Shown here: piece after piece, positions 1 to 64,000 of the stretch
Numbering within the stretch: position 1 is the first letter of the stretch
Layout of the letters: every line of letters starts with the position of its first letter
DNA from: Gymnothorax reevesii
Lineage: Eukaryota; Chordata; Actinopteri; Anguilliformes; Muraenidae
DNA length: 64,000 nucleotides
Direction of reading: 5' to 3'
Assembly (NCBI GenBank): GCA_029721435.1
Contig: CM056574.1
Span: forward strand, 72,645,501 to 72,709,500
Position numbers and translations under genes: made by a program
The notes under the pieces: model-generated
What the model was told of the DNA's origin: nothing
Database searches by the model: none
Seen by the model: the letters and a program-made list of their open reading frames with translations, nothing else

Positions 1-1
1 G

Positions 2-352
2 AAGCTTCTATTCACTTCCAAATGGCCATACAAGCACATGGGAACAAACGTTACAATATATGCATTGCACTGTGATCTGAAGCTGTTGCCAGGCCAGAAA
101 CACGCTCAGATTCACGTTCTGAGCTTAAAACCTCAAAGAAGCGTGTTTTCAGGAAAGTGCGTATAGCCACAGTTTCAGCGCTCTAGCTCGCTTTCTTACA
201 GAGATAAACGCATATTCACTCCAATTCAGTCATATTGTCACAATTCACTCAAGTTTGTCACTTTCCCACTAAGTTACACACAGAAAGGACATTTTTGACA
301 AGAAAAAACTAAAAAAAAGAAAGTTTTTGAAAAGTACATATCTTCACTTCAG
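2..352 (+). repeat. Satellite monomer, reference copy
   Basis: One complete monomer from HindIII site to HindIII site, 351 bp, 136 G+C by hand count. In order it holds the HindIII site, the palindrome ATGGCCAT, a dyad GCTCAG-9 nt-CTGAGC at 104-124, the segment AGCGCTCTAGCTCGCT with dyad symmetry about CTAG, a run of related TTCACT motifs near 11, 215, 244 and 343, and an A-tract region followed by a T5-G-A4/5 dyad before the next HindIII site. No pol III A/B box or exact CENP-B box was found. Confidence 0.9.
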
Positions 353-1405
353 AAGCTTATATTCACTTAAAATTGGCCATACAAGCACATTGGACCAATC
401 GATACAATATATGCATTGCACTGTGATCTGAAGTTGTTGCCAGGCCGGAAACACGCTCAGATTCACGTTCTGAGCTTAAAACCTCAAAGAAGCATGTTTT
501 TATGAAAGTGCGTATAGCCACAGTTTCAGCGCTCTAGCTCGCTTTCTTACAGAGATAAACGCATATTCACTCCAATTCAGTCATATAGTCACAATTCACT
601 CAAGTTTTTCATTTTCCCACTGGGTTACACACAGAAAGGACATTTTTCTCAAGCAAAATTAAAAAAAAAAGAAAGTTTTTGAAAAGTAAATATCTTCACT
701 TCAGAAGCTTATATTCACTTGAAATTGGCCATACAAGGACATTGGACCAATCGATACAATATATGCAATGCACTGTGATCTGAAGCTGTTCCCTGGCCAG
801 AAGCCCGCACAGTTTCACATTCTGACCTTAAAACTTCAAAGAAGCGTGTTTTCATGAAAGCACGTATAGCCACAGTTTCAGCGCTCTAGCGCGCTTCCTT
901 ACAGAGATAAACGCATAATCACTCGAATTCAGTCATATAGTCACAATTCACTCAAGTTTTTCACTTTCCCACTGAGTAACACACAGAATGGACATTTCTG
1001 ACAAGCAAATCTAAAAAAAAGAAAGTTTTTGAAAAAGTGCATATCTTCACTTCAGAAGCTTCTTTTCACTTCCAAATGGCCATAAAAGCCATTGGACCAA
1101 ACGATACCATATACGCATTGCACTGTGATCTGAAGCTGTTCCCAGGCCAGAAACACGCTCAGATTCACGTTCTGAGCTTAAATCCTCAAAGAAGCGTGTT
1201 TCCATGAAAGTGAGTATAGCCACAGTTTCAGCGCTCTAGCTCGCTTTCTTACAGATATAAACGCATATTCACTCCAATTCAGTCATATTGTCACAATTCT
1301 CCCAAGTTTGTCACTTTCTCACTAAGTTACACACAGAAAGGACATTTTTGACAAGCAAAACTAAAAAAAAGAAAGTTTTTGAAAAAGTACATATCTTCAC
1401 TTCAG

Positions 1406-1756
1406 AAGCTTATATTCACTTAAAATTGGCCATACAAGCACATTGGACCAATCGATACAATATATGCAATGCACTGTGATCTGAAGCTGTTCCCTGGCCA
1501 GAAGCACGCACAGTTTCACATTCTGAGCTTAAAACCTCAAAGAAGCGTGTTTTCAGGAAAGCACGTATAGCCACAGTTTCAGCGCTCTAGCGCGCTTCCT
1601 GACAGAGATAGGAGCATATTCACTCCAATTCAGTAATATAGTCACAATTCACTGAAGTTGTTCACTTTCCCACTGAGTAACACACAGAATGGACATTTCT
1701 GACAAGCAAATCTAAAAAAAAGAAAGTTTTTGAAAAAGTGCATATCTTCACTTCAG
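1406..1756 (+). repeat. Monomer subtype A (CCAAT-dyad type)
   Basis: Representative of the subtype reading TATATTCACTTAAAATTGG after the HindIII site. It carries ATTGGACCAAT followed by ATCGAT, then CCCTGGCCAGAAGCACGCAC, TTTCACATTCTGAGC, and TTTTCAGGAAAGCACG. The GCTCAG/CTGAGC dyad of the other subtypes is broken here (GCACAG against CTGAGC). In this copy the repeat is 351 bp. Confidence 0.85.
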
Positions 1757-2106
1757 AAGCTTCTATTCACTTCCAAATGGCCATAAAAGCCATTGGACCA
1801 AACGATACCATATACGCATTGCAATGTGATCTGAAGCTGTTCCCAGGCCAGAAACACGCTCAGATTCACGTTCTGAGCTTAAAACCTCAAAGAAGCGTGT
1901 TTCCATGAAAGTGCGCATAGCCACAGTTTCAGCGCTCTAGCGCGCTTCCTGACAGAGATAAACGCATATTCACTCCAATTCAGTCATATTGTCACAATTC
2001 ACTCAAGTTTGTCACTTTCTCACTAAGTTACACACAAAAAGGACATTTTTGACAAGCAAAACTAAAAAAAAGAAAGTTTTTGAAAAAGTGCATATCTTCA
2101 CTTCAG
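1757..2106 (+). repeat. Monomer subtype B (AAAAGCCATTGG type)
   Basis: Representative of the subtype with AGAAGCTTCT at the HindIII site, then CCATAAAAGCCATTGGACC, CGATACCATATACGCATTG, CCCAGGCCAGAAACACGCTC and GTGTTTCCATGAAAGTG. It keeps the perfect GCTCAG/CTGAGC dyad but has ATTGGACCAAA in place of the CCAAT dyad. This copy is 350 bp. It alternates irregularly with subtypes A, C and D across the window. Confidence 0.85.
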
Positions 2107-2807
2107 AAGCTTCTATTCACTTCCAAATGGCCATGAAAGCCATTGGACCAAACGATACCATATACGCATTGCACTGTGATCTGAAGCTGTTCCCAGGCCA
2201 GAAACACGCTCAGATTCACGTTCTGAGCTTAAAACCTCAAAGAAGCGTGTTTCCATGAAAGTGAGTATAGCCACAGTTTCAGCGCTCTAGCTCGCTTTCT
2301 TACAGAGATAAACGCATATTCACTCCAATTCAGTCATATTGTCACAATTCACTCAAGTTTGTCACTTTCTCACTAAGTTACACACAGAAAGGACATTTTT
2401 GACAAGAAAAAACTAAAAAAAAGAAAGTTTTTGAAAAGTACATATCTTCACTTCAGAAGCTTATATTCACTTAAAATTGGCCATACAAGCACATTGGACC
2501 AATCGATACAATATATGCATTGCACTGTGATCTGAAGCTGTTGCCAGGCCGGAAACACGCTCAGATTCACGTTCTGAGCTTAAAACCTCAAAGAAGCATG
2601 TTTTTATGAAAGTGCGTATAGCCACAGTTTCAGCGCTCTAGCTCGCTTTCTTACAGATATAAACGCATATTCACTCCAATTCAGTCATATAGTCACAATT
2701 CACTCAAGTTTTTCACTTTCCCACTGGGTTACACACAGAAAGGACATTTTTGACAAGCAAAATTAAAAAAAAAGAAAGTTTTTGAAAAGTACATATCTTC
2801 ACTTGAG

Positions 2808-3160
2808 AAGCTTATATTCACTTCCAAAATTGGCCATACAAGCACATTGGACCAATCGATACAATATATGCAATGCACTGTGATCTGAAGCTGTTCCCTG
2901 GCCAGAAGCCCGCACAGTTTCACATTCTGACCTTAAAACTTCAAAGAAGCGTGTTTTCATGAAAGCACGTATAGCCACAGTTTCAGCGCTCTAGCGCGCT
3001 TCCTTACAGAGATAAACGCATAATCACTCGAATTCAGTCATATAGTCACAATTCACTCAAGTTTTTCACTTTCCCACTGGGTTATACACAGAAAGGACAT
3101 TTTTGACAAGCAAAACTAAAAAAAAGAAAGTTTTTGAAAAAGTGCATATCTTCACTTCAG
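2808..3160 (+). repeat. Monomer subtype D (GCCCGCACAG type)
   Basis: Representative of the subtype with GAAGCCCGCACAGTTTCAC, CATTCTGACCTTAAAACTTC and AAACGCATAATCACTCGAATTC. Both arms of the GCTCAG/CTGAGC dyad have changed without restoring pairing (GCACAG against CTGACC). The EcoRI site GAATTC in CTCGAATTC distinguishes it from most other copies. This copy is 353 bp because of the CTTCCAAAATTGG variant. Confidence 0.8.
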
Positions 3161-4564
3161 AAGCTTCTATTCACTTCCAAAGGGCCATAAAAGCCATTGG
3201 ACCAAACGATACCATATACGCATTGCACTGTGATCTGAAGCTGTTCCCAGGCCAGAAACACGCTCAGATTCACGTTCTGAGCTTAAAACCTCAAAGAAGC
3301 GTGTTTCCATGAAAGTGAGTATAGCCACAGTTTCAGCGCTCTAGCTCGCTTTCTTACAGATATAAACGCATATTCACTCCAATTCAGTCATATTGTCACA
3401 ATTCACTCAAGTTTGTCACTTTCTCACTAAGTTACACACAGAAAGGACATTTTTGACAAGCAAAACTAAAAAAAAAGAAAGTTTTTGAAAAGTACAAATC
3501 TTCACTTCAGAAGCTTATATTCACTTAAAATTGGCCATACAAGCACATTGGACCAATCGATACAATATATGCAATGCACTGTGATCTGAAGCTGTTCCCT
3601 GGCCAGAAGCACGCACAGTTTCACATTCTGAGCTTAAAACCTCAAAGAAGCGTGTTTTCAGGAAAGCACGTATAGCCACAGTTTCAGCGCTCTAGCGCGC
3701 TTCCTTACAGAGATAGGAGCATATTCACTCCAATTCAGTAATATAGTCACAATTCACTGAAGTTGTTCACTTTCCCACTGAGTAACACACAGAATGGACA
3801 TTTCTGACAAGCAAATCTAAAAAAAAGAAAGTTTTTGAAAAAGTGCATATCTTCACTTCAGAAGCTTCTTTTCACTTCCAAATGGCCATAAAAGCCATTG
3901 GACCAAACGATACCATATACGCATTGCACTGTGATCTGAAGCTGTTCCCAGGCCAGAAACACGCTCAGATTCACGTTCTGAGCTTAAAACCTCAAAGAAG
4001 CGTGTTTCCATGAAAGTGCGTATAGCCACAGTTTCAGCGCTCTAGCTCGCTTTCTTACAGAGATAAACGCATATTCACTCCAATTCAGTCATATTGTCAC
4101 AATTCACTCAAGTTTGTCACTTTCCCACTAAGTTACACACAGAAAGGACATTTTTGACAAGAAAAAACTAAAAAAAAGAAAGTTTTTGAAAAAGTGCATA
4201 TCTTCACTTCAGAAGCTTTTATTCACTTCCAAATGGCCATACAAGGACATTCGAACAAACGATACAATATATGCATTGCACTGTGATCTGAAGCTGTTGC
4301 CAGGCCGGAAACACGCTCAGATTCACGTTCTGAGCTAAAAACCTCAAAGAAGCATGTTTTCATGAAAGTGCGTATAGCCACAGTTTCAGCGCTCTAGCTC
4401 GCTTTCTTACAGAGATAAACGCATATTCACTCCAATTCAGTCATATAGTCACAATTCACTCAAGTTTTTCACTTTCCCACTGGGTTACACACAGAATGGA
4501 CATTTTTGACAAGCAAAACAAAAAAAAAAGAAAGTTTTTGAAAAAGTGCATATCTTCACTTCAG

Positions 4565-4915
4565 AAGCTTCTATTCACTTCCAAATGGCCATACAAGCAC
4601 ATGGGAACAAACGTTACAATATATGCATTGCACTGTGATCTGAAGCTGTTGCCAGGCCAGAAACACGCTCAGATTCACGTTCTGAGCTTAAAACCTCAAA
4701 GAAGCGTGTTTTCAGGAAAGCACGTATAGCCACAGTTTCAGCGCTCTAGCGCGCTTCCTTACAGAGATACGAGCATATTCACTCCAATTCAGTAATATAG
4801 TCACAATTCACTGAAGTTGATGACTTTCCCACAGAGTAACACACAGAATGGACATTTCTGACAAGCAAATCTAAAAAAAAGAAAGTTTTTGAAAAAGTGC
4901 ATATCTTCACTTCAG
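4565..4915 (+). repeat. Monomer subtype C (CACATGGGAAC type)
   Basis: Representative of the subtype reading CATACAAGCACATGGGAAC then AAACGTTACAATATATGC, with GTTGCCAGGCCAGAAACAC. Relatives in the right arm read GGACATTGGAACAAACGATAC. The dyad GCTCAG/CTGAGC is intact. Within the left HOR this subtype sits at a fixed place once in every 3,508-bp unit (monomers starting near 16,843, 20,351, 23,859 and 27,367). Confidence 0.8.
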
Positions 4916-7900
4916 AAGCTTCTATTCACTTCCAAATGGCCATAAAAGCCATTGGACCAAACGATACCATATACGCATTGCACTGTGATCTGAAGCTGTT
5001 CCCAGGCCAGAAACACGCTCAGACTCACGTTCTGAGCTTAAAACCTCAAAGAAGCGTGTTTCCATGAAAGTGCGTATAGCCACAGTTTCAGCGCTCTAGC
5101 TCGCTTTCTTACAGAGATAAACGCATATTCACTCCAATTCAGTCATATAGTCACAATTCACACAAGTTTTTCATTTTCCCACTGGGTTACACACAGAAAG
5201 GACATTTTTGACAAGCAAAATTAAAAAAAAGAAAGTTTTTGAGAAGTACATATCTTCACTTCAGAAGCTTATATTCACTTAAAATTGGCCATACAAGCAC
5301 ATTGGACCAATCGATACAATATATGCAATGCACTGTGATCTGAAGCTGTTGCCAGGCCAGAAGCCCGCACAGTTTCACATTCTGACCTTAAAACTTCAAA
5401 GAAGCGTGTTTTCATGAAAGCACGTATAGCCACAGTTTCAGCGCTCTAGCGCGCTTCCTGACAGAGATAAACGCATAATCACTCGAATTCAGTCATATAG
5501 TCACAATTCACTCAAGTTTTTCACTTTCCCACTGGGTTATACACAGAAAGGACATTTTTGACAAGCAAAACTAAAAAAAAGAAAGTTTTTGAAAAAGTGC
5601 ATATCTTCACTTCAGAAGCTTCTATTCACTTCCAAATGGCCATAAAAGCCATTGGACCAAACGATACCATATACACATTGCACTGTGATCTGAAGCTGTT
5701 CCCAGGCCAGAAACACGCTCAGATTCACGTTCTGAGCTTAAAACCTCAAAGAAGCATGTTTTTATGAAAGTGCGTATAGCCACAGTTTCAGCGCTCTAGC
5801 TCGCTTTCTTACAGAGATAAAAGCATATTCACTCCAATTCAGTCATATAGTCACAATTCACTCAAGTTTTTCACTTTCCCACTGGGTTACACACAGAATG
5901 GACATTTTTGACAAGCAAAACAAAAAAAAAAGAAAGTTTTTGAAAAAGTGCATATCTTCACTTCAGAAGCTTCTATTCACTTCCAAATGGCCATACAAGC
6001 ACATGGGAACAAACGTTACAATATATGCATTGCACTGTGATCTGAAGCTGTTGCCAGGCCGGAAACACGCTCAGATTCACGTTCTGAGCTTAAAACCTCA
6101 AAGAAGCATGTTTTCATGAAAGTGCGTATAGCCACAGTTTCAGCGCTCTAGTTCGCTTTCTTACAGAGATAAACGCATATTCACTCCAATTCAGTCATAT
6201 AGTCACAATTCACTCAAGTTTTTCACTTTCCCACTGGGTTACACACAGAAAGGACATTTTTGACAAGCAAAATTAAAAAAAAAGAAAGTTTTTGAAAAGT
6301 ACATATCTTCACTTCAGAAGCTTATATTCACTTCCAAAAATGGCCATACAAGCACATTGGACCAATCGATACAATATATGCAATGCACTGTGATCTGAAG
6401 CTGTTCCCTGGCCAGAAGCCCGCACAGTTTCACATTCTGACCTTAAAACTTCAAAGAAGCGTGTTTTCATGAAAGCACGTATAGCCACAGTTTCAGCGCT
6501 CTAGCGCGCTTCCTTACAGAGATAAACGCATAATCACTCGAATTCAGTCATATAGTCACAATTCACTCAAGTTTTTCACTTTCCCACTGGGTTATAGACA
6601 GAAAGGACATTTTTGACAAGCAAAACTAAAAAAAAGAAAGTTTTTGAAAAAGTGCATATCTTCACTTCAGAAGCTTCTATTCACTTCCAAATGGCCAAAA
6701 AAGCCATTGGACCAAACGATACCATATACGCATTGCACTGTGATCTGAAGCTGTTCCCAGGCCAGAAACACGCTCAGATTCACGTTCTGAGCTTAAAACC
6801 TCAAAGAAGCGTGTTTCCATGAAAGTGAGTATAGCCACAGTTTCAGCGCTCTAGCTCGCTTTCTTACAGAGATAAACGCATATTCACTCCAACTCAGTCA
6901 TATTGTCACAATTCACTCAAGTTTGTCACTTTCTCACTAAGTTACACACAGAAAGGACATTTTTGACAAGCAAAACTAAAAAAAAGAAAGTTTTTGAAAA
7001 AGTACATATCTTCACTTCAGAAGCTTATATTCACTTAAAATTGGCCATACAAGCACATTGGACCAATCGATACAATATATGCAATGCACTGTGATCTGAA
7101 GCTGTTCCCTGGCCAGAAGCACGCACAGTTTCACATTCTGAGCTTAAAACCTCAAAGAAGCGTGTTTTCAGGAAAGCACGTATAGCCACAGTTTCAGCGC
7201 TCTAGCGCGCTTCCTTACAGAGATAGGAGCATATTCACTCCAATTCAGTAATATAGTCACAATTCACTGAAGTTGTTCACTTTCCCACTGAGTAACACAC
7301 AGAATGGACATTTCTGACAAGCAAATCTAAAAAAAAGAAAGTTTTTGAAAAAGTGCATATCTTCACTTCAGAAGCTTCTTTTCACTTCCAAATGGCCATA
7401 AAAGCCATTGGACCAAACGATACCATATACGCATTGCACTGTGATCTGAAGCTGTTCCCAGGCCAGAAACACGCTCAGATTCACGTTCTGAGCTTAAAAC
7501 CTCAAAGAAGCGTGTTTCCATGAAAGTGCGTATAGCCACAGTTTCAGCACTCTAGCTCGCTTTCTTACAGAGATAAACGCATATTCACTCCAATTCAGTC
7601 ATATAGTCACAATTCACTCAAGTTTTTCACTTTCCCACTGGGTTACACACAGAAAGGACATTTTTGACAAGCAAAATTAAAAAAAAGAAAGTTTTTGAAA
7701 AGTACATATCTTCACTTCAGAAGCTTATATTCACTTCCAAAAATGGCCATACAAGCACATTGGACCAATCGATACAATATATGCAATGCACTGTGATCTG
7801 AAGCTGTTCCCTGGCCAGAAGCCCGCACAGTTTCACATTCTGACCTTAAAACTTCAAAGAAGCGTGTTTTCATGAAAGCACGTATAGCCACAGTTTCAGC

Positions 7901-10900
7901 GCTCTAGCGCGCTTCCTTACAGAGATAAACGCATAATCACTCGAATTCAGTCATATAGTCACAATTCACTCAAGTTTTTCACTTTCCCACTGAGTAACAC
8001 ACAGAATGGACATTTCTGCCAAGCAAATCTAAAAAAAAGAAAGTTTTTGAAAAAGTGCATATCTTCACTTCAGAAGCTTCTTTTCACTTCCAAATGGCCA
8101 TAAAAGCCATTGGACCAAACGATACCATATACGCATTGCACTGTGATCTGAAGCTATTCCCAGGCCAGAAACACGCTCAGATTCACGTTCTGAGCTTAAA
8201 TCCTCAAAGAAGCGTGTTTCCATGAAAGTGAGTATAGCCACAGTTTCAGCGCTCTAGCTCGCTTTCTTACAGATATAAACGCATATTCACTCCAATTCAG
8301 TCATATTGTCACAATTCACTCAAGTTTGTCACTTTCTCACTAAGTTACACACAGAAAGGACATTTTTGACAAGCAAAACTAAAAAAAATAAAGTTTTTGA
8401 AAAAGTACATATCTTCACTTCAGAAGCTTATATTCACTTAAAATTGGCCATACAAGCACATTGGACCAATCGATACAATATATGCAATGCACTGTGATCT
8501 GAAGCTGTTCCCTGGCCAGAAGCACGCACAGTTTCACATTCTGAGCTTAAAACCTCAAAGAAGCGTGTTTTCAGGAAAGCACGTATAGCCACAGTTTCAG
8601 CGCTCTAGCGCGCTTCCTTACAGAGATAGGAGCATATTCACTCCAATTCAGTAATATAGTCACAATTCACTGAAGTTGTTCACTTTCCCACTGAGTAACA
8701 CACAGAATGGACATTTCTGACAAGCAAATCTAAAAAAAAGAAAGTTTTTGAAAAAGTGCATATCTTCACTTCAGAAGCTTCTATTCACTTCCAAATGGCC
8801 ATAAAAGCCATTGGACCAAACGATACCATATACACATTGCACTGTGATCTGAAGCTGTTCCCAGGCCAGAAACACGCTCAGATTCACGTTCTGAGCTTAA
8901 AACCTCAAAGAAGCGTGTTTCCATGAAAGTGAGTATAGCCACAGTTTCAGCGCTCTAGCTCGCTTTCTTACAGATATAAACGCATATTCACTCCAATTCA
9001 GTCATATTGTCACAATTCACTCAAGTTTGTCACTTTCCCACTAAGTTACACACAGAAAGGACATTTTTGACAAGCAAAACTAAAAAAAGGAAAGTTTTTG
9101 AAAAAGTACATATCTTCACTTCAGAAGCTTATATTCACTTAAAATTGGCCATACAAGCACATTGGACCAATCGATACAATATATGCAATGCACTGTGATC
9201 TGAACCTGTTCCCTGGCCAGAAGCACGCACAGTTTCACATTCTGAGCTTAAAACCTCAAAGAAGCGTGTTTTCAGGAAAGCACGTATAGCCACAGTTTCA
9301 GCGCTCTAGCGCGCTTCCTTACAGAGATAGGAGCATATTCACTCCAATTCAGTAATATAGTCACAATTCACTGAAGTTGTTCACTTTCCCACTGAGTAAC
9401 ACACAGAATGGACATTTCTGACAAGCAAATCTAAAAAAAAGAAAGTTTTTGAAAAAGTGCATATCTTCACTTCAGAAGCTTCTATTCACTTCCAAATGGA
9501 CATAAAAGCCATTGGACCAAACGATACCATATACGCATTGCACTGTGATCTGAAGCTGTTCCCAGGCCAGAAACACGCTCAGATTCACGTTCTGAGCTTA
9601 AAACCTCAAAGAAGCCTGTTTCCATGAAAGTGCGTATAGCCACAGTTTCAGCGCTCTAGCTCGCTTTCTTACAGAGATAAACGCATATTCACTCCAATTC
9701 AGTCATATAGTCACAATTCACTCAAGTTTGTCACTTTCTCACTAAGTTACACACAAAAAGGACATTTTTGACAAGCAAAACTAAAAAAAAGAAAGTTTTT
9801 GAAAAAGTGCATATCTTCACTTCAGAAGCTTCTATTCACTTCCAAATGGCCATGAAAGCCATTGGACCAAACAATACCATATACGCATTGCACTGTGATC
9901 TGAAGCTGTTCCCAGGCCAGAAACACGCTCAGATTCGCGTTCTGAGCTTAAAACCTCAAAGAAGCGTGTTTTTATGAAAGTGCGTATAGCCACAGTTTCA
10001 GCGCTCTAGCTCGCTTTCTTACAGAGATAAACGCATATTCACTCCAATTCAGTCATATAGTCACAATTCACTCAAGTTTTTCACTTTCCCACTGGGTTAC
10101 ACACAGAATGGACATTTTTGACAAGCAAAACAAAAAAAAAAGAAAGTTTTTGAAAAAGTGCATATCTTCACTTCAGAAGCTTCTATTCACTTCCAAATGG
10201 CCATACAAGCACATGGGAACAAACGTTACAATATATGCATTGCACTGTGATCTGAAGCTGTTGCCAGGCCGGAAACACGCTCAGATTCACGTTCTGAGCT
10301 TAAAACCTCAAAGAAGCATGTTTTCATGAAAGTGCGTATAGCCACAGTTTCAGCGCTCTAGTTCGCTTTCTTACAGAGATAAACGCATATTCACTCCAAT
10401 TCAGTCATATAGTCACAATTCACTCAAGTTTTTCACTTTCCCACTGGGTTACACACAGAAAGGACATTTTTGACAAGCAAAATTAAAAAAAAAGAAAGTT
10501 TTTGAAAAGTACATATCTTCACTTCAGAAGCTTATATTCACTTCCAAAATTGGCCATACAAGCACATTGGACCAATCGATACAATATATGCAATGCACTG
10601 TGATCTGAAGCTGTTCCCTGGCCAGAAGCCCGCACAGTTTCACATTCTGACCTTAAAACTTCAAAGAAGCGTGTTTTCATGAAAGCACGTATAGCCACAG
10701 TTTCAGCGCTCTCGCGCGCTTCCTTACAGAGATAAACGCATAATCACTCGAATTCAGTCATATAGTCACAATTCACTCAAGTTTTTCACTTTCCCACTGG
10801 GTTATACACAGAAAGGACATTTTTGACAAGCAAAACTAAAAAAAAGAAAGTTTTTGAAAAAGTGCATATCTTCACTTCAGAAGCTTCTATTCACTTCCAA

Positions 10901-13900
10901 AGGGCCATAAAAGCCATTGGACCAAACGATACCATATACGCATTGCACTGTGATCTGAAGCTGTTCCCAGGCCAGAAACACGCTCAGATTCACGTTCTGA
11001 GCTTAAAACCTCAAAGAAGCGTGTTTCCATGAAAGTGAGTATAGCCACAGTTTCAGCGCTCTAGCTCGCTTTCTTACAGATATAAACGCATATTCACTCC
11101 AATTCAGTCATATTGTCACAATTCACTCAAGTTTGTCACTTTCTCACTAAGTTACACACAGAAAGGACATTTTTGACAAGCAAAACTAAAAAAAAAGAAA
11201 GTTTTTGAAAAGTACAAATCTTCACTTCAGAAGCTTATATTCACTTAAAATTGGCCATACAAGCACATTGGACCAATCGATACAATATATGCAATGCACT
11301 GTGATCTGAAGCTGTTCCCTGGCCAGAAGCACGCACAGTTTCACATTCTGAGCTTAAAACCTCAAAGAAGCGTGTTTTCAGGAAAGCACGTATAGCCACA
11401 GTTTCAGCGCTCTAGCGCGCTTCCTTACAGAGATAGGAGCATATTCACTCCAATTCAGTAATATAGTCACAATTCACTGAAGTTGTTCACTTTCCCACTG
11501 AGTAACACACAGAATGGACATTTCTGACAAGCAAATCTAAAAAAAAGAAAGTTTTTGAAAAAGTGCATATCTTCACTTCAGAAGCTTCTTTTCACTTCCA
11601 AATGGCCATAAAAGCCATTGGACCAAACGATACCATATACGCATTGCACTGTGATCTGAAGCTGTTCCCAGGCCAGAAACACGCTCAGATTCACGTTCTG
11701 AGCTTAAAACCTCAAAGAAGCGTGTTTCCATGAAAGTGCGTATAGCCACAGTTTCAGCGCTCTAGCTCGCTTTCTTACAGAGATAAACGCATATTCACTC
11801 CAATTCAGTCATATTGTCACAATTCACTCAAGTTTGTCACTTTCCCACTAAGTTACACACAGAAAGGACATTTTTGACAAGAAAAAACTAAAAAAAAGAA
11901 AGTTTTTGAAAAAGTGCATATCTTCACTTCAGAAGCTTATATTCACTTCCAAATGGCCATACAAGGACATTCGAACAAACGATACAATATATGCATTGCA
12001 CTGTGATCTGAAGCTGTTGCCAGGCCGGAAACACGCTCAGATTCACGTTCTGAGCTAAAAACCTCAAAGAAGCATGTTTTCATGAAAGTGCGTATAGCCA
12101 CAGTTTCAGCGCTCTAGCTCGCTTTCTTACAGAGATAAACGCATATTCACTCCAATTCAGTCATATAGTCACAATTCACTCAAGTTTTTCACTTTCCCAC
12201 TGGGTTACACACAGAATGGACATTTTTGACAAGCAAAACAAAAAAAAAAGAAAGTTTTTGAAAAAGTGCATATCTTCACTTCAGAAGCTTCTATTCACTT
12301 CCAAATGGCCATACAAGCACATGGGAACAAACGTTACAATATATGCATTGCACTGTGATCTGAAGCTGTTGCCAGGCCAGAAACACGCTCAGATTCACGT
12401 TCTGAGCTTAAAACCTCAAAGAAGCGTGTTTTCAGGAAAGCACGTATAGCCACAGTTTCAGCGCTCTAGCGCGCTTCCTTACAGAGATACGAGCATATTC
12501 ACTCCAATTCAGTAATATAGTCACAATTCACTGAAGTTGATGACTTTCCCACTGAGTAACACACAGAATGGACATTTCTGACAAGCAAATCTAAAAAAAA
12601 GAAAGTTTTTGAAAAAGTGCATATCTTCACTTCAGAAGCTTCTATTCACTTCCAAATGGCCATAAAAGCCATTGGACCAAACGATACCATATACGCATTG
12701 CACTGTGATCTGAAGCTGTTCCCAGGCCAGAAACACGCTCAGATTCACGTTCTGAGCTTAAAACCTCAAAGAAGCGTGTTTCCATGAAAGTGCGTATAGC
12801 CACAGTTTCAGCGCTCTAGCTCGCTTTCTTACAGAGATAAACGCATATTCACTCCAATTCAGTCATATAGTCACAATTCACACAAGTTTTTCATTTTCCC
12901 ACTGGGTTACACACAGAAAGGACATTTTTGACAAGCAAAATTAAAAAAAAAGAAAGTTTTTGAGAAGTACATATCTTCACTTCAGAAGCTTATATTCACT
13001 TAAAATTGGCCATACAAGCACATTGGACCAATCGATACAATATATGCAATGCACTGTGATCTGATGCTGTTGCCAGGCCAGAAGCCCGCACAGTTTCACA
13101 TTCTGACCTTAAAACTTCAAAGAAGCGTGTTTTCATGAAAGCACGTATAGCCACAGTTTCAGCGCTCTAGCGCGCTTCCTGACAGAGATAAACGCATAAT
13201 CACTCGAATTCAGTCATATAGTCACAATTCACTCAAGTTTTTCACTTTCCCACTGGGTTATACACAGAAAGGACATTTTTGACAAGCAAAACTAAAAAAA
13301 AGAAAGTTTTTGAAAAAGTGCATATCTTCACTTCAGAAGCTTCTATTCACTTCCAAATGGCCATAAAAGCCATTGGACCAAACGATACCATATACACATT
13401 GCACTGTGATCTGAAGCTGTTCCCAGGCCAGAAACACGCTCAGATTCACGTTCTGAGCTTAAAACCTCAAAGAAGCGTGTTTCCATGAAAGTGAGTATAG
13501 CCACAGTTTCAGCGCTCTAGCTCGCTTTCTTACAGATATAAACGCATATTCACTCCAATTCAGTCATATTGTCACAATTCACTCAAGTTTGTCACTTTCC
13601 CACTAAGTTACACACAGAAAGGACATTTTTGACAAGCAAAACTAAAAAAAGGAAAGTTTTTGAAAAAGTACATATCTTCACTTCAGAAGCTTATATTCAC
13701 TTAAAATTGGCCATACAAGCACATTGGACCAATCGATACAATATATGCAATGCACTGTGATCTGAACCTGTTCCCTGGCCAGAAGCACGCACAGTTTCAC
13801 ATTCTGAGCTTAAAACCTCAAAGAAGCGTGTTTTCAGGAAAGCACGTATAGCCACAGTTTCAGCGCTCTAGTGCGCTTCCTTACAGAGATAGGAGCATAT

Positions 13901-13999
13901 TCACTCCAATTCAGTAATATAGTCACAATTCACTGAAGTTGTTCACTTTCCCACTGAGTAACACACAGAATGGACATTTCTGACAAGCAAATCTAAAAA

Positions 14000-16900
14000 A
14001 AAGAAAGTTTTTGAAAAAGTGCATATCTTCACTTCAGAAGCTTCTATTCACTTCCAAATGGACATAAAAGCCATTGGACCAAACGATACCATATACGCAT
14101 TGCACTGTGATCTGAAGCTGTTCCCAGGCCAGAAACACGCTCAGATTCACGTTCTGAGCTTAAAACCTCAAAGAAGCGTGTTTCCATGAAAGTGCGTATA
14201 GCCACAGTTTCAGCGCTCTAGCTCGCTTTCTTACAGAGATAAACGCATATTCACTCCAATTCAGTCATATAGTCACAATTCACACAAGTTTTTCATTTTC
14301 CCACTGGGTTACACACAGAAAGGACATTTTTGACAAGCAAAATTAAAAAAAAAGAAAGTTTTTGAGAAGTACATATCTTCACTTCAGAAGCTTATATTCA
14401 CTTAAAATTGGCCATACAAGCACATTGGACCAATCGATACAATATATGCAATGCACTGTGATCTGAAGCTGTTCCCTGGCCAGAAGCCCGCACAGTTTCA
14501 CATTCTGACCTTAAAACTTCAAAGAAGCGTGTTTTCATGAAAGCACGTATAGCCACAGTTTCAGCGCTCTAGCGCGCTTCCTGACAGAGATAAACGCATA
14601 ATCACTCGAATTCAGTCATATAGTCACAATTCACTCAAGTTTTTCACTTTCCCACTGGGTTATACACAGAAAGGACATTTTTGACAAGCAAAACTAAAAA
14701 AAAGAAAGTTTTTGAAAAAGTGCATATCTTCACTTCAGAAGCTTCTATTCACTTCCAAATGGCCAAAAAAGCCATTGGACCAAACGATACCATATAGACA
14801 TTGCACTGTGATCTGAAGCTGTTCCCAGGCCAGAAACACGCTCAGATTCACGTTCTGAGCTTAAAACCTCAAAGAAGCGTGTTTCCATGAAAGTGAGTAT
14901 AGCCACAGTTTCAGCGCTCTAGCTCGCTTTCTTACAGATATAAACGCATATTCACTCCAATTCAGTCATATTGTCACAATTCACTCAAGTTTGTCACTTT
15001 CCCACTAAGTTACACACAGAAAGGACATTTTTGACAAGCAAAACTAAAAAAAGGAAAGTTTTTGAAAAAGTACATATCTTCACTTCAGAAGCTTATATTC
15101 ACTTAAAATTGGCCATACAAGCACATTGGACCAATCGATACAATATATGCAATGCACTGTGATCTGAACCTGTTCCCTGGCCAGAAGCACGCACAGTTTC
15201 ACATTCTGAGCTTAAAACCTCAAAGAAGCGTGTTTTCAGGAAAGCACGTATAGCCACAGTTTCAGCGCTCTAGCGCGCTTCCTTACAGAGATAGGAGCAT
15301 ATTCACTCCAATTCAGTAATATAGTCACAATTCACTGAAGTTGTTCACTTTCCCACTGAGTAACACACAGAATGGACATTTCTGACAAGCAAATCTAAAA
15401 AAAAGAAAGTTTTTGAAAAAGTGCATATCTTCACTTCAGAAGCTTCTATTCACTTCCAAATGGCCATAAAAGCCATTGGACCAAACGATACCATATACGC
15501 ATTGCACTGTGATCTGAAGCTGTTCCCAGGCCAGAAACACGCTCAGATTCACGTTCTGAGCTTAAAACCTCAAAGAAGCGTGTTTCCATGAAAGTGAGTA
15601 TAGCCACAGTTTCAGCGCTCTAGCTCGCTTTCTTACAGAGATAAACGCATATTCACTCCAATTCAGTCATATTGTCACAATTCACTCAAGTTTGTCACTT
15701 TCTCACTAAGTTACACACAAAAAGGACATTTTTGACAAGCAAAACTAAAAAAAAGAAAGTTTTTGAAAAAGTACATATCTTCACTTCAGAAGCTTATATT
15801 CACTTAAAATTGGCCATACAAGCACATTGGACCAATCGATACAATAAATGCAATGCACTGTGATCTGAAGCTGTTCCCTGGCCAGAAGCACGCACAGTTT
15901 CACATTCTGAGCTTAAAACCTCAAAGAAGCGTGTTTTCAGGAAAGCACGTATAGCCACAGTTTCAGCGCTCTAGCGCGCTTCCTTACAGAGATAGGAGCA
16001 TATTCACTCCAATTCAGTCATATAGTCACAATTCACTGAAGTTGTTCACTTTCCCACTGAGTAACACACAGAATGGACATTTCTGACAAGCAAATCTAAA
16101 AAAAAGAAAGTTTTTGAAAAAGTGTATATCTTCACTTCAGAAGCTTCTTTTCACTTCCAAATGGCCATAAAAGCCATTGGACCAAACGATTCCATATACG
16201 CATTGCAATGTGATCTGAAGCTGTTCCCAGGCCAGAAACACGCTCAGATTCACGTTCTGAGCTTAAAACCTCAAAGAAGCGTGTTTCCATGAAAGTGCGT
16301 ATAGCCACAGTTTCAGCGCTCTAGCTCGCTTTCTCACAGAGATAAACGCATATTCACTCCAATTCAGTCATATTGTCACAATTCACTCAAGTTTGTCACT
16401 TTCCCACTAAGTTACACACAGAAAAGACATTTTTGACAAGAAAAAACTAAAAAAAAGAAAGTTTTTGAAAAAGTGCATATCTTCACTTCAGAAGCTTATA
16501 TTCACTTCCAAATGGCCATACAAGGACATTGGAACAAACGATACAATATATGCATTGCACTGTGATCTGAAGCTGTTGCCAGGCTGGAAACACGCTCAGA
16601 TTCACGTTCTGAGCTTCAAACCTCAAAGAAGCATGTTTTCATGAAAGTGCGTATAGCCACAGTTTCAGCGCTCTAGCTCGCTTTCTTACAGAGATAAACG
16701 CATATTCACTCCAATTCAGTCATATAGTCACAATTCACTCAAGTTTTTCACTTTCCCACTGGGTTACACACAGAATGGACATTTTTGACAAGCAAAACAA
16801 AAAAAAAAGAAAGTTTTTGAAAAAGTGCATATCTTCACTTCAGAAGCTTCTATTCACTTCCAAATGGCCATACAAGCACATGGGAACAAACGTTACAATA

Positions 16901-19900
16901 TATGCATTGCACTGTGATCTGAAGCTGTTGCCAGGCCGGAAACACGCTCAGATTCACGTTCTGAGCTTAAAACCTCAAAGAAGCATGTTTTCATGAAAGT
17001 GCGTATAGCCACAGTTTCAGCGCTCTAGTTCGCTTTCTTACAGAGATAAACGCATCTTCACTCCAATTCAGTCATATAGTCACCATTCACTCAAGTTTTT
17101 CACTTTCCCACTGGGTTACACACAGAAAGGACATTTTTGACAAGCAAAATTAAAAAAAAAGAAAGTTTTTGAAAAGTAAATATCTTCACTTCAGAAGCTT
17201 ATATTCACTTGAAATTGGCCATACAAGCACATTGGACCAATCGATACAATATATGCAATGCACTGTGATCTGAAGCTGTTCCCTGGCCAGAAGCCCGCAC
17301 AGTTTCACATTCTGACCTTAAAACTTCAAAGAAGCGTGTTTTCATGAAAGCACGTATAGCCACAGTTTCAGCGCTCTAGCGCGCTTCCTTACAGAGATAA
17401 ACGCATAATCACTCGAATTCAGTCATATAGTCACAATTCACTCAAGTTTTTCACTTTCCCACTGGGTTATACACAGAAAGGACATTTTTGACAAGCAAAA
17501 CTAAAAAAAAGAAAGTTTTTGAAAAAGTGCATATCTTCACTTCAGAAGCTTCTATTCACTTCCAAATGGCCATAAAAGCCATTGGACCAAACGATACCAT
17601 ATACGCATTGCACTGTGATCTGAAGCTGTTCCCAGGCCAGAAACACGCTCAGATTCACGTTCTGAGCTTAAAACCTCAAAGAAGCGTGTTTCCATGAAAG
17701 TGCGTATAGCCACAGTTTCAGCGCTCTAGCTCGCTTTCTTACAGAGATAAACGCATATTCACTCCAATTCAGTCATATAGTCACAATTCACACAAGTTTT
17801 TCATTTTCCCACTGGGTTACACACAGAAAGGACATTTTTGACAAGCAAAATTAAAAAAAAAGAAAGTTTTTGAGAAGTACATATCTTCACTTCAGAAGCT
17901 TATATTCACTTAAAATTGGCCATACAAGCACATTGGACCAATCGATACAATATATGCAATGCACTGTGATCTGAAGCTGTTCCCTGGCCAGAAGCCCGCA
18001 CAGTTTCACATTCTGACCTTAAAACTTCAAAGAAGCGTGTTTTCATGAAAGCACGTATAGCCACAGTTTCAGCGCTCTAGCGCGCTTCCTGACAGAGATA
18101 AACGCATAATCACTCGAATTCAGTCATATAGTCACAATTCACTCAAGTTTTTCACTTTCCCACTGGGTTATACACAGAAAGGACATTTTTGACAAGCAAA
18201 ACTAAAAAAAAGAAAGTTTTTGAAAAAGTGCATATCTTCACTTCAGAAGCTTCTATTCACTTCCAAATGGCCAAAAAAGCCATTGGACCAAACGATACCA
18301 TATAGACATTGCACTGTGATCTGAAGCTGTTCCCAGGCCAGAAACACGCTCAGATTCACGTTCTGAGCTTAAAACCTCAAAGAAGCGTGTTTCCATGAAA
18401 GTGAGTATAGCCACAGTTTCAGCGCTCTAGCTCGCTTTCTTACAGATATAAACGCATATTCACTCCAATTCAGTCATATTGTCACAATTCACTCAAGTTT
18501 GTCACTTTCCCACTAAGTTACACACAGAAAGGACATTTTTGACAAGCAAAACTAAAAAAAGGAAAGTTTTTGAAAAAGTACATATCTTCACTTCAGAAGC
18601 TTATATTCACTTAAAATTGGCCATACAAGCACATTGGACCAATCGATACAATATATGCAATGCACTGTGATCTGAACCTGTTCCCTGGCCAGAAGCACGC
18701 ACAGTTTCACATTCTGAGCTTAAAACCTCAAAGAAGCGTGTTTTCAGGAAAGCACGTATAGCCACAGTTTCAGCGCTCTAGCGCGCTTCCTTACAGAGAT
18801 AGGAGCATATTCACTCCAATTCAGTAATATAGTCACAATTCACTGAAGTTGTTCACTTTCCCACTGAGTAACACACAGAATGGACATTTCTGACAAGCAA
18901 ATCTAAAAAAAAGAAAGTTTTTGAAAAAGTGCATATCTTCACTTCAGAAGCTTCTATTCACTTCCAAATGGCCATAAAAGCCATTGGACCAAACGATACC
19001 ATATACGCATTGCACTGTGATCTGAAGCTGTTCCCAGGCCAGAAACACGCTCAGATTCACGTTCTGAGCTTAAAACCTCAAAGAAGCGTGTTTCCATGAA
19101 AGTGAGTATAGCCACAGTTTCAGCGCTCTAGCTCGCTTTCTTACAGAGATAAACGCATATTCACTCCAATTCAGTCATATTGTCACAATTCACTCAAGTT
19201 TGTCACTTTCTCACTAAGTTACACACAAAAAGGACATTTTTGACAAGCAAAACTAAAAAAAAGAAAGTTTTTGAAAAAGTACATATCTTCACTTCAGAAG
19301 CTTATATTCACTTAAAATTGGCCATACAAGCACATTGGACCAATCGATACAATAAATGCAATGCACTGTGATCTGAAGCTGTTCCCTGGCCAGAAGCACG
19401 CACAGTTTCACATTCTGAGCTTAAAACCTCAAAGAAGCGTGTTTTCAGGAAAGCACGTATAGCCACAGTTTCAGCGCTCTAGCGCGCTTCCTTACAGAGA
19501 TAGGAGCATATTCACTCCAATTCAGTCATATAGTCACAATTCACTGAAGTTGTTCACTTTCCCACTGAGTAACACACAGAATGGACATTTCTGACAAGCA
19601 AATCTAAAAAAAAGAAAGTTTTTGAAAAAGTGTATATCTTCACTTCAGAAGCTTCTTTTCACTTCCAAATGGCCATAAAAGCCATTGGACCAAACGATTC
19701 CATATACGCATTGCAATGTGATCTGAAGCTGTTCCCAGGCCAGAAACACGCTCAGATTCACGTTCTGAGCTTAAAACCTCAAAGAAGCGTGTTTCCATGA
19801 AAGTGCGTATAGCCACAGTTTCAGCGCTCTAGCTCGCTTTCTCACAGAGATAAACGCATATTCACTCCAATTCAGTCATATTGTCACAATTCACTCAAGT

Positions 19901-22900
19901 TTGTCACTTTCCCACTAAGTTACACACAGAAAAGACATTTTTGACAAGAAAAAACTAAAAAAAAGAAAGTTTTTGAAAAAGTGCATATCTTCACTTCAGA
20001 AGCTTATATTCACTTCCAAATGGCCATACAAGGACATTGGAACAAACGATACAATATATGCATTGCACTGTGATCTGAAGCTGTTGCCAGGCTGGAAACA
20101 CGCTCAGATTCACGTTCTGAGCTTCAAACCTCAAAGAAGCATGTTTTCATGAAAGTGCGTATAGCCACAGTTTCAGCGCTCTAGCTCGCTTTCTTACAGA
20201 GATAAACGCATATTCACTCCAATTCAGTCATATAGTCACAATTCACTCAAGTTTTTCACTTTCCCACTGGGTTACACACAGAATGGACATTTTTGACAAG
20301 CAAAACAAAAAAAAAAGAAAGTTTTTGAAAAAGTGCATATCTTCACTTCAGAAGCTTCTATTCACTTCCAAATGGCCATACAAGCACATGGGAACAAACG
20401 TTACAATATATGCATTGCACTGTGATCTGAAGCTGTTGCCAGGCCGGAAACACGCTCAGATTCACGTTCTGAGCTTAAAACCTCAAAGAAGCATGTTTTC
20501 ATGAAAGTGCGTATAGCCACAGTTTCAGCGCTCTAGTTCGCTTTCTTACAGAGATAAACGCATCTTCACTCCAATTCAGTCATATAGTCACCATTCACTC
20601 AAGTTTTTCACTTTCCCACTGGGTTACACACAGAAAGGACATTTTTGACAAGCAAAATTAAAAAAAAAGAAAGTTTTTGAAAAGTAAATATCTTCACTTC
20701 AGAAGCTTATATTCACTTGAAATTGGCCATACAAGCACATTGGACCAATCGATACAATATATGCAATGCACTGTGATCTGAAGCTGTTCCCTGGCCAGAA
20801 GCCCGCACAGTTTCACATTCTGACCTTAAAACTTCAAAGAAGCGTGTTTTCATGAAAGCACGTATAGCCACAGTTTCAGCGCTCTAGCGCGCTTCCTTAC
20901 AGAGATAAACGCATAATCACTCGAATTCAGTCATATAGTCACAATTCACTCAAGTTTTTCACTTTCCCACTGGGTTATACACAGAAAGGACATTTTTGAC
21001 AAGCAAAACTAAAAAAAAGAAAGTTTTTGAAAAAGTGCATATCTTCACTTCAGAAGCTTCTATTCACTTCCAAATGGCCATAAAAGCCATTGGACCAAAC
21101 GATACCATATACGCATTGCACTGTGATCTGAAGCTGTTCCCAGGCCAGAAACACGCTCAGATTCACGTTCTGAGCTTAAAACCTCAAAGAAGCGTGTTTC
21201 CATGAAAGTGCGTATAGCCACAGTTTCAGCGCTCTAGCTCGCTTTCTTACAGAGATAAACGCATATTCACTCCAATTCAGTCATATAGTCACAATTCACA
21301 CAAGTTTTTCATTTTCCCACTGGGTTACACACAGAAAGGACATTTTTGACAAGCAAAATTAAAAAAAAAGAAAGTTTTTGAGAAGTACATATCTTCACTT
21401 CAGAAGCTTATATTCACTTAAAATTGGCCATACAAGCACATTGGACCAATCGATACAATATATGCAATGCACTGTGATCTGAAGCTGTTCCCTGGCCAGA
21501 AGCCCGCACAGTTTCACATTCTGACCTTAAAACTTCAAAGAAGCGTGTTTTCATGAAAGCACGTATAGCCACAGTTTCAGCGCTCTAGCGCGCTTCCTGA
21601 CAGAGATAAACGCATAATCACTCGAATTCAGTCATATAGTCACAATTCACTCAAGTTTTTCACTTTCCCACTGGGTTATACACAGAAAGGACATTTTTGA
21701 CAAGCAAAACTAAAAAAAAGAAAGTTTTTGAAAAAGTGCATATCTTCACTTCAGAAGCTTCTATTCACTTCCAAATGGCCAAAAAAGCCATTGGACCAAA
21801 CGATACCATATAGACATTGCACTGTGATCTGAAGCTGTTCCCAGGCCAGAAACACGCTCAGATTCACGTTCTGAGCTTAAAACCTCAAAGAAGCGTGTTT
21901 CCATGAAAGTGAGTATAGCCACAGTTTCAGCGCTCTAGCTCGCTTTCTTACAGATATAAACGCATATTCACTCCAATTCAGTCATATTGTCACAATTCAC
22001 TCAAGTTTGTCACTTTCCCACTAAGTTACACACAGAAAGGACATTTTTGACAAGCAAAACTAAAAAAAGGAAAGTTTTTGAAAAAGTACATATCTTCACT
22101 TCAGAAGCTTATATTCACTTAAAATTGGCCATACAAGCACATTGGACCAATCGATACAATATATGCAATGCACTGTGATCTGAACCTGTTCCCTGGCCAG
22201 AAGCACGCACAGTTTCACATTCTGAGCTTAAAACCTCAAAGAAGCGTGTTTTCAGGAAAGCACGTATAGCCACAGTTTCAGCGCTCTAGCGCGCTTCCTT
22301 ACAGAGATAGGAGCATATTCACTCCAATTCAGTAATATAGTCACAATTCACTGAAGTTGTTCACTTTCCCACTGAGTAACACACAGAATGGACATTTCTG
22401 ACAAGCAAATCTAAAAAAAAGAAAGTTTTTGAAAAAGTGCATATCTTCACTTCAGAAGCTTCTATTCACTTCCAAATGGCCATAAAAGCCATTGGACCAA
22501 ACGATACCATATACGCATTGCACTGTGATCTGAAGCTGTTCCCAGGCCAGAAACACGCTCAGATTCACGTTCTGAGCTTAAAACCTCAAAGAAGCGTGTT
22601 TCCATGAAAGTGAGTATAGCCACAGTTTCAGCGCTCTAGCTCGCTTTCTTACAGAGATAAACGCATATTCACTCCAATTCAGTCATATTGTCACAATTCA
22701 CTCAAGTTTGTCACTTTCTCACTAAGTTACACACAAAAAGGACATTTTTGACAAGCAAAACTAAAAAAAAGAAAGTTTTTGAAAAAGTACATATCTTCAC
22801 TTCAGAAGCTTATATTCACTTAAAATTGGCCATACAAGCACATTGGACCAATCGATACAATAAATGCAATGCACTGTGATCTGAAGCTGTTCCCTGGCCA

Positions 22901-25900
22901 GAAGCACGCACAGTTTCACATTCTGAGCTTAAAACCTCAAAGAAGCGTGTTTTCAGGAAAGCACGTATAGCCACAGTTTCAGCGCTCTAGCGCGCTTCCT
23001 TACAGAGATAGGAGCATATTCACTCCAATTCAGTCATATAGTCACAATTCACTGAAGTTGTTCACTTTCCCACTGAGTAACACACAGAATGGACATTTCT
23101 GACAAGCAAATCTAAAAAAAAGAAAGTTTTTGAAAAAGTGTATATCTTCACTTCAGAAGCTTCTTTTCACTTCCAAATGGCCATAAAAGCCATTGGACCA
23201 AACGATTCCATATACGCATTGCAATGTGATCTGAAGCTGTTCCCAGGCCAGAAACACGCTCAGATTCACGTTCTGAGCTTAAAACCTCAAAGAAGCGTGT
23301 TTCCATGAAAGTGCGTATAGCCACAGTTTCAGCGCTCTAGCTCGCTTTCTCACAGAGATAAACGCATATTCACTCCAATTCAGTCATATTGTCACAATTC
23401 ACTCAAGTTTGTCACTTTCCCACTAAGTTACACACAGAAAAGACATTTTTGACAAGAAAAAACTAAAAAAAAGAAAGTTTTTGAAAAAGTGCATATCTTC
23501 ACTTCAGAAGCTTATATTCACTTCCAAATGGCCATACAAGGACATTGGAACAAACGATACAATATATGCATTGCACTGTGATCTGAAGCTGTTGCCAGGC
23601 TGGAAACACGCTCAGATTCACGTTCTGAGCTTCAAACCTCAAAGAAGCATGTTTTCATGAAAGTGCGTATAGCCACAGTTTCAGCGCTCTAGCTCGCTTT
23701 CTTACAGAGATAAACGCATATTCACTCCAATTCAGTCATATAGTCACAATTCACTCAAGTTTTTCACTTTCCCACTGGGTTACACACAGAATGGACATTT
23801 TTGACAAGCAAAACAAAAAAAAAAGAAAGTTTTTGAAAAAGTGCATATCTTCACTTCAGAAGCTTCTATTCACTTCCAAATGGCCATACAAGCACATGGG
23901 AACAAACGTTACAATATATGCATTGCACTGTGATCTGAAGCTGTTGCCAGGCCGGAAACACGCTCAGATTCACGTTCTGAGCTTAAAACCTCAAAGAAGC
24001 ATGTTTTCATGAAAGTGCGTATAGCCACAGTTTCAGCGCTCTAGTTCGCTTTCTTACAGAGATAAACGCATCTTCACTCCAATTCAGTCATATAGTCACC
24101 ATTCACTCAAGTTTTTCACTTTCCCACTGGGTTACACACAGAAAGGACATTTTTGACAAGCAAAATTAAAAAAAAAGAAAGTTTTTGAAAAGTAAATATC
24201 TTCACTTCAGAAGCTTATATTCACTTGAAATTGGCCATACAAGCACATTGGACCAATCGATACAATATATGCAATGCACTGTGATCTGAAGCTGTTCCCT
24301 GGCCAGAAGCCCGCACAGTTTCACATTCTGACCTTAAAACTTCAAAGAAGCGTGTTTTCATGAAAGCACGTATAGCCACAGTTTCAGCGCTCTAGCGCGC
24401 TTCCTTACAGAGATAAACGCATAATCACTCGAATTCAGTCATATAGTCACAATTCACTCAAGTTTTTCACTTTCCCACTGGGTTATACACAGAAAGGACA
24501 TTTTTGACAAGCAAAACTAAAAAAAAGAAAGTTTTTGAAAAAGTGCATATCTTCACTTCAGAAGCTTCTATTCACTTCCAAATGGCCATAAAAGCCATTG
24601 GACCAAACGATACCATATACGCATTGCACTGTGATCTGAAGCTGTTCCCAGGCCAGAAACACGCTCAGATTCACGTTCTGAGCTTAAAACCTCAAAGAAG
24701 CGTGTTTCCATGAAAATGCGTATAGCCACAGTTTCAGCGCTCTAGCTCGCTTTCTTACAGAGATAAACGCATATTCACTCCAATTCAGTCATATAGTCAC
24801 AATTCACACAAGTTTTTCATTTTCCCACTGGGTTACACACAGAAAGGACATTTTTGACAAGCAAAATTAAAAAAAAAGAAAGTTTTTGAGAAGTACATAT
24901 CTTCACTTCAGAAGCTTATATTCACTTAAAATTGGCCATACAAGCACATTGGACCAATCGATACAATATATGCAATGCACTGTGATCTGAAGCTGTTCCC
25001 TGGCCAGAAGCCCGCACAGTTTCACATTCTGACCTTAAAACTTCAAAGAAGCGTGTTTTCATGAAAGCACGTATAGCCACAGTTTCAGCGCTCTAGCGCG
25101 CTTCCTGACAGAGATAAACGCATAATCACTCGAATTCAGTCATATAGTCACAATTCACTCAAGTTTTTCACTTTCCCACTGGGTTATACACAGAAAGGAC
25201 ATTTTTGACAAGCAAAACTAAAAAAAAGAAAGTTTTTGAAAAAGTGCATATCTTCACTTCAGAAGCTTCTATTCACTTCCAAATGGCCATAAAAGCCATT
25301 GGACCAAACGATACCATATACACATTGCACTGTGATCTGAAGCTGTTCCCAGGCCAGAAACACGCTCAGATTCACGTTCTGAGCTTAAAACCTCAAAGAA
25401 GCGTGTTTCCATGAAAGTGAGTATAGCCACAGTTTCAGCGCTCTAGCTCGCTTTCTTACAGATATAAACGCATATTCACTCCAATTCAGTCATATTGTCA
25501 CAATTCACTCAAGTTTGTCACTTTCCCACTAAGTTACACACAGAAAGGACATTTTTGACAAGCAAAACTAAAAAAAGGAAAGTTTTTGAAAAAGTACATA
25601 TCTTCACTTCAGAAGCTTATATTCACTTAAAATTGGCCATACAAGAACATTGGACCAATCGATACAATATATGCAATGCACTGTGATCTGAACCTGTTCC
25701 CTGGCCAGAAGCACGCACAGTTTCACATTCTGAGCTTAAAACCTCAAAGAAGCGTGTTTTCAGGAAAGCACGTATAGCCACAGTTTCAGCGCTCTAGCGC
25801 GCTTCCTTACAGAGATAGGAGCATATTCACTCCAATTCAGTAATATAGTCACAATTCACTGAAGTTGTTCACTTTCCCACTGAGTAACACACAGAATGGA

Positions 25901-28402
25901 CATTTCTGACAAGCAAATCTAAAAAAAAGAAAGTTTTTGAAAAAGTGCATATCTTCACTTCAGAAGCTTCTATTCACTTCCAAATGGCCATAAAAGCCAT
26001 TGGACCAAACGATACCATATACGCATTGCACTGTGATCTGAAGCTGTTCCCAGGCCAGAAACACGCTCAGATTCACGTTCTGAGCTTAAAACCTCAAAGA
26101 AGCGTGTTTCCATGAAAGTGAGTATAGCCACAGTTTCAGCGCTCTAGCTCGCTTTCTTACAGAGATAAACGCATATTCACTCCAATTCAGTCATATTGTC
26201 ACAATTCACTCAAGTTTGTCACTTTCTCACTAAGTTACACACAAAAAGGACATTTTTGACAAGCAAAACTAAAAAAAGAAAGTTTTTGAAAAAGTACATA
26301 TCTTCACTTCAGAAGCTTATATTCACTTAAAATTGGCCATACAAGCACATTGGACCAATCGATACAATAAATGCAATGCACTGTGATCTGAAGCTGTTCC
26401 CTGGCCAGAAGCACGCACAGTTTCACATTCTGAGCTTAAAACCTCAAAGAAGCGTGTTTTCAGGAAAGCACGTATAGCCACAGTTTCAGCGCTCTAGCGC
26501 GCTTCCTTACAGAGATAGGAGCATATTCACTCCAATTCAGTCATATAGTCACAATTCACTGAAGTTGTTCACTTTCCCACTGAGTAACACACAGAATGGA
26601 CATTTCTGACAAGCAAATCTAAAAAAAAGAAAGTTTTTGAAAAAGTGTATATCTTCACTTCAGAAGCTTCTTTTCACTTCCAAATGGCCATAAAAGCCAT
26701 TGGACCAAACGATTCCATATACGCATTGCAATGTGATCTGAAGCTGTTCCCAGGCCAGAAACACGCTCAGATTCACGTTCTGAGCTTAAAACCTCAAAGA
26801 AGCGTGTTTCCATGAAAGTGCGTATAGCCACAGTTTCAGCGCTCTAGCTCGCTTTCTCACAGAGATAAACGCATATTCACTCCAATTCAGTCATATTGTC
26901 ACAATTCACTCAAGTTTGTCACTTTCCCACTAAGTTACACACAGAAAAGACATTTTTGACAAGAAAAAACTAAAAAAAAGAAAGTTTTTGAAAAAGTGCA
27001 TATCTTCACTTCAGAAGCTTATATTCACTTCCAAATGGCCATACAAAGACATTGGAACAAACGATACAATATATGCATTGCACTGTGATCTGAAGCTGTT
27101 GCCAGGCTGGAAACACGCTCAGATTCACGTTCTGAGCTTAAAACCTCAAAGAAGCATGTTTTCATGAAAGTGCGTATAGCCACAGTTTCAGCGCTCTAGC
27201 TCGCTTTCTTACAGAGATAAACGCATATTCACTCCAATTCAGTCATATAGTCACAATTCACTCAAGTTTTTCACTTTCCCACTGGGTTACACACAGAATG
27301 GACATTTTTGACAAGCAAAACAAAAAAAAAAGAAAGTTTTTGAAAAAGTGCATATCTTCACTTCAGAAGCTTCTATTCACTTCCAAATGGCCATACAAGC
27401 ACATGGGAACAAACGTTACAATATATGCATTGCACTGTGATCTGAAGCTGTTGCCAGGCCGGAAACACGCTCAGATTCACGTTCTGAGCTTAAAACCTCA
27501 AAGAAGCATGTTTTCATGAAAGTGCGTATAGCCACAGTTTCAGCGCTCTAGTTCGCTTTCTTACAGAGATAAACGCATATTCACTCCAATTCAGTCATAT
27601 AGTCACAATTCACTCAAGTTTTTCACTTTCCCACTGGGTTACACACAGAAAGGACATTTTTGACAAGCAAAATTAAAAAAAAAGAAAGTTTTTGAAAAGT
27701 AAATATCTTCACTTCAGAAGCTTATATTCACTTGAAATTGGCCATACAAGCACATTGGACCAATCGATACAATATATGCAATGCACTGTGATCTGAAGCT
27801 GTTCCCTGGCCAGAAGCCCGCACAGTTTCACATTCTGACCTTAAAACTTCAAAGAAGCGTGTTTTCATGAAAGCACGTATAGCCACAGTTTCAGCGCTCT
27901 AGCGCGCTTCCTTACAGAGATAAACGCATAATCACTCGAATTCAGTCATATAGTCACAATTCACTCAAGTTTTTCACTTTCCCACTGGGTTATACACAGA
28001 AAGGACATTTTTGACAAGCAAAACTAAAAAAAAGAAAGTTTTTGAAAAAGTGCATATCTTCACTTCAGAAGCTTCTATTCACTTCCAAATGGCCATAAAA
28101 GCCATTGGACCAAACGATACCATATACGCATTGCACTGTGATCTGAAGCTGTTCCCAGGCCAGAAACACGCTCAGATTCACGTTCTGAGCTTAAAACCTC
28201 AAAGAAGCGTGTTTCCATGAAAGTGCGTATAGCCACAGTTTCAGCGCTCTAGCTCGCTTTCTTACAGAGATAAACGCATATTCACTCCAATTCAGTCATA
28301 TAGTCACAATTCACTCAAGTTTTTCATTTTCCCACTGGGTTACACACAGAAAGGACATTTTTGACAAGCAAAATTAAAAAAAAAGAAAGTTTTTGAGAAG
28401 TA
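14000..28402. repeat. Homogeneous 10-monomer HOR, 3,508-bp unit, about 4.1 copies
   Basis: Sequence at position p matches p+3,508 with rare differences from about 14,000 to about 28,400. Units run at about 14,000-17,507, 17,508-21,015, 21,016-24,523 and 24,524-28,030 (3,507 bp, one A lost near 26,270), plus a partial fifth. Diagnostic variants recur in phase: ACACAAGTTTTTCATTTTCC at about 14,283, 17,791, 21,299 and 24,807; CAGGCTGGAAACACG at about 16,580, 20,088, 23,597 and 27,103. The fourth unit has a replaced monomer near 25,205. Such a homogenised core is what recent unequal crossover or gene conversion would leave. Confidence 0.93.
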
Positions 28403-29257
28403 CATATCTTCACTTCAGAAGCTTCTATTCACTTCCAAATGGCCATACAAGCACATGGGAACAAACGTTACAATATATGCATTGCACTGTGATCTGAAGC
28501 TGTTGCCAGGCCGGAAACACGCTCAGATTCACGTTCTGAGCTTAAAACCTCAAAGAAGCATGTTTTCATGAAAGTGCGTATAGCCACAGTTTCAGCGCTC
28601 TAGTTCGCTTTCTTTCAGAGATAAACGCATATTCACTCCAATTCAGTCATATAGTCACAATTCACTCAAGTTTTTCACTTTCCCACTGGGTTACACACAG
28701 AAAGGACATTTTTGACAAGCAAAATTAAAAAAAAAGAAAGTTTTTGAAAAGTAAATATCTTCACTTCAGAAGCTTATATTCACTTGAAATTGGCCATACA
28801 AGCACATTGGACCAATCGATACAATATATGCAATGCACTGTGATCTGAAGCTGTTCCCTGGCCAGAAGCCCGCACAGTTTCACATTCTGACCTTAAAACT
28901 TCAAAGAAGCGTGTTTTCATGAAAGCACGTATAGCCACAGTTTCAGCGCTCTAGCGCGCTTCCTTACAGAGATAAACGCATAATCACTCGAATTCAGTCA
29001 TATAGTCACAATTCACTCAAGTTTTTCACTTTCCCACTGGGTTATACACAGAAAGGACATTTTTGACAAGCAAAACTAAAAAAAAGAAAGTTTTTGAAAA
29101 AGTGCATATCTTCACTTCAGAAGCTTCTATTCACTTCCAAATGGCCATAAAAGCCATTGGACCAAACGATACCATATACGCATTGCACTGTGATCTGAAG
29201 CTGTTCCCAGGCCAGAAACACGCTCAGATTCACGTTCTGAGCTTAAAACCTCAAAGA
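28403..29257. repeat. Partial three-monomer duplication (offset 1,052 bp)
   Basis: This block repeats 27,351-28,205 at an offset of 1,052 bp, three monomers. The left junction lies inside 28,403-28,424, where both parent sequences share the 22 bases up to the HindIII site: to the left the sequence follows the 3,508-bp HOR pattern, and right of it the sequence jumps back three monomers. The match fades near 29,257, where GAAAGTGCGTATAGCC becomes GAAAGTTCGGATCGCC. It marks the right edge of the homogeneous HOR. Confidence 0.85.
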
Positions 29258-31086
29258 AGCATGTTTTCATGAAAGTTCGGATCGCCACAGTTTCAGCGCT
29301 CGAGCGCGCTTCCTTTCAGAGATAATCGCATAATCACTCGAATTCAGTCATATAGTCACAATTCACTCAAGTTTTTCACTTTCCCACTGGGTTACACACA
29401 GAATGGACATTTTTGACAAGCAAAACAAAAAAAAAAGAAAGTTTTTGAAAAAGTGCATATCTTCACTTCAGAAGCTTCTATTCACTTCCAAATGGCCATA
29501 AAAGCCATTGGACCAAACGATACCATATACGCATTGCACTGTGATCTGAAGCTGTTCCCAGGCCAGAAACACGCTCAGATTCACGTTCTGAGCTTAAAAC
29601 CTCAAAGAAGCGTGTTTTCAGGAAAGCACGTATAGCCACAGTTTCAGCGCTCTAGCGCGCTTCCTTACAGAGATACGAGCATATTCACTCCAATTCAGTA
29701 ATATAGTCACAATTCACTGAAGTTGATGACTTTCCCACTGAGTAACACACAGAATGGACATTTCTGACAAGCAAATCTAAAAAAAAGAAAGTTTTTGAAA
29801 AAGTGCATATCTTCACTTCAGAAGCTTCTATTCACTTCCAAATGGCCATAAAAGCCATTGGACCAAACGATACCATATACGCATTGCACTGTGATCTGAA
29901 GCTGTTGCCAGGCCAGAAACACGCTCAGATTCACGTTCAGAGCTTAAAACCTCAAAGAAGCATGTTTTCATGAAAGTGCGTATAGCCACAGTTTCAGCGC
30001 TCTAGCTCGCTTTCTTACAGAGATAAACGCATATTCACTCCAATTCAGTCATATTGTCACAATTCACTCAAGTTTGTCACTTTCCCACTAAGTTACACAC
30101 AGAAAGGACATTTTTGACAAGCAAAAGTAAAAAAAAGAAAGTTTTTGAAAAAGTGCATATCTTCACTTCAGAAGCTTATATTCACTTCCAAATGGCCATA
30201 CAAGCACATTGGACCAATCGATACCATATAAGCATTGCACTGTGATCTGAAGCTGTTCCCAGGCCAGAAACACGCTCAGATTCACGTTCTGAGCTTAAAA
30301 CCTCAAAGAAGCGTGTTTCCATGAAAGTGCGTATAGCCACAGTTTCAGCGCTCTAGCGCGCTTCCTTACAGAGATACGAGCATATTCACTCCAATTCAGT
30401 AATATAGTCACAATTCACTGAATTTGTTCACTTTCCAACTGGGTTACACACAGAATGGATATTTTTGACAAGCAAAATTAAAAAAAAGAAAGTTTTTGAA
30501 AAGTAAATATCTTCACTTCAGAAGGTTATATTCACTTGAAATTGGCCATACAAGCACATTGGACCAATCCATACAATATATGCAATGCACTGTGATCTGA
30601 AGCTGTTCCTTGGCCAGAAGCCCGCACAGTTTCACATTCTGACCTTAAAACTTCAAAGAAGCGTGTTTTCATGAAAGCACGTATAGCCACAGTTTCAGCG
30701 CTCTAGCGCGCTTCCTTACAGAGATAAACGCATAATCACTCGAATTCAGTCATATAGTCACAATTCACTCAAGTTTTTCACTTTCCCACTGGGTTACACA
30801 CAGAAAGGACATTTTTGACAAGCAAAACTAAAAAAAAGAAAGTTTTTGAAAAAGTGCATATCTTCACTTCAGAAGCTTCTATTCACTTCCAAATGGCCAT
30901 AAAAGCCATTGGACCAAACGATACCATATACGCATTGCACTGTGATCTGAAGCTGTTCCCAGGCCAGAAACACGCTCAGATTCACGTTCTGAGCTTAAAA
31001 CCTCAAAGAAGCGTGTTTCCATGAAAGTGCGTATAGCCACAGTTTCAGCGCTCTAGCTCGCTTTCTTACAGAGATAAACGCATATT

Positions 31087-31106
31087 CACTCCAATTGTCA
31101 CAATTC
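31087..31106. other. 10-bp deletion in one monomer
   Basis: The usual CCAATTCAGTCATATTGTCA is shortened to CCAATTGTCA at 31,091-31,100. The lost ten bases are flanked by short ATT repeats, which is consistent with replication slippage. I saw it in no other monomer, so it marks a change after local block duplication. Confidence 0.85.
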
Positions 31107-34100
31107 ACTCAAGTTTGTCACTTTCCCACTAAGTTACACACAGAAAGGACATTTTTGACAAGAAAAAACTAAAAAAAAGAAAGTTTTTGAAAAAGTGCAT
31201 ATCTTCACTTCAGTAGCTTATATTCACTTAAAATTGGCCATACAAGCACATTGGACCAATCGATACAATATATGCAATGCACTGAGATCTGAAGTTGTTC
31301 CCAGGCCAGAAGCACGCACAGTTTCACATTCTGAGCTTAAAACCTCAAAGAAGCGTGTTTTCATGAAAGCAAGTATAGCCACAGTTTCAGCGCTCTAGCG
31401 CGCTTCCTTACAGAGATAAACGCATAATCACTCGAATTCAGTCATATAGTCACAATTCACTCAAGTTTTTCACTTTCCCACTGGGTTACACACAGAATGG
31501 ACATTCTTGACAAGCAAAATTTAAAAAAAGAAAGTTTTTGAAAAAGTGCATATCTTCACTTCAGAAGCTTATATTCACTTCCAAATGGCCATACAAGCAC
31601 ATTGGACCAAACGATACCATATAAGCATTGCACTGTGATCTGAAGCTGTTCCCTGGCCAGAAACACGCACAGTTTCACTTTCTGAGCTTAAAACCTCAAA
31701 GAAGCGTGTTTTCAGGAAAGCACGTAAAGCCACAGTTTCAGCGCTCTAGCGCGCTTCCTTACAGAGATACGAGCATATTCACTCCAATTCAGTAATATAG
31801 TCACAATTCACTGAAGTTGATGACTTTCCCACTGAGTAACACACAGAATGGACATTTCTGACAAGCAAATCTAAAAAAAAGAAAGTTTTTGAAAAAGTGC
31901 ATATCTTCACTTCAGAAGCTTCTATTCACTTCCAAATGGCCATAAAAGCCATTGGACCAAACGATACCATATACGCATTGCACTGTGATCTGAAGCTGTT
32001 GCCAGGCCAGAAACACGCTCAGATTCACGTTCAGAGCTTAAAACCTCAAAGAAGCATGTTTTCATGAAAGTGCGTATAGCCACAGTTTCAGCGCTCTAGC
32101 TCGCTTTCTTACAGAGATAAACGCATATTCACTCCAATTCAGTCATATTGTCACAATTCACTCAAGTTTGTCACTTTCCCACTAAGTTACACACAGAAAG
32201 GACATTTTTGACAAGCAAAACTAAAAAAAAGAAAGTTTTTGAAAAAGTGCATATCTTCACTTCAGAAGCTTATATTCACTTCCAAATGGCCATACAAGCA
32301 CATTGGACCAATCGATACCATATAAGCATTGCACTGTGATCTGAAGCTGTTGCCAGGCCAGAAACACGCTCAGATTCACGTTCAGAGCTTAAAACCTCAA
32401 AGAAGCATGTTTTCATGAAAGTGCGTATAGCCACAGTTTCAGCGCTCTAGCTCGCTTTCTTACAGAGATAAACGCATATTCACTCCAATTCAGTCATATT
32501 GTCACAATTCACTCAAGTTTGTCACTTTCCCACTAAGTTACACACAGAAAGGACCTTTTTGACAAGCAAAACTAAAAAAAAGAAAGTTTTTGAAAAGTGC
32601 ATATCTTCACTTCAGAAGCTTATATTCACTTCCAAAATTGGCCATACAAGCACATTGGACCAATCGATACAATATATGCAATGCACTGTGATCTGAAGCT
32701 GTTCCCTGGCCAGAAGCACGCACAGTTTCACATTCTGAGCTTAAAACCTCAAAGAAGCGTGTTTTAATGAAAGCACGTATAGCCACAGTTTCAGCGCTCT
32801 AGCGCGCTTCCTTACAGAGATAAACGCATAATCACTGGAATTTAGTCATATAGTCACAATTCACTCAAGTTTGTCACTTTCCCACTGGGTTACACACAGA
32901 AAGGACATTTTTGACAAGCAAAATTAAAAAAAAAGAAAGTTTTTGAAAAAGTACATATCTTCACTTCAGAAGCTTATATTCACGTAAAATTGGCCATACA
33001 AGCACATTGGACGAATCGATACAATATATGCAATGCACTGTGATCTGAAGCTGTTCCCAGGCCAGAAACACGCTCAGATTCATGTTCTGAGCTTAAAACC
33101 TCAAAGAAGCATGTTTTCATGAAAGTGCGTATAGCCACAGTTTCAGCGCTCTAGCTCGCTTTCTTACAGAGATATACGCATATTCTCTCCAATTTAGTCA
33201 TATTGTCACAATTCACTCAAGTTTGTCACTTTCCCACTAAGTTACACACAGAAAGGACATTTTTGACAAGAAGAAACTAAAAAAAAGAAAGTTTTTGAAA
33301 AAGTGCATATCTTCACTTCAGAAGCTTATATTCACTTCCAAATGGCCATACAAGCACATTGGACCAAACGATACCATATATGCATTGCACTGTGATCTGA
33401 AGCTGCTGCCAGGCCAGAAACACGCTCAGATTCACGTTCTGAGCTTAAAACCTCAAAGAAGCATGTTTTCATTAAAGTGCGTATCGCCACAGTTTCAGCG
33501 CTCTTGCTCGCTTTCTTATAGAGATAAACGCATATTCACTCCAATTCAGTCATATTGTCACAATTCACTCAAGTTTGTCACTTTCCCACTGAGTTACACA
33601 CAGAAAGGACATTTTTGACAAGAAAAAACTAAAAAAAAGAAAGTTTTTGAAAAAGTGCATATCTTCACTTCAGAAGCTTCTATTCACTTCCAATTGGCCA
33701 TACAAGCACATTGGAACAAATGATACAATATATGCCTTGCACTGTGATCTGAAGCTGTTGCCAGGCCAGAAACACGCTCAGATTCACGTTCTGAGCTTAA
33801 AACCTCAAAGAGGCATGTTTTCTTGAAAGTGCGTATCGCCACAGTTTCAGCGCTCTTGCTCGCTTTCTTATAGAGATAAACGCATATTCACTCCAATTCA
33901 GTCATATTGTCACAATTCACTCAAGTTTGTCACTTTCCCACTAAGTTACACACAGAAAGGACATTTTTGACAAGAAAAAACTAAAAAAAAGAAAGTTTTT
34001 GAAAAAGTGCATATCTTCACTTCAGAAGCTTATATTCACTTCCAAATGGCCATACAAGGACATTGGAACAAACGATACAATATATGCATTGCACTGTGAT

Positions 34101-34182
34101 CTGAAGCTGTTGCCAGGCCAGAAACACGCTCAGATTCACGTTCTGAGCTTAAAACCTCAAAGAAGCGTGTTTCCATGAAAGT

Positions 34183-34186
34183 GCGT
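34183..34186 (+). repeat. Target-site duplication, left copy (GCGT)
   Basis: The satellite reads GAAAGTGCGT up to the start of the 5' LTR. The same four bases follow the 3' LTR at 39,248-39,251, and uninterrupted monomers read GAAAGTGCGTATAGCC, so joining the flanks after removing one GCGT gives a normal monomer. A 4-bp duplication lies in the 4-6 bp range usual for retroviral-type integrases. Confidence 0.95.
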
Positions 34187-34341
34187 TGTTATGTATGATA
34201 ATTTTGTACAGCATTATATTCCATTTGTAAATGAAGTTTGTTACATGCTGTTTTGCTGCCTTGCTGGTCAGCTATATTTATTTTGTTCATTGGCACCATC
34301 TGGTGGCGTATTTGTAAAATCATTGAGAAAAGTCTAGTAAT

Positions 34342-34354
34342 TTCTAGAAGCTTC
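34342..34354 (+). promoter_or_regulatory. Perfect three-pentamer heat-shock element in U3
   Basis: TTCTAGAAGCTTC fits the HSF trimer consensus TTCnnGAAnnTTC at all nine fixed positions. It lies about 70 bp upstream of the TATA box. With equal base use, one such match is expected about 0.004 times in 465 bp on both strands, so chance is unlikely though not excluded. The identical site is at 38,938-38,950 in the 3' LTR. HSF binding is inferred from sequence only. Confidence 0.7.
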
Positions 34355-34373
34355 TGGCACTTTCCTGCTTGGA

Positions 34374-34389
34374 GGGGGCGGGATTTCCC
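34374..34389 (+). promoter_or_regulatory. GC box fused to a kB-like site
   Basis: GGGGGCGGG at 34,374-34,382 is an Sp1/KLF-type GC box. It overlaps GGGATTTCCC at 34,380-34,389, which fits the NF-kB consensus GGGRNNYYCC. Both recur in the 3' LTR (kB-like site at 38,976-38,985). They lie between the two heat-shock elements. The motif matches are visible; use by either factor family is inference. Confidence 0.5.
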
Positions 34390-34406
34390 TAGAGTCCTGT
34401 GGATCT

Positions 34407-34414
34407 TTCTGGAA
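34407..34414 (+). promoter_or_regulatory. Second, shorter heat-shock element next to TATA
   Basis: TTCTGGAA gives two correctly spaced inverted pentamers, and the following GGTTG is a third pentamer with one mismatch (TTG for TTC). It ends about 11 bp before the TATA box. Its counterpart in the 3' LTR is at 39,003-39,010. Paired HSEs close to a TATA box are the layout of classical heat-shock promoters. Confidence 0.5.
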
Positions 34415-34425
34415 GGTTGCTAGAC

Positions 34426-34434
34426 TATAAAAAG
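34426..34434 (+). promoter_or_regulatory. TATA box of the 5' LTR
   Basis: TATAAAAAG, an excellent TATA match, with GC box, kB-like and HSE motifs immediately upstream and a purine-rich leader downstream. It should direct pol II to start about 25-30 bp further on, near 34,455. The same box in the 3' LTR is at 39,022-39,030. Confidence 0.85.
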
Positions 34435-34457
34435 GCTGTGATTTTAAGCACAGCAGA

Positions 34458-34491
34458 GACAGACAACAAAGAGAGACAGACAACAAAGAGA
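34458..34491 (+). repeat. 17-bp tandem duplication private to the 5' LTR
   Basis: GACAGACAACAAAGAGA occurs twice in direct succession (34,458-34,474 and 34,475-34,491), but only once in the 3' LTR. It accounts exactly for the 17-bp length difference between the LTRs. Since both LTRs are normally made from one template in a transposition cycle, it probably arose after or during integration. It lies in the predicted start of R, just after the inferred transcription start. Confidence 0.95.
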
Positions 34492-34607
34492 GCAGACAGC
34501 AGAAGAGAGCAGACCAGAGTTTTGTTTTGGCAACAGTTAAATAGTGGCAGAGTGTTATTTGCTGATTTAAATCGTGGATATTCTTTTGTTCAATTTTTTT
34601 TGTAAAG

Positions 34608-34613
34608 AATAAA
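34608..34613 (+). terminator. Polyadenylation signal in the 5' LTR
   Basis: AATAAA followed by T/G-rich sequence (TTTGTTTTAGTTGTACTTG begins a few bases on), the usual arrangement of cleavage and polyadenylation signals. The functional copy for the genomic transcript would be the one in the 3' LTR. Confidence 0.75.
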
Positions 34614-34668
34614 TTTGTTTTAGTTGTACTTGCCAGTTTTTTTGTTGTGATTTTTCCAAGTCATAACA

Positions 34669-34746
34669 AATTGGAGGTTCCACCGAGATTGGATTCACCG
34701 AAGATTATTATTTTAAATCTTTTGACTAGTTTAAAAACCAGCAATC
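34669..34746 (+). other. Untranslated leader between 5' LTR and gag-pol
   Basis: These 78 bases hold the primer binding site and a short A/T-rich segment. A TAA at 34,732-34,734 is in frame with the gag-pol ATG, so the reading frame cannot start earlier. I see no separate packaging hairpin by eye. Confidence 0.85.
34672..34690 (+). promoter_or_regulatory. Primer binding site for tRNA-Gln
   Basis: TGGAGGTTCCACCGAGATT, three bases after the LTR end, is complementary over 19 bases to the 3' end of vertebrate tRNA-Gln including its CCA, as I remember that tRNA. The tRNA would prime minus-strand DNA synthesis. A search of all host tRNAs would settle the assignment. Confidence 0.85.
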
Positions 34747-35139
34747 ATGACTTTTGATGTGGAAAGTTTTTTGAAAACTCCAACCCAGGAATTAATTTTG
34801 TTGGCAAAGAAGAAGGACTTGCTACAAATAGCCTCAACCCTTGGATTATCTGATGTGAAGTCATCAATGAAGAAACAAGAAATATTCAACATTTTGGTGC
34901 AACATTTCATCGATGAAGATATCTTTGGGGAAGAAGCAGCAGAATTAATTAAAGCTGTGGAGGTGCCTGCAACGGAGCTGCAAAGGCTTGAATTCCAGCT
35001 GCGCCAAAAACAACTAGAGCTGGAAGAGAGAAGGTTGGAGAGGGAGAAGGAGAGAGAACTGGAGGAAAGAAGGATGGAGAAAGAGAGAGAACTAGAAGAA
35101 AAAAGGATGCAGTTCGAATTGGAAATGAAGAAAATAGAA
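34747..35139 (+). other. Gag N-terminal region: SAP-like helices and charged coiled coil
   Basis: Residues about 10-55 are helical and leucine-rich, with a LLQIASTLGLSD stretch that recalls SAP-type helix-turn-helix folds. Residues 77-131 are almost only E, R, K, L, Q and M, with repeated EERR and EREKE motifs, and should form a long coiled coil for multimerisation. The DNA of this part is imperfectly repetitive (GAGAGAA/GGAGAAG), so its length could vary between copies. The SAP comparison is tentative. Confidence 0.6.
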
Positions 35140-38100
35140 GCAGGTACTGTTCCAAAATCACTTGGACTTTCTGATCATTTTGATGTGGTTAAGCATATCA
35201 GACTTGTTCCTCCTTTCTTAGAAAATGATGTTGACCAATACTTTACCCATTTTGAAAAAATTGCTGAAAATTTGAAATGGCCAAAAGAGCATTGGACAAT
35301 GATGTTACAAAGTGTTCTTACTGGTAAAGCTAGAAAAATCTATAACCAGTTATCTGTCCAACAGTGTGCTGATTATGATTTTGTCAAATCTGCCATTCTG
35401 AAGGGTTATGAATTAGTCCCTGAGGCTTACAGGCAAAAATTTAGGAATTCTTGCAAGGAAGCCAGTCAAACTCATGTTGAATTTGGCAGGTTAAAGGAAC
35501 AGTTGTTTGATCAGTGGTGTAATTCCATGAAAGTTGAAAAAGATTTTGATAGAATGAGGCAACTTATTCTGGTTGAGGAATTCAAAAGGTGTGTCCAGCC
35601 TGATATTAAGATTTTCCTTGAAGAAAAACAAGCCAATACTTTGCAAGATGTTTCTACCCTAGCTGATAGTTATGCATTGACTCACAAGTCTTCTTTTGTG
35701 CAAAAATCCACTTTTTCTAAATTTCAAAGCAAGTTTCAGTCCAAGACTTCTTCTAATAACACTTCTAATGATTCTAAGGCCACTTCTGAAAGGAAACCTT
35801 CCAGGGAGAAGCAATCCTCTGATTCTTTACCCTCTGTGTCTTGCCATTACTGCAAAAAGCAAGGTCACCTTATTTCTGAGTGTTATGCTCTCAAGAAAAA
35901 ACAACAACGAGAAGAAACCAAGCCAACTGCTTTGACAAAGAGAGAATCTCTTTTATCAAAGGTCAGTTCACCTGATCTTCTACCTTCTGTGTCTGATCCG
36001 GTTATGGAGGGTTTTGAGCCATTCATCACCGATGGTTCTGTCTCACTTTCACATGATTTTTCCTCATCTGCTCCTGTTCGAATTCTAAGGGATACTGGGT
36101 CTTCCCAATCTCTTATTCTTGCAGATATTCTGCCTTTCTCGGACAAATCGTCTACTCAGGCTAATGTCCTTATTCAAGGAGTAGAATGTGGTTTTACAAG
36201 TGTATCTCTCCATAATGTTCATCTCAAATCAGACTTGGTCTCTGGGCCTGTTACTGTTGGTGTTCGGTCTTCTCTTCCTTTCAAAGGCATTCATTTGCTT
36301 CTTGGTAATGATCTTGCTGGGGATAAGGTCGTACCCTACCCTATTGTAACTGACACTCCTTTGATTCATCAAGAATCTGACTCTATAGAGGAGGAAATTC
36401 CAGACCTCTATCCTTCATGTGCAGTTACTCGTTCTATGGCCAAAAAGCCTATTCAGGATGTTGCTGACCTGGACTTTAACCTGGCTGACACCTTCATTGG
36501 GCAGTCTTTTCATCAGGAACCTTCCAGTCCTGAGATGTCTGGGAAATCTTCAGACTTGTCCTTGTCAGGTCATTCTAATGAAATTTTGTCTCGTAAACAA
36601 CTTATTCATGAGCAACAACAAGCTCGTGATCTAGCGCATCTTCTACCTCAGGCTGCAAGTGAACAAGAGGCTACTCAAGTTCCTGTCTGTTTTTACTACA
36701 AAAATGGTGTGCTTATGAGAAAGTGGCGTCCACCTGATGTTCCTGCAGATGAAGAGTGGATGATCACCCATCAAATTGTTCTTCCAAAGTCTTATCTTCA
36801 AGAAACTCTTAGTCTGGCCCATGACAATCCTATGTCAGGTCATTTGGGTATCAAGAAGACCCTTCAACGTGTCAGAAACCATTTCTTCTGGCCTTCTATG
36901 AGGTCTGATGTGCAGGAGTACTGCAAATCCTGTCATACTTGTCAAATGGTTGGGAAGCCGAACCAGAATATTCCAAAGGCTCGACTTAAGCCCATTCCCA
37001 CTTTTGAAGAACCTGTCAGTCGGATCATCATTGACTGTGTTGGACCATTGCCGAAGACTAGGTCTGGTTGTGAGTACTTACTGACTATCATGTGTGCTTC
37101 CACTCGGTTTCCTGAGGCAATTCCACTTCGTAATATCAAGGCGAAGACTATCATCAAGGCTCTAACCAAGTTTTTCTGCTTAGTTAGTCTTCCTAAGTCT
37201 ATTCAGTCTGATCAAGGATCAAATTTCATGTCTGGCATATTTCAACAAGTTATGCATGACCTTGGTATTAAACAATACAGGTCATCAGCTTACCATCCTG
37301 AGAGTCAAGGTGCTTTGGAGAGGTTCCATCAAACCCTGAAGAACATGATAAGGACCTACTGCCTTGACACAGAGAAAGATTGGGATGAAGGTGTCCATCT
37401 TCTTCTGTTTGCTGCCCGTGAAGCTGTTCAGGAGTCTCTTGGGTTCAGTCCTTTTGAGCTCGTTTTTGGGCATACAGTCCGTGGACCTCTGAAGCTACTG
37501 AAGGAAAAGTTGCTCGCTAAAGATGATGTCCCAATGAACTTGCTTCAGTATGTCTCTGACTTCCGTAATCGTCTCTCTAAAGCCTGTGACTTTGCTAAGT
37601 CTAATCTCAAAGAAGCTCAGGGCAAAATGAAAGCCAGATATGACCTTCATTCAAAAGATAGAAGTTTTAAAACTGGTGACAAAGTTCTTGCACTTTTGCC
37701 AGTTCCTGGAAACCCTCTAAGAGCCCGATATTTCGGCCCTTACACTGTCCTCAAAAAGGTCAGTGATCTAAATTACATAATTTCAACTCCTGGAAGGAGG
37801 AAACAAAAACAAATGTGTCACATCAACATGCTGAAAGAATACATTGATAGAGGCACTCAGCAAAAGCCAGTCAATGTGGTAAATACAGTTGAACTGGAAA
37901 ATTCCGAAGATTGTGACTGCCCCTTCGAAAATGAACAGGGTCAAGTCAAACCAGTTGATGCAAAAGTCAAAGTTATCACTGAATTTCCTGAGCCAACAAC
38001 TAAAAGACAGCTCATGAGATTTCTAGGGATGGCTGGCTACTACAGAAAATTCTGTAAAAATTTCTCTATCATCTCTGAACCTTTGACAACTTTACTGAAG

Positions 38101-38580
38101 AAAAATGAAAAATTTGTTTGGGATGAAAAATGTCAAAATTCGTTTGACCAGCTAAAAGCTATTCTCAAAAATGCACCAGTTCTCTTATCTCCCAATTTCA
38201 AAAAGGAGTTCAAGTTGGCAGTTGATGACAGTGACATTGGTGCAGGTGCAGTTTTACTGCAAGAAGACAGTGATGGAGTAGATCATCCTGTTTGTTACTT
38301 TTCCAAAAAGTTTGATAAACATCAGAAAAACTACTCAACAATTGAAAAAGAATGTTTGGCACTTGTTTTGGCTTTACAACATTTTGAAGTCTATTTGACT
38401 TGTTCAGCTACTTCCATCAAGGTCTTCAGTGATCACAATCCCCTCACATTCTTGCACAAGATCAAAAACAAGAATCAAAGATTACTGAGATGGAGTTTAC
38501 TTTTGCAAGAGTATGATTTGGACATTTCTCACATCAGGGGAAAAGATAATGTAATCCCAGATACACTTTCACGCATGTAA
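34747..38580 (+). CDS. Gag-Pol polyprotein, Gmr1-like order, RT core deleted (1,277 aa)
   Basis: One uninterrupted ORF encodes the structural and enzymatic proteins of the element. In order: helical N-terminus and Glu/Arg-rich coiled coil (to about 131), SCAN-like Gag (about 222-310), CCHC knuckle (366-379), aspartic protease with DTGSS at 449-453, integrase with HHCC (H692, H699, C729, C732), D763-D822-E858 and GPY at 997-999, a reverse transcriptase C-terminal remnant (from about 1065) and RNase H (D1160, E1202, D1229, D1272). No frameshift or stop separates gag from pol. The ATG has A at -3 and an in-frame stop 15 nt upstream. Reverse transcriptase motifs (the catalytic YxDD palm and the upstream fingers) are absent both after the protease and after the integrase, so the protein cannot copy RNA by itself. 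The order IN before RT/RNase H marks the Gmr1-like lineage. Confidence 0.95.
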   Translation: MTFDVESFLKTPTQELILLAKKKDLLQIASTLGLSDVKSSMKKQEIFNILVQHFIDEDIFGEEAAELIKAVEVPATELQRLEFQLRQKQLELEERRLEREKERELEERRMEKERELEEKRMQFELEMKKIEAGTVPKSLGLSDHFDVVKHIRLVPPFLENDVDQYFTHFEKIAENLKWPKEHWTMMLQSVLTGKARKIYNQLSVQQCADYDFVKSAILKGYELVPEAYRQKFRNSCKEASQTHVEFGRLKEQLFDQWCNSMKVEKDFDRMRQLILVEEFKRCVQPDIKIFLEEKQANTLQDVSTLADSYALTHKSSFVQKSTFSKFQSKFQSKTSSNNTSNDSKATSERKPSREKQSSDSLPSVSCHYCKKQGHLISECYALKKKQQREETKPTALTKRESLLSKVSSPDLLPSVSDPVMEGFEPFITDGSVSLSHDFSSSAPVRILRDTGSSQSLILADILPFSDKSSTQANVLIQGVECGFTSVSLHNVHLKSDLVSGPVTVGVRSSLPFKGIHLLLGNDLAGDKVVPYPIVTDTPLIHQESDSIEEEIPDLYPSCAVTRSMAKKPIQDVADLDFNLADTFIGQSFHQEPSSPEMSGKSSDLSLSGHSNEILSRKQLIHEQQQARDLAHLLPQAASEQEATQVPVCFYYKNGVLMRKWRPPDVPADEEWMITHQIVLPKSYLQETLSLAHDNPMSGHLGIKKTLQRVRNHFFWPSMRSDVQEYCKSCHTCQMVGKPNQNIPKARLKPIPTFEEPVSRIIIDCVGPLPKTRSGCEYLLTIMCASTRFPEAIPLRNIKAKTIIKALTKFFCLVSLPKSIQSDQGSNFMSGIFQQVMHDLGIKQYRSSAYHPESQGALERFHQTLKNMIRTYCLDTEKDWDEGVHLLLFAAREAVQESLGFSPFELVFGHTVRGPLKLLKEKLLAKDDVPMNLLQYVSDFRNRLSKACDFAKSNLKEAQGKMKARYDLHSKDRSFKTGDKVLALLPVPGNPLRARYFGPYTVLKKVSDLNYIISTPGRRKQKQMCHINMLKEYIDRGTQQKPVNVVNTVELENSEDCDCPFENEQGQVKPVDAKVKVITEFPEPTTKRQLMRFLGMAGYYRKFCKNFSIISEPLTTLLKKNEKFVWDEKCQNSFDQLKAILKNAPVLLSPNFKKEFKLAVDDSDIGAGAVLLQEDSDGVDHPVCYFSKKFDKHQKNYSTIEKECLALVLALQHFEVYLTCSATSIKVFSDHNPLTFLHKIKNKNQRLLRWSLLLQEYDLDISHIRGKDNVIPDTLSRM
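35410..35676 (+). other. SCAN-like Gag capsid C-terminal domain
   Basis: Residues about 222-310 contain YRQKFR, then a helix with FGRLKEQLFDQWC, LILVEEFKRCVQPDIK and TLQDVSTLADSY. This order resembles vertebrate SCAN domains (YRxxFR, the conserved L-EQF segment and the terminal ALxLxE-type helix). Published work derived SCAN domains from Gmr1-like Gag, so the likeness supports the classification. The domain should mediate Gag dimerisation in the particle. Confidence 0.75.
35842..35883 (+). other. Gag nucleocapsid CCHC zinc knuckle
   Basis: C366-x2-C369-x4-H374-x4-C379, the exact retroviral zinc-knuckle spacing, embedded in a Lys/Ser-rich stretch. It would bind the element RNA for packaging. 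Only one knuckle is present. Confidence 0.93.
36049..36336 (+). other. Aspartic protease domain
   Basis: D449-T-G-S-S within ILRDTGSSQSLIL is the active-site loop, and LLLGNDLAG near residues 517-525 corresponds to the conserved second hydrophobic-Gly motif of retropepsins. It would release mature Gag and Pol proteins after dimerising. All key residues are present. Confidence 0.88.
36781..37746 (+). other. Integrase: HHCC, DD35E core and GPY/F module
   Basis: H692-x6-H699-x29-C729-x2-C732 is the zinc-binding domain. D763, D822 and E858, with 58 and 35 residues between them, form a complete DD35E catalytic triad. RYFGPY at 994-999 belongs to the C-terminal GPY/F module. I see no chromodomain after it. 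Everything needed for strand transfer seems intact, in agreement with the clean target duplication. It follows the protease region directly, where canonical Ty3/gypsy elements would have reverse transcriptase. Confidence 0.93.
37921..37945 (+). other. In-frame deletion scar where the RT core should be
   Basis: Residues about 1059-1065 (PFENEQG) join a post-integrase linker to GQVKPVDAKV, which normally follows the RT catalytic palm and connection in this family. The roughly 200-250 residues with the fingers and the YxDD palm are absent, and the frame is kept. The exact breakpoint can only be set by alignment with an intact relative. Confidence 0.8.
37939..38577 (+). other. RT C-terminal remnant plus complete RNase H
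   Basis: LMRFLGMAGYYRKF near 1089-1102 is the conserved thumb/connection motif that lies just before RNase H in Ty3/gypsy elements. RNase H follows with D1160 (VDDSDIGAGAVL), E1202 (IEKECLAL), D1229 (FSDHNPLTFL) and D1272 (DTLSRM). All four acidic residues are in place. The second residue after D1160 is D in place of the usual A in DAS, which should be tolerated. Confidence 0.88.
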
Positions 38581-38770
38581 TTTTATTTCTTTTCATGATT
38601 GTGAAAACGTAATTTTACTTTTATATTTGATTGTGAGACTTACACTGTTTGTTATGTATATGATTGTTATCATGATCAATAATACGTTTGTGTAAAGTTC
38701 AATATTGTTCTGATTATAAAACTGTGTTAATTTTAACAAAAGAAAGCTTTTAGCAAACCTTTCTTTTCTT
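38581..38770 (+). other. Non-coding region between gag-pol and the polypurine tract
   Basis: About 190 bases of A/T-rich sequence after the TAA. I see no env-like frame, internal promoter or second ORF of note. Confidence 0.8.
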
Positions 38771-38782
38771 AAAGAGGGGAGG
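38771..38782 (+). promoter_or_regulatory. Polypurine tract
   Basis: AAAGAGGGGAGG ends directly at the 3' LTR. Such a purine run resists RNase H and primes plus-strand synthesis. Position and composition are typical. Confidence 0.9.
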
Positions 38783-38937
38783 TGTTATGTATGATAATTT
38801 TGTACAGCATTATATTCCATTTGTAAATGAAGTTTGTTACATGCTGTTTTGCTGCCTTGCTGGTCAGCTATATTTATTTTGTTCATTGGCACCATCTGGT
38901 GGCGTATTTGTAAAATCATTGAGAAAAGTCTAGTAAT

Positions 38938-38950
38938 TTCTAGAAGCTTC
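38938..38950 (+). promoter_or_regulatory. Heat-shock element of the 3' LTR
   Basis: TTCTAGAAGCTTC, identical to the site in the 5' LTR. If active, this copy could drive read-through transcripts into satellite DNA from 39,248 onward whenever the AATAAA downstream is bypassed. Confidence 0.65.
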
Positions 38951-39021
38951 TGGCACTTTCCTGCTTGGAGGGGGCGGGATTTCCCTAGAGTCCTGTGGAT
39001 CTTTCTGGAAGGTTGCTAGAC

Positions 39022-39030
39022 TATAAAAAG
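39022..39030 (+). promoter_or_regulatory. TATA box of the 3' LTR
   Basis: TATAAAAAG, same context as in the 5' LTR. A start near 39,050 would give a short LTR transcript or a read-through satellite transcript. Confidence 0.75.
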
Positions 39031-39186
39031 GCTGTGATTTTGAGCACAGCAGAGACAGACAACAAAGAGAGCAGACAGCAGAAGAGAGCAGACCAGAGTT
39101 TTGTTTTGGCAACAGTTAAATAGTGGCAGAGTGTTATTTGCTGATTTAAATCGTGGATATTCTTTTGTTCAATTTTTTTTGTAAAG

Positions 39187-39192
39187 AATAAA
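39187..39192 (+). terminator. Polyadenylation signal of the element transcript
   Basis: AATAAA with T/G-rich sequence downstream, before the LTR end at 39,247. It should end the genomic RNA. Confidence 0.8.
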
Positions 39193-39247
39193 TTTGTTTT
39201 AGTTGTACTTGCCAGTTTTTTTGTTGTGATTTTTCCAAGTCATAACA

Positions 39248-39251
39248 GCGT
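39248..39251 (+). repeat. Target-site duplication, right copy (GCGT)
   Basis: GCGT directly after CATAACA, continuing as ATAGCCACAG, the normal satellite sequence. It pairs with the copy at 34,183-34,186. Confidence 0.95.
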
Positions 39252-42200
39252 ATAGCCACAGTTTCAGCGCTCTAGCTCGCTTTCTTACAGAGATAAACGC
39301 ATATTCACTCCAATTCAGTCATATTGTCACAATTCACTCAAGTTTGTCACTTTCCCACTGGGTTACACACAGAATGGACATTTTTGACAAGCAAAATTTA
39401 AAAAAAAGAAAGTTTTTGAAAAGTAAATGTCTTCAATATCTTCACTTCAGAAGCTTATATTCACTTGAAATTGGCCATACAAGCACATTGGACCAATCGA
39501 TACAATATATGCAATGCACTGTGATCTGAAGCTGTTCCCTGGCCAGAAGCCCGCACAGTTTCACATTCTGACCTTAAAACTTCAAAGAAGCGTGTTTTCA
39601 TGAAAGCACGTATAGCCACAGTTTCAGCGCTCTAGCGCGCTTCCTTACAGAGATAAACGCATAATCACTCGAATTCAGTCATATAGTCACAATTCACTCA
39701 AGTTTTTCACTTTCCCACTGGGTTACACACAGAAAGGACATTTTTGACAAGCAAAACTAAAAAAAAGAAAGTTTTTGAAAAAGTACATATCTTCACTTCA
39801 GAAGCTTATATTCACTTAAAATTGGCCATACAAGCACATTGGACCAATCCATACAATATATGCAATGCACTGTGATCTGAAGCTGTTCCCTGGCCAGAAG
39901 CACGCACAGTTTCACATTCTGAGCTTAAAACCTCAAAGAAGCGTGTTTTCAGATAAGCACGTATAGCCACAGTTTCAGCGCTCTAGGGCGCTTCCTTACA
40001 GAGATAGGAGCATATTCACTCCAATTCAGTAATATAGTCACAATTCACGGAAGTTGTTCACTTTCCCACTGAGTAACACACAGAATGGACATTTCTGACA
40101 AGCAAATCTAAAAAAAAGAAAGTTTTTGAAAAAGTACATATCTTCACTTCAGAAGCTAATATTCACTTAAAATTGGCTATACAAGCACATTGGACCAATC
40201 GATACAATATATGCAATGCACTGTGATCTGAAGCTGTTCCCTGGCCAGAAGCACGCACAGTTTCACATTCTGAGCTTAAAACCTCAAAGAAGCGTGTTTT
40301 CAGGAAAGCACGTATAGCCACAGTTTCAGCGCTCTAGCGCGCTTCCTTACAGAGATAGGAGCATATTCACTCCAATTCAGTAATATAGTCACAATTCACT
40401 GAAGTTGTTCACTTTCCCACTGAGTAACACACAGAATGGACATTTTTGACAAGCAAATCTAAAAAAAAGAAAGTTTTTGAAAAAGTGCATATCTTCACTT
40501 CAGAAGCTTCTATTCACTTCCAAATGGCCATAAAAGCCATTGGACCAAACGATACCATATACGCATTGCACTGTGATCTGAAGCTGTTCCCAGGCCAGAA
40601 ACACGCTCAGATTCACGTTCTGAGCTTAAAACCTCAAAGAAGCGTGTTTCCATGAAAGTGCGTATAGCCACAGTTTCAGCGCTCTAGCTCGCTTTCTTAC
40701 AGAGATAAACGCATATTCACTCCAATTCAGTCATATTGTCACAATTCACTCAAGTTTGTCACTTTCCCACTAAGTTACACACAGAAAGGACATTTTTGAC
40801 AAGAAAAAACTAAAAAAAAGAAAGTTTTTGAAAAAGTGCATATCTTCACTTCAGAAGCTTATATTCACTTCCAAATGGCCATACAAGGACATTGGAACAC
40901 ACGATACAATATAAGCATTGCACTGTGATCTGAAGCTGTTGCCAGGCCGGAAACACGCTCAGATTCACGTTCTGAGCTTAAAACCTCAAAGAAGCATGTT
41001 TTCATGAAAGTGCGTATAGCCACAGTTTCAGCGCTCTACTCGCTTTCTTACAGAGATAAACGCATATTCACTCCAATTCAGTCATATTGTCACATTCACT
41101 CAAGTTTGTCACTTTCCCACTAAGTTACACACAGAAAGGACATTTTTGACAAGCAAAACTAAAAAAAAGAAAGTTTTTGAAAAGTACATATCTTCACTTC
41201 AGAAGCTTATATTCACTTCCAAAATTGGCCATACAAGCACATTGGACCAGTCGATACAATATATGCAATGCACTGTGATCTGAAGCTGTTCCCTGGCCAG
41301 AAGCACGCACAGTTTCACATTCTGAGCTTAAAACCTCAAAGAAGCGTGTTTTAATGAAAGCACGTATAGCCACAGTTTCAGCGCTCTAGCGCGCTTCCTT
41401 ACAGAGATAAACGCATAATCACTCGAATTTAGTCATATAGTCACAATTCACTCAAGTTTGTCACTTTCCCACTGGGTTACACACAGAAAGGACATTTTTG
41501 ACAAGCAAAATTAAAAAAAAAGAAAGTTTTTGAAAAAGTACATATCTTCACTTCAGAAGCTTATATTCACTTAAAATTGGCCATACAAGCACATTGGACG
41601 AATCGATACAATATATGCAATGCACTGTGATCTGAAGCTGTTCCCAGGCCAGAAACACGCTCAGATTCACGTTCTGAGCTTAAAACCTCAAAGAAGCATG
41701 TTTTCATGAAAGTGCGTATAGCCACAGTTTCAGCGCTCTAGCTCGCTTTCTTACAGAGATAAACGCATATTCACTCCAATTCAGTCATATTGTCACAATT
41801 CACTCAAGTTTGTCACTTTCCCACTCAGTTAAACACAGAAAGGACATTTTTGACAAGAAAAAACTAAAAAAAAGAAAGTTTTTGAAAAAGTGCATATCTT
41901 CACTTTAGAAGCTTATATTCACTTCCAAATGGCCATACAAGCACATTGGACCAAACGATACCATATATGCATTGCACTGTGATCTGAAGCTGCTGCCAGA
42001 CCGGAAACACGCTCAGATTCACGTTCTGAGCTTAAAACCTCAAAGAAGCATGTTTTCATGAAAGTGCGTATCGCCACAGTTTCAGCGCTCTTGCTCGCTT
42101 TCTTACAGAGATAAACGCATATTCACTCCAATTCAGTCATATTGTCACAATTCACTCAAGTTTGTCACTTTCCCACTGAGTTACACACAGAAAGGACATT

Positions 42201-45200
42201 TTTGACAAGAAAAAACTAAAAAAAAGAAAGTTTTTGAAAAAGTGCATATCTTCACTTCAGAAGCTTCTATTCACTTCCAATTGGCCATACAAGCACATTG
42301 GAACAAACGATACAATATATGCATTGCACTGTGATCTGAAGCTGTTGCCAGGCCAGAAACACGCTCAGATTCACGTTCTGAGCTTAAAACCTCAAAGAAG
42401 CATGTTTTCATGTGAGTGCGTATCGCCACAGTTTCAGCGCTCTAGCTCGCTTTCTTACAGAGATAAACGCATATTCACTCCAATTCAGTCATATTGTCAC
42501 AATTCACTCAAGTTTGTCACTTTCCCACTAAGTTACACACAGAAAGGACATTTTTGACAAGAAAAAACTAAAAAAAGAAAGTTTTTGAAAAAGTGCATAT
42601 CTTCACTTCAGAAGCTTATATTCACTTCCAAATGGCCATACAAGGACATTGGAACAAACGATACAATATATGCATTGCACTGTGATCTGAAGCTGTTGCC
42701 AAGCCAGAAACACGCTCAGATTCACGTTCTGAGCTTAAAACCTCAAAGAAGCGTGTTTCCATGAAAGTGCGTATAGCCACAGTTTCAGCGCTCTAGCGCG
42801 CGTCCTTACAGAGATACGAGCATATTCACTCCAATTCAGTAATATAGTCACAATTCACTGAAGTTGTTCACTTTCCCACTGAGTAACACACAGAATGGAC
42901 ATTTCTGACAAGCAAATCTAAAAAAAAGAAAGTTTTTGAAAAAGTGCATATCTTCACTTCAGAAGCTTATATTCACTTCCAAATGGCCATAAAAGCCATT
43001 GGACCAAACGATACCATATACGCATTGCACTGTGATCTGAAGCTGTTCCCAGGCCAGAAACACGCTCAGATTCACGTTCTGAGCTTAAAACCTCAAAGAA
43101 GCGTGTTTCCATGAAAGTGCGTATAGCCACAGTTTCAGCGCTCTAGCTCGCTTTCTTACAGACATAAACGCATATTCACTCCAATTCAGTCATATTGTCA
43201 CAATTCACTCAAGTTTGTCACTTTCCCACTGGGTTACACACAGAATGGACATTTTTGACAAGCAAAATTAAAAAAAAAGAAAGTTTTTGAAAAGTAAATA
43301 TCTTCACTTCAGAAGCTTATATTCACTTGAAATTGGCCATACAAGCACATTGGACCAATCGATACAATATATGCAATGCACTGTGATCTGAAGCTGTTCC
43401 CTGGCCAGAAGCCCGCACAGTTTCACATTCTGACCTTAAAACTTCAAAGAAGCGTGTTTTCATGAAAGCACGTATAGCCACAGTTTCAGCGCTCTAGCGC
43501 GCTTCCTTACAGAGATAAACGCATAATCACTCGAATTCAGTCATATAGTCACAATTCACTCAAGTTGTTCACTTTCCCACTGAATAACACACAGAATGGA
43601 CATTTCTGACAAGCAAATCTAAAAAAAAGAAAGTTTTTGAAAAAGTGCATATCTTCACTTCAGAAGCTTCTATTCACTTCCAAATGGCCATAAAAGCCAT
43701 TGGACCAAACGATACCATATACGCATTGCACTGTGATCTGAAGCTGTTCCCAGGCCAGAAACATGCTCAGATTCACGTTCTGAGCTTAAAACCTCAAAGA
43801 AGCGTGTTTCCATGAAAGTGCGTATAGCCACAGTTTCAGCGCTCTACTCGCTTTCTTACAGAGATAAACGCATATTCACTCCAATTCAGTCATATTGTCA
43901 CATTCACTCAAGTTTGTCACTTTCCCACTAAGTTACACACAGAAAGGACATTTTTGACAAGCAAAACTAAAAAAAAGAAAGTTTTTGAAAAGTACATATC
44001 TTCACTTCAGAAGCTTATATTCACTTCCAAAATTGGCCATACAAGCACATTGGACCAATCGATACAATATATGCAATGCACTGTGATCTGAAGCTGTTCC
44101 CTGGCCAGAAGCACGCACAGTTTCACATTCTGAACTTAAAACCTCAAAGAAGCGTGTTTTAATGAAAGCACGTATAGCCACAGTTTCAGCGCTCTAGCGC
44201 GCTTCCTTACAGAGATAAACGCATAATCACTCGAATTTAGTCATATAGTCACAATTCACTCAAGTTTGTCACTTTCCCACTGGGTTACACACAGAAAGGA
44301 CATTTTTGACAAGCAAAATTTAAAAAAAAGAAATTTTTTGAAAAAGTACATATCTTCACTTCAGAAGCTTATATTCTCTTAAAATTGGCCATACAAGCAC
44401 ATTGGACGAATCGATACAATATATGCAATGCACTGTGATCTGAAGCTGTTCCCAGGCCAGAAACACGCTCAGATTTACGTTCTGAGCTTAAAACCTCAAA
44501 GAAGCATGTTTTCATGAAAGTGCGTATAGCCACAGTTTCAGCGCTCTAGCTCGCTTTCTTACAGAGATAAACGCATATTCACTCCAATTCAGTCATATTG
44601 TCACAATTCACTCAAGTTTGTCACTTTCCCACTCAGTTAAACACAGAAAGGACATTTTTGACAAAAAAAACTAAAAAAAAGAAAGTTTTTGAAAAAGTGC
44701 ATATCTTCACTTCAGAAGCTTATATTCACTTCCAAATGGCCATACAAGCACATTGGACCAAACGATACCATATATGCATTGCACTGTGATCTGAAGCTGC
44801 TGCCAGACCGGAAACACGCTCAGATTCACGTTCTGAGCTTAAAACCTCAAAGAAGCATGTTTTCATGAAAGTGCGTATCGCCACAGTTTCAGCGCTCTAG
44901 CTCGCTTTCTTACAGAGATAAACGCATATTCACTCCAATTCAGTCATATTGTCACAATTCACTCAAGTTTGTCACTTTCCCACTAAGTTACACACAGAAA
45001 GGACATTTTTGACAAGAAAAAACTAAAAAAAAGAAAGTTTTTGAAAAAGTGCATATCTTCACTTCAGAAGCTTATATTCACTTCCAAATGGCCATACAAG
45101 GACATTGGAACAAACGATACAATATATGCATTGCACTGTGATCTGAAGCTGTTGCCAGGCCAGAAACACGCTCAGATTCACGTTCTGAGCTTAAAACCTC

Positions 45201-45260
45201 AAAGAAGCGTGTTTCCATGAAAGTGCGTATAGCCACAGTTTCAGCGCTCTAGCGCGCGTC
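39252..45260. repeat. Right-arm satellite with 7- and 8-monomer blocks
   Basis: About 17 monomers between the element and the large tandem duplication. Markers recur in phase: CTCTACTCGC at about 41,034 and 43,844 (8 monomers), and GCGCGCGTCC with GATACGAGC at about 42,795 and 45,252 (7 monomers). The series near 41,100-42,770 parallels 32,490-34,186 on the far side of the element. At about 42,765-42,780 a paralogous monomer shows the uninterrupted target GAAAGTGCGTATAGCC. Confidence 0.82.
39429..39437. other. 9-bp insertion in the first monomer after the element
   Basis: AAGTAAAT is followed by GTCTTCAAT before ATCTTCACTTC; other monomers read AAGTAAATATCTTCAC. It looks like a small slippage duplication of the ATCTTCA region. 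I saw no other copy, so it helps to identify this monomer. Confidence 0.85.
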
Positions 45261-48200
45261 CTTACAGAGATACGAGCATATTCACTCCAATTCAGTAATA
45301 TAGTCACAATTCACTGAAGTTGTTCACTTTCCCACTGAGTAACACACAGAATGGACATTTCTGACAAGCAAATCTAAAAAAAAGAAAGTTTTTGAAAAAG
45401 TGCATATCTTCACTTCAGAAGCTTATATTCACTTCCAAATGGCCATAAAAGCCATTGGACCAAACGATACCATATACGCATTGCACTGTGATCTGAAGCT
45501 GTTCCCAGGCCAGAAACACGCTCAGATTCACGTTCTGAGCTTATAACCTCAAAGAAGCGTGTTTCCATGAAAGTGCGTATAGCCACAGTTTCAGCGCTCT
45601 AGCTCGCTTTCTTACAGACATAAACGCATATTCACTCCAATTCAGTCATATTGTCACAATTCACTCAAGTTTGTCACTTTCCCACTGGGTTACACACAGA
45701 ATGGACATTTTTGACAAGCAAAATTAAAAAAAAAGAAAGTTTTTGAAAAGTAAATATCTTCCCTTCAGAAGCTTATATTCACTTGAAATTGGCCATACAA
45801 GCACATTGGACCAATCGATACAATATATGCAATGCACTGTGATCTGAAGCTGTTCCCTGGCCAGAAGCCCGCACAGTTTCACATTCTGACCTTAAAACTT
45901 CAAAGAAGCGTGTTTTCATGAAAGCACGTATAGCCACAGTTTCAGCGCTCTAGCGCGCTTCCTTACAGAGATAAACGCATAATCACTCGAATTCAGTCAT
46001 ATAGTCACAATTCACTCAAGTTGTTCACTTTCCCACTGAGTAACACACAGAATGGACATTTCTGACAAGCAAATCTAAAAAAAAGAAAGTTTTTGAAAAA
46101 GTGCATATCTTCACTTCAGAAGCTTCTATTCACTTCCAAATGGCCATAAAAGCCATTGGACCAAACGATACCATATACGCATTGCACTGTGATCTGAAGC
46201 TGTTCCCAGGCCAGAAACACGCTCAGATTCACGTTCTGAGCTTAAAACCTCAAAGAAGCGTGTTTCCATGAAAGTGCGTATAGCCACAGTTTCAGCACTC
46301 TAGCTCGCAAACGCATATTCACTCCAATTCAGTCATATTGTCACAATTCACTCAAGTTTGTCACTTTCCCACTGGGTTACACACAGAAAGGACATTTTTG
46401 ACAAGAAAAAACTAAAAAAAAGAAAGTTTTTGAAAAAGTGCATATCTTCACTTCAGAAGCTTATATTCACTTCCAAATGGCCATACAAGGACATTGGAAC
46501 AAACGATACAATATATGCATTGCACTGTGTTCTGAAGCTGTTGCCAGGCCGGAAACACGCTCAGATTCACGTTCTGAGCTTAAAACCTCAAAGAAGCATG
46601 TTTTCATGAAAGTGCGTATAGCCACAGTTTCAGCGCTCTACTCGCTTTCTTACAGAGATAAACGCATATTCACTCCAATTCAGTCATATTGTCACATTCA
46701 CTCAAGTTTGTCACTTTCCCACTAAGTTACACACAGAAAGGACATTTTTGACAAGCAAAACTAAAAAAAAGAAAGTTTTTGAAAAGTACATATCTTCACT
46801 TCAGAAGCTTATATTCACTTCCAAAATTGGCCATACAAGCACATTGGACCAATCGATACAATATATGCAATGCACTGTGATCTGAAGCTGTTCCCTGGCC
46901 AGAAGCACGCACAGTTTCACATTCTGAACTTAAAACCTCAAAGAAGCGTGTTTTAATGAAAGCACGTATAGCCACAGTTTCAGCGCTCTAGCGCGCTTCC
47001 TTACAGAGATAAACGCATAATCACTCGAATTTAGTCATATAGTCACAATTCACTCAAGTTTGTCACTTTCCCACTGGGTTACACACAGAAAGGACATTTT
47101 TGACAAGCAAAATTTAAAAAAAGAAAGTTTTTGAAAAAGTACATATCTTCACTTCAGAAGCTTTTATTCACTTAAAATTGGCCATACAAGCACATTGGAC
47201 GAATCGATACAATATATGCAATGCACTGTGATCTGAAGCTGTTCCCAGGCCAGAAACACGCTCAGATTTACGTTCTGAGCTTAAAACCTCAAAGAAGCAT
47301 GTTTTCATGAAAGTGCGTATAGCCACAGTTTCAGCGCTCTAGCTCGCTTTCTTACAGAGATAAACGCATATTCACTCCAATTCAGTCATATTGTCACAAT
47401 TCACTCAAGTTTGTCACTTTCCCACTCAGTTAAACACAGAAAGGACATTTTTGACAAGAAAAAACTAAAAAAAAGAAAGTTTTTGAAAAAGTGCATATCT
47501 TCACTTCAGAAGCTTATATTCACTTCCAAATGGCCATACAAGCACATTGGACCAAACGATACCGTATATGCATTGCACTGTGATCTGAAGCTGCGGCCAG
47601 ACCGGAAACACGCTCAGATTCACGTTCTGAGCTTAAAACCTCAAAGAAGCATGTTTTCATGAAAGTGCGTATCGCCACAGTTTCAGCGCTCTTGCTCGCT
47701 TTCTTACAGAGATAAACGCATATTCACTCCAATTCAGTCATATTGTCACAATTCACTCAAGTTTGTCACTTTCCCACTGAGTTACACACAGAAAGGACAT
47801 TTTTGACAAGAAAAAACTAAAAAAAGAAAGTTTTTGAAAAAGTGCATATCTTCACTTCAGAAGCTTCTATTCACTTCCAATTGGCCATACAAGCACATTG
47901 GACGAAACGATACAATATATGCATTGCACTGTGATCTGAAGCTGATGCCAGGCCAGAAACACGCTCAGATTCACGTTCTGAGCTTAAAACCTCAAAGAAG
48001 CATGTTTTCATGAAAGTGCGTATCGCCACAGTTTCAGCGCTCTAGCTCGCTTTCTTACAGAGATAAACGCATATTCACTCCAATTCAGTCATATTGTCAC
48101 AATTCACTCAAGTTTGTCACTTTCCCACTAAGTTACACACAGAAAGGACATTTTTGACAAGAAAAAACTAAAAAAAAGAAAGTTTTTGAAAAAGTGCATA

Positions 48201-51200
48201 TCTTCACTTCAGAAGCTTATATTCACTTCCAAATGGCCATACAAGGACATTGGAACAAACGATACAATATATGCATTGCACTGTGATCTGAAGCTGTTGC
48301 CAGGCCAGAAACTCGCTCAGATTCACGTTCTGAGCTTAAAACCTCAAAGAAGCGTGTTTCCATGAAAGTGCGTATTGCCACAGTTTCAGCGCTCTAGCGC
48401 GCGTCCTTACAGAGATACGAGCATATTCACTCCAATTCAGTAATATAGTCACAATTCACTGAAGTTGTTCACTTTCCCACTGAGTAACACACAGAATGGA
48501 CATTTCTGACAAGCAAATCTAAAAAAAAGAAAGTTTTTGAAAAAGTGCATATCTTCACTTCAGAAGCTTATATTCACTTGAAATTGGCCATACAAGCACA
48601 TTGGACCAATCGATACAATATATGCAATGCACTGTGATCTGAAGCTGTTCCCTGGCCAGAAGCCCGCACAGTTTCACATTCTGACCTTAAAACTTCAAAG
48701 AAGCGTGTTTTCATGAAAGCACGTATAGCCACAGTTTCAGCGCTCTAGCGCGCTTCCTTACAGAGATAAACGCATAATCACTCGAATTCAGTCATATAGT
48801 CACAATTCACTCAAGTTGTTCACTTTCCCACTGAGTAACACACAGAATGGACATTTCTGACAAGCAAATCTAAAAAAAAGAAAGTTTTTGAAAAAGTGCA
48901 TATCTTCACTTCAGAAGCTTCTATTCACTTCCAAATGGCCATAAAAGCCATTGGACCAAACGATACCATATACGCATTGCACTGTGATCTGAAGCTGTTC
49001 CCAGGCCAGAAACACGCTCAGATTCACGTTCTGAGCTTAAAACCTCAAAGAAGCGTGTTTCCATGAAAGTGCGTATAGCCACAGTTTCAGCGCTCTAGCT
49101 CGCTTTCTTACAGAGATAAACGCATATTCACTCCAATTCAGTCATATTGTCACAATTCACTCAAGTTTGTCACTTTCCCACTAAGTTACACACAGAAAGG
49201 ACATTTTTGACAAGAAAAAACTAAAAAAAAGAAAGTTTTTGAAAAAGTGAATATCTTCACTTCAGAAGCTTATATTCACTTCCAAATGGCCATACAAGGA
49301 CATTGGAACAAACGATACAATATATGCATTGCACTGTGTTCTGAAGCTGTTGCCAGGCCGGAAACACGCTCAGATTCACGTTCTGAGCTTAAAACCTCAA
49401 AGAAGCATGTTTTCATGAAAGTGCGTATAGCCACAGTTTCAGCGCTCTACTCGCTTTCTTACAGAGATAAACGCATATTCACTCCAATTCAGTCATATTG
49501 TCACATTCACTCAAGTTTGTCACTTTCCCACTAAGTTACACACAGAAAGGACATTTTTGACAAGCAAAACTAAAAAAAAGAAAGTTTTTGAAAAATACAT
49601 ATCTTCACTTCAGAAGCTTATATTCACTTCCAAAATTGGCCATACAAGCACATTGGACCAATCGATACAATATATGCAATGCACTGTGATCTGAAGCTGT
49701 TCCCTGGCCAGAAGCACGCACAGTTTCACATTCTGAACTTAAAACCTCGAAGAAGCGTGTTTTAATGAAAGCACGTATAGCCACAGTTTCAGCGCTCTAG
49801 CGCGCTTCCTTACAGAGATAAACGCATAATCACTCGAATTCAGTCATATAGTCACAATTCACTCAAGTTGTTCACTTTCCCACTGAGTAACACACAGAAT
49901 GGACATTTCTGACAAGCAAATCTAAAAAAAAGAAAGTTTTTGAAAAAGTGCATATCTTCACTTCAGAAGCTTATATTCACTTCCAAATGGCCATAAAAGC
50001 CATTGGACCAAACGATACCATATACGCATAGCACTGTGATCTGAAGCTGTTCCCAGGCCAGAAACACGCTCAGATTCACGTTCTGAGCTTAAAACCTCAA
50101 AGAAGCATGTTTTCATGAAAGTGCGTATCGCCACAGTTTCAGCGCTCTTGCTCGCTTTCTTACAGAGATAAACGCATATTCACTCCAATTCAGTCATATT
50201 GTCACAATTCACTCAAGTTTGTCACTTTCCCACTAAGTTACACACAGAAAGGACACTTTTGACAAGAAAAAACTAAAAAAAAGAAAGTTTTTGAATAAGT
50301 GCATATCTTCACTTCAGAAGCTTATATTCACTTCCAAATGGCCATACAAGGACATTCGACCAAACGATACCATATACGCATTGCACTGTGATCTGAAGCT
50401 GTTGCCAGGCCGGAAACACGCTCAGATTCACGTCCTGAGCTTAAAACCTCAAAGAAGCATGTTTTCATGAAAGTGCGTATAGCCACAGTTTCAGCGCTCT
50501 AGCTCGCTTTCTTACAGAGATAAACGCATATTCACTCCAATTCAGTCATATTGTCACAATTCACTCAAGTTTGTCACTTTCTCACTAAGTTACACACAGA
50601 AAGGACATTTTTGACAAGCAAAACTAAAAAAAAGAAAGTTTTTGAAAAAGTACATATCTTCACTTCAGAAGCTTATATTCACTTAAAATTGGCCATACAA
50701 GCACATTGGACCAATCGATACAATATATGCAATGCACTGTGATCTGAAGCTGTTCCCTGGCCAGAAGCACGCACAGTTTCACATTCTGAGCTTAAAACCT
50801 CAAAGAAGCGTGTTTTCAGGAAAGCACGTATAGCGACAGTTTCAGCGCTCTAGCGCGCTTCCTTACAGAGATAGGAGCATATTCACTCCAATTCAGTAAT
50901 ATAGTCACAATTCACTGAAGTTGTTCACTTTCCCACTGAGTAACACACAGAATGGACATTTCTGACAAGCAAATCTAAAAAAAAAGAAAGTTTTTGAAAA
51001 AGTGCATATCTTCACTTCAGAAGCTTCTATTCACTTCCAAATGGCCATAAAAGCCATTGGACCAAACGATACCATATACGCATTGCACTGTGATCTGAAG
51101 CTGTTCCCAGGCCAGAAACACGCTCAGATTCACGTTCTGAGCTTAAAACCTCAAAGAAGCGTGTTTCCATGAAAGTGCGTATAGCCACAGTTTCAGCGCT

Positions 51201-52618
51201 CTAGCTCGCTTTCTTACAGAGATAAACGCATATTCACTCCAATTCAGTCATATTGTCACAATTCACTCAAGTTTGTCACTTTCCCACTAAGTTACACACA
51301 GAAAGGACATTTTTGACAAGAAAAAACTAAAAAAAAGAAAGTTTTTGAAAAAGTGCATATCTTCACTTCAGAAGCTTATATTCACTTCCCAATGGCCATA
51401 CATGGACATTGGAACAAACGATACAATATATGCATTGCACTGTGATCTGAAGCTGTTGCCAGGCCGGAAACACGCTCAGATTCACGTTCTGAGCTTAAAA
51501 CCTCAAAGAAGCATGTTTTCATGAAAGTGCGTATAGCCACAGTTTCAGCGCTCTACTCGCATTCTTACAGAGATAAACGCATATTCACTCCAATTCAGTC
51601 ATATTGTCACATTCACTCAAGTTTGTCACTTTCCCACTAAGTTACACACAGAAAGGACATTTTTGACAAGCAAAACTAAAAAAAAGAAAGTTTTTGAAAA
51701 GTACATATCTTCACTTCAGAAGCTTACATTCACTTCCAAAATTGGCCATACAAGCACATTGGACCAATCGATACAATATATGCAATGCACTGTGATCTGA
51801 AGCTGTTCCCTGGCCAGAAGCAAGCACAGTTTCACATTCTGAGCTTAAAACCTCAAAGAAGCGTGTTTTAATGAAAGCACGTATAGCCACAGTTTCAGCG
51901 CTCTAGCGCGCTTCCTTTCAGAGATAAACGCATAATCACTCGAATTTAGTCATATAGTCACAATTCACTCAAGTTTGTCACTTTCCCACTGGGTTACACA
52001 CAGAAAGGACATTTTTGACAAGCAAAATTAAAAAAAAAGAAAGTTTTTGAAAAAGTACATATCTTCACTTCAGAAGCTTATATTCACTTAAAATTGGCCA
52101 TACAAGCACATTGGACGAATCAATACAATATATGCAATGCACTGTGATCTGAAGCTGTTCCCAGGCCAGAAACACGCTCAGATTCACGTTCTGAGCTTAA
52201 AACCTCAAAGAAGCATGTTTTCATGAAAGTGCGTATAGCCACAGTTTCAGCGCTCTAGCTCGCTTTCTTACAGAGATAAACGCATATTCAATCCAATTCA
52301 GTCATATTGTCACAATTCACTCAAGTTTGTCACTTTCCCACTAAGTTACACACAGAAAGGACATTTTTGACAAGAAAAAACTAAAAAAAAGAAAGTTTTT
52401 GAAAAAGTGCATATCTTCACTTCAGAAGCTTCTATTCACTTCCAATTGGCCATACAAGCACATTGGAACAAACGATACAATATATGCATTGCACTGTGAT
52501 CTGAAGCTGTTGCCAGGCCAGAAACTCGCTCAGATTCACGTTCTGAGCTTAAAACCTCAAAGAAGCATGTTTTCATGAAAGTGCGTATCGCCACAGTTTC
52601 AGCGCTCTTGCTCGCTTT
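45261..52618. repeat. 21-monomer tandem unit, copy 1 (7,358 bp)
   Basis: This unit is followed immediately by a second copy at a constant offset of 7,358 bp. The copies share rare variants such as the 14-bp deletion at 46,308/46,309, GCGACAG near 50,833 and CTCGCATTC near 51,555. By eye I found two differences between copies (A at 47,354 against G at 54,712; A at 49,250 against C at 56,608); this was not a full alignment. Breakpoints share the 12 bases CTTACAGAGATA. Confidence 0.93.
46302..46316. other. 14-bp deletion marker (also at 53,666/53,667)
   Basis: TAGCTCGCAAACGC replaces the usual AGCTCGC followed by TTTCTTACAGAGAT and AAACGC. The same lesion is at 53,666/53,667 in the second 7,358-bp copy and nowhere else that I noticed, so it predates that duplication. 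Confidence 0.88.
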
Positions 52619-55600
52619 CTTACAGAGATACGAGCATATTCACTCCAATTCAGTAATATAGTCACAATTCACTGAAGTTGTTCACTTTCCCACTGAGTAA
52701 CACACAGAATGGACATTTCTGACAAGCAAATCTAAAAAAAAGAAAGTTTTTGAAAAAGTGCATATCTTCACTTCAGAAGCTTATATTCACTTCCAAATGG
52801 CCATAAAAGCCATTGGACCAAACGATACCATATACGCATTGCACTGTGATCTGAAGCTGTTCCCAGGCCAGAAACACGCTCAGATTCACGTTCTGAGCTT
52901 ATAACCTCAAAGAAGCGTGTTTCCATGAAAGTGCGTATAGCCACAGTTTCAGCGCTCTAGCTCGCTTTCTTACAGACATAAACGCATATTCACTCCAATT
53001 CAGTCATATTGTCACAATTCACTCAAGTTTGTCACTTTCCCACTGGGTTACACACAGAATGGACATTTTTGACAAGCAAAATTAAAAAAAAAGAAAGTTT
53101 TTGAAAAGTAAATATCTTCCCTTCAGAAGCTTATATTCACTTGAAATTGGCCATACAAGCACATTGGACCAATCGATACAATATATGCAATGCACTGTGA
53201 TCTGAAGCTGTTCCCTGGCCAGAAGCCCGCACAGTTTCACATTCTGACCTTAAAACTTCAAAGAAGCGTGTTTTCATGAAAGCACGTATAGCCACAGTTT
53301 CAGCGCTCTAGCGCGCTTCCTTACAGAGATAAACGCATAATCACTCGAATTCAGTCATATAGTCACAATTCACTCAAGTTGTTCACTTTCCCACTGAGTA
53401 ACACACAGAATGGACATTTCTGACAAGCAAATCTAAAAAAAAGAAAGTTTTTGAAAAAGTGCATATCTTCACTTCAGAAGCTTCTATTCACTTCCAAATG
53501 GCCATAAAAGCCATTGGACCAAACGATACCATATACGCATTGCACTGTGATCTGAAGCTGTTCCCAGGCCAGAAACACGCTCAGATTCACGTTCTGAGCT
53601 TAAAACCTCAAAGAAGCGTGTTTCCATGAAAGTGCGTATAGCCACAGTTTCAGCACTCTAGCTCGCAAACGCATATTCACTCCAATTCAGTCATATTGTC
53701 ACAATTCACTCAAGTTTGTCACTTTCCCACTGGGTTACACACAGAAAGGACATTTTTGACAAGAAAAAACTAAAAAAAAGAAAGTTTTTGAAAAAGTGCA
53801 TATCTTCACTTCAGAAGCTTATATTCACTTCCAAATGGCCATACAAGGACATTGGAACAAACGATACAATATATGCATTGCACTGTGTTCTGAAGCTGTT
53901 GCCAGGCCGGAAACACGCTCAGATTCACGTTCTGAGCTTAAAACCTCAAAGAAGCATGTTTTCATGAAAGTGCGTATAGCCACAGTTTCAGCGCTCTACT
54001 CGCTTTCTTACAGAGATAAACGCATATTCACTCCAATTCAGTCATATTGTCACATTCACTCAAGTTTGTCACTTTCCCACTAAGTTACACACAGAAAGGA
54101 CATTTTTGACAAGCAAAACTAAAAAAAAGAAAGTTTTTGAAAAGTACATATCTTCACTTCAGAAGCTTATATTCACTTCCAAAATTGGCCATACAAGCAC
54201 ATTGGACCAATCGATACAATATATGCAATGCACTGTGATCTGAAGCTGTTCCCTGGCCAGAAGCACGCACAGTTTCACATTCTGAACTTAAAACCTCAAA
54301 GAAGCGTGTTTTAATGAAAGCACGTATAGCCACAGTTTCAGCGCTCTAGCGCGCTTCCTTACAGAGATAAACGCATAATCACTCGAATTTAGTCATATAG
54401 TCACAATTCACTCAAGTTTGTCACTTTCCCACTGGGTTACACACAGAAAGGACATTTTTGACAAGCAAAATTTAAAAAAAGAAAGTTTTTGAAAAAGTAC
54501 ATATCTTCACTTCAGAAGCTTTTATTCACTTAAAATTGGCCATACAAGCACATTGGACGAATCGATACAATATATGCAATGCACTGTGATCTGAAGCTGT
54601 TCCCAGGCCAGAAACACGCTCAGATTTACGTTCTGAGCTTAAAACCTCAAAGAAGCATGTTTTCATGAAAGTGCGTATAGCCACAGTTTCAGCGCTCTAG
54701 CTCGCTTTCTTGCAGAGATAAACGCATATTCACTCCAATTCAGTCATATTGTCACAATTCACTCAAGTTTGTCACTTTCCCACTCAGTTAAACACAGAAA
54801 GGACATTTTTGACAAGAAAAAACTAAAAAAAAGAAAGTTTTTGAAAAAGTGCATATCTTCACTTCAGAAGCTTATATTCACTTCCAAATGGCCATACAAG
54901 CACATTGGACCAAACGATACCGTATATGCATTGCACTGTGATCTGAAGCTGCGGCCAGACCGGAAACACGCTCAGATTCACGTTCTGAGCTTAAAACCTC
55001 AAAGAAGCATGTTTTCATGAAAGTGCGTATCGCCACAGTTTCAGCGCTCTTGCTCGCTTTCTTACAGAGATAAACGCATATTCACTCCAATTCAGTCATA
55101 TTGTCACAATTCACTCAAGTTTGTCACTTTCCCACTGAGTTACACACAGAAAGGACATTTTTGACAAGAAAAAACTAAAAAAAGAAAGTTTTTGAAAAAG
55201 TGCATATCTTCACTTCAGAAGCTTCTATTCACTTCCAATTGGCCATACAAGCACATTGGACGAAACGATACAATATATGCATTGCACTGTGATCTGAAGC
55301 TGATGCCAGGCCAGAAACACGCTCAGATTCACGTTCTGAGCTTAAAACCTCAAAGAAGCATGTTTTCATGAAAGTGCGTATCGCCACAGTTTCAGCGCTC
55401 TAGCTCGCTTTCTTACAGAGATAAACGCATATTCACTCCAATTCAGTCATATTGTCACAATTCACTCAAGTTTGTCACTTTCCCACTAAGTTACACACAG
55501 AAAGGACATTTTTGACAAGAAAAAACTAAAAAAAAGAAAGTTTTTGAAAAAGTGCATATCTTCACTTCAGAAGCTTATATTCACTTCCAAATGGCCATAC

Positions 55601-58600
55601 AAGGACATTGGAACAAACGATACAATATATGCATTGCACTGTGATCTGAAGCTGTTGCCAGGCCAGAAACTCGCTCAGATTCACGTTCTGAGCTTAAAAC
55701 CTCAAAGAAGCGTGTTTCCATGAAAGTGCGTATTGCCACAGTTTCAGCGCTCTAGCGCGCGTCCTTACAGAGATACGAGCATATTCACTCCAATTCAGTA
55801 ATATAGTCACAATTCACTGAAGTTGTTCACTTTCCCACTGAGTAACACACAGAATGGACATTTCTGACAAGCAAATCTAAAAAAAAGAAAGTTTTTGAAA
55901 AAGTGCATATCTTCACTTCAGAAGCTTATATTCACTTGAAATTGGCCATACAAGCACATTGGACCAATCGATACAATATATGCAATGCACTGTGATCTGA
56001 AGCTGTTCCCTGGCCAGAAGCCCGCACAGTTTCACATTCTGACCTTAAAACTTCAAAGAAGCGTGTTTTCATGAAAGCACGTATAGCCACAGTTTCAGCG
56101 CTCTAGCGCGCTTCCTTACAGAGATAAACGCATAATCACTCGAATTCAGTCATATAGTCACAATTCACTCAAGTTGTTCACTTTCCCACTGAGTAACACA
56201 CAGAATGGACATTTCTGACAAGCAAATCTAAAAAAAAGAAAGTTTTTGAAAAAGTGCATATCTTCACTTCAGAAGCTTCTATTCACTTCCAAATGGCCAT
56301 AAAAGCCATTGGACCAAACGATACCATATACGCATTGCACTGTGATCTGAAGCTGTTCCCAGGCCAGAAACACGCTCAGATTCACGTTCTGAGCTTAAAA
56401 CCTCAAAGAAGCGTGTTTCCATGAAAGTGCGTATAGCCACAGTTTCAGCGCTCTAGCTCGCTTTCTTACAGAGATAAACGCATATTCACTCCAATTCAGT
56501 CATATTGTCACAATTCACTCAAGTTTGTCACTTTCCCACTAAGTTACACACAGAAAGGACATTTTTGACAAGAAAAAACTAAAAAAAAGAAAGTTTTTGA
56601 AAAAGTGCATATCTTCACTTCAGAAGCTTATATTCACTTCCAAATGGCCATACAAGGACATTGGAACAAACGATACAATATATGCATTGCACTGTGTTCT
56701 GAAGCTGTTGCCAGGCCGGAAACACGCTCAGATTCACGTTCTGAGCTTAAAACCTCAAAGAAGCATGTTTTCATGAAAGTGCGTATAGCCACAGTTTCAG
56801 CGCTCTACTCGCTTTCTTACAGAGATAAACGCATATTCACTCCAATTCAGTCATATTGTCACATTCACTCAAGTTTGTCACTTTCCCACTAAGTTACACA
56901 CAGAAAGGACATTTTTGACAAGCAAAACTAAAAAAAAGAAAGTTTTTGAAAAATACATATCTTCACTTCAGAAGCTTATATTCACTTCCAAAATTGGCCA
57001 TACAAGCACATTGGACCAATCGATACAATATATGCAATGCACTGTGATCTGAAGCTGTTCCCTGGCCAGAAGCACGCACAGTTTCACATTCTGAACTTAA
57101 AACCTCGAAGAAGCGTGTTTTAATGAAAGCACGTATAGCCACAGTTTCAGCGCTCTAGCGCGCTTCCTTACAGAGATAAACGCATAATCACTCGAATTCA
57201 GTCATATAGTCACAATTCACTCAAGTTGTTCACTTTCCCACTGAGTAACACACAGAATGGACATTTCTGACAAGCAAATCTAAAAAAAAGAAAGTTTTTG
57301 AAAAAGTGCATATCTTCACTTCAGAAGCTTATATTCACTTCCAAATGGCCATAAAAGCCATTGGACCAAACGATACCATATACGCATAGCACTGTGATCT
57401 GAAGCTGTTCCCAGGCCAGAAACACGCTCAGATTCACGTTCTGAGCTTAAAACCTCAAAGAAGCATGTTTTCATGAAAGTGCGTATCGCCACAGTTTCAG
57501 CGCTCTTGCTCGCTTTCTTACAGAGATAAACGCATATTCACTCCAATTCAGTCATATTGTCACAATTCACTCAAGTTTGTCACTTTCCCACTAAGTTACA
57601 CACAGAAAGGACACTTTTGACAAGAAAAAACTAAAAAAAAGAAAGTTTTTGAATAAGTGCATATCTTCACTTCAGAAGCTTATATTCACTTCCAAATGGC
57701 CATACAAGGACATTCGACCAAACGATACCATATACGCATTGCACTGTGATCTGAAGCTGTTGCCAGGCCGGAAACACGCTCAGATTCACGTCCTGAGCTT
57801 AAAACCTCAAAGAAGCATGTTTTCATGAAAGTGCGTATAGCCACAGTTTCAGCGCTCTAGCTCGCTTTCTTACAGAGATAAACGCATATTCACTCCAATT
57901 CAGTCATATTGTCACAATTCACTCAAGTTTGTCACTTTCTCACTAAGTTACACACAGAAAGGACATTTTTGACAAGCAAAACTAAAAAAAAGAAAGTTTT
58001 TGAAAAAGTACATATCTTCACTTCAGAAGCTTATATTCACTTAAAATTGGCCATACAAGCACATTGGACCAATCGATACAATATATGCAATGCACTGTGA
58101 TCTGAAGCTGTTCCCTGGCCAGAAGCACGCACAGTTTCACATTCTGAGCTTAAAACCTCAAAGAAGCGTGTTTTCAGGAAAGCACGTATAGCGACAGTTT
58201 CAGCGCTCTAGCGCGCTTCCTTACAGAGATAGGAGCATATTCACTCCAATTCAGTAATATAGTCACAATTCACTGAAGTTGTTCACTTTCCCACTGAGTA
58301 ACACACAGAATGGACATTTCTGACAAGCAAATCTAAAAAAAAAGAAAGTTTTTGAAAAAGTGCATATCTTCACTTCAGAAGCTTCTATTCACTTCCAAAT
58401 GGCCATAAAAGCCATTGGACCAAACGATACCATATACGCATTGCACTGTGATCTGAAGCTGTTCCCAGGCCAGAAACACGCTCAGATTCACGTTCTGAGC
58501 TTAAAACCTCAAAGAAGCGTGTTTCCATGAAAGTGCGTATAGCCACAGTTTCAGCGCTCTAGCTCGCTTTCTTACAGAGATAAACGCATATTCACTCCAA

Positions 58601-59976
58601 TTCAGTCATATTGTCACAATTCACTCAAGTTTGTCACTTTCCCACTAAGTTACACACAGAAAGGACATTTTTGACAAGAAAAAACTAAAAAAAAGAAAGT
58701 TTTTGAAAAAGTGCATATCTTCACTTCAGAAGCTTATATTCACTTCCCAATGGCCATACATGGACATTGGAACAAACGATACAATATATGCATTGCACTG
58801 TGATCTGAAGCTGTTGCCAGGCCGGAAACACGCTCAGATTCACGTTCTGAGCTTAAAACCTCAAAGAAGCATGTTTTCATGAAAGTGCGTATAGCCACAG
58901 TTTCAGCGCTCTACTCGCATTCTTACAGAGATAAACGCATATTCACTCCAATTCAGTCATATTGTCACATTCACTCAAGTTTGTCACTTTCCCACTAAGT
59001 TACACACAGAAAGGACATTTTTGACAAGCAAAACTAAAAAAAAGAAAGTTTTTGAAAAGTACATATCTTCACTTCAGAAGCTTACATTCACTTCCAAAAT
59101 TGGCCATACAAGCACATTGGACCAATCGATACAATATATGCAATGCACTGTGATCTGAAGCTGTTCCCTGGCCAGAAGCAAGCACAGTTTCACATTCTGA
59201 GCTTAAAACCTCAAAGAAGCGTGTTTTAATGAAAGCACGTATAGCCACAGTTTCAGCGCTCTAGCGCGCTTCCTTTCAGAGATAAACGCATAATCACTCG
59301 AATTTAGTCATATAGTCACAATTCACTCAAGTTTGTCACTTTCCCACTGGGTTACACACAGAAAGGACATTTTTGACAAGCAAAATTAAAAAAAAAGAAA
59401 GTTTTTGAAAAAGTACATATCTTCACTTCAGAAGCTTATATTCACTTAAAATTGGCCATACAAGCACATTGGACGAATCAATACAATATATGCAATGCAC
59501 TGTGATCTGAAGCTGTTCCCAGGCCAGAAACACGCTCAGATTCACGTTCTGAGCTTAAAACCTCAAAGAAGCATGTTTTCATGAAAGTGCGTATAGCCAC
59601 AGTTTCAGCGCTCTAGCTCGCTTTCTTACAGAGATAAACGCATATTCAATCCAATTCAGTCATATTGTCACAATTCACTCAAGTTTGTCACTTTCCCACT
59701 AAGTTACACACAGAAAGGACATTTTTGACAAGAAAAAACTAAAAAAAAGAAAGTTTTTGAAAAAGTGCATATCTTCACTTCAGAAGCTTCTATTCACTTC
59801 CAATTGGCCATACAAGCACATTGGAACAAACGATACAATATATGCATTGCACTGTGATCTGAAGCTGTTGCCAGGCCAGAAACTCGCTCAGATTCACGTT
59901 CTGAGCTTAAAACCTCAAAGAAGCATGTTTTCATGAAAGTGCGTATCGCCACAGTTTCAGCGCTCTTGCTCGCTTT
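52619..59976. repeat. 21-monomer tandem unit, copy 2 (7,358 bp)
   Basis: This is the second copy. The junction at 52,619-52,630 is visible: to the left the monomer reads GCTCTTGCTCGCTTT, while to the right it continues GATACGAGC, a combination otherwise belonging to different monomers. The same 12 bases recur at 59,977-59,988, after which the sequence reads AACGCATATTC. In-register unequal crossover within one monomer explains the structure. Confidence 0.93.
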
Positions 59977-62900
59977 CTTACAGAGATAAACGCATATTCA
60001 CTCCAATTCAGTCATATTGTCACAATTCACTCAAGTTTGTCACTTTCCCACTAAGTTACACACAGAAAGGACATTTTTGACAAGAAAAAACTAAAAAAAA
60101 GAAAGTTTTTGAAAAAGTGCATATCTTCACTTCAGAAGCTTATATTCACTTCCAAATGGCCATACAAGGACATTGGAACAAACGATACAATATATGCATT
60201 GCACTGTGATCTGAAGCTGTTGCCAGGCCAGAAACACGCTCAGATTCACGTTCTGAGCTTAAAACCTCAAAGAAGCATGTTTTCATGAAAGTGCGTATAG
60301 CCACAGTTTCAGCGCTCTAGCTCGCTTTCTTACAGAGATAAACGCATATTCACTCCAATTCAGTCATATTGTCACAATTCACTCAAGTTTGTCACTTTCC
60401 CACTAAGTTACACACAGAAAGGACATTTTTGACAAGCAAAACTAAAAAAAAGAAAGTTTTTGAAAAAGTGCATATCTTCACTTCAGAAGCTTATATTCAC
60501 TTCCAAATGGCCATACAAGCACATTGGACCAATCGATACCATATAAGCATTGCACTGTGATCTGAAGCTGTTCCCAGGCCAGAAACACGATCAGATTCAC
60601 GTTCTGAGCTTAAAACCTCAAAGAAGCGTGTTTCCATGAAAGTGCGTATAGCCACAGTTTCAGCGCTCTAGCGCGCTTCCTTACAGAGATACGAGCATAT
60701 TCACTCGAATTCAGTAATATAGTCACAATTCACTGAAGTTGTTCACTTTCCCACTGAGTAACACACAGAATGGACATTTCTGACAAGCAAATCTAAAATA
60801 AAGAAAGTTTTTGAAAAAGTGCATATCTTCACTTCAGAAGCTTATATTCACTTCCAAATGGCCATACAAGCACATTGGACCATTCGATACCATATAAGCA
60901 TTGCACTGTGATCTGAAGCTGTTCCCAGGCTAGAAACACGCTCAGATTCACGTTCTGAGCTTAAAACCTCAGAGAAGCGCGTTTCCATGAACGTGCGTAT
61001 AGCCACAGTTTCAGCGCTCTAGCGCGCTTCCTTACAGAGATACGAGCATATTCACTCCAATTCAGTAATATAGTCACAATTCACTGAAGTTGTTCACTTT
61101 CCCACTGAGTAACACACAGAATGGACATTTCTGACAAGCAAATCTAAAAAAAAGAAAGTTTTTGAAAAAGTGCATATCTTCACTTCAGAAGCTTCTATTC
61201 ACTTCCAAATGGCCATAAAAGCCATTGGACCAAACAATACCATATACGCATTGCACTGTGATCTGAAGCTGTTCCCAGGCCAGAAACACGCTCAGATTCA
61301 CGTTCTGAGCTTAAAACCTCAAAGAAGCGTGTTTCCATGAAAGTGCGTATAGCCACAGTTTCAGCGCTCTTGATCGCTTTCTTACAGAGATCAACGCATA
61401 TTCACTCCAATTCAGTCATATTGTCACAATTCACTCAAGTTTGTCACTTTCCCACTAAGTTACACACAGAAAGGACATTTTTGACAAGAAAAAACTAAAA
61501 AAAGAAAGTTTTTGAAAAGTAAATATCTTCACTTCAGAAGCTTATATTCACTTGAAATTGGCCATACAAGCACATTGGACCAATCGATACAATATATGCC
61601 ATGCACTGTGATCTGAAGCTGTTCCCTGGCCAGAAGCCCGCACAGTTTCACATTCTGACCTTAAAACTTCAAAGAAGCGTGTTTTCATGAAAGCACGTAT
61701 AGCCACAGTTTCAGCGCTCTAGCGCGCTTCCTTACAGAGATAAACGCATAATCACTCGAATTCAGTCATATAGTCACAATTCACACAAGTTGTTCACTTT
61801 CCCACTGAGTAATACACAGAATGGACATATCTGACAAGCAAATCTAAAAAAAAGAAAGTTTTTGAAAAAGTGCATATCTTCACTTCAGAAGCTTCTATTC
61901 ACTTCCAAATGGCCATAAAAGCCATTGGACCAAACGATACCATATACGCATTTCACTGTGATCTGAAGCTGTTCCCAGGCCAGAAACACGCTCAGATTCA
62001 CGTTCTGAGCTTAAAACCTCAAAGAAGCGTGTTTCCATGAATGTGCGTATAGCCACAGTTTCAGCGCTCTAGCTCGCTTTCTTACAGAGATAAACGCATA
62101 TTCACTCCAATTCAGTCATATTGTCACAATTCACTCAAGTTTGTCACTTTCCCACTAAGTTACACACAGAAAGGACATTTTTGACAAGAAAAAACTAAAA
62201 AAAAGAAAGTTTTTGAAAAAGTGCATATCTTCACTTCAGAAGCTTATATTCACTTCCAAATGGCCATACAAGGACATTGGAACAAACGATACAATATATG
62301 CATTGCACTGTGATCTGAAGCTGTTACCAGGCCGGAAACACGCTCAGATTCACGTTCTGAGCTTAAAACCTCAAAGAAGCATGTTTTCATGAAAGTGCGT
62401 ATAGCAACAGTTTCAGCGCTCTACTCGCATTCTTACAGAGATAAACACATATTCACTCCAATTCAGTCATATTGTCACATTCACTCAAGTTTGTCACTTT
62501 CCCACTAAGTTACACACAGAAAGGACATTTTTGACAAGCAAAACTAAAAAAAAGAAAGTTTTTGAAAAGTACATATCTTCACTTCAGAAGCTTATATTCA
62601 CTTCCAAAATTGGCCATACAAGCACATTGGACCAATCGATACAATATATGCAATGCACTGTGATCTGAAGCTGTTCCCTGGCCAGAAGCACGCACAGTTT
62701 CACATTCTGAACTTAAAACCTCAAAGAAGCGTGTTTTAATGAAAGCACGTATAGCCACAGTTTCAGCGCTCTAGCGCGCTTCCTTACAGAGATAAACGCA
62801 TAATCACTCGAATTTAGTCATATAGTCACAATTCACTCAAGTTTGTCACTTTCCCACTGGGTTACACACAGAAAGGACATTTTTGACAAGCAAAATTAAA

Positions 62901-64000
62901 AAAAAAGAAAGTTTTTGAAAAAGTACATATCTTCACTTCAGAAGCTTATATTCACTTAAAATTGGCCATACAAGCACATTGGACGAATCGACACAATATA
63001 TGCAATGCACTGTGATCTGAAGCTGTTCCCAGGCCAGAAACACGCTCAGATTCACGTTCTGAGCTTAAAACCTCAAAGAAGCATGTTTTCATGAAAGTGC
63101 GTATAGCCACAGTTTCAGCGCTCTAGCTCGCTTTCTTACAGAGATAAACGCATATTCACTCCAATTCAGTCATATTGTCACAATTCACTCAAGTTTGTCA
63201 CTTTCCCACTAAGTTACACACAGAAAGGACATTTTTGACAAGCAAAACTAAAAAAAAGAAAGTTTTTGAAAAAGTGCATATCTTCACTTCAGAAGCTTAT
63301 ATTCACTTCCAAATGGCCATACAAGCACATTGGACCAATCGATACCATATAAGCATTGCACTGTGATCTGAAGCTGTTCCCAGGCCAGAAACACGATCAG
63401 ATTCACGTTCTGAGCTTAAAACCTCAAAGAAGCGTGTTTCCATGAAAGTGCGTATAGCCACAGTTTCAGCGCTCTAGCGCGCTTCCTTACAGAGATACGA
63501 GCATATTCACTCGAATTCAGTAATATAGTCACAATTCACTGAAGTTGTTCACTTTCCCACTGAGTAACACACAGAATGGACATTTCTGACAAGCAAATCT
63601 AAAAAAAAGAAAGTTTTTGAAAAAGTGCATATCTTCACTTCAGAAGCTTCTATTCACTTCCAATTGGCCATACAAGCACATTGGAACAAACGATACAATA
63701 TATGCATTGCACTGTGATCTGAAGCTGTTGCCAGGCCAGAAACACGCTCAGATTCACGTTCTGAGCTTAAAACCTCAAAGAAGCATGTTTTCATGAAAGT
63801 GCATATAGCCACAGTTTCAGCGCTCTAGCTCGCTTTCTTACAGAGATAAACGCATATTCACTCCAATTCAGTCATATTGTCACAATTCACTCAAGTTTGT
63901 CACTTTCCCACTAAGTTACACACAGAAAGGACATTTTTGACAAGAAAAAACTAAAAAAAAGAAAGTTTTTGAAAAAGTGCATATCTTCACTTCAGAAGCT
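59977..64000. repeat. Right-most satellite segment
   Basis: About 11.5 monomers. A block at about 60,240-60,830 recurs at about 63,050-63,640 (offset about 2,806 bp, 8 monomers), with ACACGATCAG and TCACTCGAATTCAGTAAT as markers. The copy near 60,795 has its A-tract interrupted (CTAAAATAAAG). The window ends at the HindIII site, so the array continues beyond it. Confidence 0.85.

Follow-up and report, generated by a model that had tools for sequence, protein, structure and literature searches.

The window (the whole 64,000-nucleotide stretch analysed here) is made up almost entirely of tandem satellite DNA in ~350-bp units, which occupies positions 1-34186 and 39248-64000 and is interrupted by one LTR retrotransposon (Table 1). 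The two LTRs of this element differ by a single substitution and 17 gap columns, and its insertion is therefore recent. Both kinds of difference lie downstream of the TATA box; the whole promoter is thus intact in both LTRs, and HSE-A, HSE-B and the TATA box are present in each, as the preliminary description had stated. The complement of the primer binding site probably resembles the 3' end of animal tRNA-Gln. Among the LTR segments compared, the 17-bp repeats (34455-34514 versus 39046-39093) have the highest mean mismatch. The surrounding satellite carries 163 two-unit HSE-like matches (TTCATGAA, 72; GAAGCTTC, 66; TTCAGGAA, 23; and two others) and one three-unit HSE-like match, at 29266. Transcription of satellite DNA driven by HSF1 is known from human cells.

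Table 1. Features of the retrotransposon and its promoter (window coordinates)
Feature	Position	Strand	Remarks
Target duplication GCGT	34183-34186 and 39248-39251		4 bp; flanks both LTRs
5' LTR	34187-34668	+	482 bp, TG...CA
HSE-A array	34342-34364	+	perfect TTCnnGAAnnTTC 34342-34354, then in register GCA 34357-34359 and TTC 34362-34364
GC box and kB-like site	34374-34389	+	GGGCGG 34376-34381 and GGGATTTCCC 34380-34389; between the two HSEs
HSE-B	34402-34419	+	GAT-TTC-GAA-TTG, two units perfect (34407-34414)
TATA box	34426-34433	+	TATAAAAA
17-bp tandem repeats	34455-34514	+	shortly past predicted start site; copy number unequal between the two LTRs
Polyadenylation signal	34608-34613	+	AATAAA
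Primer binding site (PBS)	34672-34692	+	read by eye
Single open frame	34747-38580	+	1277 aa; domain search done in pieces
SCAN domain, Gag part	35419-35688	+	E 3.4e-11
Integrase	36784-37299	+	H2C2 zinc-binding domain and rve core
Junction	37936-37944	+	most of reverse transcriptase missing, in frame; position good to a few bases
RNase H	38194-38514	+	E 1.1e-35
Polypurine tract (PPT)	38771-38782	+
3' LTR	38783-39247	+	465 bp

We take the element to be putatively Gmr1-like, a label adopted from the preliminary description. Several features agree with membership in this group of Ty3-type elements. First, LTRs, a target duplication, a PBS and a PPT are all present. Second, the Gag is SCAN-like, and relatives also contain PF02023. 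Third, the domains along the open frame run from SCAN-type Gag through integrase to RNase H, so that integrase precedes RNase H; the order of integrase before reverse transcriptase (RT) and RNase H is the hallmark of Gmr1. No RT domain match is found in the window copy, the frame of which leads from the C-terminal end of integrase into the final portion of RT, followed by RNase H.

Comparison of the RT region (window 37744-38577) with pieces from nine sister copies picked by LTR spacing, six short and three long, reveals that the same loss is shared. All three long copies (L115-L117) match an RT piece. Four of the six short copies (L111, L112, L118 and L119) cross the RT junction of the window directly, within a few bases of alignment, and the other two (L113 and L114) retain ~160 and ~240 bases at the junction with no RT match and represent other partial RT losses. 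Since separate insertions have the same junction, the RT-less form, which retains Gag, integrase and RNase H, must have multiplied in its own right, presumably with RT supplied by full copies. Spacing between LTRs in 32 pairs on contig C1, paired by hand from the flanking-anchor list described below with other C1 sites and one opposite-strand pair omitted, is at most 4863 bp in 18 pairs, 5166-5461 bp in 12, and ~7 kb in two. The LTRs of 11 fetched pairs and of the window pair differ by 0-8 substitutions in 465-486 aligned bases, and these copies are therefore young. A search of viral contigs confirmed no relative and found no exact 23-base match, a search of genome contigs recovered two partial related loci, neither with a usable LTR pair, and the Gag search yielded no named relative among the best 120 matches listed. 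Gmr1-like integrase genes are present on contigs filed under a Heimdallarchaeota MAG (L109 and L110), and these contigs are probably eukaryotic contamination.

The U3 promoter contains the three elements that had been reported for it. A perfect three-pentamer HSE, TTCTAGAAGCTTC, is located exactly at 34342-34354; its only other exact match in the window is at 38938-38950 in the 3' LTR. Allowing up to two mismatches gives four matches in the window against 3.47 expected, so that only the exact match is remarkable. The unit register continues beyond the perfect site, with GCA matching at two of three bases, TTC at all three, and an imperfect upstream GTA (34337-34339) at two of three; across the five-unit array, 14 of 15 bases match. 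The second HSE, described earlier as two pentamers with a near-third, corresponds to TTCTGGAAGGTTG at 34407-34419 (HSE-B), and its equivalent in the 3' LTR starts, by offset, at 39003. The TATA box begins at 34426, as proposed, with the HSE-A array starting 84 bp and HSE-B 19 bp upstream of it. Both HSEs thus lie within ~100 bp upstream of the TATA box, and two HSF sites near a TATA box is the layout of a heat-shock promoter. The earlier characterization of the LTR as built like such a promoter stands for its anatomy and for its presence in the copies examined, but the design is not a pure one: the HSEs are not the sole main upstream elements, as the LTR also contains what we take to be a GC box and a kB-like site. 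A further motif near 34361-34367 is presumably ETS-like.

The preliminary description expected the first site about 0.004 times per LTR, and shuffling gives similar rates. Dinucleotide shuffling of the 239 bp that precede the TATA box yields a perfect three-unit site in 108 of 50000 cases, and shuffling of the whole LTR does so in 123 of 20000; a three-unit site with a further dimer arises in seven of 50000. The HSE was picked after the sequence had been viewed and is one of many factor motifs that could have been chosen, and the shuffle rates given here are uncorrected for that choice. When the same 5-bp register is required, shuffles as good as the LTR number 36 of 20000 for three units, three of 8000 for four units (11 of 12 bases), none of 8000 for five (14 of 15) and none of 20000 for six (16 of 18). 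One alternative is that other factors, acting through the GC box, the ETS-like motif and the TATA box, account for conservation of the promoter block, and that its likeness to HSEs is incidental. The post hoc choice of motif favors this explanation, whereas the extended register, which goes far beyond the shuffles, speaks against it, and overall we consider it unlikely. Conservation in other copies is a more independent test than the shuffles.

Copies were sought within the window's own genome (2.17 Gb in 421 contigs). Absence of the HSE from other genomic copies had been named in advance as a result that would refute a heat-shock promoter; within this genome, HSE-A is instead perfect in 40 of 41 close LTRs and in all 30 copies picked at the PPT/U3 junction. 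The close LTRs comprise the two of the window and 39 fetched from the 40 matches that were scored out of 1976 candidates, the fortieth being the window's own 5' LTR; the matches were picked by whole-LTR likeness and are 95-100% alike. The exception for HSE-A has lost 10 bp (L047); the HSE-B dimer is retained in 41 of 41 and the kB-like site in 40 of 41, and TATAAAA is present in 27 of 41, the remainder having other forms, chiefly TATATAAAG. Four of the LTR copies (L029, L030, L037 and L038; G000 C5:1473000-1985800) have identical flanks and span ~0.5 Mb, and are probably one insertion in a duplicated segment. An anchor made of the PPT and the first LTR bases, which is blind to the HSE, identifies 683 sites (reversed control, 0), and the first 30 of these, all on C1, contain HSE-A in 30, a second dimer in 26, a TATA box in 28 and the kB-like site in 27. 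Flanking anchors of 11 bases on either side of HSE-A identify 849 sites; among the first 100 listed, mostly on contig C1, all nine HSE-A core bases are present in 97 by hand count. The three exceptions are one with AAA for GAA and two adjacent sites with TTT for TTC, the latter probably the LTRs of one element.

Parsimony over 66 distinct rows not picked by HSE, with gaps such as the 10 bp of HSE-A lost in L047 left out of the counts, yields no changes at the 15 positions of the five-unit array, and 307 of 100000 random sets are as low; for the nine HSE-A positions alone the figure is 3294 of 100000. The HSE-B core alone does not stand out in these young rows (63145 of 100000), nor do the HSE-A and HSE-B cores combined (11642 of 100000, or 9637 when the HSE-B edge units are added). 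In a larger set of 88 rows, 80 of which keep the HSE-B dimer, the figures are 23545 of 100000 for the HSE-B core and 5329 for its 12 unit positions (four units), the comb ranking 15th of 89. The idea that HSE-B is under constraint of its own in young copies is thus rejected, as it is significant in neither the 66-row nor the 88-row test, and the unremarkable HSE-B core here is a point in favor of conservation for other factors. Retention of the HSEs in young copies owes much to recent common ancestry. It could even be that the sites are functionless and that an HSE which arose by chance in a single master element was spread by recent amplification, as the few substitutions between the paired LTRs would allow.

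Older copies provide evidence against so simple an origin. The exact HSE-A 13-mer occurs 1588 times in the genome, compared with 14 for the reversed control, and of the first 30 sites, which are all on C1, 27 belong to this LTR family, at 70-96% identity in matched stretches. Nine of these 27 copies exceed 90% identity and 18 fall below it; as all were picked by the HSE-A 13-mer, they inform on HSE-B only. Two LTRs of one element above 90% identity (L050 and L051) have lost a base of the HSE-B TTC, HSE-B is deleted in the L076/L077 element, and in L058 and L062 a deletion or rearrangement has removed it. With these last four left out because the HSE-B stretch is deleted or rearranged, 14 of the 18 copies below 90% and the window have one minor base in total across the six strict HSE-B core columns, and eight, two, six and zero minor bases at spacer columns 34410, 34411, 34415 and 34416, respectively.

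An anchor in U5 that is typical of old copies and makes no use of the HSE identifies 1175 sites (reversed control, 0). Six of the first 40 were dropped for want of a recognisable U3 promoter (L146, L159, L162, L167, L173 and L175), leaving 34 pieces that hold the promoter, which is 65-80% identical to that of the window, with a median of 74%. A perfect HSE-A is present in 14 of these pieces; another 14 have one mismatch in it, four have two and one has five, and in one piece it is gapped, giving at most one mismatch in 28 of 34. For the HSE-B dimer, 29 pieces are perfect and five have one mismatch. A perfect three-unit HSE is found somewhere in the piece in 19 of 34 old copies, compared with 0.0035 per shuffled row (base shuffle), and in some of them the complete three-unit site is HSE-B. 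Recovery of HSEs in old copies found without using them makes a chance HSE in one master copy highly improbable, as does the restriction of HSE differences between groups of copies to the spacers (see below). The exact kB-like 10-mer GGGATTTCCC is present in only one of the 40 old pieces and is therefore not a common core of the design, which disfavors an HIV-like, mainly kB-driven promoter.

Within the old copies, conservation of the HSE-A core does not exceed that of its neighbours (0.907 versus 0.905; 51758 of 100000), so that no selection acting on old, dead copies is evident at this site; the same result counts in favor of conservation for other factors. Against that explanation, the HSE-B core is conserved above the level of the block (271 of 100000). 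For the two cores combined the figure is 8794 of 100000. Comparison of majority bases per column in three groups bears on the same question: the 66 distinct young rows, not picked by HSE, and the old rows divided by base 34419 into 20 with G and 14 with C, a split that forces a difference at 34419, which is placed in neither the core nor the spacer set. Differences in some group occur at 32 of the 126 promoter columns. None of the 15 strict core columns differs, compared with four of the eight spacer columns (hypergeometric 0.009 versus the block, Fisher 0.008), and the young-versus-old comparison alone again gives 0 of 15 (hypergeometric 0.021) and 4 of 8 (Fisher 0.008). Taken site by site, the comparison is not significant (HSE-A, 0.065; HSE-B, 0.165). 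This contrast of core and spacer, at a 5-bp register across both sites, is not expected if the block is conserved for other factors. Elsewhere, the kB-like site differs in 3 of 10 columns, the GC box in 1 of 8 and the TATA box in 2 of 6; as plain counts, kB-like and TATA columns vary more than the HSE core. The overall pattern would fit selection during the active period of the element and, once copies had died, their neutral decay.

Judged from sequence, there is about an even chance that this Gmr1-like element has an HSF-responsive LTR promoter. HSF1 trimers, freed by heat or by other protein-damaging stress, would bind HSE-A and HSE-B and raise LTR transcription, so that element RNA would burst when the host is stressed; the GC box may lend basal activity, and every new copy would bring a ready-made HSE into the genome. 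The main rival explanation is that HSFs bind the array in the unstressed germ line or embryo, through an HSF1/HSF2-type activity, with heat being secondary. It accounts for the sites equally well, their evidence being identical under both, and it is in such tissue that transposition must occur if new copies are to be inherited. HSF family members have reported roles in spermatogenesis, including HSF1 and HSF2 on multicopy sex-chromosome genes, and HSF5 is reported to prefer a single GAA unit (PMC11059408), so that a multi-unit array would fit HSF1/HSF2 better. However, predicted three-unit and four-unit arrays in plant LTRs are tied to heat response (PMC5059998), which favors stress, and we regard a primarily germ-line or embryonic role as rather unlikely.

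LTR heat promoters, as in ONSEN, and HSF1-bound retroviral LTRs are already known from published accounts. The closest likeness of a proposed HSF-responsive promoter in the present element is to ONSEN/COPIA78 and other Brassicaceae copia elements (COPIA37, TERESTRA and ROMANIAT5), which are heat-responsive and whose LTRs carry multi-unit HSF sites, in their case of three and four units (PMC3907296, PMC5059998). Here too an HSF site of at least three units lies in the LTR and is common to family members, although partly decayed in old copies. Unlike the present element, ONSEN is a plant element of the Copia superfamily, and HSFA2 binding and heat induction have been shown for it, whereas the sites here are predicted. 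Avoidance of CpG as in ONSEN is rejected: the window LTR contains three CpG, and its depletion is not LTR-specific (observed/expected 0.20, versus 0.24 in the open frame of the element). The HIV-1 LTR has Sp1 sites. It is also bound by HSF1 and by NF-kB (PMC9157408), and a kB-like site is likewise present in the window LTR, but HIV-1 is a retrovirus and the exact kB-like 10-mer is rare in old pieces of this family. In bovine leukaemia virus (BLV), HSF1 activates the LTR via an HSE in U3 (PMC10236774), but BLV is again a retrovirus rather than a Ty3-type retrotransposon and has a single short site, TTTCCCGAAA. Caenorhabditis Helitrons are a mobile family that spreads HSEs through a genome (PMC6927752), as here, but they are DNA transposons and their HSEs do not form an LTR promoter.

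The preliminary description knew of no established vertebrate Gmr1-like example. That statement holds to the extent that no LTR retrotransposon with an HSE promoter, whether Gmr1-like or otherwise from a vertebrate, was recognised in titles, abstract openings and passages of the open-licence papers listed; however, HSF1-responsive HSEs have been published for mammalian retroviral LTRs (BLV, PMC10236774; HIV, PMC9157408). Frog Gmr1-like elements, also of Ty3 type, differ in expression by tissue, and the main text of that report does not contain the term "heat shock" (PMC4131045). Likewise, "hsf" and "gypsy" are absent from the main text of a report on transposable elements in heat-stressed Antarctic fish (PMC12834978).

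In plants, LTR retrotransposons driven by heat are understood in detail. A Ty3-type family built along these lines, having a defined promoter and young copies, would allow stress-driven transposition to be tested in a different kind of host. On a broader view, still drawn from sequence, it is possible, if somewhat doubtful as a whole, that a Ty3-type lineage has retained an HSF promoter across several groups of copies and has sown more than 1000 perfect three-unit HSEs in its host genome (an extrapolation from the 1588 exact 13-mers and the 27 of the first 30 that lie in this LTR), so that heat stress would set off its bursts and possibly act on nearby host genes, with an RT-less derivative running on the same promoter. 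The family would then be a source of ready-made heat-responsive sites, given the excess of exact 13-mers over the reversed control.

One HSE-A spacer position is itself variable among copies. At 34346, the second spacer base, replacement of A by C gives TTCTCGAA and places a CpG within the HSE, and methylation there might modulate HSF binding. This column departs from the window base in 28% of 39 close LTRs, and 12 of the 30 copies picked at the PPT/U3 junction have the C form.
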